A stretch of DNA of 37,702 bases. Source: Ruminococcus sp. (GTDB lineage: Bacteria; Bacillota; Clostridia; Oscillospirales; Ruminococcaceae). A model generated the notes under the pieces. The model saw only the letters and a list, made by a program, of their open reading frames with translations. It made no database searches and was not told the origin of the DNA. This document shows, one piece after another, positions 1-37,702 of the stretch (position 1 is its first letter; every line of letters starts with the position of its first letter). Position numbers and translations under genes: made by a program. Where the stretch lies: contig JAFRXL010000004.1 in NCBI GenBank assembly GCA_017441505.1, forward strand, positions 1 through 37,702, in the 5' to 3' direction.

Positions 1-87
1 CGCAGTGGGTGGGATTCGAACCCACGTCCCTCAAGGGGCATCATGATTTCGAGTCATGTCCGTTATGACCACTTCGATACCACTGCG
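1..87 (-). tRNA. tRNA-Ser (anticodon CGA), 3' end cut by the window edge
   Basis: On the minus strand the acceptor arms CGCAGTG and CACTGCG pair, the T-arm reads GGGTTCGAATCCC, and there is a long variable arm as in class II tRNAs. The anticodon arm is CATGA-CTCGAAA-TCATG, which puts CGA at the anticodon, so it decodes UCG. The window starts at the last acceptor-stem base, so the discriminator base and any encoded CCA lie outside it. Confidence 0.95.
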
Positions 88-214
88 TATTTAATTTAAC
101 TATAAAACTGCGAGAAAACTGCGAGAAAGCCAATTGCAAACGCAATCACAGACACCGCCGAAACCACGCAGAACAGGGATAAATCAAAGTGCGGCAAGCT
201 CAGAAACGACTATG
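88..214. other. 127-bp segment between the tRNA-Ser gene and a copy of its 5' half
   Basis: This segment separates the intact tRNA from a 41-bp duplicate of its 5' part. It begins with two tandem copies of AAAACTGCGAG (104-114 and 115-125). I see no convincing gene; a 64-codon frame across it has no ribosome binding site and runs through the duplicated tRNA sequence. It could be what is left of an inserted element. The following stretch, 256-395, is AT-rich and I see nothing in it. Confidence 0.45.
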
Positions 215-255
215 TTTCGAGTCATGTCCGTTATGGCCACTTCGATACCACTGCG
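215..255 (-). pseudogene. Partial tRNA-Ser copy (5' half to anticodon loop)
   Basis: These 41 bases match positions 47-87 of the intact tRNA-Ser in the same orientation with one difference (A68 versus G236). The copy runs from the tRNA 5' end to the anticodon loop and then stops, so it cannot make a tRNA. It is either a decayed tandem tRNA duplicate or the outer half-site left after integration into the 5' part of a tRNA gene. The sequence alone does not decide between them. Confidence 0.75.
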
Positions 256-395
256 TAAAATTACTTTAATATTATATCACAAAAGAGAGATTAAATCAAT
301 AGCAAATGGTAAAAATAAAAAAGAATAACAAAAAATCAGGGGTGCTTCAATTCAAAATTAAGTACAATTTTGTTTAATATTTTTTTGCTAAAGTA

Positions 396-424
396 TTGAC
401 AATACATCATCTTTGTGCTATAAT
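396..424 (+). promoter_or_regulatory. Sigma-A promoter of the LRR/transglutaminase/dockerin gene
   Basis: TTGACA (396-401) and TATAAT (419-424) are separated by exactly 17 bases, a perfect consensus. The start site would fall near 431, leaving an AT-rich leader of about 95 nt. Confidence 0.85.
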
Positions 425-524
425 TCAAGAGCTATAGCTTATAATAGACAATATTAAACAAATTATAATTATAATTTTACTACTATCCAACAATCATTTA
501 TAATACAATCGGAGGAATATAATA

Positions 525-2420
525 ATGAAAGCTAAAAAAATTGTAGCAGCATTAGTTTCAGCTTTATCACTGAATGCTATTGCAGCAGCATCAATTGCTT
601 CTGCACCGCTTAGTGCTTCTGCAGAAAGCGGAACATCAAACTATTTTACATATGAGTCATATAATGGCTACACAACAATTACAGATTATAAAGGAACGGC
701 AAAGTCAATAATTATACCTTCAACAATTTCAGGACATAAGGTTAATGCTATTGCTGATGGCTTCCTTAAAAACAATAAAAATGTTACTTCTGTAACAGTA
801 AGTAAAGGAATTGAAACAATAGGTGACGATTTCTGTTCTGACGCAACAAAGCTGAGCAGCATTTATATCAAAAATGGCGTAAAGAGCGTTGGAAACAATT
901 TCTGTTCAGGTGCTAATGATCTTGTAACAGTAGTTCTTCCATACACATTGGAGACAATGGGAAGCTTTGGTTTCTATGGCTGTGATTACTACACAAATGA
1001 TGCTACTGATAAAAAGAGATTTGATACTATCAAGTTCTATAACTCAAATGATATTGAAACAAATGACAGCAATGTTTCACATATCAGAGACCTTGGTTAC
1101 GCTACACTTTGGCAGACTGACTGGGAAAGACAGTCTACTAATATGATAATCGGTCAGTATCTCTACAGATGCAAGACACTTAATGTCACCGGTTTTAATT
1201 CGAGCACAGGCAAGCTCACAATGAGCACATTTGACGGTCACTGCATTCAGTACATCGGAAGCAGTGCTTTTGAAGGCAGAACTGCGATAAAGAGTGTTGA
1301 TCTCAGTCCTGTATTATACATAGGTGATAGTGCATTTAAGAATTGTACTAATCTCCAGTATACATACAATGCAAATGCTGTAAAGGACATAGGTTCAGAT
1401 GCATTTAATGGTACAAAGTGGTTCAGCAACAATGGAAGCACATTTGTAACTCTCGGACAGGTCCTTTATAAGTACAGAGGAAGCGGAAACTGTGATATGA
1501 GAGGTCACTCCAGCATTACAGCTATCTCAGAAAATGCATTCAAAAATGTAAATATTACTTCTATTGATCTTGGTAATGTAAATACATACGGTAAGAATGC
1601 TTTTGCAAACATCTCTGGTTCAGGTCTTGTAACAATCAAGAAGTATGGTAACGAGCTTGACGCATATGATCCGAATTATTTCTATAACAACCTTGAAGCT
1701 TTTGTAGGAACAAAGTATGCTATCAAACGTTCCGAAGCAAAGGCAAAGCAGATCATTCAGAGCTGTGGTCTTACATGGGGCAAGAATCCGGCTAATGCAA
1801 GTGTTGAATACAAGCTTGATGCTATAAAGAAGCTCCGTGCATATGCTGCAACAAACTGGACATATGAATTCTCAAATGGTAATCAGGAAGTTGAAGGTGC
1901 ACTTCTCTTCAATAAGGGAGTTTGTGCATCATTTGCAGATGCATATGCTTATCTGCTTGAAAAGAGCGGCGTAAATGCACAGGTGCTTGTTGGTAAGAGT
2001 CACGCTTGGAACCTCGTTGAGTATGCACCGGGTCAGTGGGCTCACGTAGATATAACAACAGCAGTTTGCACAAGAGATACTTCTAATGATGTGCTTACTC
2101 CAAGCAAGAGATTCCTCATCACTGATAAGCAGAAATATCAGGGCGAAAGTGAGACTACAAGATACTGGGAGATATGGGATACAACAAATCTCAGAAACTA
2201 TGGTATCTATGACGGTACTACACATTTAACATCAAATTATTCATTTGGTGACCTGAATAGTGACGGAGTTGTCAACAGTGCTGACCTTGTACGTTTGCAG
2301 GATTATCTTTTAGGAAGAATTTCATTTGCTAATGCTGAGCAGTTCTATCATGCAGACTTTACTCTTGATGGAGATGTAAATGTTTTCGATCAGATAGTAT
2401 TCAGAGGATATTTCAGCTGA
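525..2420 (+). CDS. Secreted BspA-like LRR, transglutaminase-like and dockerin protein
   Basis: The 631-residue protein starts with a Sec signal peptide (basic MKAKK, hydrophobic stretch to about residue 33). Leucine-rich repeats of the BspA/TpLRR type fill about residues 60-370, with recurring I..SAF.G...I..V.L motifs. A transglutaminase-like domain follows, with a visible Cys-His-Asp triad: C467 in GVCASF, H493 in SHAWN and D509 in HVDIT. The C-terminus (about 574-631) is a type I dockerin with two Ca-binding repeats starting DLNSDGVVNSADL and DFTLDGDVNVFD. The protein should be exported and bound to a cohesin on the cell surface. In dockerin proteins this fold may act as a peptidase or cross-linking enzyme; the substrate is unknown. 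GGAGGA at 511 fixes the ATG. It appears to be a single-gene unit between its own promoter and a terminator. Confidence 0.93.
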   Translation: MKAKKIVAALVSALSLNAIAAASIASAPLSASAESGTSNYFTYESYNGYTTITDYKGTAKSIIIPSTISGHKVNAIADGFLKNNKNVTSVTVSKGIETIGDDFCSDATKLSSIYIKNGVKSVGNNFCSGANDLVTVVLPYTLETMGSFGFYGCDYYTNDATDKKRFDTIKFYNSNDIETNDSNVSHIRDLGYATLWQTDWERQSTNMIIGQYLYRCKTLNVTGFNSSTGKLTMSTFDGHCIQYIGSSAFEGRTAIKSVDLSPVLYIGDSAFKNCTNLQYTYNANAVKDIGSDAFNGTKWFSNNGSTFVTLGQVLYKYRGSGNCDMRGHSSITAISENAFKNVNITSIDLGNVNTYGKNAFANISGSGLVTIKKYGNELDAYDPNYFYNNLEAFVGTKYAIKRSEAKAKQIIQSCGLTWGKNPANASVEYKLDAIKKLRAYAATNWTYEFSNGNQEVEGALLFNKGVCASFADAYAYLLEKSGVNAQVLVGKSHAWNLVEYAPGQWAHVDITTAVCTRDTSNDVLTPSKRFLITDKQKYQGESETTRYWEIWDTTNLRNYGIYDGTTHLTSNYSFGDLNSDGVVNSADLVRLQDYLLGRISFANAEQFYHADFTLDGDVNVFDQIVFRGYFS

Positions 2421-2436
2421 TCTGAGATTTGATTAT

Positions 2437-2466
2437 AACAGGCTTTACAATTTGTAAAGCCTGTTT
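2437..2466 (+). terminator. Rho-independent terminator after the first dockerin gene
   Basis: The 12-bp arms AACAGGCTTTAC and GTAAAGCCTGTT enclose a five-base loop and are followed by a short T-rich run. Confidence 0.8.
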
Positions 2467-2534
2467 TGTATTATACAGGAAAGAATGATGTTGGATTTAT
2501 CGGGAATTTATTTATATGGATATTAAAAAAACTG

Positions 2535-2563
2535 TTGACTATTTCAGAAATTTAGGGTATTAT
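2535..2563 (+). promoter_or_regulatory. Promoter of the GH25-manA-glucokinase unit
   Basis: TTGACT (2535-2540) and TATTAT (2558-2563) lie 17 bases apart, after the preceding terminator and before the lysozyme gene. Confidence 0.65.
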
Positions 2564-2644
2564 ATTAACAGGTGTGTTTACAGATCAATATAATGTCATG
2601 GCACTGTATTATGCAGGTCATATAATAGGAGAAGTGCAGGATAG

Positions 2645-3361
2645 ATGCATTTATTAAAGAGAATAGCCTGTATAATATCAGGCACGGTACTGACAGGGAT
2701 TGCGGTGACAGCGTCGGTATATTACTCGACAGTAAAGATAAATAAAACAAAATATCCTGTGTTTGGCGTGGACGTGTCAAATTATCAGGGAGTTATAGAC
2801 TGGCAGACTCTTGAAGATCAGGACGTTTCATTTGCCTTTATAAAAGCTACCGAGGGAAGCGGTCACACGGACGAGTCGCTTGTCCGCAATCTGGAGGGTG
2901 CTTCTGAGACCGGTATAAAAATATCTGCATATCACTTTTTCAGCTTTGACAGTGCAGGGGAGACTCAGGCGGATAATTTTATAGCGGCAGTCCCGAAAGA
3001 TGCGATAGATATGCCGCCGGTGGTCGACATAGAGTACTATGCAGATAAACAGCTTCACAAACCTTCAAAAGGAGAAGCCGAAAAGATACTGAGACCGCTT
3101 TTGAATGAACTTGAAGAATATTACGGTGTAAAACCGATCATTTATACAACTCTTCCGGTGTATTACAGATATGTCAAGGAGAGCTTTGACGATTATCCTT
3201 TGTGGATAAGGAGCGTGGCTTTTGAGCCGGACCTTCTTGAATGGAAATTCTGGCAGTACTGCGACAGCGGTGAGCTTGAAGGGTATTACGGTGATGAAAA
3301 ATGCATTGATTTCAATGTATATAATGGTACAAAAGAAGAATTCCTTGAGGAATTCAAATAA
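2645..3361 (+). CDS. GH25-family lysozyme (N,O-diacetylmuramidase), membrane-anchored or secreted
   Basis: The 238-residue protein has an N-terminal hydrophobic segment (about 8-28) and then a single GH25 domain. Family landmarks are FGVDVSNYQG (D43), FIKATEG, AYHFF and the catalytic DxE in VVDIEYY (D128, E130). GH25 enzymes cut the beta-1,4 bond between N-acetylmuramic acid and N-acetylglucosamine in peptidoglycan. No separate wall-binding domain or dockerin is present, so it probably remodels the cell's own wall. The Shine-Dalgarno AGGAG (2627) lies a rather long 12 bases before the ATG. manA begins 18 bases after the stop. Confidence 0.92.
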   Translation: MHLLKRIACIISGTVLTGIAVTASVYYSTVKINKTKYPVFGVDVSNYQGVIDWQTLEDQDVSFAFIKATEGSGHTDESLVRNLEGASETGIKISAYHFFSFDSAGETQADNFIAAVPKDAIDMPPVVDIEYYADKQLHKPSKGEAEKILRPLLNELEEYYGVKPIIYTTLPVYYRYVKESFDDYPLWIRSVAFEPDLLEWKFWQYCDSGELEGYYGDEKCIDFNVYNGTKEEFLEEFK

Positions 3362-3379
3362 AAACAGAAAGGCAAAATT

Positions 3380-4345
3380 ATGATCCCATTTGAATTAAAA
3401 GCAACCATAAAAGATTACATCTGGGGCGGAACAAAGCTCCGTGAGATATTTGGCAAAGAGAGCGAGCTTGAAAGACTTGCTGAAAGCTGGGAGCTTTCCT
3501 GTCATCCGGACGGCGAAAGTGTTATAGCTTCCGGTGAATATGCAGGAATGACACTCACTCAGTTCCTGAAAGAACATCCGGAAGCTATGGGAACTTCATG
3601 CAGTAATGTTGATGAATTTCCTGTGCTTGTAAAGCTGATAGACGCTAAAAATGATCTTTCGATACAGGTGCATCCGGAAGACAGCTATGCAAGAGTTCAC
3701 GAAAACGATAATGGTAAAACAGAAATGTGGTACATTATCGATGCAGAAGAGGGAGCAGAGCTTGTCTACGGTTTCAAAGCTGAGCTTACTAAGGATGAGT
3801 TCAAAGAAGCTATAGAGAACAATACACTCATGGACAAGCTGAATCGTGTACCGGTCAAAAAAGGGGACGTATTCTTCATAAATCCGGGTACTCTTCATGC
3901 GATAGGCAAGGGAATACTTATTGCTGAGATACAGCAGAGCTCAAATGTAACTTACAGAGTTTACGATTATGGACGTTTAGGTGCTGACGGAAAGCCAAGA
4001 CAGCTCCACGTTGAAAAGGCACTGGAAGTAACAAAACTCGGACCGGCAGAAGAATATAAGCTTCCGGCTCCCGATACAGCCGGTGAAGAACTTACTGTTC
4101 AGCAGCTTGCAGACTGCAAGTTCTTCCGTGTATTCAGATTTGATATGACAGATGAAAACGGCGAATTATGGTTCAACGAAGCTTGTCCGTCATTCCAGCA
4201 TATACTCGTACTTGACGGAAGCTGTCAGCTCGTATGCGGAGGAAGTATGCTCCCGCTGAAAAAAGGTTCAAGTGTTTTTGTTCCGGCTGGAGCAGATGCA
4301 TTTAATATCACAGGAAAATGCAGTATGATAATAACTACTGTTTAA
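3380..4345 (+). CDS. manA: Mannose-6-phosphate isomerase, class I
   Basis: This enzyme interconverts mannose 6-phosphate and fructose 6-phosphate. At 321 residues it is the short form usual in Firmicutes. The zinc ligands are visible: Q96 and H98 in SIQVHPED, E115 in GKTEMWY, and H173 in NPGTLHAIG. The RVYDYGR motif near residue 195 is typical of the family. It lies in a tight row with the GH25 gene upstream and glucokinase 18 bases downstream, so the two sugar-phosphate enzymes are probably co-expressed. This fits a bacterium that takes up mannose, glucose and cellodextrins from plant mannan and cellulose. Confidence 0.96.
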   Translation: MIPFELKATIKDYIWGGTKLREIFGKESELERLAESWELSCHPDGESVIASGEYAGMTLTQFLKEHPEAMGTSCSNVDEFPVLVKLIDAKNDLSIQVHPEDSYARVHENDNGKTEMWYIIDAEEGAELVYGFKAELTKDEFKEAIENNTLMDKLNRVPVKKGDVFFINPGTLHAIGKGILIAEIQQSSNVTYRVYDYGRLGADGKPRQLHVEKALEVTKLGPAEEYKLPAPDTAGEELTVQQLADCKFFRVFRFDMTDENGELWFNEACPSFQHILVLDGSCQLVCGGSMLPLKKGSSVFVPAGADAFNITGKCSMIITTV

Positions 4346-4363
4346 AATAAGGAGGATATAGAA

Positions 4364-5320
4364 ATGAAATATTATGTAGGTATCGATCTTGGAGGAACAA
4401 ACATCGTTGCCGGTGTAGTTGATGAGGAGTACAACATCATCGCTAAAGCAAGCACAAAGACAAATTGTCCGAGACCGGAAAAGGAAATAGCTGATGATAT
4501 GGCTAAAATGGCTCTTGAGGCTGTAAAGAATGCAAACCTTACCATTGATGACATTGAGTGGGTAGGAGTTGGTACACCTGGTATCGCAAACAGTGCTACA
4601 GGTATTATCGAGTATTCAAACAACCTCGGATTCAAGAACACTCCAATGGTAAAGTACATACAGGAAACTATCGACAAGCCTGTATTCATCGAAAATGATG
4701 CAAATGCAGCAGCATACGGCGAATTTGTTGCAGGTGCAGCAAAGGGAGCTAAGAACGCAGTATGTATCACACTCGGAACAGGCGTAGGCGGCGGAATCAT
4801 CGTTGACGGCAAAATTTATTCAGGTTCAAACTTTGCCGGAGCTGAGATCGGTCACACTGTTATTGAAGTGGACGGAGCACAGTGCTCATGCGGAAGAAAG
4901 GGCTGCTTTGAGGCTTATTCCTCTGCAACAGGTCTTATCCGTATGACAAAGGAAGCTATGGAGCAGTTCCCGGACAGCAAGCTCAACGACATGGCTAATG
5001 AAAAAGGCAAGGTTACAGCACGTACTTCTTTTGACTGCATGAGAGCAGGGGACAAGGTAGCTAAGGACGTTGTTGACAAGTACATAAAGTATCTTGCAGC
5101 AGGTATCACAAATACTATCAATATCTTCCAGCCTGACGTGCTTTGCATCGGCGGCGGAGTTTGCAACGAGGGCGATCCGCTTCTTCTTCCGATGAAGGCT
5201 CTTGTAAAGGAAGAGGTATACACACGCAACTCTGAGAAGAATACAGAGATAGTTATTGCAAAACTTGGAAATGATGCAGGAATAATCGGTGCAGCATTCC
5301 TCGGCAGAGCAAACGGCTGA
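4364..5320 (+). CDS. ROK-family glucokinase
   Basis: The 318-residue ROK kinase has the N-terminal phosphate loop DLGGTN (from D9), the substrate region GTPGI, the catalytic aspartate D112 in IENDANAAA and the second phosphate motif TLGTGVGGG. The ROK sugar/zinc motif is complete: E161 and H164 in AEIGH, then CSCGRKGC with C174, C176 and C181. It should phosphorylate glucose with ATP in the cytosol; other hexoses cannot be excluded. A strong AAGGAGG precedes the ATG. A long terminator follows, so this is the last gene of the unit that starts with the lysozyme. Confidence 0.94.
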   Translation: MKYYVGIDLGGTNIVAGVVDEEYNIIAKASTKTNCPRPEKEIADDMAKMALEAVKNANLTIDDIEWVGVGTPGIANSATGIIEYSNNLGFKNTPMVKYIQETIDKPVFIENDANAAAYGEFVAGAAKGAKNAVCITLGTGVGGGIIVDGKIYSGSNFAGAEIGHTVIEVDGAQCSCGRKGCFEAYSSATGLIRMTKEAMEQFPDSKLNDMANEKGKVTARTSFDCMRAGDKVAKDVVDKYIKYLAAGITNTINIFQPDVLCIGGGVCNEGDPLLLPMKALVKEEVYTRNSEKNTEIVIAKLGNDAGIIGAAFLGRANG

Positions 5321-5340
5321 TATAAAATAATATTAATATC

Positions 5341-5395
5341 TGGCTATATGCACAATTATCAGGACAAAAATTGTGCATATAGCCAATTTTCTTTT
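5341..5395 (+). terminator. Long perfect-stem terminator after glucokinase
   Basis: The 17-bp perfect arms at 5341-5357 and 5369-5385 enclose an 11-base loop and are followed by ATTTTCTTTTT. This insulates the next operon. Confidence 0.9.
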
Positions 5396-5400
5396 TGCGA

Positions 5401-5425
5401 TGCAACAATTTCTTCCTTTTCCGAC
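5401..5425 (+). promoter_or_regulatory. Possible ECF-type promoter of the sigma factor operon
   Basis: Only about 65 bases separate the terminator from the sigma gene, and no TTGACA/TATAAT pair is visible there. TGCAAC (5401-5406) and CGAC (5422-5425), 15 bases apart, resemble the AAC and CGT/CGA cores of ECF promoters. Autoregulation is common for ECF factors. The match is short and the spacing is one base off the usual, so this is tentative. Confidence 0.3.
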
Positions 5426-5461
5426 ACCTTATCTATGAATCGATTCAAAGGAGGGATCATT

Positions 5462-5968
5462 ATGAATGATTTAAACGCAGATGTCAGACTTGCTAAACAA
5501 GGAAGCAGTGAGGCTTTTGCGAGATTATACTCAACAGTCTATAAAGATATGTACCACATTGCACTATACAGCCTGAGAAGTTCATACGATGCATCAGACG
5601 TTGTCAGTGATACCGTACTGGACGCATTCTGTTCAATTAAGAAACTTCGTGATCCTGAATGTTTCAGAAGCTGGATAATGCACATCTTATCCGTGAAAAT
5701 AAAACGAAAACAGAAGGAGTACTTTGCAGGCTCAGACGAGCTTACAGAAGATACAAGCATAGAAGGTTTTGATTTCGAGTCAGTAGAGCTGCGTGAAGCG
5801 GTCGAACGGCTTGATACCGGTTCAAGACTTCTGCTTTCACTTTCAGTACTTGGCGGATATTCAAGTGACGAAATATCAAAGATATGCGATATAAAGTCGA
5901 GCACAGTCCGTTCAAGGCTATCAAGAATAAAGGAAAAACTCAGGCTTGAATTAACACCTGATATATGA
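5462..5968 (+). CDS. ECF-type RNA polymerase sigma factor
   Basis: The protein has 168 residues from this start. Region 2 covers about residues 15-90 (FARLYSTVYKDMYHIALY, then SDVVSDTVLDAF, then FRSWIMHIL). Region 4 covers about 112-160, with the helix-turn-helix GYSSDEISKICDIKSSTVRSRLSRIKE. An upstream in-frame ATG at 5348 is rejected because it lies inside the terminator stem. The ATG at 5462 has a perfect AAAGGAGGG seven bases upstream. The next gene starts 30 bases after the stop with a similar ribosome binding site and encodes a membrane protein with an anti-sigma-like N-terminus, so the two are probably a sigma/sensor pair. Confidence 0.92.
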   Translation: MNDLNADVRLAKQGSSEAFARLYSTVYKDMYHIALYSLRSSYDASDVVSDTVLDAFCSIKKLRDPECFRSWIMHILSVKIKRKQKEYFAGSDELTEDTSIEGFDFESVELREAVERLDTGSRLLLSLSVLGGYSSDEISKICDIKSSTVRSRLSRIKEKLRLELTPDI

Positions 5969-5998
5969 GTATGGTCGGTCATCGAAAGGAGGATCCTT

Positions 5999-8320
5999 AT
6001 GAATATTAATGATGATAAGGTAAGAGAAATGCTTAATGAAGAGAAAGTACCTCAGGAGCTTGAACCTGAGAATATAAAGGTTATGCTGGACGCAAATGCT
6101 CCGGCTAAGAAGAGAAAGAATATAAAAATGGCTGGCAGGATAACTGCCGGAGTTGCAGCGGCAGCAGTACTTTGCGGCTCAGCTGTATACTATGCGGGAA
6201 ATAATGGACTGTCTAAAAAGCATGATGATGTTGTGAGCAGTGAAGCAGCAAAGCCTACAGATGCAACTAAACCTCAGACCACAACTGCTCCAAAGGAAAA
6301 CGGTGAACTCACACTTGAAGAGCAGAAGTCCTATATGGCAGGAGCTTCTGATTATTCAGAGGTATATCAGCTTTATAAAAAAAGAACTCAAAACCTCCGC
6401 TCTACAGGACGTTATTTTACTGGAGTAGAGAATGGGGTAGACGAAGCAGAAGCTGTAGCAGAAGAAAATGAAGATTATATTGCCGATTCTGAAGGAGTAA
6501 AAACTGATACACCTAAAACAACAGGTACGAACTCTACCTTTTCTGATGATTACTCAAAAACTCACGATCAGGAAGACGGAGTCCTTGAAGCTGACATCGC
6601 TAAAACAGACGGCAAGAATATCTACTACATCCATAACGATTATGATACAGACGGTGATTATAACTGTCATGCTTATATGAATTGTGCAGCTGTAGAAAAC
6701 GGAAAGTTCACACATTCAGAAAAGATAGATCTTGATATTCCTACTGAGAATATTTTCGATGCTGATTATGAGATAGAATCTACTATGGTAACTGATATGT
6801 ACATTTACAACGGTTCACTGGCGGTCATCGGAACTGTAAATGCTCATAAAAGAATCGAAACAGAAGCCGGTGATACTGGTAAACAAGAGAATTCTTACGC
6901 TCGTGACCCATACAGGTATAATTACAAATACGTAACTTATGTATCGCTCTATACAACAGGTGAACATCCTGAGCTTATTACTACCTACTTCCAGGACGGC
7001 GGATATAATGATGTAAGAATATCTCCTGAAGGATATATGTACCTTGTAACCAATTATACTGCTCTGAATTCTGAAATCATCAAAGAGGAGGAGCTGGAGT
7101 ATTATGTACCTTCATGCGGAGTAGATAAAGATGTCGACCTTCTCCCGGCAAGTGATATTCTCATGCCGGCAGGTGAAGCAGAGGAGCAAAATACATTCAG
7201 CTATACGATCATAGGCAGTCTTGACATGAACAATGAGGGCTGTATGACAAAGAAGGATGCTAAGGCACTCGCAGGATATACAGGTCAGATTTACAGTTCA
7301 GCAGACAATATCTACACTACCTATGGCTGGGAAGATACTGACATTACAAGAATATCCGTATCTGATGGTGAGATAACACCTGCCGCTTCCGGAACAATTG
7401 AGGGAAGAGTCAAAGATCAGTTCTCAATGAGCGAGTACAACGGCTATTTCCGTGTAGCTGCTACAAATGAAGAATATGTCAAAACTTTCCATGATTTTAT
7501 CGATGAACCGGTATACTATGAGAAAACCTTGGAGGATGGAGAGGTTTCAGCAGAATATAAAGCTCCTGAGGAGCATGGATATTATACGTATGAGCTACAG
7601 AAAAAAGATAACCGTATGTATGTCCTTGATATGGATATGAATATCGTTGGAAGCCTCACTGATTTTGGTCTTGATGAAGAAGTAAAGTCAGTAAGATATG
7701 ACGGCGATATGGCATATGTGGTAACTTTCAGACAGACTGACCCTCTGTTTGCCATAGACCTCAGCGACCCGACTTCACCTACGATACTCAGCGAGTTCAA
7801 GATACCTGGTTTCAGCACATATATGGAGAAATGGGAAGACGGAATGCTCTTTGGTTTCGGCTCAGCTGCTGGAGATACCGGTGGAGTTAATGGTATAAAG
7901 TTCACTATGTTCGATAATTCTGACCCGAATGACCTCAAAGAAATCGACACTTACGAAATTCTTAATGATGAAACTCATTATCATTATTCTGATGCAACAT
8001 GGGACAGAAAGGCACTTCTGATAGCACCTGAGAAAAATCTCATCGGTATACCTGTAAGAAGTGAGACTTATACTCTTGTTGAAGATGAGTATACAACATA
8101 TGTAGATAACAGAAATATGAAAGATTGCTACGAGTTCTTTAAGTTCGAGGACGGCAAGTTCGTGAAGATAGGTGAGCTCGGCGGAGATTTCGATATTTAT
8201 ACATACTATAATGAAAGCAGAGCTGTTTATATCGGCGATTACGTTTATACGCTCCACAATAATTACTTTGAGTCTGCTGATATATCCACTATCACTCATT
8301 TTGATCAAATCAATTTCTGA
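5999..8320 (+). CDS. Membrane-anchored beta-propeller-domain protein, likely sensor or anti-sigma partner
   Basis: The 773-residue protein begins with about 43 charged cytosolic residues, then one membrane helix (about 44-66), then a low-complexity linker with KPTDATKPQTT. The rest is a large extracellular region resembling the secreted beta-propeller family PF09826 (repeated blades such as ADIAKTDGKNIYYI, VTDMYIYNGSLAVIG and VRYDGDMAYVVTFR). There is no enzyme motif. The topology of a short inside domain, one helix and a large outside sensor, placed directly behind an ECF sigma gene, fits an anti-sigma factor fused to an extracellular propeller. That role is inferred from context; no known anti-sigma fold is certain in the short N-terminus. 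AAAGGAGG precedes the ATG. Confidence 0.8.
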   Translation: MNINDDKVREMLNEEKVPQELEPENIKVMLDANAPAKKRKNIKMAGRITAGVAAAAVLCGSAVYYAGNNGLSKKHDDVVSSEAAKPTDATKPQTTTAPKENGELTLEEQKSYMAGASDYSEVYQLYKKRTQNLRSTGRYFTGVENGVDEAEAVAEENEDYIADSEGVKTDTPKTTGTNSTFSDDYSKTHDQEDGVLEADIAKTDGKNIYYIHNDYDTDGDYNCHAYMNCAAVENGKFTHSEKIDLDIPTENIFDADYEIESTMVTDMYIYNGSLAVIGTVNAHKRIETEAGDTGKQENSYARDPYRYNYKYVTYVSLYTTGEHPELITTYFQDGGYNDVRISPEGYMYLVTNYTALNSEIIKEEELEYYVPSCGVDKDVDLLPASDILMPAGEAEEQNTFSYTIIGSLDMNNEGCMTKKDAKALAGYTGQIYSSADNIYTTYGWEDTDITRISVSDGEITPAASGTIEGRVKDQFSMSEYNGYFRVAATNEEYVKTFHDFIDEPVYYEKTLEDGEVSAEYKAPEEHGYYTYELQKKDNRMYVLDMDMNIVGSLTDFGLDEEVKSVRYDGDMAYVVTFRQTDPLFAIDLSDPTSPTILSEFKIPGFSTYMEKWEDGMLFGFGSAAGDTGGVNGIKFTMFDNSDPNDLKEIDTYEILNDETHYHYSDATWDRKALLIAPEKNLIGIPVRSETYTLVEDEYTTYVDNRNMKDCYEFFKFEDGKFVKIGELGGDFDIYTYYNESRAVYIGDYVYTLHNNYFESADISTITHFDQINF

Positions 8321-8331
8321 GGTGATGAACT

Positions 8332-8742
8332 ATGAAAAAACTTTCGGCATTGATACTGTCACTCACCATGCTGACAGGCTGCGGAACAGTTGAAAGCTCC
8401 GATGATAACAAGGCTTCCGTAAAGGAAGTTGAAACTACAGTTACTGAGACATCTGAGGTGCAGACAGAAACTCCGCAAAAAGCAGATAAAGAAGCTGTAA
8501 TTAATGCTGCAAAGGCATATGTATCAGGCTTAGAAGATTTTTCAACGATAACAAACTACGATTCTCCGGAATTCAAGGAAGTAACAGAATTGTATGATTA
8601 TCACCATATTACAGATGATTTCCTCAATGACAATAACTGGTATGAAGTTACATTTCTTACTACTGATGATGCATTGCTCGGACCAATAAGTGTATATCTT
8701 GACAGCAATTGTACGGCATTTGGTCTTGGATTAAGAGAATAA
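8332..8742 (+). CDS. Small lipoprotein of the sigma-factor operon, unknown function
   Basis: The 136-residue protein has a lipoprotein signal peptide with lipobox LTGC (cysteine 17), a Thr/Glu-rich linker, then a compact domain of about 80 residues (AVINAAKAYVSGLEDFSTITNYDSPEF onward in short) ending in a strand-rich part. I do not recognise the domain. It begins 11 bases after the propeller gene with GAGGTGATG as ribosome binding site and ends at a terminator, so it is the third gene of the operon and may act with the propeller protein outside the membrane. Confidence 0.85.
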   Translation: MKKLSALILSLTMLTGCGTVESSDDNKASVKEVETTVTETSEVQTETPQKADKEAVINAAKAYVSGLEDFSTITNYDSPEFKEVTELYDYHHITDDFLNDNNWYEVTFLTTDDALLGPISVYLDSNCTAFGLGLRE

Positions 8743-8750
8743 CAGGACAT

Positions 8751-8799
8751 AAAAAACCTCAGGCAGCGATGAATAAACGTTGCCTGAGGTGATTTTTAT
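8751..8799. terminator. Bidirectional terminator between convergent genes
   Basis: The arms ACCTCAGGCAGCG and CGTTGCCTGAGGT (one G-T pair) have A6 on the left and GATTTTTATTT on the right. It can end the plus-strand sigma operon and the minus-strand dockerin gene, whose stop codon lies within its right edge. Confidence 0.85.
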
Positions 8800-10367
8800 T
8801 TATGAGACTTTAAGAGCTTTTTCTTTAAAAGACAGAGGTCGAATGAATCAAGTTTGTTGTCATTGTCAAGGTCAAGAGCCTTCCAGTCTTTTATTTTGTA
8901 ATTCGAGCTTCCGAGGAGTATTTTCTGAGCTGTTACAATATCTGAAATATTGAAGTTACCGTCACCGTTTGCGTCACCGGACGGAGCAATAGCTTCAAAT
9001 TTTCTGTTGTATTTTTCAGCATATTCCTGTGCAGTTGAATCTGCATAGCCGTGGATGATTATGTCACCGGTCAGATACTTTTCTTCTTCAGTATCGAGAG
9101 AAGTTATCGTAATATCGCCAGTAGCATTTCTAAGGAGCTTATAAGTTGCAGGTATCGTTTTTTCGCTGTCGAAAATATCACAGTCCGGATCGTATATGTA
9201 TATATCAGAGCTTGTTTTTGCAGCTGCGATAGCTTTTTCCGGAATATGATGTGCTCTGTAATGTATTTCAGATAATAATTCTGATGAGATTGAACCTGAA
9301 ACTATTCCCGAACCAAGATTTTCAACAGAAGAAGGAATATCGGTATAACTCAGATTTTTCTTAATGAAAAGTGACATTTCAGCTATACCTACAGTTCCTT
9401 CACGCACAACAGCTTTCTGAATATCGTCATCGCTGTCTACAAGCCAGTTATCGACATAATGAAGACCGTCTATATTTTCGACACAGCCGGCATTTCTGAA
9501 TGCCTGAACTCCGATTTGAGTGACAGTATCAGGTATTGTGAGATCGGTGAGTGCGGCACATTCATTAAATGCACCGAAGCCTATAGTTTGGATTCTTCCT
9601 TTAAATGTGACTTTTTTAAGACTGCTGCAATAGTAGAATGTGTCACCCGGGATAGTTGTGATGCTTTCCGGAAGTTCAGCACTTTCAAGATTAAAGCAAC
9701 CGCAGAATAAACTGCAATTGAGGTGATTGATGGAAGAAGGGATAACAGCGTTTTTTAGGTCGAGACAAGCGTAAAAAGCGTAGTCTCCGATAGTGTCGGC
9801 TTTATCAGAGATATTGAGCTCTTTGATTCCCATTGCCGGCGGACATCCTATAAGAGTTTTCATATCCTTAGTGTAAAGCATTCCATTTTCAACAGTATAG
9901 AAAGGGTTGCTGTCAGAAACTATTATTTTTGAAACGGAAGGAATATATTCCTCAGTGCTTCCGAGCTTTACAACAGTATTGTCAATAAGATGATACCAAG
10001 AAAAATGTTCAAAGGTATCAGGCAGAGTAATAGTGGAAAGCTTATGGCAGTGTCCGAATGGAGTTCCGACGCATCCCACTACAGGCAGACCGTTTACAGA
10101 ATCCGGAATTACAGCATCGATAATGTCGGTGTTCTTACATTCTGATAAAATTGCGAAAGTATCATAGATGTGATATTCAAAATCATTTTCCGTTACTATT
10201 GAGTATCTTATCTCAGGATCGGGGAATTCTGATTCTTTCAGAATATTTACCTGTCTGTTGTACTCCTCATAAGTAGCAGCATCAATTGCAGAGGCAGTAA
10301 CCGGAACTATTGTGCTGAAATTGCAGATGAGTGCTGCTGCAAGCAGCATTGTAAGTGTTTTTTTCAT
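8796..10367 (-). CDS. Secreted BspA-like LRR protein with C-terminal dockerin
   Basis: The 523-residue protein has a signal peptide (MKKTLTMLLAAALIC onward, cleavage near residue 27), BspA-type leucine-rich repeats (about 70-310, with motifs such as IGDYAFYACLDL and IGVQAFRNAGC) and a type I dockerin at the C-terminus (about 460-520). The dockerin repeats start GDANGDGNFNISDI and DLDNDNKLDSFDL. No catalytic domain is visible, so it is probably a surface-docked adhesion or scaffold component. GGAGGG precedes the ATG. It is transcribed alone, between its own promoter and a shared terminator. It shares domain types with the protein at 525-2420 but lacks the transglutaminase part. Confidence 0.92.
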   Translation of the reverse strand: MKKTLTMLLAAALICNFSTIVPVTASAIDAATYEEYNRQVNILKESEFPDPEIRYSIVTENDFEYHIYDTFAILSECKNTDIIDAVIPDSVNGLPVVGCVGTPFGHCHKLSTITLPDTFEHFSWYHLIDNTVVKLGSTEEYIPSVSKIIVSDSNPFYTVENGMLYTKDMKTLIGCPPAMGIKELNISDKADTIGDYAFYACLDLKNAVIPSSINHLNCSLFCGCFNLESAELPESITTIPGDTFYYCSSLKKVTFKGRIQTIGFGAFNECAALTDLTIPDTVTQIGVQAFRNAGCVENIDGLHYVDNWLVDSDDDIQKAVVREGTVGIAEMSLFIKKNLSYTDIPSSVENLGSGIVSGSISSELLSEIHYRAHHIPEKAIAAAKTSSDIYIYDPDCDIFDSEKTIPATYKLLRNATGDITITSLDTEEEKYLTGDIIIHGYADSTAQEYAEKYNRKFEAIAPSGDANGDGNFNISDIVTAQKILLGSSNYKIKDWKALDLDNDNKLDSFDLCLLKKKLLKSHK

Positions 10368-10400
10368 GGTAGACCCTCCAATTTATGATCATATGAAATT

Positions 10401-10429
10401 ATTATAGCACAATAAACTGCATTTTGCAA
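10401..10429 (-). promoter_or_regulatory. Promoter of the second LRR-dockerin gene
   Basis: On the minus strand TTGCAA (10429-10424) and TATAAT (10406-10401) are 17 bases apart, about 35 bases before the ATG. Confidence 0.75.
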
Positions 10430-10449
10430 TATCATGTATCATATTTCAA

Positions 10450-10490
10450 TAATAGAAAAGCTCCGGATAAAAATCAGGAGCTTTTTGAAC
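10450..10490 (-). terminator. Terminator of the trpBA operon
   Basis: The nine-base arms AAAAGCTCC and GGAGCTTTT enclose a 12-base loop and are followed on the minus strand by a T-rich run. It separates trpA from the promoter of the dockerin gene. Confidence 0.75.
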
Positions 10491-10492
10491 TA

Positions 10493-11269
10493 TTATGCTT
10501 CACGGACAGCATCTTTCATAGATTTTATATACTCACCAACATATGGAGCAGCGTCCTTGCCGTATTTTTCAAGGAGCTTGATAATAGCTGAACCAACGAT
10601 CGCACCGTCGGAAGCGGCTGCCATTTTCTTAGCCTGTTCCGGAGTAGATATACCGAATCCGACTGCACACGGAACAGAAGTGTTCTCACGGACTACCTTG
10701 ACTATCTCGTCGATATTGGTAGTTATTTCGGAGCGGGTGCCGGTAACTCCGAGACTTGAAACGATGTAAATGAAACCGTCAGCTTCTTTAGCTATCATTG
10801 CTATGCGGTTAGCAGAAGTAGGAGCGATAAGGGAAATAATATCAACTCCATACTGCTTAGCTATAGCGGAGAATTCGTCTTTTTCCTCGAAAGGAAGGTC
10901 TGGGAGGATTATTCCGCCTATGCCTGTTTCGCAACATCTTGCCATGAAACGTTCAGCATCGTAGGAGAATACAACATTTGCGTATGTCATGAACACCATA
11001 GGTATTTTGACATCCTTGCGTATTTCAGCAACGAAATCGAATATCTTATCTGTTGTGATACCGCCTGCAAGAGCACGGATATTTGCTCCCTGAATTACAG
11101 GACCCTCAGCAGTAGGGTCGGAGAAGGGGATACCGAGCTCAATGAGGTCTGCACCGTTTTCAACAGCGGCACGTATAACTTTTGCAGTGGTTTCCAGATC
11201 AGGATCACCGCAGGTTATAAATGGTATAAAAGCTTTTCCGTTCTGGAAAGCAGTTCTGATATTACTCAT
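10493..11269 (-). CDS. trpA: Tryptophan synthase alpha chain
   Basis: The alpha subunit cleaves indole-3-glycerol phosphate and passes indole to TrpB. From this start it has 258 residues. The motif [12 protein letters not shown] holds the catalytic glutamate (E44). The second catalytic acid, Asp60 in E. coli, is here glutamate (E55, in TAEGP). The phosphate-binding region AVGFGIST and GAIVGSAI is present. The upstream in-frame ATG at 11305 is rejected because the ATG at 11269 has GGGGAGGAT directly before it and overlaps the trpB stop by eight bases, which suggests translational coupling. Confidence 0.96.
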
Positions 11270-12452
11270 AAATATCCTCCCCTCTGTAACGAGCGATAGC
11301 AGCACAGTCTTTGTCTCCTCTTCCGGAAACAGTTACGATGATAATTTTATCCTTATCCATAGTAGGAGCAAGCTTCATAGCATAAGCGATAGCGTGAGCT
11401 GACTCGATAGCAGGTATGATACCCTCAGTGCGTGAGAGATACTCAAAAGCATTTACAGCCTCATCGTCAGTTATCGGAACATACTCAGCTCTGCCGATGT
11501 CGTGAAGATGAGCATGTTCTGGACCTACGCCCGGATAGTCAAGACCTGCGGAAATAGAGTAAACCGGAGCGATCTGACCGTATTTGTCCTGACAGAAATA
11601 GGACTTCATACCGTGGAAAATACCTATTTTACCAGTATTTACAGTAGCTGCTGTTTCAAATGTATCGATACCTCTTCCGGCAGCTTCACAGCCTATAAGA
11701 CGCACTCCATCATCAGGTATGAAGTGGTAGAAGCTTCCGATCGCATTTGAACCGCCTCCTACACAAGCGATAACGGCATCAGGAAGTCTGCCCTCAGCTT
11801 CGAGTATCTGAGCTCTTGCCTCACGGGAGATAACAGCCTGAAAATCACGTACAATAGTCGGGAAAGGATGAGGTCCCATAACTGAGCCGAGGCAATAATG
11901 AGTATCATCAATACGGGTAGTCCACTCTCTCATAGCCTCTGAAACAGCGTCTTTAAGAGTAGCAGTACCGCTTGTAACAGGGATAACGTCAGCACCGAGG
12001 AGCTTCATTCTGTAAACGTTGAGAGCCTGTCTCTTTGTATCCTCTTCTCCCATGAAGATAACGCATTCCATATCAAGCAGAGCGGCAGCAGTAGCAGTAG
12101 CAACACCGTGCTGACCTGCACCAGTTTCAGCTATAAGGCGTTTTTTGCCCATTTTCTTAGCAAGAAGAGCCTGACCAAGAACGTTATTAATTTTATGGGA
12201 ACCGGTATGATTGAGGTCCTCACGTTTGAGGTATATTTTAGCTCCGCCGAGTTCACGGGTGAGTTTTTCGGCATAATAAAGGAGTGACGGACGACCTGCA
12301 TAGTTATTCAGCAGATCGGTGAGTTCCTTGTTGAACTCAGGATCGTTCTTGTAATGTTCATAAGCCTGTTCGAGTTCAATAATTGCATTCATGAGGGTTT
12401 CGGGGATATACTGTCCGCCATGAATACCAAATCTTCCTTTTGACTGTGACAT
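11262..12452 (-). CDS. trpB: Tryptophan synthase beta chain
   Basis: The PLP enzyme joins indole and serine to make tryptophan. PLP binds the lysine in HTGSHKINN (about residue 87), and the phosphate-binding GGGSNAIG and the loop ETGAGQHG are intact. The length (396 residues) is normal. An in-frame ATG nine bases upstream (12461) directly abuts AAAGG and is too close. The ATG at 12452 has AAAGG at a good nine-base distance and is preferred. Only trpB and trpA are here, without trpEDCF. Expression is controlled by the T-box leader upstream. Confidence 0.97.
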
Positions 12453-12490
12453 TTCATTCATCCTTTCAAATTGATTTCAGATACGGCAAA

Positions 12491-12528
12491 TAAAAAGTCC
12501 TTGACAGATACTAAAATCTGTCAAGGAC
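12491..12528 (-). terminator. Regulated terminator of the trp T-box leader
   Basis: On the minus strand the 12-bp arms GTCCTTGACAGA and TCTGTCAAGGAC enclose an eight-base loop and are followed by TTTTTAT. It competes with the T-box antiterminator. Confidence 0.9.
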
Positions 12529-12666
12529 GAATAAACTTATCCGTGGTACCACCTTGATTCACAGTAAAACTGTGCACTTTGAGGAATACTATCATATTCC
12601 CGATGTTTAACGCACATCTCAACGTTGCAGAATACTCTGAGCGATTAAGCGGAAATATCCGAAAAT

Positions 12667-12838
12667 CCATACAGGCTCACCTGAACCATTCAGCTTCCTT
12701 GCCCCGTACAGACTCCCCTGAACTATTCAGCATCCTTGACCCATACAAGCTCCCCTGAACTATTCAGCATCCTTGACCCATACAAGCTCCTCTGAACCAT
12801 TCAGCTCCATCGACCCATACAGGCTCCCTCGAACCATA
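12667..12838 (-). repeat. 37-bp tandem repeats inside the trp T-box leader
   Basis: Four contiguous 37-bp copies (12667-12703, 12704-12740, 12741-12777, 12778-12814) are followed by a partial fifth; copies 2 and 3 are nearly identical. Each unit is itself two related half-units of 18-19 bases. In RNA sense one half folds as CTGAA-TRG-TTCAG. The other folds as CTTG-TATGGGT-CAAG across the unit border, so several loops expose UGG. There are no spacers, so it is not a CRISPR array. Confidence 0.9.
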
Positions 12839-13004
12839 CCGGCTCACATGAATTTACCGCACCCAAGCTCATTTGACTGCACCCTCGGAGGTCCATTTGA
12901 TGATCTGTTTTTCACCTGACTCTCAGCACCGCAGGCTCTCTGTAGAAGCATGGTCACCTTTATCTCCTCGTCAACGGTTTGATAAAGTGTATAACTTTGG
13001 TTAC

Positions 13005-13033
13005 ATTATAGCATTGAAATTTAAATTTGTCAA
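13005..13033 (-). promoter_or_regulatory. Promoter of the trp T-box leader and trpBA
   Basis: On the minus strand TTGACA (13033-13028) and TATAAT (13010-13005) are 17 bases apart, a perfect consensus. The transcript should start near 12998. Confidence 0.88.
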
Positions 13034-13062
13034 TAGTTCTATATAAAATTAAAATATAAATT

Positions 13063-13539
13063 TTATTTTTTCATCAGCAGTGCAACAGCGTGAGCAGACA
13101 TACCTAATTTTTCTCCCGTAAAGCCGAGGTGCTCTTCTGTGGTAGCCTTTACGCTTATCTGAGAGACATCTACACCGCATACAGATGCGATATTCTCACG
13201 CATTTTCAGTATATGCGGAGCGAGCTTAGGTGCCTGAGCTATTATCGTAGCATCGATATTGCCGATAATATAGCCTTCTTCGGAAATTCTGCGGCAGACC
13301 TCAGCCATAAGCTTCATGCTGTCAGCCCCTTTGAAGCTGTCATCGTTGTCGGGAAAGAGGTGACCAATATCACCGAGTGCAAGAGCACCGAGCATAGCGT
13401 CCATAATAGCATGGGCGAGCACATCAGCATCGGAATGTCCGAGCAGACCTGTAGTATGCGGTATTTCGACTCCGCCGAGTATCAGTTTTCTTCCTTCAAC
13501 GAGCTTGTGAACGTCATATCCGTGACCGATTCTGAACAT
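13063..13539 (-). CDS. ispF: 2-C-methyl-D-erythritol 2,4-cyclodiphosphate synthase
   Basis: This is the fifth enzyme of the MEP isoprenoid pathway; it cyclises CDP-methylerythritol 2-phosphate and releases CMP. At 158 residues it has family length. The metal ligands D9, H11 (GYDVH) and H43 (DVLAH) are present, as are LGHSDADV and the C-terminal [15 protein letters not shown] precedes the ATG, whose A is also the last base of the ispD stop codon, so the two are translationally coupled. No strong terminator follows before the trp leader promoter. Confidence 0.97.
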
Positions 13540-14228
13540 TATTTTTCCTCCTCAGATTTTTTCAGGAGAACCTCAGCAATAGCAATATCCTCCGGAGTTG
13601 TGATTTTTATATTAGTGTAATCTCCGACAGTCATAGCGACTTTCCCTCCGATAGCTTCAACGAGCTGACAGTCATCAGTGAAGTCCAGACCATGTTCAAG
13701 AGCAAAATCGATACCTTCAAAATAAAGTGTACGCTTGAATATCTGGGGAGTCTGAGTGTTGTACAGCAGCTTTCTTGGCGGAGTATCAGTAATTAGACCG
13801 TCCTCAACGGTTTTAATGGTATCCTTTACAGGCACACCGAGAGTAGCACCGCCGAAAATCTTAGCATCTTTTATAGCTTTTTCGATATGTTCCGGCTTAA
13901 CGAGCGGACGAGCACCGTCATGAATGGCTATAAGCTCAGTGTCCTTTGAGATGCATCTTACACCGTTTATTACGCTTTCCTGTCGTGTATTACCGCCTGT
14001 AGTGCAGGCAGCAAGCTTAGTGATGCCGGCTTTTTCGGCTTCTGCTTTTATTGCAGGAATATCATCTTCACGGGCAACGATTATAATTTCTTTTATGCTT
14101 TCGCAGTTCTGAAAAGCAAGCATAGTCACGCCGATAACAAGTCTGTCACCGAGCGGCAGGAGTATCTTATTTACTCCGCCCATTCTTGTGGAATTGCCTG
14201 CACAGACAATTACTGCTGAAGTATTCAT
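13539..14228 (-). CDS. ispD: 2-C-methyl-D-erythritol 4-phosphate cytidylyltransferase
   Basis: The enzyme makes CDP-methylerythritol from methylerythritol 4-phosphate and CTP. The nucleotide-binding start [14 protein letters not shown], the central IHDGARPLV and the late DDCQLVE are typical. The ATG at 14237 directly abuts the AAAAGG site, whereas the ATG at 14228 is nine bases from it and is preferred; this gives 229 residues. It lies 13 bases after the glycosidase gene and is fused in expression with ispF. Confidence 0.95.
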
Positions 14229-14241
14229 ATTTATCATCCTT

Positions 14242-15681
14242 TTAGTATGTACTTATTTTTACCGGAGAAGTGCGTATCCTTATCTTCGGGAGTTTTTCGA
14301 GGGTAAAGTAGTAATTGAACAATCCGTCCTCAGCGGAAAGGTCATTTTCACCGGAAGCAGGCGGAGCAAATATATTGATATTCAGATCAAAGCTGCCTGA
14401 TACGGGATTTTCAAAGAATGCCGGCATGAGGTCGATCGTTTTAGCATCTGGTGACCTATAGAACCACCTGCCGTTAAATTCTATCATCAGGTTGGATTCG
14501 TCCTCAAATAAAAGCTCGCAGAAATGAGGAGCTGAGTCGAAGTGGACGGGTATTGAGATACCCTCGGCATCCTCAGAGCTTCCCCACCTTAATTTTGCCG
14601 GCAGTACGGCTTCGTCACCGATAGTCATTGAAGGCATGAACCATTCATCGTGGATAATGTCCTTGTACACTTTGAATACCGGCTGTTCGATGCCGACATT
14701 TTTGTTATTGGGATCCTGAATTTCGAGTCCGAGCCTGCCACGGTCACGGAACTGATAGAAAGTGAATCCGGTCAGCCACAAAGCTTCCTCTTTTTTTATC
14801 ATATTGCAGAAATACTCGACGACTTTTGCCTGATCGTACGGACCTGTAACGTCGCCGTCGGTATTGAATTCAGAAATTACCATAGGCTTTGGAATACCGT
14901 CATTGAGGTACTTGAAACGTTCGTAGCTCAGTCTGACCAGTTCATAAATATATGATACCGGTTTGATACTGTGGGACCTTCCGCCGGGCTCGGCAACATC
15001 AAACGGCCAGCCCCAGTGGAGAGCGATATACTTGTCTACCGACCATATATCAGCAGTGCGGACTGCCTCAGTGAATTCCGCTTCTTTTTCGATCATTCCG
15101 GTCTCAGGGTGCTCCACACCGCCGATACAGATAATATTCTGAATATTCGGAGCGTGTTCTTTTATTATGCGTGAGGCACGGCAGTAAAAGTCTGCGACTT
15201 CCTGATAAGAAGCTCTTTTGTTGAACGAGAACCAGTTTCCGGTAGCCTCGTGATTTATTCTCAGGAACAGTCTGCCGAATGATCTGAGGTCGTCACCGAT
15301 AGCTGCGAGGTGCTCATCAGAAACGGCAGGGTCGATAGTGATAGTCAGAGTAACGTCCTGACCGTGTCTTCTTACGTCACGCATACAAGTGAAAGGTTCA
15401 CCGTTTCTGTCACCGTTCAGTCCGCCGAGATAGGGAAAATAATCGTCATAAGGATAGTCCCACTGGAAGGATATGCCGTCATCTTTTACGACCTCAGATA
15501 TACGTGCGGGCCATTGCTTATCAAGAGGGTAGTAGCAGTACATGAGGCTGATACTTCTATGCGGACGTCCAAGTTTTTGCAGTATATAGTCCTGATCTAC
15601 ATATTCTCCACGTTCGCTGCCGTCGCCTAAATCGACAGCACATTTAGCTTTTCCGAGTTTTATGCTATAAATTTTATTCAT
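14242..15681 (-). CDS. Cytosolic GH26-like (clan GH-A) glycosidase
   Basis: The 479-residue protein has no signal peptide or dockerin. Residues 40-345 look like a TIM-barrel glycoside hydrolase. RINHEATGNWFSF (E145) matches the GH26 acid/base motif pattern H-E-x-x-G-x-W, and ISEFNTDGD (E271) fits the nucleophile strand. The C-terminal 120 residues look like a beta-sandwich with aromatic residues (FNGRWFYRSPDAK). It may act on short mannan- or glucan-derived oligosaccharides after uptake, but the family and substrate are not certain. AAGGAG precedes the ATG. It is the first gene of an operon with ispD and ispF, an unexpected grouping. Confidence 0.7.
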   Translation of the reverse strand: MNKIYSIKLGKAKCAVDLGDGSERGEYVDQDYILQKLGRPHRSISLMYCYYPLDKQWPARISEVVKDDGISFQWDYPYDDYFPYLGGLNGDRNGEPFTCMRDVRRHGQDVTLTITIDPAVSDEHLAAIGDDLRSFGRLFLRINHEATGNWFSFNKRASYQEVADFYCRASRIIKEHAPNIQNIICIGGVEHPETGMIEKEAEFTEAVRTADIWSVDKYIALHWGWPFDVAEPGGRSHSIKPVSYIYELVRLSYERFKYLNDGIPKPMVISEFNTDGDVTGPYDQAKVVEYFCNMIKKEEALWLTGFTFYQFRDRGRLGLEIQDPNNKNVGIEQPVFKVYKDIIHDEWFMPSMTIGDEAVLPAKLRWGSSEDAEGISIPVHFDSAPHFCELLFEDESNLMIEFNGRWFYRSPDAKTIDLMPAFFENPVSGSFDLNINIFAPPASGENDLSAEDGLFNYYFTLEKLPKIRIRTSPVKISTY

Positions 15682-15721
15682 TGTTTACTCCTTATATAAT
15701 GTGATTATTGTCTATAAGAAT

Positions 15722-15750
15722 ATTATAATATAGCCTTTAGCTCGTGTCAA
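15722..15750 (-). promoter_or_regulatory. Promoter of the glycosidase-ispD-ispF operon
   Basis: On the minus strand TTGACA (15750-15745) and TATAAT (15727-15722) are 17 bases apart, a perfect consensus. The -35 box overlaps the stop codon of the upstream membrane protein gene. Confidence 0.82.
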
Positions 15751-17225
15751 CAGTAATATTTTTCGTAAATGTCATTTCTTACGTAAAGGTAGTATCTGAC
15801 CATTCTGCGGTAGTAGGGGAACAGCTCCTCTGAAACGCAGGTATAGTTCTGAAAATTGTCACGTTTACCTGTATAGCTGCGGCTGACGATAAGCTCCGGT
15901 GAACCGCTCTGGACGTAATATTCCTGACTTTTCAGCATTTCCTCCATACCTGTATTATTGCGGCAGAAGTATTTATAGTCGGGGACAATGTCTGCGGCAA
16001 AGTAGAAACCTCCGTCGAGGAAACCGTAATTGAGCATCGTTGCTGCATCGAGTTCATGAGCAGTCTCAGCGAATTTATATTGCGGCATATCGGAGCGGCT
16101 GTACTTCATAAGATAGGTGTTCGGACTAAGGAAGTAATTTAGCGGAGAGCAGATAATTAGTGAAGCAGCCGCAGACACAGCTCCGTATTTTATGTGGGAG
16201 CTTTTTATAAGAGTCAATATATTACAGAGAAAAACCGGTATCAAAGCTGCTAAAATGAGGGGATAGTACTGAAAGCTGAGGTGTCCGGCAAAAGTGAAGA
16301 TGAACATTGAAAGCAGGATAGTGACCTGACATATCGTCTGGCGGAAGTTCTTTTGTCTGAGTCTGGCAGCTATTCCGAGGTAAATCACGGCGAATCCTAT
16401 AGGGAGAAATGTGTAGCAGAATACGAATCCGTTTGCGAGATTTTCAGGTACATTGCTGCTGCTTCCGTTATAGACGAAAAGGTTGTCGTAGAAGTAGACC
16501 TCGTTCATGCTGTTCAGAGCTTTTTTTGCGGCAAAAAGTATAATTATCGGCAGCGACACAGCGGTTACTCCAAGAACTATCATTCCGCAGCATCTCACCA
16601 AATGTGCAGCTTTTTTCTGTGAGATGTATGTATAAGCCATGACAGCGAAAAGTCCTGCATAAAAACCAAGCAGATTGAATTTAGTCCATAATATCATACC
16701 TGAAAAGATACCGATGAGGAAAGAATCCCTGCCGCTTAGCAGTTTATCGTAAGATAAAAGTTTATCGGAAATAATGTAAGAGAAAAGCAGCAGCGGCAGA
16801 CAAAATTCCTCTGCACTGTCTCCGTGACAAAAGGCATAGGAGCTGTACACGGACATTGAGATGAACGGTACGCACCACAGCATACGTTTTCCGGTTTTAT
16901 CAAGTATGAGCCGGTAGCTGAGACAGAGAAACCATACAGCTGCTGCAAGTTCAAATAAGAAAACTCCCATGAATGAATCAGGCGACATCAGAGCCGCTAT
17001 ACAGTGGAGAATGAATATCAGCGGACCTTTATGCTCAAAGAAGTCGAGGTAGGGCATTTTTCCGGCAGTCATACCACGTCCGATAGTCATATAGCAGTTT
17101 GCATCGAGCCAATCGTTGGTCGGATAGAGAGGGGAGGATTTTGTGCATACAAGCATAGTCACAAGAGCTGTTAACGTAATGAAACAAAGCTCTGGAATAG
17201 TGACAGAAAGTCTTTTTTCAGGCAT
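15747..17225 (-). CDS. Polytopic membrane glycosyltransferase-like protein (GT-C type)
   Basis: The 492-residue protein has about ten hydrophobic helices in the first 360 residues and a soluble C-terminal part. The first loop, after helix 1, carries DANCYMTIGRGMTAG and then PYLDFFEHKGPLI. This resembles the acidic loop and D..E.KGP motif of lipid-phosphate-sugar-dependent GT-C transferases (PMT/ArnT-like). It probably transfers a sugar from a polyprenyl carrier on the outer face of the membrane; donor and acceptor are unknown. AAGGAGC precedes the ATG. It is divergent from the diaminopimelate dehydrogenase gene. I did not find a clear promoter for it. Confidence 0.72.
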   Translation of the reverse strand: MPEKRLSVTIPELCFITLTALVTMLVCTKSSPLYPTNDWLDANCYMTIGRGMTAGKMPYLDFFEHKGPLIFILHCIAALMSPDSFMGVFLFELAAAVWFLCLSYRLILDKTGKRMLWCVPFISMSVYSSYAFCHGDSAEEFCLPLLLFSYIISDKLLSYDKLLSGRDSFLIGIFSGMILWTKFNLLGFYAGLFAVMAYTYISQKKAAHLVRCCGMIVLGVTAVSLPIIILFAAKKALNSMNEVYFYDNLFVYNGSSSNVPENLANGFVFCYTFLPIGFAVIYLGIAARLRQKNFRQTICQVTILLSMFIFTFAGHLSFQYYPLILAALIPVFLCNILTLIKSSHIKYGAVSAAASLIICSPLNYFLSPNTYLMKYSRSDMPQYKFAETAHELDAATMLNYGFLDGGFYFAADIVPDYKYFCRNNTGMEEMLKSQEYYVQSGSPELIVSRSYTGKRDNFQNYTCVSEELFPYYRRMVRYYLYVRNDIYEKYYC

Positions 17226-17259
17226 TTTTAGCTCCTTTTAGGTTTTTGTAAAAAAATTC

Positions 17260-17288
17260 TTTACATTAAAGCGATAGTGTGATATAAT
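17260..17288 (+). promoter_or_regulatory. Promoter of diaminopimelate dehydrogenase
   Basis: TTTACA (17260-17265) and TATAAT (17283-17288) are 17 bases apart, about 40 bases before the start codon. Confidence 0.75.
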
Positions 17289-17326
17289 ATTTACATTGAA
17301 ATTTTTTTATCAGGAGGAATTTTCCT

Positions 17327-18316
17327 ATGAGCAGGATAAGAATTGGTATCGCAGGCTACGGCAACCTCGGCAGAGGCGTTGAGCTTGCTATCAGACAGAA
17401 TGACGATATGGAGCTGGCTGGAATATTTACCCGCCGTGCCCCTTCAACTGTAAAGCCTCTTACTGACGGGGCAAAGGTATACAGTCTTGATGACGTTAAG
17501 AATATGCAGGACGCTGTTGACGTTATGATAATCTGCGGAGGAAGTGCAACTGATCTCCCTAAGCAGACTCCTGAACTTGCAAAATACTTTAATGTTATCG
17601 ACAGTTTCGACACACACGCTCGTATACCAGAGCATTTTGCAAATGTTGACAAAGCTGCAAAGGATGCAGGTCATCTTGCATTTATCTCACTCGGCTGGGA
17701 TCCGGGTCTTTTCTCACTCAACAGACTTTATGCAGAGTCAATACTCCCTAACGGCAAGAGCTATACATTCTGGGGCAAGGGAGTAAGTCAGGGACATTCT
17801 GACGCTATCCGCCGTGTTGAGGGTGTAAAGAGAGGCATCCAGTACACAGTTCCAATAGAAGCAGCAATGGAAGCTGTACGTTCGGGAAGTCAGCCTGAGC
17901 TTACAACTCGTCAGAAGCACCTCAGAGAGTGCTGGGTAGTTCCGGAAGAGGGTGCAGACCTTGCAAAGATCGAAGAGTCTATCAAGACAATGAAGAACTA
18001 CTTTGATGAGTACGATACAACTGTAAACTTCATCACAGAAGAGGAGTTCGATGCAGTACACAACAAGATGCCTCACGGCGGATTTGTTATGAGAAGCGGA
18101 CTTACAGGTGACGGTGAGAAGACTCATCAGATGATAGAGTATTCACTCAAGCTTGAATCCAATCCGGAGTTTACTGCAAGCGTACTTATTTGTTATGCAA
18201 GAGCACTCAGCCGTCTGAAGGCAGAGGGTGCAACAGGCTGTAAGACAGCTTTCGACATCGCACCTGCATATCTTTCAAAGCTTTCCGGCGAGGAACTCAG
18301 AGCATCAATGCTTTAA
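17327..18316 (+). CDS. ddh: meso-diaminopimelate D-dehydrogenase
   Basis: The enzyme converts tetrahydrodipicolinate directly to meso-diaminopimelate with NADPH and ammonia, a one-step branch of lysine and peptidoglycan precursor synthesis. The 329-residue length fits the family. The N-terminal Rossmann motif IGIAGYGNLGRG is clear. Family-specific stretches include ISLGWDPGLFSLNR and WGKGVSQGHSDAIRR. AGGAGGA precedes the ATG. It is transcribed alone between its own promoter and a strong terminator. Confidence 0.95.
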   Translation: MSRIRIGIAGYGNLGRGVELAIRQNDDMELAGIFTRRAPSTVKPLTDGAKVYSLDDVKNMQDAVDVMIICGGSATDLPKQTPELAKYFNVIDSFDTHARIPEHFANVDKAAKDAGHLAFISLGWDPGLFSLNRLYAESILPNGKSYTFWGKGVSQGHSDAIRRVEGVKRGIQYTVPIEAAMEAVRSGSQPELTTRQKHLRECWVVPEEGADLAKIEESIKTMKNYFDEYDTTVNFITEEEFDAVHNKMPHGGFVMRSGLTGDGEKTHQMIEYSLKLESNPEFTASVLICYARALSRLKAEGATGCKTAFDIAPAYLSKLSGEELRASML

Positions 18317-18329
18317 AATTAAACATATC

Positions 18330-18366
18330 AGCTCCCGTAGAGTCTATTCTACGGGAGCTTTTTTTA
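18330..18366 (+). terminator. Terminator after diaminopimelate dehydrogenase
   Basis: The 11-bp arms AGCTCCCGTAG and CTACGGGAGCT enclose an eight-base loop and are followed by seven or more T. Confidence 0.92.
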
Positions 18367-18481
18367 TGTAGAAAGATAGTAGAATTATACGTCTGAAATG
18401 ACGCAATATAGCCAACTCTACTGACGGTAGAGGAAGAATATACCGGTATTCAGACTGTAGATAAGGCGAAAAAATAGTTTA

Positions 18482-18510
18482 TTGACTGTAACACTGAAAA
18501 GTGTTATAAT
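18482..18510 (+). promoter_or_regulatory. Promoter-like site pointing antisense into the XRE gene, with a palindrome in its spacer
   Basis: TTGACT (18482-18487) and TATAAT (18505-18510) are 17 bases apart on the plus strand. The spacer holds the palindrome AACACT-GAAA-AGTGTT, an operator-like arrangement. No plus-strand gene follows: the next gene runs towards it from the other strand. A transcript from here would be antisense to the 3' part of the regulator gene. The segment 18367-18481 also shows a small hairpin CTCTAC-TGACG-GTAGAG, with no ORF. Confidence 0.5.
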
Positions 18511-18524
18511 AAAGGTAAGGGAAA

Positions 18525-19142
18525 TCAGTTTTTATCAGATGTTCTGATCTTTGACCACAGGTAAATTATCGCCTGTCCGGGTACACCAAGCAGGAAAAGC
18601 AGTGGTGCGTTGGCACCTGCCATGAGCAGCGTGAGGTATACGGATATTAATATTCCCCATGTCAGGAATGAGATTATGAGGAAATTTCTCCTTACGTTGA
18701 ACCATACTGAGTTCATAACGAGCCATACTATAAGTGAGATCGGAATGGCGTATACGAATGTCAGCCAATGGACACACGATTTACCGTCAAGAGCATTGAT
18801 GACTATGAAAGCAGTGCAGGCGATGAGCCATACAAGGAGTATGCTCATACCTGTTATGAAGCCACGGTTTTTAGTATGGAGCTTATTTTTTTCATCGGCT
18901 TCATTGACAGTCTCTTGCTTTGTATCTTTATGCTCGGCTGTTATAAGGTAGTCGACAGTTACTCCGAAGCAGTCGGCAATAGCTTTGAGCACAGTTATAT
19001 CGGGGAGCGATTCACGTCTTTCCCATTTTGAAACAGCCTTATCGGTATAATTAAGTTTTTCGGCAAGCCCAGCCTGAGTCATGCCGTTTGCTCGGCGGAG
19101 CTGAGTTATATTTTCAGCTATGATAGCTTTAAGGTCTTCCAA
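18525..19142 (-). CDS. XRE-family regulator with C-terminal membrane domain
   Basis: The 205-residue protein has an HTH of the Cro/cI type at about residues 5-66 (ITQLRRANGMTQAGLAEKL, then DKAVSKWERRESLPDI), a charged linker, and then four hydrophobic helices (about 93-198). Such membrane-tethered XRE proteins are common in Firmicutes and may sense membrane or wall state; the target is unknown. The start is TTG at 19142, seven bases after GAAGG; no ATG is available nearby. Its promoter faces the divergent degV gene. Confidence 0.87.
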   Translation of the reverse strand: MEDLKAIIAENITQLRRANGMTQAGLAEKLNYTDKAVSKWERRESLPDITVLKAIADCFGVTVDYLITAEHKDTKQETVNEADEKNKLHTKNRGFITGMSILLVWLIACTAFIVINALDGKSCVHWLTFVYAIPISLIVWLVMNSVWFNVRRNFLIISFLTWGILISVYLTLLMAGANAPLLFLLGVPGQAIIYLWSKIRTSDKN

Positions 19143-19173
19143 TATGATACCTTCTTTCGGGCATTATTATATA

Positions 19174-19202
19174 ATTATACCACATATTTACTGATAAATC
19201 AA
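19174..19202 (-). promoter_or_regulatory. Promoter of the XRE regulator
   Basis: On the minus strand TTGATT (19202-19197) and TATAAT (19179-19174) are 17 bases apart, about 30 bases before the TTG start. Confidence 0.72.
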
Positions 19203-19233
19203 TCATAATAATAAAAAAGAAAGGGGTAATTTT

Positions 19234-20100
19234 ATGAGCGGATTTGTTATATATACTGATTCAGCTTGTGATGTTTTTCCGGAGTATCTTGAAGAATGGG
19301 GAGTAAAGTGCATTAGTCTGACTTTTTCTTTTGCCGGAGAGGAGAAGATATATAATGACAACGAAATGCCATTGAAGGATTTTTACGACCTCATGAGACA
19401 GGGGACTATTGTTAAAACAGCGGCTGCAAATACAGAGCGTTTCAAGGAAGTTTTTGAACCTGAGCTGAAAAATGGAAATGATGTGCTTTATCTCGGATTT
19501 TCTTCCGGACTCAGTACAACATATAATTGTTCAAGAATGGCAGCTGAGGAGCTTATGGAGCAGTATCCTGACAGAAAGGTGATAACAGTGGACGGTCTTT
19601 CTGCTTCCGGCGGTTTCGGACTTCTTGTTTATCTCACATCTCTCCAGAAAAAAGCCGGAGCTACTATTGAGCAGACAGCTCAGTATGCTATCGACAAGAT
19701 ACCTAATATATGCCACTGGTTCACAGTAGACGATCTGAAATATCTGAAGCAGGGTGGAAGAATAAGTCCGACAGCAGCATTTGTAGGCGGGCTTCTCGGC
19801 ATAAAGCCGGTGCTTCACGTTGATAATGAGGGACATCTTGTTAACGTATTGAAAGTACGTGGACGCAGAGCTGCAATAACAGCTCTTGCTGATAAGTATA
19901 CAGAATTTGCTCAAACTCCTTCCGAGGGAACTGTATTCATCTGTAATGCAGACTGTCCGGACGATGCAAATGAACTTGCAGCTATACTAAAAAAGCGTCA
20001 TAAGTACAGCGGAGTGAAGATAATGAATATTGGTTCAGTTATCGGAGCTCATGCAGGTCCCGGAACACTTGCACTTTTCTTTGTCGGAAAAGAGCGATAA
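19234..20100 (+). CDS. DegV-family fatty-acid-binding protein
   Basis: The 288-residue protein has the DegV fold landmarks: the N-terminal YTDSACDVFPE, GFSSGLSTTYN (head-group serine) and LKQGGRISPTAAFVGGLLGIKPVL. DegV/FakB proteins bind a fatty acid and present it to the kinase FakA for phosphorylation. No fakA is in this window. AAAGGGG precedes the ATG. It is monocistronic and ends at a bidirectional terminator. Confidence 0.94.
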   Translation: MSGFVIYTDSACDVFPEYLEEWGVKCISLTFSFAGEEKIYNDNEMPLKDFYDLMRQGTIVKTAAANTERFKEVFEPELKNGNDVLYLGFSSGLSTTYNCSRMAAEELMEQYPDRKVITVDGLSASGGFGLLVYLTSLQKKAGATIEQTAQYAIDKIPNICHWFTVDDLKYLKQGGRISPTAAFVGGLLGIKPVLHVDNEGHLVNVLKVRGRRAAITALADKYTEFAQTPSEGTVFICNADCPDDANELAAILKKRHKYSGVKIMNIGSVIGAHAGPGTLALFFVGKER

Positions 20101-20105
20101 ATAAA

Positions 20106-20150
20106 AAAGTATAAGCCTGAAAACTATTGCAGTTTTCAGGCTTATTTTCA
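20106..20150. terminator. Bidirectional terminator between degV and the LCP gene
   Basis: The perfect 15-bp arms at 20111-20125 and 20131-20145 enclose the loop ATTGC. There is an A-run on the left and TTTTCATT on the right, so it can serve both convergent genes. Confidence 0.9.
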
Positions 20151-20156
20151 TTGTAA

Positions 20157-21632
20157 TTACTTTTTATCACTGAATATTTCGTCTTTGATAACATCGTAAT
20201 TCTTATCAAAGTCCACAGTCAGAACAGACTGATAAGAGCCGTCGCTGTTATAAACATTTTCGCCGGTATATGAGTTCTCAACAGGTATCTGGAGCTGTTT
20301 TGTATCATTTTTCAGATAGAACGGCAGTTTGAGTGAGAGCCAGTAAAGGCTGCCTTTTTTCATATTTGTGGTGAGATGTGGGAGGGCATTTTTTGATACC
20401 TTTTTAGCAAATGAAGGAGCATTCTTTGCACCCTTCTTTATCAGCTCAGTCATAACACGACGCTGTCGGGAGGTTCTTTCAAAGTCGCTGTTTCCGACAT
20501 ATCTTATACGTGAGTAGCAGAGAGCCTGTTTACCGCTAAGGTGAACTTTTCCGCCTTTCGGAACGAAATCAGCATTCGGAACATCTCCCATGATCTCGTT
20601 TACTTCATTCTGGAGTATTACGTTTATCTCATTGGCTTCTTCGTCGGAGATCTCCATATCTATACCGCCAACAGAGTCGATGATAGAAGCGAAGGTAACG
20701 AAATTTATCGAGATATAATTGTCTATCTTGACATAGAAATTCTTTTCAATAGTGTCCATGAGAAGCTCTGCACCGCCGAAAGAATAGGCTGCATTGAGCT
20801 TATTCCAGCCGTATCCGGGGATTTCAACATAGCTGTCACGCATGAAAGAGGTCATGATAGTTTCATCGGTCTTACTGTTGAAGGAAACGAGTATCATAGA
20901 GTCAGAACGGCCACGGTCGTCATCAGTTCTTCCGTCAGTACCTATAACAAGAATGCTTTGGACGTAATCCCGGCTTATAGCATCGCTGTTTCGGGTACGC
21001 TCGCCGTCCTCAACGTAATTCATCTTGTTTATAAGTGAAAGTGAGGTACATGAATAGATACCGAATATTATGAGAAATAGTATGAAGAGCGAGAGAAGTA
21101 TACGTCTTATTATCATTCCGACGAGACTTCTGTGTCTTCTTTTTCTTCTCCTTCTTCTTGGCTGAGGAGGCTCCGGAGGTTCAGCATATCCTTGCGGCTG
21201 AGCGTATTGCTGCTGCGGATAAGAGTATGCCTGCTGCTGTCCATTCTGAGGATAGGAATATCCCTGCTGACCGTTTTGCTGATACTGATACCCTTGCTGC
21301 TGTCCGCCTTGCTGATAAGAGTATCTTTGCTGACCATTCTGCTGGTACTGGTACCCCTGCTGCTGACCGCCTTGCTGATAAGGGTAACCCTGCTGAGCGT
21401 TCTGAGGATATTGGTATCCTTGCTGCTGACCAACCTGCTGATACTGCTGCTGAGAGCCGTAATTAGGCTGCTGCTGATTCTGCGGGGTTACATTTCTGCT
21501 GTAGTATTGGTCGGAGTATTGCTGAGCATTCTGCTGATACTGCTTAGAATCTCCTGGGATATACATAGTACTTTCGTTATCTGTATTTTTAAAATTCTTT
21601 TCATTATTCATGCCGTTATGTTTATCAGGCAT
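20157..21632 (-). CDS. LytR-CpsA-Psr (LCP) family wall ligase with Q/G/Y-rich repeat tail
   Basis: LCP proteins transfer teichoic acids or polysaccharides from a lipid carrier to peptidoglycan. This one has 491 residues. Residues 1-150 are cytosolic and mostly low complexity, with repeated QQGYQYQQNG-like units. A basic patch RRRRRKRRHR (159-168) lies against the membrane helix (about 172-194). The extracellular LCP domain (about 225-410) shows ILVIGTDGR, SDSMILVSF, MTSFMRDSYVEIPG, NAAYSFGG and the late RIRYVGNSDFERTSRQRRV with the conserved arginines. AAAGGAG precedes the ATG. A terminator separates it from the upstream membrane-protein gene, so its expression may depend on read-through or an unseen promoter. 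Confidence 0.93.
   Translation of the reverse strand: MPDKHNGMNNEKNFKNTDNESTMYIPGDSKQYQQNAQQYSDQYYSRNVTPQNQQQPNYGSQQQYQQVGQQQGYQYPQNAQQGYPYQQGGQQQGYQYQQNGQQRYSYQQGGQQQGYQYQQNGQQGYSYPQNGQQQAYSYPQQQYAQPQGYAEPPEPPQPRRRRRKRRHRSLVGMIIRRILLSLFILFLIIFGIYSCTSLSLINKMNYVEDGERTRNSDAISRDYVQSILVIGTDGRTDDDRGRSDSMILVSFNSKTDETIMTSFMRDSYVEIPGYGWNKLNAAYSFGGAELLMDTIEKNFYVKIDNYISINFVTFASIIDSVGGIDMEISDEEANEINVILQNEVNEIMGDVPNADFVPKGGKVHLSGKQALCYSRIRYVGNSDFERTSRQRRVMTELIKKGAKNAPSFAKKVSKNALPHLTTNMKKGSLYWLSLKLPFYLKNDTKQLQIPVENSYTGENVYNSDGSYQSVLTVDFDKNYDVIKDEIFSDKK
21188..21458 (-). repeat. In-frame repeats encoding the Q/G/Y-rich tail of the LCP protein
   Basis: Near-identical units of about 30-60 bp encode QQGYQYQQNG / QQGYSYQQGG variants at about residues 60-148 of the LCP protein. 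The unit length is a multiple of three, so copy number can change without a frameshift. Long open frames on the opposite strand here are a by-product of the repeats. Confidence 0.85.
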
Positions 21633-21650
21633 AGAAAAACTCCTTTCTTA

Positions 21651-21693
21651 TGAAAAAACCTGTATCCAAGGCTACAAGCGAAAGATACAGGTT
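21651..21693 (-). terminator. Terminator between the P-type-ATPase-like gene and the LCP gene
   Basis: On the minus strand AACCTGTATC pairs with GATACAGGTT around a long loop and is followed by TTTTTC. It lies six bases after the stop of the upstream gene. Confidence 0.72.
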
Positions 21694-21698
21694 CGTGG

Positions 21699-24236
21699 TC
21701 ATAGCTTTTTAAGGCTTACAGCGACGTAGGTTAGTGCAGCACTTATCGCATTATAAATGATCAGTGCAGTCGCTGACATATATTCGTAGTTTTCTTCAAA
21801 TGCTTTTGAGAGTATCATTATCATTCCGAGACCAAATCCGAGGATGATCGTCACGGACTGGAAGATAAGACCTATTATAGCAGAAGAATGGACATTTTTA
21901 GTGCCGAGTATGAGCTGAGCAAGTGACGGGAATCTGCCTGTAGTAGCCATAGAAGCACTGAGTCTGACTGCTTTTTTGGTTTCCTCATAGAAGTCCTCAT
22001 GCAGTCTCTTAGGGAGCACACGGATAAGTTCATCCGGAATTCCAAAGAGTGTGCTTATCTTCTTTGAAGAAAGGCAAGGGTCAACACTGTTGATTATCAT
22101 GCAAATTTTGTTCTTGCATATTTTTTTAGCCCAACGCTTGACATTTCTGTCTGCTGCGATGTCCACGATGAACATAGCTGCGAGGTTGCCTGAAATTGAG
22201 AGATAGAGTATCTCCTGCTGAGGTTCAGCATATTCGGCTTCTTTTGTTTTAGTAGGAAGACCTTCGATATTGTGGCTTGCCATAAGCTCACGGTTTCCGA
22301 ACAGGATACGTTTATTGTTTATCCAGCCGCACATACCCATAGATTCTTCAAATGAGTAGTTATCTATAGGATACAGGTAATCGGGACCGCCGTCGTTGAC
22401 ATCGGAAAAGAGCTGCTGCATAACACTTCCGGCATGATAGGTCAGACTTGCTGCCTCAAGGAGAGCTTCGTCTATTTTAGTATTTGAGAAAACCTTAATA
22501 CCTGAAAGCTTTACAGTTCCCTCGGGGAAGAGAGTGCCGGCATCAACGAGTATTGAATTGGTATCATAGAAATCGTCAACACTCTGATAACCGAGCATTA
22601 TACCCTTGTGCTTGAAAGCACTTGAAGCTGCATTTTCAAGCGGTATATTCACCACGAAAGGCATTGCTATGCAAGATGTAGCACATATCAGCATACTGAA
22701 TATTGAGAATCCAAACGCAGCTGAGGTGATGTTGAGCAGGCTTCCTTTAGTAAATAGCGTGAGGAAGCATGATACCAGCACAGATGCGATAAGGCATAGC
22801 GGAGTGACCTTTTTGCAGTATGAATCAGCCATATCTGAAGAGTAGGTATACCGCAGGAAATCGGTGAGGAAGTCTGTAGGTCTTGTAGAGGCGAGTATCG
22901 GGAAATCACCGAGAGTACCTCTTGTAAGCCGTTCCGCACGTTCTTCATCCGAGACATAAACTACACCGTGACGGTCGAAGTTTTTCGAGACGAATTTAAA
23001 ATTACGTGCAGCTCTTCTTATTATGAGCAGTTTTCCCACTGAATTTATGAGAAGAGCCATGATACCTACAGGCATATATATCTGTATTTTATCGTCAGCG
23101 ACCATATCCGGCTTCATAAAAGCAGTTATCACAGCGATCATACAGGAAATAGCGGTCACAGCGGTCATAGAGTCGGTATCCGCTTTAAACGTGAGCAGTT
23201 TTTTGATACCATTTGAAATAACCGCAAAAGACGAGATGACCGAGATAAGTCCAAGTATCAGGTGAACGGTGATGTAAGGCTTAGTATTGGACTTTTCAAG
23301 AATATCTATCATCGGAAGTCCGAAATGATTGAAAACTGTAATGAACAAGCTGAGGAAAGTAGTCATTGCGAGGATGAAAACTCTCACGTTTATAGTGCTT
23401 TTCAGCTCGTATATATCTCTTCCGACGTCTTCAACGTCACCGTAGTAATTGAAATCGACCAGACGTTTAGTACGCTTTTTCTTTGCAGTTACAGAAAGGA
23501 ACTCGTCCTGTTCCTGAGTGATATGAACGTCCAGAGCACCTGCATCCACCTCAGGTCTTTCGCTGAGATTAATACTTGTGAGTTCTGCTCGTGGTGCAGG
23601 CTCAACAGGCTTTGCTGCCTCAACAGCGGCAGGGGAAGGAACAATATCAGTTATCTGTTTTTTCCCTTCCGGACTGTCTATCTCAGCTTCTATCTGAGAG
23701 CGTGTCTTCTTTTTCTTTTTGAAAGAAGGCGGAGCATACATATACTCTCCGTCCGGACTTTCACGGTCGTATGTATAAGTATTTTTACGTTTTTTACGTT
23801 TTTTCTTACTTTTTTTGAGATTCTCGATCTCTTTTGCTCTTGTGGATTCGCTCATTCTTCTTATCTTAGGAGCTTCATCCGGAGCTATCTGAGCCGCAGG
23901 CAAAGTGCCGGCGAGTTCTGGATCCAGTTTTTTAGGTATAACAGTTCTTATCTCGCTGATATTATCCTTATCGACAACAGAGATCCTATGTCTTGAAAGA
24001 TCGGCAGGTTTAAACTCATCAGCAGGGGAGTCGTTACGCAGAGCGTTATCGAAAAGGGCTGATCTTTCGTGGGATACGGCAGGCCGTGATACTGGAGCTT
24101 GTGCCATATCCGGAGTTTCTACAGTAGAATTTATTATTTTCTGAGCGTCAACACGTCCGACGCTTTTATTTGGTTCGTTGCTGTCTGGAGAGAATTCGTT
24201 CAGAATATCTTCCAGTGAGACTTTCTGATCCGGCAT
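21699..24236 (-). CDS. Degenerate P1B-type ATPase-like membrane protein (pseudo-enzyme)
   Basis: The 845-residue protein has about 270 disordered, charged N-terminal residues (Lys/Arg-rich near 139-150) and then eight hydrophobic helices laid out as in P1B metal ATPases. The core aligns by eye. Helix 6 ends in CATSCIAMP (C518, C522) where CPC-A-P is expected. Residues 565-573 read DAGTLFPEG in place of DKTGTLTEG. GNRELM (647-652) matches the nucleotide-domain G-N-x-x-L-M. INSVDP (715-720) stands where the TGDN motif should be. The GDGxND hinge and the TGE actuator motif are not found. ATP-driven transport therefore looks lost, and a regulatory or scaffold role is possible. It starts nine bases after rlmB and precedes the LCP gene. 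GGAGG precedes the ATG. Confidence 0.72.
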   Translation of the reverse strand: MPDQKVSLEDILNEFSPDSNEPNKSVGRVDAQKIINSTVETPDMAQAPVSRPAVSHERSALFDNALRNDSPADEFKPADLSRHRISVVDKDNISEIRTVIPKKLDPELAGTLPAAQIAPDEAPKIRRMSESTRAKEIENLKKSKKKRKKRKNTYTYDRESPDGEYMYAPPSFKKKKKTRSQIEAEIDSPEGKKQITDIVPSPAAVEAAKPVEPAPRAELTSINLSERPEVDAGALDVHITQEQDEFLSVTAKKKRTKRLVDFNYYGDVEDVGRDIYELKSTINVRVFILAMTTFLSLFITVFNHFGLPMIDILEKSNTKPYITVHLILGLISVISSFAVISNGIKKLLTFKADTDSMTAVTAISCMIAVITAFMKPDMVADDKIQIYMPVGIMALLINSVGKLLIIRRAARNFKFVSKNFDRHGVVYVSDEERAERLTRGTLGDFPILASTRPTDFLTDFLRYTYSSDMADSYCKKVTPLCLIASVLVSCFLTLFTKGSLLNITSAAFGFSIFSMLICATSCIAMPFVVNIPLENAASSAFKHKGIMLGYQSVDDFYDTNSILVDAGTLFPEGTVKLSGIKVFSNTKIDEALLEAASLTYHAGSVMQQLFSDVNDGGPDYLYPIDNYSFEESMGMCGWINNKRILFGNRELMASHNIEGLPTKTKEAEYAEPQQEILYLSISGNLAAMFIVDIAADRNVKRWAKKICKNKICMIINSVDPCLSSKKISTLFGIPDELIRVLPKRLHEDFYEETKKAVRLSASMATTGRFPSLAQLILGTKNVHSSAIIGLIFQSVTIILGFGLGMIMILSKAFEENYEYMSATALIIYNAISAALTYVAVSLKKL

Positions 24237-24245
24237 AGCTCCTCC

Positions 24246-25004
24246 TTACTGCATCCTACGCTGTCTTAGTACTTCATACATGAAGATGCCGGCAGCAACT
24301 GATGCGTTTAGAGAATTTATTTTGCCAAGCATAGGGAGCTTTATCATAAAGTCGCACTTTTTTTGAATCAGCTTGCTTATGCCGAAACCTTCTGAGCCGA
24401 TCACGAGACCGCAGCTTCCGGTGAGATCGGTTTCGGTATAGTCACTTCCGGAAGCGTCCGTACCGTATATCCAGATTCCGTTTTCTTTGAGTTCATCGAT
24501 ACATGAGGCAAGGTTTGAGACTCTTGCGACCGGTACATAGCTTGCAGCTCCGGCAGAGGTCTTGAAGACAGTAGCGTTTAGTGAAGCACTGCGTCTTTTT
24601 GGGATTATCACGCCGTCCGCACCGGAAGTTTCGGCTGTACGGATGATAGCTCCGAGGTTATGCGGGTCTTCGATCTCATCGCAGATGATGATGAAAGGCT
24701 TTGTACCTTTTTTGCGAGAGACATCGAGAATATCCTCAACAGAGACATACTCGCCGCAGGCACCGACTGCAACGACGCCCTGATGAGAAGCTCCGCCTGA
24801 AAGCTGCGAGAGTTTTTTATCCTGAGCATCTTTTACAACTATCCCGTTTTCTTTGGCTAACTTTCGGATAAGTCCAAGACTTCCGCTGCTGCCGTCAATA
24901 TATATCGTATCGAGGTTAGCACCGGATTTCAGAGCCTCGATAACAGGGTTTCTGCCGCAGATAATATCCTCGGCAGCACCCGTATTATTCAATTTATTTT
25001 CCAT
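24246..25004 (-). CDS. rlmB: SpoU/TrmH-family RNA 2'-O-methyltransferase, RlmB-like
   Basis: The 252-residue protein has the N-terminal RNA-binding part starting IICGRNPVIEAL and the SPOUT catalytic part with the three family motifs: DEIEDPHNLGAIIRTAETSGADGV, LVIGSEGFGIS and LPMLGKINSLNASVAAGI. RlmB methylates G2251 of 23S rRNA in E. coli; the exact target here is assumed. The ATG has no good Shine-Dalgarno: an AGGAG sits about 30 bases upstream within a short AGAGG/CCTCT hairpin. The next gene follows after nine bases. Confidence 0.92.
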   Translation of the reverse strand: MENKLNNTGAAEDIICGRNPVIEALKSGANLDTIYIDGSSGSLGLIRKLAKENGIVVKDAQDKKLSQLSGGASHQGVVAVGACGEYVSVEDILDVSRKKGTKPFIIICDEIEDPHNLGAIIRTAETSGADGVIIPKRRSASLNATVFKTSAGAASYVPVARVSNLASCIDELKENGIWIYGTDASGSDYTETDLTGSCGLVIGSEGFGISKLIQKKCDFMIKLPMLGKINSLNASVAAGIFMYEVLRQRRMQ

Positions 25005-25088
25005 TTGTTCAATGCAGAGGGGAACAGAATCTCCTCTTCTCCTTTTGTTCTTATTTCTTATCCCTTATATTTTTATGGGGTCTATATT

Positions 25089-25117
25089 ATTATATCATTA
25101 TTGCGTAAAAATTACAA
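25089..25117 (-). promoter_or_regulatory. Promoter of rlmB and the P-type-ATPase-like gene
   Basis: On the minus strand TTGTAA (25117-25112) and TATAAT (25094-25089) are 17 bases apart. The interval 25118-25207 is AT-rich and has no clear terminator for the gene before it. Confidence 0.62.
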
Positions 25118-25207
25118 GTAGTTTTTAGGCTGAGTTGATAGTAATAATTTGTGCAATTTCTGGAAATGTTAAAAATTATTTTTACCAGAACAGAATATAA
25201 AAATTTA

Positions 25208-26029
25208 TCAGTCGCTTATATCTATGACAGAGAATTCAGGGCGGTTGAAGATACGGGGTATGAATATCATACGGGCAGGTCTTGCGAGCCCCTTGCTGAT
25301 GATATGGACGGTATCTCCGTATTTGTACATACCGCAGGTGTAGTCCGGAAACAAGCCCTGATTCGGAGCGTAAAGTCCCTGATCGAGCAATTTTGGTATT
25401 CTCCACTGACCGCCGTGAGCGTGTCCTGAGAGGATGAGGTCAAACCTGACATCTCCCGTATCAAGAAATTCGTCTATCTGTTCGGGCTGGTGGGCAATTA
25501 AAATATTGTAGTAGTTGTTATCGAGAGTCTTTTTGATTTTATTGAACTCTTTATGATAAGCACTTATCACACCGTACACTCTGATTTTTTGTCCTTTTAT
25601 GGTAATATCCGAGTACTCTCCAACGAGAAATTCTATCTTGGATTTTTTAACATAATTGTAGAAGTCTTCTTTATCGTCACGGTCTTGTTCGTGGTTGCCG
25701 GGAGTATAGAAGCATGGGTAGCGGTCGGCAGCCCAGTCCATTATGCGTTTTGCGTATTTCTGACCGCCCCACTGGTCAATTATATCGCCGCCGAATATTA
25801 TAATATCCGGATCAGCCTCTTTGATCTCGTCCATAAGCTGGGACTGGTCAGTGTCTCCGTAAAAGCAGTTGTGAAGATCAGAAATGAACACTATTCTGAG
25901 ACCTTTTGGCATCTTATCGGAATGGACTTCATAATCAACCCGCTGTAAAAGGAATCCCCACCATGAAAGAAGACTTAATACCAGAAGTACAGCAAGTATG
26001 ATGATCATCCTTTTAGTTCTTTTTTTCAT
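25208..26029 (-). CDS. Membrane-anchored calcineurin-like metallophosphoesterase
   Basis: The 273-residue protein has an N-terminal membrane helix (about 8-28) and a metallophosphoesterase domain with all metal motifs: SDLHN (D51, H53), GGDIID (D82), GNHE (111-114) and SGHAHGGQ. It resembles the YkuE/YaeI group, thought to act on phospholipid or lipid-linked phosphates; the substrate is unknown. AAGGAG precedes the ATG. It starts 11 bases after the DHHW protein gene, so it is the third gene of the MBOAT operon. Confidence 0.93.
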   Translation of the reverse strand: MKKRTKRMIIILAVLLVLSLLSWWGFLLQRVDYEVHSDKMPKGLRIVFISDLHNCFYGDTDQSQLMDEIKEADPDIIIFGGDIIDQWGGQKYAKRIMDWAADRYPCFYTPGNHEQDRDDKEDFYNYVKKSKIEFLVGEYSDITIKGQKIRVYGVISAYHKEFNKIKKTLDNNYYNILIAHQPEQIDEFLDTGDVRFDLILSGHAHGGQWRIPKLLDQGLYAPNQGLFPDYTCGMYKYGDTVHIISKGLARPARMIFIPRIFNRPEFSVIDISD

Positions 26030-26040
26030 TTTGATACTCC

Positions 26041-27414
26041 TTACTTATAGAGATTATTTCTTATACAGAGCCTGTTATCGCCTACAGCAGAAAAAGTACA
26101 CATTGCGAAGAGTATGTCGGTAGCACCGACCTGCTGAGCGAAACTTGCTGCATTGAGGTCGAAATATCTCATATCGCAAAGATAGATGTCCTCGAAAGAG
26201 TATGTAAGGAATGGCAGAAGTGCATTTCCGTAGCTGTCCTTGAAAATGATAAGTCTTCTTCCGTTTTTGACATTTGTTTGAACGTGAGCGATTCTGTTAT
26301 CCATGCCAAAGACATAGTAATATCCGGAAGGAGTGAGATTATCCGGCGGAACGAGCAGAGCAACGTCGATAGGATCATTGAACGATGTGTCGTACTGAGT
26401 TACAGTCACCTCGTCCTTAGGCTTATAGTAGACGAATTCCTCAGGATTATTCAGAAGCGAAGAGCTTTGGGTATAGCTGTAGTATGTTCCGAGGAAATCA
26501 TGAAGGTGAAGTTCCTCGTAGGCAGAAAGGTTTTTGAATGGGAGCTTAGCCAGTTGAGCAAATTCCTGAGCGGCGTAGAAAGCTCCGAGAGCAAGCCAGT
26601 GATGATCTGTGCGGGCATAGATCTCCTCTGATTTATGGTTCAGCAAAGTATGGTAAACGTCCACCGGAACAGCTTTCTGCAATGCATCGGATATAGAAAA
26701 GATGTCGATTTTTTCATCTGCCGACAGACTTTTATAGTTCGACGGCAGATACATACTGCAAGGTGTAGGTATTACCATTGACCATACATTCACACTTGGA
26801 AGCTGAGTTTTGTATTCGTCCACGAATGAAGCATATTCGAGCTCACGTCCGAGACCGCCGCCGTAAAGCGGAATGCCACGTTTGTTGACAACGAGAATGC
26901 TGTTGCTTATTTCTCCGCCCTCTGCCGCAGGTTCTTCTGCTGAAACCGGAGGTTTAGTGGTGACCACAGTCGGCTCTGTCTGACCTTCAGCAAGTGACAA
27001 AGTTGTAGTGAAGCGGTTTGACTGAGGAGGTTTTGTAGTGACTGTAATAGGTTTTGGAGCTTTTACGGGAGTGCCGTATAGCTCAGCACCTTCATTTTCG
27101 TCACCGTATTTTCTGCCTTTAAGGGGAGTTATATTTGATGCAATAAATTTTTTTATCTGAGTTCTGTTGTGCACAGTATCATCGAAATGATCGGCAATGC
27201 CGCCGGTAAAGTCACCCTTGAAATATTTTTTCAGAGTGAACTCAGGCATTTCGGTGAGCACACGGTTTTCGTCATCGGCTACTTTTTCATGCGGCATCAG
27301 CAGAAGGTACACCGCACCTGAAATAAGCATAACAACTATGACGATTATATTGATAAGTGCAGCAAGATTAGTTTTGAAGACCGTATTCCTGCTGTTTTGG
27401 TTTTTATCTGACAT
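26041..27414 (-). CDS. DHHW / AlgX-like SGNH-type acyltransferase partner protein
   Basis: The 457-residue protein has an N-terminal membrane helix (about 18-40), a Pro/Thr-rich linker (about 115-165) and an extracellular domain. Two motifs fit an AlgX/AlgJ-like active site: ARTDHHW (D270, H271, H272) and FKDSYGN (S393 as nucleophile). Such proteins complete O-acetylation of surface polysaccharides with an MBOAT protein that brings the acyl group across the membrane. The MBOAT gene lies directly upstream with a 10-base gap. The polymer is unknown. Confidence 0.9.
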   Translation of the reverse strand: MSDKNQNSRNTVFKTNLAALINIIVIVVMLISGAVYLLLMPHEKVADDENRVLTEMPEFTLKKYFKGDFTGGIADHFDDTVHNRTQIKKFIASNITPLKGRKYGDENEGAELYGTPVKAPKPITVTTKPPQSNRFTTTLSLAEGQTEPTVVTTKPPVSAEEPAAEGGEISNSILVVNKRGIPLYGGGLGRELEYASFVDEYKTQLPSVNVWSMVIPTPCSMYLPSNYKSLSADEKIDIFSISDALQKAVPVDVYHTLLNHKSEEIYARTDHHWLALGAFYAAQEFAQLAKLPFKNLSAYEELHLHDFLGTYYSYTQSSSLLNNPEEFVYYKPKDEVTVTQYDTSFNDPIDVALLVPPDNLTPSGYYYVFGMDNRIAHVQTNVKNGRRLIIFKDSYGNALLPFLTYSFEDIYLCDMRYFDLNAASFAQQVGATDILFAMCTFSAVGDNRLCIRNNLYK

Positions 27415-27424
27415 TTTTATCGCC

Positions 27425-28825
27425 TCAGAATCGGAAATAAAGGAATGGGTGAGTAGTCTGATCTACGAGCATAATACTTGTGAGCAGAAGAAGTGCCGCT
27501 GAGATAAGTGTAGCTGCTGCGGATGAAACAGTCTTGCTCACGGTCAACTTTCCGGAAATATATTTGATACCGGAAATCAGCGGGAAACAGAGGATAACGG
27601 CAAGTATTACAAGATACATATTATTAACAAGTGTTATCCTGTCTGAAAGAGATACAGCTCCGCTGCTGGTGAACGGGAAAAGTGCCTTGAAGAAGCTTTT
27701 AAGTTCGTCAAGATCCTCGAAATAGAAAATACCGAATCCAATGATTATCACTATCTTATTATAGATGTGTCTGATTATTAATGGTATTCTCTTCATGCGT
27801 TTTTTGCCGATGAGAGTTTCGAGCATAATGAAGATACCGAAGTAAAGTCCCCATATGACGAAATTCCAGCCTGCACCGTGCCATATGCCTGTACACAGCC
27901 ATACGAGCATAAGACTTGCATATTTTCTTCTCTTACCGAATATTGGTATATAGAGAAGGTAGTCTTTGAAGAATGTGCCGAGCGAAATATGCCAACGCTG
28001 CCAGAATTCAGTTATATCCTTGCACATGAAAGGGTGCTTGAAATTCTCGTTGAAGTGGAAACCGAAGATTCTTCCGAGTCCTATAGCGATGTCCGAATAT
28101 CCCGAAAAATCGAAATATACCTGCATTGCGTAAACTGCCGCACCTATCCATGCAGCAGTTGCAGATGCATTGTCTATATCTCCGAGAAGTCTTTCAGCAA
28201 CGATACTCAGCTGGTCAGCGATGACCACTTTTTTAGCAAGTCCGAGGATCATTCTGTTGAAGCCGCTTGCAATGTCCGGAAGATCGGCTTTACGGTTCTC
28301 GATCTCGTCCTCAATGGTGCTGTACCTGACTATCGGACCGGCTATAAGCTGAGGGAAAAACGATATGTAGAGCAGAAATTTCCTGAAACTCCTCTGCGGT
28401 CTGACAGTTTCCCACAGACAGTCCAATATGTATGAGATAGTCTGGAAAGTATAGAAACTGATTCCGATAGGGAGTTTAATATCCGGTACGGGCAGTGAAA
28501 TATTCAATAAATGATTGAAATTTTCAACAATGAATCCGCTGTACTTGAATACAACGAGCATAAGAATATCGAAGGAAACGGCTGCGGCTGCGGAGAGTTT
28601 TCCCTCTCTTGACGAGCCGAATCTTCCTATAAGAAGTCCTGCACTGTAGTTAACGCCTGCACTGAGGATAAGCAGCAGAATGTACACAGGTTCGCCCCAT
28701 GCATAAAAGATCAGTGAAAAGATAAGAAGAACCGTATTTTTAGCTTTAGTTCCTCTTGCAAAGTAGTAAGTTATCAGGCAGACAGGCAGGAAGATGTAGA
28801 TGAAAAAAAGTCTTGAAAAGACCAT
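27425..28825 (-). CDS. MBOAT-family O-acyltransferase (AlgI/DltB-like)
   Basis: The 466-residue polytopic protein has about ten helices. The family signature is clear: FWQRWHISLGTFFKDYLLYIP followed by CTGIWHGAGWNFVIWG, with the conserved catalytic histidine in WHGAGW. MBOAT proteins move acyl groups to extracellular acceptors. With the downstream DHHW/AlgX-like protein it should form a surface-polysaccharide acylation system. The in-frame ATG at 28852 is rejected; AAGGCGG precedes the ATG at 28825. A MITE-like element lies in the leader just upstream. Confidence 0.94.
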   Translation of the reverse strand: MVFSRLFFIYIFLPVCLITYYFARGTKAKNTVLLIFSLIFYAWGEPVYILLLILSAGVNYSAGLLIGRFGSSREGKLSAAAAVSFDILMLVVFKYSGFIVENFNHLLNISLPVPDIKLPIGISFYTFQTISYILDCLWETVRPQRSFRKFLLYISFFPQLIAGPIVRYSTIEDEIENRKADLPDIASGFNRMILGLAKKVVIADQLSIVAERLLGDIDNASATAAWIGAAVYAMQVYFDFSGYSDIAIGLGRIFGFHFNENFKHPFMCKDITEFWQRWHISLGTFFKDYLLYIPIFGKRRKYASLMLVWLCTGIWHGAGWNFVIWGLYFGIFIMLETLIGKKRMKRIPLIIRHIYNKIVIIIGFGIFYFEDLDELKSFFKALFPFTSSGAVSLSDRITLVNNMYLVILAVILCFPLISGIKYISGKLTVSKTVSSAAATLISAALLLLTSIMLVDQTTHPFLYFRF

Positions 28826-28844
28826 TATATGACCGCCTTTATAG

Positions 28845-28927
28845 GGAAACACCGCACAAAGCCCGTCTGACGGCTTTGCACTGGATCTACTGGCGTATTT
28901 TCAGCACAAGCTTTGTGCGGTGTTACC
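28845..28927. mobile_element. 83-bp MITE-like element in the MBOAT leader
   Basis: The 18-bp terminal inverted repeats GG[A/T]AACACCGCACAAAGC differ at one base (28845-28862 against the complement of 28910-28927). Both ends are flanked by the same four bases, ATAG (28841-28844 and 28928-28931), as expected of a target duplication. No ORF is inside. An inner arm GGCTTTG could pair with CAAAGCC of the left end as an alternative fold. It lies between the promoter and the ribosome binding site of the MBOAT gene. Confidence 0.75.
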
Positions 28928-28962
28928 ATAGATAATTGTACACATTGTAAATGGACTATTTT

Positions 28963-28991
28963 ATTATACACTATGATAATGCGGATTTCAA
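28963..28991 (-). promoter_or_regulatory. Promoter of the MBOAT-DHHW-phosphoesterase operon
   Basis: On the minus strand TTGAAA (28991-28986) and TATAAT (28968-28963) are 17 bases apart. The leader of about 130 nt includes the MITE-like element. Confidence 0.75.
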
Positions 28992-29030
28992 TAGAATCCT
29001 GTAACTTTTACAAATTTTTTGCACAGCAAA

Positions 29031-29050
29031 GCCGCAGATGATACTGCGGC
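29031..29050 (-). terminator. Weak stem-loop after the TtcA-like gene
   Basis: GCCGCAG and CTGCGGC enclose a six-base loop just after the stop codon. No proper T-run follows on the minus strand, so termination is uncertain. Confidence 0.35.
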
Positions 29051-29055
29051 AAAGT

Positions 29056-29916
29056 TTATGTATATTTTTTATTTATAGTCCCACGGACTGTTATCCCCTT
29101 ATCGTAGTCATCGAGGAAGTGATGATATTCGCTGCCGTCGTGATAAGACATAAGAGTCCGCAGATTGACGTTCTCTGCACTGCGGAAGATATTCATATCA
29201 ACTGCCGGATTAGTCTTGCGGAGTTGTTTCAGCAGCATTTTTATCTCATATCTTTTTGAGCCGGCTTCTTCGTCCGAACGCTTCTCAGACATACGGCAGG
29301 CACATTGTATAAAGCTCAGACCGCAGTGTTCAGCCCATGAGATAACGTCATTTTCACGAATGAGGTAGAGTGGACGTATCAGCTGTACACCGGCGTAGTT
29401 TTCACTGTGCAGCTTTGGGAGCATGGTCTGCATCTGAGAACCGTAGAGCATCCCCATGAGGATAGTCTCGATAACATCGTCAAAGTGGTGACCAAGAGCT
29501 ATTTTGCTGCAGCCCAGTTCCTGAGCTTTCTTGTACAGCCAGCCTCTTCTGAGCCTTGCACACAGAAAGCAGGGATTGTCTCCGGAGCTTTCAGCAGAGC
29601 CGAATATTTTAGTATCGTAAATCTGTATTGGCAGTCCGAGAATTTCAGCGTTCCGGATTATTTTGTCACGGTTGACCTTATCATACCCGGGGTCCATGAC
29701 CACATATTCTATACTGAAATCCGGCTTGCCGAAGCTTTGCAGGAGTTGCAGGCATTTCGCCATAAGCATGGAGTCTTTGCCTCCGGATATGCAGATAGCG
29801 ATGCGGTCGCCGTCCTCAATGAGTTTGTAGTCTGATATAGCTTTGTTGAACTTTTTCCATATCTCCTTGTTGAAAACCGAGAGTACGGACTGGCAGTAAA
29901 TATCATTTAAGTGCAT
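29056..29916 (-). CDS. TtcA-like PP-loop tRNA thiolation protein
   Basis: The 286-residue protein has the PP-loop ATP pyrophosphatase motif ISGGKDSM (44-50) and the TtcA-type cysteines: C116 and C119 in NPCFLCARLRRG and C205 or C207 in FIQCACR. These fit a 4Fe-4S cluster as in tRNA 2-thiocytidine (position 32) synthesis. ALGHHFDDVIET is also conserved in the family. The tRNA target is assumed. AAGAGGTGAA precedes the ATG. It lies downstream of the phosphofructokinase gene behind a weak terminator. Confidence 0.88.
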   Translation of the reverse strand: MHLNDIYCQSVLSVFNKEIWKKFNKAISDYKLIEDGDRIAICISGGKDSMLMAKCLQLLQSFGKPDFSIEYVVMDPGYDKVNRDKIIRNAEILGLPIQIYDTKIFGSAESSGDNPCFLCARLRRGWLYKKAQELGCSKIALGHHFDDVIETILMGMLYGSQMQTMLPKLHSENYAGVQLIRPLYLIRENDVISWAEHCGLSFIQCACRMSEKRSDEEAGSKRYEIKMLLKQLRKTNPAVDMNIFRSAENVNLRTLMSYHDGSEYHHFLDDYDKGITVRGTINKKYT

Positions 29917-29937
29917 AAAAGTTCACCTCTTAGTAAA

Positions 29938-29968
29938 TGTAAAGGCTGCCGCAAACAGCAGCAGCCTG
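29938..29968 (-). terminator. Terminator after phosphofructokinase
   Basis: On the minus strand AGGCTGC pairs with GCAGCCT around an 11-base loop and is followed by TTTACATTT, a modest T-run. Confidence 0.55.
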
Positions 29969-29976
29969 AAAGAAGC

Positions 29977-31059
29977 TTAGTCACCGAAAGAAACACCGAT
30001 GTCACGGGCAGCGATAACGATATGATCCTCGGTATCGACAAATTTTGTTTTACCGGCTATATCTTCAAGTTTGTTTGAAGTTATCTTGTTGCCGATCTTA
30101 GCGACTGTTCTTCCGTATTTTTCCTTAGCGATCATATAAGCGGCATGAACTCCGAACTGAGTTGAAAGAACACGGTCGTAAGCACTCGGAGCACCTCCAC
30201 GGAGCATATGTCCTGGGACGCAAACTCTTGCTTCCATACCGGTATTTGCCTGTATCTGGGCAGCTATACGGCTTGTAGCAGTAATGATACCAGCCTCAGC
30301 ACGCTTTTTAGCTCTTTCCTTTTTCTTCATTTTAGCTTCGTTTACATCAAAAGCACCCTCAGCAACAGCGAGAATCGAGAATGTCTTTCCCGAAGCACTT
30401 CTTGCCATGACAGCATCACAGACCTTGTCTATATCGTAAGGTATCTCAGGAATGAGGATTATATCAGCACCACCGGCGATACCGGCATTGAGTGTGAGCC
30501 ATCCTGCTTTATTTCCCATTATTTCGCAAACAAGTATACGTGAGTGGCTTCCAGCTGTAGTGTGAAGACGGTCGATAACATCAGTAGCGATGTCAACAGC
30601 GGTGTGGAAACCGAAAGTAACGTCAGTACCGTAAATATCGTTATCAATGGTCTTTGGCAGACCGATAACGTTGAGTCCTTCATCAGCAAGGAGCTTGGAA
30701 GTTTTGTGAGTGCCGTTTCCTCCGAGGGTAAGGAGACAATCGAGCTTCTGCTTTTTGTAGGTCTCCTTCATATTTTTCACTTTGTCGACATTATCGTCGC
30801 CGATTATCTGCATCATTTTGAACGGCTGACGCTTTGTACCGAAGATAGTTCCGCCCTGGGTGAGTATGCCTGAGAATGAGGAAGGGGACATATCCTTGCA
30901 AAGGTTATTAATAAGTCCGTAGTAGCCGTTTGAGATGCCGACTATCTCAACATTATCCTCACCGAATCTTTCGTAGCAGGCTTTTGCGACACCACGTATA
31001 GTGGCGTTAAGTCCGGGACAGTCGCCGCCGCTTGTAAGAATGCCTATTCTTCTTTTCAT
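29977..31059 (-). CDS. pfkA: 6-phosphofructokinase
   Basis: The 360-residue protein phosphorylates fructose 6-phosphate in glycolysis. It has TSGGDCPGLNA (from about 9), LTQGGTIFGTKR, GGNGTHKT (113-120), the catalytic PKTIDND (D139) and the substrate loop EIMGNKAGWL. The residue matching E. coli Gly104 is glycine (G116), which favours ATP. The residue matching Gly124 is lysine (K136), as in PPi-dependent and some ATP-dependent long PFKs. ATP is the more likely donor, but this is not certain. The start is set at the second ATG (31059), nine bases after GGAGG; the ATG at 31065 is only three bases away. Confidence 0.93.
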   Translation of the reverse strand: MKRRIGILTSGGDCPGLNATIRGVAKACYERFGEDNVEIVGISNGYYGLINNLCKDMSPSSFSGILTQGGTIFGTKRQPFKMMQIIGDDNVDKVKNMKETYKKQKLDCLLTLGGNGTHKTSKLLADEGLNVIGLPKTIDNDIYGTDVTFGFHTAVDIATDVIDRLHTTAGSHSRILVCEIMGNKAGWLTLNAGIAGGADIILIPEIPYDIDKVCDAVMARSASGKTFSILAVAEGAFDVNEAKMKKKERAKKRAEAGIITATSRIAAQIQANTGMEARVCVPGHMLRGGAPSAYDRVLSTQFGVHAAYMIAKEKYGRTVAKIGNKITSNKLEDIAGKTKFVDTEDHIVIAARDIGVSFGD

Positions 31060-31102
31060 TATCATATACCTCCGTTAAAAAATTTATGTGAATAAAGCGG
31101 TA

Positions 31103-33322
31103 TTATTTTTTAATATTTTCGTCAAAAACGTCCTGAAGCTTTTCCGGCGGCATAGGTTTTCCGTAGAGGAATCCCTGAGCATAATCACATCCAGCCATTC
31201 GGAGTATGGACTCCTGAACGTTGTTTTCGATACCCTCAGCTATAGTTTCTATCTTTTTGGACTTTGCTATTCTTATAACGGCAGAAACTATTTCATAAGC
31301 GATATTATCATGCTCAATATCGGTTATGAAAGAGCGGTCGAGTTTGAGCAGGGTTATCGGGAGTATCTGGAGATAGCTCAGTGACGAATAACCTGTACCG
31401 AAATCGTCCATAGCGAGCTTTACTCCGAGCTCACGAAGCTTGTTCATCTGAGAAACAGCAAAATCTATATCGTTGAGGGCGAGGCTCTCTGTAAGTTCGA
31501 CTTCAAGCCACTGAGGTTCAAGACCGGATTTAGCAAGAGCGTCAAAGACTTTTTCTTTCAGGTCGGACTGGTAGAAGTCGGCTGAGGTGAAGTTTATGGA
31601 CATTACAATATTTGGGTAGCCCATTTTCTGCCAGAGCTTATTCTGACGGCAGCCCTCATTGAGTACGAACTCGCTTATCTTGCTGATAAGGTGACTTCTT
31701 TCAGCGATAGGCACGAAAGCATCCGGACTGATTATAGAGCCGTCCGGCTTTATCCAGCGGATAAGAGCCTCAACGCCCATCAGCTTGCCGGTAGCAAGAT
31801 TGATCTTAGGCTGATAGAAGAGCTGGAGCTCATTATTTTCAATAGCAAGTCCGAGAGCTTTTTCAAGTTCGGTATTGCCGATGATAGAGTCGTGCATACT
31901 TGGCTCATAAGCACATATAACGCCCTGATTTCCTGTGCTGGATTTGAGGGCAAACTCTGCGTGTTCCATAACATCGAGGAATGAGCTTCCGTCGTCCGGC
32001 ATTCTGGAATATCCGGCTGAGCAGTTCAGGTTAATTGAAGCGAGCTCGTCGACAGCGAGCTGAGCGAATTCCTCCTGAATGGAACGAACTGTACGGACAG
32101 GGAGCTCATTATCGCCGTAGTCTTTGAGGATAAGAGCGAAATTATCTCCGCTGACTCTTGCGGCAAGTCCTCCGGGAGTAACGAATTTATAGAGGATATG
32201 AGCGAAATTCTTCAAAACGTAGTTACCGTTCTTGTAGCCGCAGGTATCATTTATGATATGGAATCGGTCAATATCGAGGACTATTATCCAGTATGAATAA
32301 TCAAGGAGGTGGCAGGTATCGTATATCTCCTGACCTGCATCCATGAGCTTATTGCGGTTAGCGATCTCGGTGACTTCATCTATATAAGCGAGACGCTCAA
32401 TGAGGATGTCCTTTTCGTGCTCCTGAGTAATGTCGAGGATAGCTCCTCCGAAGAGCGGCAGGGTGTTGTCGGTACCCTTTATAGACTTATAGCGGTAAGA
32501 GTACCAGCGGTAGACTCCGCCGACTGACTTTATACGCATCTCAATGCTCTTTACTTCGGAAGTGTCTTTTGATTTAACGGCACTGTCAAACTGTATCCTG
32601 TCGTTAGGATGAACGAGTGACCGGAATTCACTTAAAGTTATAGCACTGTTCTTTAGTCCGAGCATTCTTATCATTTCCGGTGAAGCACGGAAATTTTTTC
32701 TGTCGGAGCTCATGATAACACCTATTTCTGCGAGCTCCATTGAGGAATTGAAGAAGTCGTTTGCACTTGCAAGGTTGACTTTCATCTTCTTTATTTCGGT
32801 CAGGTTGAAACCGGTACTCAGGTAAAGCGAGTGCTTTTTCCTTTTTTTAACAAGGGAAGTACTCCATGCTATAGAGGTAACGGTACCGGCTGAATTCTTG
32901 AATCTTGTCTCGTAAGACTGGTTGCCTATTATTTTTTCAAACTCACCGTTGTCGTGAGAGTTCATACCAAATGCTTTGAGGACGGCAGATTTTTTATTGG
33001 AATCGCCCTCGGAAACTCCAAGAAGATCACGTATCTTCCTGTTCATGAAAATATATGAGAAATCGTCGCTCCATATTATCATCTCAGTGTTGAGGTCTTC
33101 TGTTATCTTGACTATCTCGGATTCTCCGACTGAGCTGCCATATCTTTTATATATCCAGCTTATTAGAGTGAGTATGATAGACATGAATATGATAGAAGAA
33201 ACATAGACGATGATAGTCGGCATTGCCTGCTCAGGGAAGTAGAAGCAATAAGCTACGACAACTGCGGTGGCGGCTGTGATAACGAGAGTCGCTGCCAAAG
33301 GGTTGAAAGTATTCTTTTTCAA
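31103..33322 (-). CDS. Membrane PAS/degenerate-GGDEF/EAL protein, likely c-di-GMP phosphodiesterase
   Basis: The 739-residue protein has two N-terminal helices (about 10-30 and 36-57), two PAS-like regions (about 75-180 and 190-305), a GGDEF domain (about 308-470) and an EAL domain (about 482-730). The GGDEF site reads SGDNF (391-395) and is probably inactive as a cyclase. The EAL site looks complete: VEAL (517-520), N577, E612 (ELTES), DDFGTGYSS (639-647), K660 and D662 (KLDRS), E696 (EGIEN) and QGFLYGKP. It should hydrolyse c-di-GMP in response to a PAS-sensed signal. The start is TTG, eight bases after AGGAGG. It is divergent from the two-component system. Confidence 0.92.
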   Translation of the reverse strand: MKKNTFNPLAATLVITAATAVVVAYCFYFPEQAMPTIIVYVSSIIFMSIILTLISWIYKRYGSSVGESEIVKITEDLNTEMIIWSDDFSYIFMNRKIRDLLGVSEGDSNKKSAVLKAFGMNSHDNGEFEKIIGNQSYETRFKNSAGTVTSIAWSTSLVKKRKKHSLYLSTGFNLTEIKKMKVNLASANDFFNSSMELAEIGVIMSSDRKNFRASPEMIRMLGLKNSAITLSEFRSLVHPNDRIQFDSAVKSKDTSEVKSIEMRIKSVGGVYRWYSYRYKSIKGTDNTLPLFGGAILDITQEHEKDILIERLAYIDEVTEIANRNKLMDAGQEIYDTCHLLDYSYWIIVLDIDRFHIINDTCGYKNGNYVLKNFAHILYKFVTPGGLAARVSGDNFALILKDYGDNELPVRTVRSIQEEFAQLAVDELASINLNCSAGYSRMPDDGSSFLDVMEHAEFALKSSTGNQGVICAYEPSMHDSIIGNTELEKALGLAIENNELQLFYQPKINLATGKLMGVEALIRWIKPDGSIISPDAFVPIAERSHLISKISEFVLNEGCRQNKLWQKMGYPNIVMSINFTSADFYQSDLKEKVFDALAKSGLEPQWLEVELTESLALNDIDFAVSQMNKLRELGVKLAMDDFGTGYSSLSYLQILPITLLKLDRSFITDIEHDNIAYEIVSAVIRIAKSKKIETIAEGIENNVQESILRMAGCDYAQGFLYGKPMPPEKLQDVFDENIKK

Positions 33323-33355
33323 AGTGACCGCCTCCTAAACAAAAATATCAATTAT

Positions 33356-33384
33356 ATTATAGCAAATTTTACTGAAAATGTCAA
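33356..33384 (-). promoter_or_regulatory. Promoter of the EAL gene
   Basis: On the minus strand TTGACA (33384-33379) and TATAAT (33361-33356) are 17 bases apart, a perfect consensus. Its -35 box overlaps a direct-repeat array that may bind the neighbouring response regulator. Confidence 0.87.
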
Positions 33385-33419
33385 CTGAATTTTACACATC
33401 GGATACATTTTTGATAAAC
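33381..33419. promoter_or_regulatory. 11-bp-period direct repeats, possible response-regulator site
   Basis: TCAACT, TTACAC, ATACAT and ATAAAC start at 33381, 33392, 33403 and 33414, each separated by five bases. This is the layout of PhoB/OmpR-family boxes. The 12-mer AACTGAATTTTA (33383-33394) recurs exactly at 35767-35778. Binding here would cover the -35 box of the divergent EAL gene. Confidence 0.45.
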
Positions 33420-33431
33420 TTGACCGGAAAG

Positions 33432-33482
33432 AACAAGAATTTTTCATGAAATGAACACATTTGCATGATAAAATGTTATAAT
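33432..33482 (+). promoter_or_regulatory. Promoter region of the two-component operon, with OmpR-type boxes
   Basis: Hexamers AACAAG, TTCATG, AACACA and ATGATA start every 11 bases from 33432. AAATGAACACATT (33449-33461) is identical to 35793-35805. TAAAAT (33469-33474) lies nine bases after AACACA, the same distance as in the second promoter; TATAAT at 33477-33482 is another possible -10 box. No good -35 box is present, as expected of an activator-dependent promoter. Autoregulation is inferred. Confidence 0.5.
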
Positions 33483-33495
33483 AGTAATATAAAAG

Positions 33496-33539
33496 AACAG
33501 AGCTGAGATGTATTATTGTGTTATGGAAACGGCTCTGTT
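33496..33539 (+). other. Leader hairpin before the response regulator gene
   Basis: AACAGAGC and GCTCTGTT pair across a 28-base loop in the 5' leader. It is followed by CAAAG and then the ribosome binding site, not by a T-run, so it is probably not a terminator. Confidence 0.4.
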
Positions 33540-33566
33540 TCAAAGAAAAAAACGGAGGTATGATCT

Positions 33567-34244
33567 ATGGCACATATTCTTGTAGTAGACGATGAGATAA
33601 ATATACGAAAAGTGGTAAGGGAGTATGCTGAATTTGAAGGCTTTGAAGTTACCGAAGCTGAAAACGGCATGGAAGCTGTAAGCTTATGTCATAATAATGA
33701 CTATGACCTTATAATAATGGATGTAATGATGCCTCGTCTTGACGGTTATTCCGCTTGCAAGGAGATACACAAAACAAAGCATATCCCTGTGATAATGCTG
33801 TCTGCAAGAGGTGAGGAGTACGATAAGCTCTTTGGATTTGAGATAGGCGTTGACGATTACGTAGTAAAGCCGTTTTCTCCAAAGGAGCTCATGGCGAGAG
33901 TAAAAGTTGTGCTGAAGCGGAATTCAAGACCTGCTGAAACTTCTCAGCCTGACAGATACGTGTTTGAGGGACTTGAAGTCGATATATCCGGCAGAGAGGT
34001 CTATGTCAATGGAGAAAAAGCTTCCATGACTCCAAAGGAGTACGACCTTCTGTTCTATCTTGTAAAAAACAAGAATATAGCTCTTTCAAGGGACAAGCTT
34101 CTTGAAGAGGTATGGGGCTATGATTTCTTTGGTGACGATCGAACTGTTGATACTCATATAAAAATGCTCAGAAACAGTCTTGGGGAGTACAGAAAGTTTA
34201 TCGTTACACTGAGAGGAATGGGATATAAGTTTGAAGCTAATTAA
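33567..34244 (+). CDS. OmpR/PhoB-family response regulator
   Basis: The 225-residue protein has a receiver domain (1-120) with acidic D8 and D9, phospho-acceptor D52 (IIMDVMMP), S79 and K101 (VVKPFSP). A winged-helix DNA-binding domain follows (about 128-225), with MTPKEYDLLFYLVKNKN and DRTVDTHIKMLRNSLG and ending RGMGYKFE. AACGGAGG precedes the ATG. The kinase gene overlaps its end. The stimulus is unknown; naming it PhoP would go beyond the sequence. Candidate binding sites lie upstream of this gene, at the EAL promoter and after the kinase gene. Confidence 0.96.
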   Translation: MAHILVVDDEINIRKVVREYAEFEGFEVTEAENGMEAVSLCHNNDYDLIIMDVMMPRLDGYSACKEIHKTKHIPVIMLSARGEEYDKLFGFEIGVDDYVVKPFSPKELMARVKVVLKRNSRPAETSQPDRYVFEGLEVDISGREVYVNGEKASMTPKEYDLLFYLVKNKNIALSRDKLLEEVWGYDFFGDDRTVDTHIKMLRNSLGEYRKFIVTLRGMGYKFEAN

Positions 34245-35661
34245 GAAAGCAAAGAGTTTCAACAGCAGGATACCGCTTAAATTCAAGATATGGATGTATT
34301 TTATCCTGTTTACTATTGTTGTATTCGTCCTGCTATGGACTTTCCAGATATTATTCCTTGAAAAATTTTACGAGGGAATGAAGGTCAGAGACGCTGCTGA
34401 TTGTGCAAAGAAAATTTCGGACTCGTATACAACTATGGACAAAAAAGAATTCCGTGAACTGCTCAGTGAAGAAGCCGTGGAAAACGACCTTTGCGTTGAA
34501 GTCCTTGACAGGTACGGAAGGTCACTGTATTCTGAAAATGTCCTCGGTGACTGCCTCATACACGGACGTGAAAATACTACATTTACTTATATAACGGATA
34601 TACTCAAAAGTGACGATAAAGAGATAAGGTACAGGGTGACTAATCCACGCACTCATTACAATATGCTCTTGTACGGATGTGTTCTTGGTGACCCTGATAA
34701 GCCGGACGGCTTTTTGCTCCTTAATGCGGCACTTGTACCTGTAGGCTCAACAGTGTCCATCATAAAGCGTCAGCTCATGATAATCACGGCGTTTCTTATA
34801 GTTATAGCATTCGTAATATCGCTCTTCCTTTCAAGGATAATAGCACGTCCGATAACGAGGATAACAAAATCAGCTGAAAAACTTGCAAAAGGTGATTTTG
34901 ATACCAAATTCGACGGAAGAGGATACCTTGAATCGAAAATGCTTGCGGATACTCTGACATATGCTGAGGAGGAGATCTCAAGGGTCGATACCATGCAGAG
35001 GGATCTTATCGCAAATGTTTCTCATGACCTGAGAACTCCGCTAACTATGCTTAAAGCCTATGCGGAGATGATACGTGACCTCTCGGGCGATAATCCGGTC
35101 AAGCGTAATGAGCATCTTGAAATAATAATCAATGAAACTGACCGTCTTGCACTTCTTGTCAATGACATACTCGATCTTTCAAAGCTTGAAAGCGGCAGAC
35201 AGAAGCTCAATCCTACAGAATTCGGTATAAGCGGAAAACTCAGCGAGATAATCGACCGCTTTAAAGGAATATCCGAAAAACAGGGGTATACGATCCATTT
35301 CACACCTGATGAGGATGTGACGGTATGCTGTGATGTCGTGAAAATAGAGCAGGTCATATATAATCTTATAAACAATGCGATAAACTATACCGGCAAGGAT
35401 AAGCAGGTATTCGTGCGTCAGATCAATAAGCCTGAGGGAGTTCTGATCGAAGTAGAAGATACCGGTGACGGCATAGAAGAAGAGAAGATAAAGCTCATTT
35501 TCGATAAGTATTACCGCTCTGAGAACCACAAGCGTGAGGTGGTCGGCACCGGTCTGGGACTTTCAATAGTGAAGGCTGTGCTCAAACTTCATAATTATGA
35601 TTATGGTGTAAAGAGTACACTTGGAAAGGGGTCAACGTTCTGGTTTATCATTAAAACATGA
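34231..35661 (+). CDS. Sensor histidine kinase with extracellular domain and HAMP
   Basis: The 476-residue kinase has helix 1 (about 20-43), an extracellular sensor of about 135 residues that I do not recognise, helix 2 (about 181-204), a HAMP linker, the dimerisation/phosphorylation region VSHDLRTPL (H265) and an ATP-binding domain with NLINNAINYT, DTGDGI, YYRSE and GTGLGLSIVKAV. It should phosphorylate the upstream regulator. The likely start is TTG, overlapping the regulator gene by 14 bases; the first in-frame ATG would remove most of helix 1. No clear terminator follows, so transcription may run on into the small-RNA region. Confidence 0.94.
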   Translation: MKLIKKAKSFNSRIPLKFKIWMYFILFTIVVFVLLWTFQILFLEKFYEGMKVRDAADCAKKISDSYTTMDKKEFRELLSEEAVENDLCVEVLDRYGRSLYSENVLGDCLIHGRENTTFTYITDILKSDDKEIRYRVTNPRTHYNMLLYGCVLGDPDKPDGFLLLNAALVPVGSTVSIIKRQLMIITAFLIVIAFVISLFLSRIIARPITRITKSAEKLAKGDFDTKFDGRGYLESKMLADTLTYAEEEISRVDTMQRDLIANVSHDLRTPLTMLKAYAEMIRDLSGDNPVKRNEHLEIIINETDRLALLVNDILDLSKLESGRQKLNPTEFGISGKLSEIIDRFKGISEKQGYTIHFTPDEDVTVCCDVVKIEQVIYNLINNAINYTGKDKQVFVRQINKPEGVLIEVEDTGDGIEEEKIKLIFDKYYRSENHKREVVGTGLGLSIVKAVLKLHNYDYGVKSTLGKGSTFWFIIKT

Positions 35662-35764
35662 GATTTTTTTCTTTGAGCCTTAAAAAAGGTCATATGAATA
35701 TCATATGAGTATATGTGATAAAAACACAATATTCCCTGTATTTCGGCACAAAGCGTCTTAAATA

Positions 35765-35818
35765 TTAACTGAATTTTAATAATTCTATCACAAAATGAAC
35801 ACATTAGTAGGGTATACT
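35765..35818 (+). promoter_or_regulatory. OmpR/PhoB-type regulated promoter after the kinase gene
   Basis: TTAACT, TTAATA, ATCACA and AACACA start at 35765, 35776, 35787 and 35798, exactly 11 bases apart. TATACT (35813-35818) is the -10 box, nine bases after the last hexamer. There is no TTGACA. Two stretches (12 and 13 bases) are identical to the regions in front of the response regulator gene. The preceding bases 35662-35760 hold only two near-copies of CATATGARTAT and no gene. Confidence 0.6.
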
Positions 35819-35823
35819 ATAGA

Positions 35824-35956
35824 TGCTGAGGGAGAAATCCCAAAGCTGATTTTCATGGTAGTTTAATGTTTACCCCAACATTAAATTATTTTTAAATCCC
35901 CAATAATCCCTATATCATGGCAGATGAGCTTCCTGAAGAGGAGGCTCGTTTGTTTT
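35824..35956 (+). ncRNA. Candidate regulator-controlled small RNA (~130 nt)
   Basis: Between the regulated promoter and a terminator lies a segment without a convincing ORF but with clear structure. A first hairpin, GGGA-GAAA-TCCC, has a GNRA loop and an outer GCT/AGC pairing. A second hairpin has a perfect 9-bp stem (35862-35870 with 35877-35885) and the loop TACCCC. A single-stranded AATCCCCAATAATCCC follows, then the terminator hairpin. Exposed CCCC runs are typical of Firmicute sRNAs that pair with Shine-Dalgarno sequences. The next gene, metK, has its own promoter and riboswitch, so this is not its leader. I do not recognise the RNA. Confidence 0.55.
35926..35956 (+). terminator. Terminator of the candidate small RNA
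   Basis: GAGC-T-TCCT and AGGA-G-GCTC pair (one G-U) around the loop GAAG and are followed by GTTTGTTTT. Bases 35957-36076 up to the metK promoter are AT-rich, without a gene. Confidence 0.7.
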
Positions 35957-36076
35957 ATATTCACTTTTTTCAGCAGCTTCTGAACTGCAATTACTGCTCG
36001 TTAACCTGCATTAACAATCGTTTTTGCTTATAAATCGGGTTTTTCTTTCTTAAAAAAATATTTTTTTCGATTCCTA

Positions 36077-36105
36077 TTGACAAAACCTTTAAACGAGTAT
36101 ATAAT
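36077..36105 (+). promoter_or_regulatory. Promoter of the SAM riboswitch and metK
   Basis: TTGACA (36077-36082) and TATAAT (36100-36105) are 17 bases apart, a perfect consensus. The transcript would start a few bases before the riboswitch P1 helix. Confidence 0.9.
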
Positions 36106-36116
36106 ATACACATAAC

Positions 36117-36268
36117 CTTATCAAGAGTGGCGGAGGAAACAGGTCCTGTGAAGCCCGGCAACCTGACTGGTAATCAGACAAGGTGCTAAATCCTGCGGTT
36201 TATCCGGAAGATGAGGAGTTTTGATGAAAAACAGAGCATTCCGGTAAGGAATGCTCTTATTTTTTTAG
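36117..36268 (+). promoter_or_regulatory. SAM-I riboswitch (S-box) controlling metK
   Basis: P1 pairs CTTATC with GATGAG (ending at 36215). The core has AAGAGTGGCGGAGG, AAGCCCGGCAACC and AAGGTGCTAAATCCTGC, all hallmark S-box sequences. The aptamer runs about 36117-36215 and the expression platform to 36268. With SAM bound, the terminator forms and metK is switched off: feedback on SAM synthesis. Confidence 0.97.
36233..36268 (+). terminator. Riboswitch-controlled terminator before metK
   Basis: The 10-bp arms AGAGCATTCC and GGAATGCTCT enclose a five-base loop and are followed by TATTTTTTT. The metK ribosome binding site AGGAGG follows at once. Confidence 0.92.
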
Positions 36269-36283
36269 GAGGTAATTTTCAAA

Positions 36284-37468
36284 ATGAGCAAATGCTTTTT
36301 CACATCAGAGTCTGTTACAGAGGGACATCCAGATAAGATCTGTGACCAGATCTCAGACGCAGTTCTTGACGCAATACTTGAACAGGATAAGTTAGGCAGA
36401 GTTGCCTGCGAAACTGTTGTTACGACCGGTATGATAATGTGTATGGGTGAGATCACCACTACAGCTGACATAGATATACCAAAGATAGCACGTAAAGTAG
36501 TAGCTGATATTGGCTACGACAGAGCTAAATACGGCTTCGATGCACATACTTGTGCAGTACTTACTTCCATAGACGGTCAGTCACCTGATATTGCTATGGG
36601 TGTAAACGAGGCTTTCGAGTATCGTGAGGAAAACAACGAGAACGACGGTCTTTCAAATGGTGCCGGAGATCAGGGTATCATGTTCGGCTATGCCTGCAAT
36701 GAGACTCCTGAGCTTATGCCGCTCCCTATCTCACTTGCACACAAGCTCGCTCTCAGACTTACAGAAGTAAGAAAAGACGGCACACTCCGTTATCTCCGTC
36801 CTGACGGAAAGACACAGGTAACTGTTGAATATGATGACGGCAAGCCGGTACGTATCGATGCTGTTGTTGTATCTTCACAGCACTCTGCTGATATAAGCCT
36901 CGATCAGCTTCGCAAGGATATAGAGGAGATCGTTATCCGTCCTATAATCCCTAAGGAGCTCTTTGACGAGAATACCAAGATATTCATCAATCCTACAGGT
37001 CGTTTCGTTGTCGGCGGACCTCAGGGAGACAGCGGACTTACAGGCCGTAAGATCATCGTTGATACATACGGCGGATATTCAAGACACGGCGGCGGAGCTT
37101 TCAGCGGTAAGGACCCGACAAAGGTTGACCGCAGTGCTGCATATGCTGCAAGATATATCGCAAAGAACATTGTTGCTGCCGGATTTGCAGATAAGTGTGA
37201 AGTACAGCTCTCTTACGCTATCGGCGTAGCAAAGCCTATCTCAATACTTGTTGATACATTCGGAACAGGCAAGGTCGATGAAGACAAGCTTTCAGCAGCA
37301 GTAGCAAAGGTATTCGACCTCAGACCTACAGCTATAATTGAAATGCTCGATCTCAGAAAGCCGCAGTACAGACAGCTTGCTGCTTACGGTCATATGGGAC
37401 GTGAGGATCTCGGTGTTGCTTGGGAGAAAACTGATAAGGTTGAAGCATTAAAAGCTGCACTCGCATAA
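36284..37468 (+). CDS. metK: S-adenosylmethionine synthetase
   Basis: The 394-residue enzyme makes SAM from methionine and ATP. Signature motifs are present: [20 protein letters not shown] near the N-terminus, [12 protein letters not shown] in the middle and [23 protein letters not shown] in the last third (the hallmark GGGAFSxKD). Length is normal. AGGAGG precedes the ATG. Its expression is controlled by the SAM-I riboswitch just upstream. Confidence 0.98.
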
Positions 37469-37484
37469 TTACATGATATAAAAG

Positions 37485-37516
37485 CTGAGCCGCATTTCAA
37501 GTGAAATGCGGCTCAG
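37485..37516 (+). other. Strong stem-loop after metK without T-run
   Basis: The 14-bp perfect arms CTGAGCCGCATTTC and GAAATGCGGCTCAG enclose the loop AAGT. No T-run follows. It may protect the 3' end of the metK mRNA or assist the next hairpin. Confidence 0.6.
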
Positions 37517-37523
37517 TCTGTCG

Positions 37524-37553
37524 AAAAAGTCCAGTGCCGCACTGGACTTTTTT
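37524..37553. terminator. Bidirectional terminator between metK and the transposase gene
   Basis: The 13-bp perfect arms AAAAAGTCCAGTG and CACTGGACTTTTT enclose the loop CCG. The A- and T-rich arm ends let it work on both strands. It may also belong to the left end of the insertion sequence that follows. Confidence 0.75.
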
Positions 37554-37599
37554 CAATGTACTGTGGTAAAATAGAAAAGAAGAAGGGAGCTGAGCGAAG

Positions 37600-37702
37600 A
37601 TGCTGAGAGAAAACAAAGCAGAGCGAGAGCAGATGGAAATGGTATGTATAGAGGGAATGGTACCGAAAGATCATATACTTAGAAAAATAGACTCGGCAAT
37701 AG
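37600..37702 (+). CDS. IS1182-type transposase, N-terminal fragment (cut by the window end)
   Basis: The 34 visible residues contain VCIEGMVPKDHILRKIDSAI, which matches the start of IS1182-family (IS5-like DDE) transposases. AAGGGAG lies upstream of the ATG. The rest of the gene and the right end of the element are outside the window, so intactness cannot be judged. The left terminal inverted repeat is not identified with certainty. Confidence 0.75.
   Translation, partial: MLRENKAEREQMEMVCIEGMVPKDHILRKIDSAI

Follow-up and report, generated by a model that had tools for sequence, protein, structure and literature searches.

What is encoded in the stretch of about 130 nucleotides that lies between a sensor kinase gene and metK in this Ruminococcus contig? 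The sequence-only reading of the window (the whole stretch of DNA analysed, 37,702 nt) had proposed a small RNA (sRNA) that is induced by the adjacent two-component system and represses mRNAs with G-rich ribosome binding sites. We followed up both parts of this proposal by comparison within the genus, the family and the order. The features of the locus are listed in Table 1.

Table 1. Features of the regulator/kinase, sRNA and metK region, in window positions.
Feature	Position	Strand	Remarks
Box-type promoter of the regulator/kinase operon	33443–33474	+	TTCATGAAATGAACACATTTGCATGATAAAAT; has AAATGAACACATT in common with the sRNA promoter
OmpR/PhoB-type response regulator gene	33567–34244	+	Response_reg and Trans_reg_C domains
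Sensor histidine kinase gene	34231–35661	+	HAMP, HisKA and HATPase_c domains
Four hexamers, putative regulator sites	35764–35802	+	ATTAAC 35764–35769, TTTAAT 35775–35780, TATCAC 35786–35791, GAACAC 35797–35802; exact 11-bp steps; proximal two conserved
-10 box of the sRNA	35813–35818	+	TATACT
Predicted small RNA gene	35824–35956	+	Ends placed from the -10 box and the terminator
5' hairpin	35825–35846	+	Differs between species
Hairpin 2	35857–35890	+	14 bp; loop UACCCC at 35871–35876; covarying
Near-invariant, mostly single-stranded core	35896–35919	+	ATCCCCAATAATCCCTATATCATG
Intrinsic terminator stem-loop	35919–35954	+	Followed by a T-rich run; stem covaries
metK promoter	36077–36105		TTGACA-17-TATAAT; own to metK
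metK SAM riboswitch	36115–36217	+	Separate transcription unit

When related genomes are compared, the segment looks like a real small-RNA gene. BLASTN finds a match in 107 of the 125 genus genomes, its own included, and in 64 of the 68 with completeness of 90% or more and contamination of 5% or less; a covariance model adds one of the 18 genomes missed (G110), which brings the total to 108/125. By both methods the sRNA is absent from 17 of the 125 genomes, four of them among the 68 of high quality. The 24-nt core is identical in 103 of 106 genus loci (from 107 loci, one per genome, with the stray hit L108 excluded and L105, which has an N in the core, untestable), and it is found without change beside kinases of just 53–57% identity. 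With these counts and the covarying hairpin described below, the proposed sRNA gene beside the kinase is borne out, and conservation next to the same kinase together with a C-rich loop, on which the sequence-only reading had staked its case beforehand, is found in most relatives.

Exact copies of the 24-mer also occur in at least 118 stretches of named genome contigs, a set that overlaps with the genus genomes, so that the two counts are not additive. The titles of these records name Ruminococcus, Oscillospiraceae, Clostridium, other Clostridia and two MAGs labelled Alistipes, and the strains of R. flavefaciens among them include FD-1, ND2009, YL228, YRD2003, MC2020, XPD3002 and SAb67. At the level of the family, model R1 matches 49 of 396 genomes, in 13 of 126 genera; 11 of these 49 matches score below 35 bits, and the one of them that was read (L261 of G126) keeps the pattern. 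An order-wide draw of 394 genomes gave nine matches, five of which are weak (27–34 bits), lie outside the family and are not counted. The RNA is far rarer than relatives of the kinase, which, paralogues included, are present in 141 of 197 family genomes at 1e-60.

No Rfam family reaches its gathering score in the sRNA and a permissive scan returned chance hits only, which speaks against a known Rfam family; in eight related loci, the Rfam scan gave the SAM riboswitch alone. As regards an origin from mobile elements, no match to the sRNA was found in the phage and plasmid collections. From the comparison with Rfam, the sRNA is a new family of a known kind, and our search of the open-access literature found no paper on this RNA or on regulatory RNAs of Ruminococcus or Oscillospiraceae. 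A lone copy of the core that carries two changes is located at 3599–3627 of L108 (contig C150 of G061), a 5-kb contig that has no kinase; this copy has neither hairpin 2 nor a matching terminator, and we suggest reading it as a relic or a binding site.

Folding of the 135-nt RNA returns the three hairpins and the terminator noted from the sequence (minimum free energy -47.9 kcal/mol, z -5.84, none of 200 shuffles being equally stable), with 16 pairs in the terminator. An extra 5-bp helix, formed by 35848–35852 with 35894–35898, encloses hairpin 2 and takes up the first letters of the core, which is otherwise unpaired in the window copy. The stem with the TACCCC loop has 14 bp and is thus longer than the 9 bp originally assigned to it. 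In a gapless set of 38 distinct sequences (A2, drawn from 41 with a 6-nt loop; L057, the second copy of L093 and L151 were left out as their outer stem does not line up), 10 of the 14 pairs of hairpin 2 show double changes, and 90.8% of the cells pair, against 78.8% in shuffled and at most 50.7% in slid controls. The number of pairs with double changes was reached by 27 of 500 shuffles and the other measures by none, and the loop sequence ACCCC is invariant across the set.

In the mixed alignment A1 (61 of 69 representatives, the eight left out including types without hairpin 2), RNAalifold found the terminator as the sole structure, with covariation at seven of eight predicted pairs, individual pairs being broken or gapped in up to 19 of the 61 sequences. 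We think that hairpin 2 was missed because it is misaligned between clades of differing loop length. A script found no hairpin-2 stem of at least 7 bp in 36 of 236 copies tested. Inspected by eye, some of these 36 have just one mismatched pair, the hairpin is missing from ten (L089–L092, L094, L095 and the named counterparts L126, L131, L188 and L189), the loop is absent from L062/L187, and one is the stray copy L108. Core and terminator are retained where the ACCCC hairpin is lost (L089–L092, L094, L095 and the named copies L188 and L189), and the hairpin-less genomes include R. flavefaciens MC2020 and YRD2003.

In 104 of 106 genus loci the kinase precedes the sRNA in the same orientation. 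Its alignment ends at most 500 nt from the core in 96 of these 104, the distance being 949 nt in five loci, and the median distance to the sRNA is 188 nt. Such proximity would also be expected if the segment were a 3' fragment processed from the kinase mRNA, or just a conserved terminator region, with no promoter of its own. We regard this as very unlikely: the TATAAT and the 11-bp boxes of the segment are themselves conserved, and RNA and boxes stay together where the arrangement is disrupted, be it by a HAD-type hydrolase ORF (identified by eye) between kinase and sRNA in L225 (R. flavefaciens SAb67), by inversion of the sRNA at ~2 kb from the kinase in L060, or by a distance of ~13 kb to the best kinase match in genus g6 (G129). 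The retention of the boxes in these three situations suggests that the sRNA is its own unit.

Likewise, metK follows the sRNA in the window and in part of the relatives only, a position that a cis-acting leader RNA of metK would occupy. Between the two, however, lie a strong terminator and the separate promoter and SAM riboswitch of metK, both of which had been recognized from the sequence and are recovered here, and many of the 8-kb loci carry no metK, or carry it on the other strand, with the kinase present (some of these contigs end early). We reject the leader reading on these grounds and give it next to no weight. As judged from these genome comparisons, the sRNA is an independent unit that is tied to the kinase and is not part of metK.

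Two further genes of the window deserve mention. Divergent from the regulator gene lies a gene for a PAS-GGDEF-EAL protein (31103–33322, - strand), and since a relative of it is present in 65 of 77 loci (L031–L107), c-di-GMP may be linked to the regulator/kinase system. An ORF truncated by the end of the window (37600–37702, + strand) begins with MLRENKAEREQMEMVCIEGMVPKDHILRKID, which we take to resemble the start of a transposase.

The proposed control by the adjacent regulator can be assessed from the promoters. The four hexamers at 11-bp spacing before the -10 box were confirmed, the proximal two being the conserved ones. A -10 box can be placed in 136 of the 138 non-redundant sequences. 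Relative to it, 62 promoters have a CACA starting at -13 and 54 have one at -24, with 0.44 expected per offset; the distal boxes are rarer (13 promoters with CACA at -35, 14 with CACA at -46). Some of the further registers, at -22 (21), -18 (18) and -29 (14), may reflect a wrongly placed -10. TTGACA was not seen in the sRNA promoter alignments examined, where the boxes fill the -35 region, an arrangement found at promoters dependent on a PhoB/CiaR-type activator. The search pattern TTCACA-N5-TTCACA-N9-TATAAT, with up to four mismatches, precedes the regulator gene in 60 of 69 loci, against none of 69 base-shuffled regions; the regulator promoter of the window, with five mismatches, falls outside these 60. 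This common layout of boxes and TATAAT favours the earlier proposal, and control of the sRNA by the adjacent two-component system is, on comparative grounds, well supported, not proven.

With up to two mismatches, the pattern has 182 sites across 60 genus genomes, a count that includes the promoters of sRNA and regulator, compared to 8 for the reversed control. Downstream genes were assigned by reading the first ORF after each site. panB follows the box promoter in nine of 30 listed loci (L335, L336, L340, L341, L344–L346, L348 and L362) and additionally in L383, cinA in L354, L363 and L378, the regulator gene itself in L358 and L364, and a gene for a Cthe_2159-type protein in L375 and, by eye, in L338 and L377. 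The promoter in L364 belongs to G063, a genome of high quality that has no sRNA match and retains the box promoter before its regulator gene. A gene for an HtrA/DegP-type protease follows in L342 and in L330 (13461–14825), which lies on contig C19 of the genome of the window itself, G000. Among ten sites chosen for likeness to L330 and L342, nine precede HtrA-type genes (L365–L373) and the tenth, L374, precedes what is by eye a coaD-like gene; in most, the htrA box promoter reads T[GC]CAAATT...TTTCACA...TATAAT. The families were confirmed with Pfam in L330, L365 and L370 (HtrA) as well as in L375, L378 and L383, and the remaining pattern sites precede single or unidentified genes. A link of the signalling system to coenzyme A synthesis, as the panB and coaD-like sites might imply, would be unexpected. 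The comparison gives strong evidence for a single regulator acting on the sRNA, on htrA and on the regulator/kinase operon; the pattern sites could also be bound by another, related OmpR-type regulator.

The absence of a convincing ORF, also part of the initial description, agrees with the wider set: an ORF with a Shine-Dalgarno (SD)-like word and an ATG is missing from the RNA region in 119 of the 138 non-redundant sequences. A dual-function RNA that encodes a small protein would be in line with the ATG that ends the core in 135 of the 138 and that starts a 38-aa ORF in the window. This ATG, however, is not preceded by an SD in the window, and its frame enters the terminator stem, which is variable in sequence and length. 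Moreover, ATCATG at the end of the core reads ATCATA in some divergent genera, which makes the core ATG unlikely as a start codon. For these reasons we reject a coding function, which we find scarcely credible.

The second part of the proposal, that mRNAs with G-rich ribosome binding sites are repressed, is not supported. We used 490 of the 544 start regions predicted from 676 kb (~30%) of G000, from ORFs of at least 100 codons with heuristic starts and an SD score of at least 4. Core duplexes of -12 kcal/mol or below number 60, against 99 ± 21 in 60 dinucleotide shuffles, every one of which reaches 60. At -14 there are 28 versus 44 ± 13 (54 of the 60 shuffles reach the real count), at -16 there are 15 versus 18 ± 8 (34 of 60), and Watson-Crick runs of at least 7 number 64 versus 101 ± 18. 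The core fits the common AGGAGG poorly. Since it forms fewer duplexes with the start regions than shuffled sequences do, the core does not behave as a general anti-SD, and we do not favour generic anti-SD action. Scans of 60 genomes for seeds combined with an SD and an ATG gave 62 matches versus 82, and 87 versus 139, the reversed controls being higher. At the 60 loci listed from these scans, the matching ATG opens 21 ORFs of 40 aa or more, one of them antisense to the sRNA; no two of the 21 are related (BLASTP, 1e-5), and a recurrent target was not found among them. Nor do the start regions of the regulator, kinase, metK, GGDEF/EAL, panB, htrA and cinA genes (3 to 25 sequences each) pair better with the core than with shuffled cores, of which 48–97 out of 100 base-shuffled versions pair equally well or better.

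Longer complements were searched as well. In six genomes, the reverse complement of 20 bases of the core (up to three mismatches allowed) turned up only within the gene and at one further place, in G037, with three mismatches, which speaks against a single target with a long duplex (rRNA, tRNA or one mRNA). The reversed control yields no fewer sites; the core is near its own mirror image, with two AAUCCC-type words, and the reversed pattern thus appears to match the gene itself. A 14-base stretch of the complement (up to two mismatches, 40 genomes) has at least 500 sites, the sRNA genes themselves included, compared to 261 in the reversed control, and this excess may reflect targets or codon usage. 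The sRNA may have a few specific mRNA targets, which is the reading that we adopt. Hfq is encoded in all 18 genus genomes searched, including that of the window.

The main rival to a two-component-driven sRNA with a few specific targets is that the core and the ACCCC loop form the site of an RNA-binding protein, which would be titrated or scaffolded, as RsmY/Z do with CsrA. The near-invariance of the core, even beside strongly diverged kinases, the near-absence of its 20-base complement and the pairing below shuffles in start regions are all in line with protein binding, and conservation over 23–24 nt exceeds the usual pairing seed, which counts against a pairing model. On the other hand, no candidate protein has emerged, and many base-pairing sRNAs (Qrr, GcvB) also have long conserved unpaired regions. 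The 14-base complement is commoner than its reversed control. In addition, the C runs are of differing length in divergent genera, which would suit a pairing region: the core region reads AAATCCC-AATAATCCC in L251 and ATCCCCCAATAATCC in L261, with CCC-AAU and CCCCC...CC at the RNA level, respectively. Overall, we consider protein binding unlikely, and yet the strongest competitor of target pairing.

Second copies and more distant relatives show how the gene varies. Twelve loci (L114, L115, L135, L149, L154, L156, L167, L170, L184, L193, L212 and L213) carry a second gene ~200 nt further on, with the core AATCCCTATAATCCCTATATCATG, a hairpin loop of the CCCC/CUCC type and, by eye, its own terminator; in L093, the second copy is of the first type. 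The core was not found within four edits in 19 regions behind distant kinases (47–64% identity). Read by eye, four of these (L286, L288, L290 and L293) have the same boxes, -10 and C-rich hairpins with a different core, and CCATATCAT precedes the terminator in L288, L290 and L293, not in L286; in most of the others a gene follows directly after the kinase. As a lead obtained by eye, the four RNAs possibly belong to a wider sRNA superfamily. One speculative extension, which we hold to be doubtful, is that, across the family Oscillospiraceae, the RNA serves as effector of an envelope-stress system resembling CiaRH, and that its invariant 23-nt core acts as a recognition element for a protein or a single conserved machine (decoy or scaffold) rather than as an anti-SD antisense, with the ACCCC hairpins as repeatable modules. 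If so, distant genera would keep the position, the boxes and the hairpin modules, and the sequence of the core would change.

Gene, structure, synteny and shared promoter layout are conserved in the genomes compared, and we think it probable, if by a modest measure, that the segment specifies a trans-acting regulatory sRNA of ~130 nt as the RNA output of the adjacent two-component system. For its action we infer transcription of the segment, direct binding by the regulator, a stress signal, dependence on Hfq and a pairing mechanism. The active kinase would phosphorylate the OmpR/PhoB-type regulator, which would then bind direct repeats close to TTCACA, 11 bp apart, and recruit RNA polymerase to the sRNA promoter, to its own operon and to genes of the envelope-stress type, such as that of the HtrA protease. 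The sRNA would display the ACCCC hairpin loop and the near-invariant single-stranded core and, probably with Hfq, pair via parts of loop and core with a limited set of specific mRNAs.

In its way of working, the sRNA would be most like csRNA/CiaRH of Streptococcus or LhrC/LisRK of Listeria, and by the family features compared here it falls outside both families. CiaR is an OmpR-type regulator, and CiaRH is autoregulated. According to PMC3091779, csRNA promoters have direct hexamer repeats with N5 spacers (an 11-bp period) located 9–10 nt before the -10, csRNAs have stem-loops and a conserved unpaired region and occur in several copies, and CiaR controls the serine protease HtrA; CiaRH/csRNA is also treated in PMC8186281. 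The system described here has in common with csRNA/CiaRH an OmpR-type regulator, 11-bp direct repeats at 9 nt from the -10, htrA in the predicted regulon, a C-rich sRNA and tandem copies. Its sRNA also has its own promoter with regulator-type direct repeats common to the regulator operon. In contrast to csRNA, the gene lies directly behind its own kinase. Complementarity of the unpaired region to SD and start codon was not enriched over shuffles in the 490 start regions. The csRNA covariance model RF02379 scores 21.3 bits here (E = 2), below its gathering score of 57, and the boxes resemble TTCACA/TATCACA rather than the csRNA promoter motif NTTAAG-N5-TTTAAG at ~10 nt before the -10. Compared by eye, the CiaR recognition helix (VVEVYVSKVRKKL) differs from that of the window regulator (RTVDTHIKMLRNSLG).

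According to PMC4132741, LhrC is a multicopy sRNA that depends on a two-component system and carries C-rich motifs both in the loop of a hairpin and in a single-stranded stretch. The motif placement and the predicted two-component link are similar here. Instead of the three CUCCC(...)UUUU sites of LhrC (loop A, linker and terminator loop), the present RNA has ACCCC and UCCCC/UCCC motifs, with one C-rich site in a loop and two in the linker; the terminator loop of the window copy lacks one, and the core is long and near-invariant. No family at gathering score was found by Rfam, and none named LhrC up to E = 5.

The likeness to ResDE and RoxS is weaker than that to CiaRH/csRNA or LisRK/LhrC; RsaE/RoxS is not known to be encoded beside its two-component genes. 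According to PMC4409812, this sRNA of ResDE/SrrAB in Bacillales is two-component-induced and has conserved C-rich regions. The RNA described here differs from it in host order and sequence, and gives no Rfam match to it up to E = 5.

A long, near-invariant unpaired core with no preference for ordinary ribosome binding sites is puzzling. The analysis puts forward a specific sRNA gene that is widely conserved among Oscillospiraceae of rumen and gut, cultured R. flavefaciens strains included, together with a predicted promoter code and a predicted regulon comprising regulator/kinase, HtrA-type protease, panB and cinA. This regulon and the parallels with CiaRH and LisRK make the sRNA testable in cultured strains.
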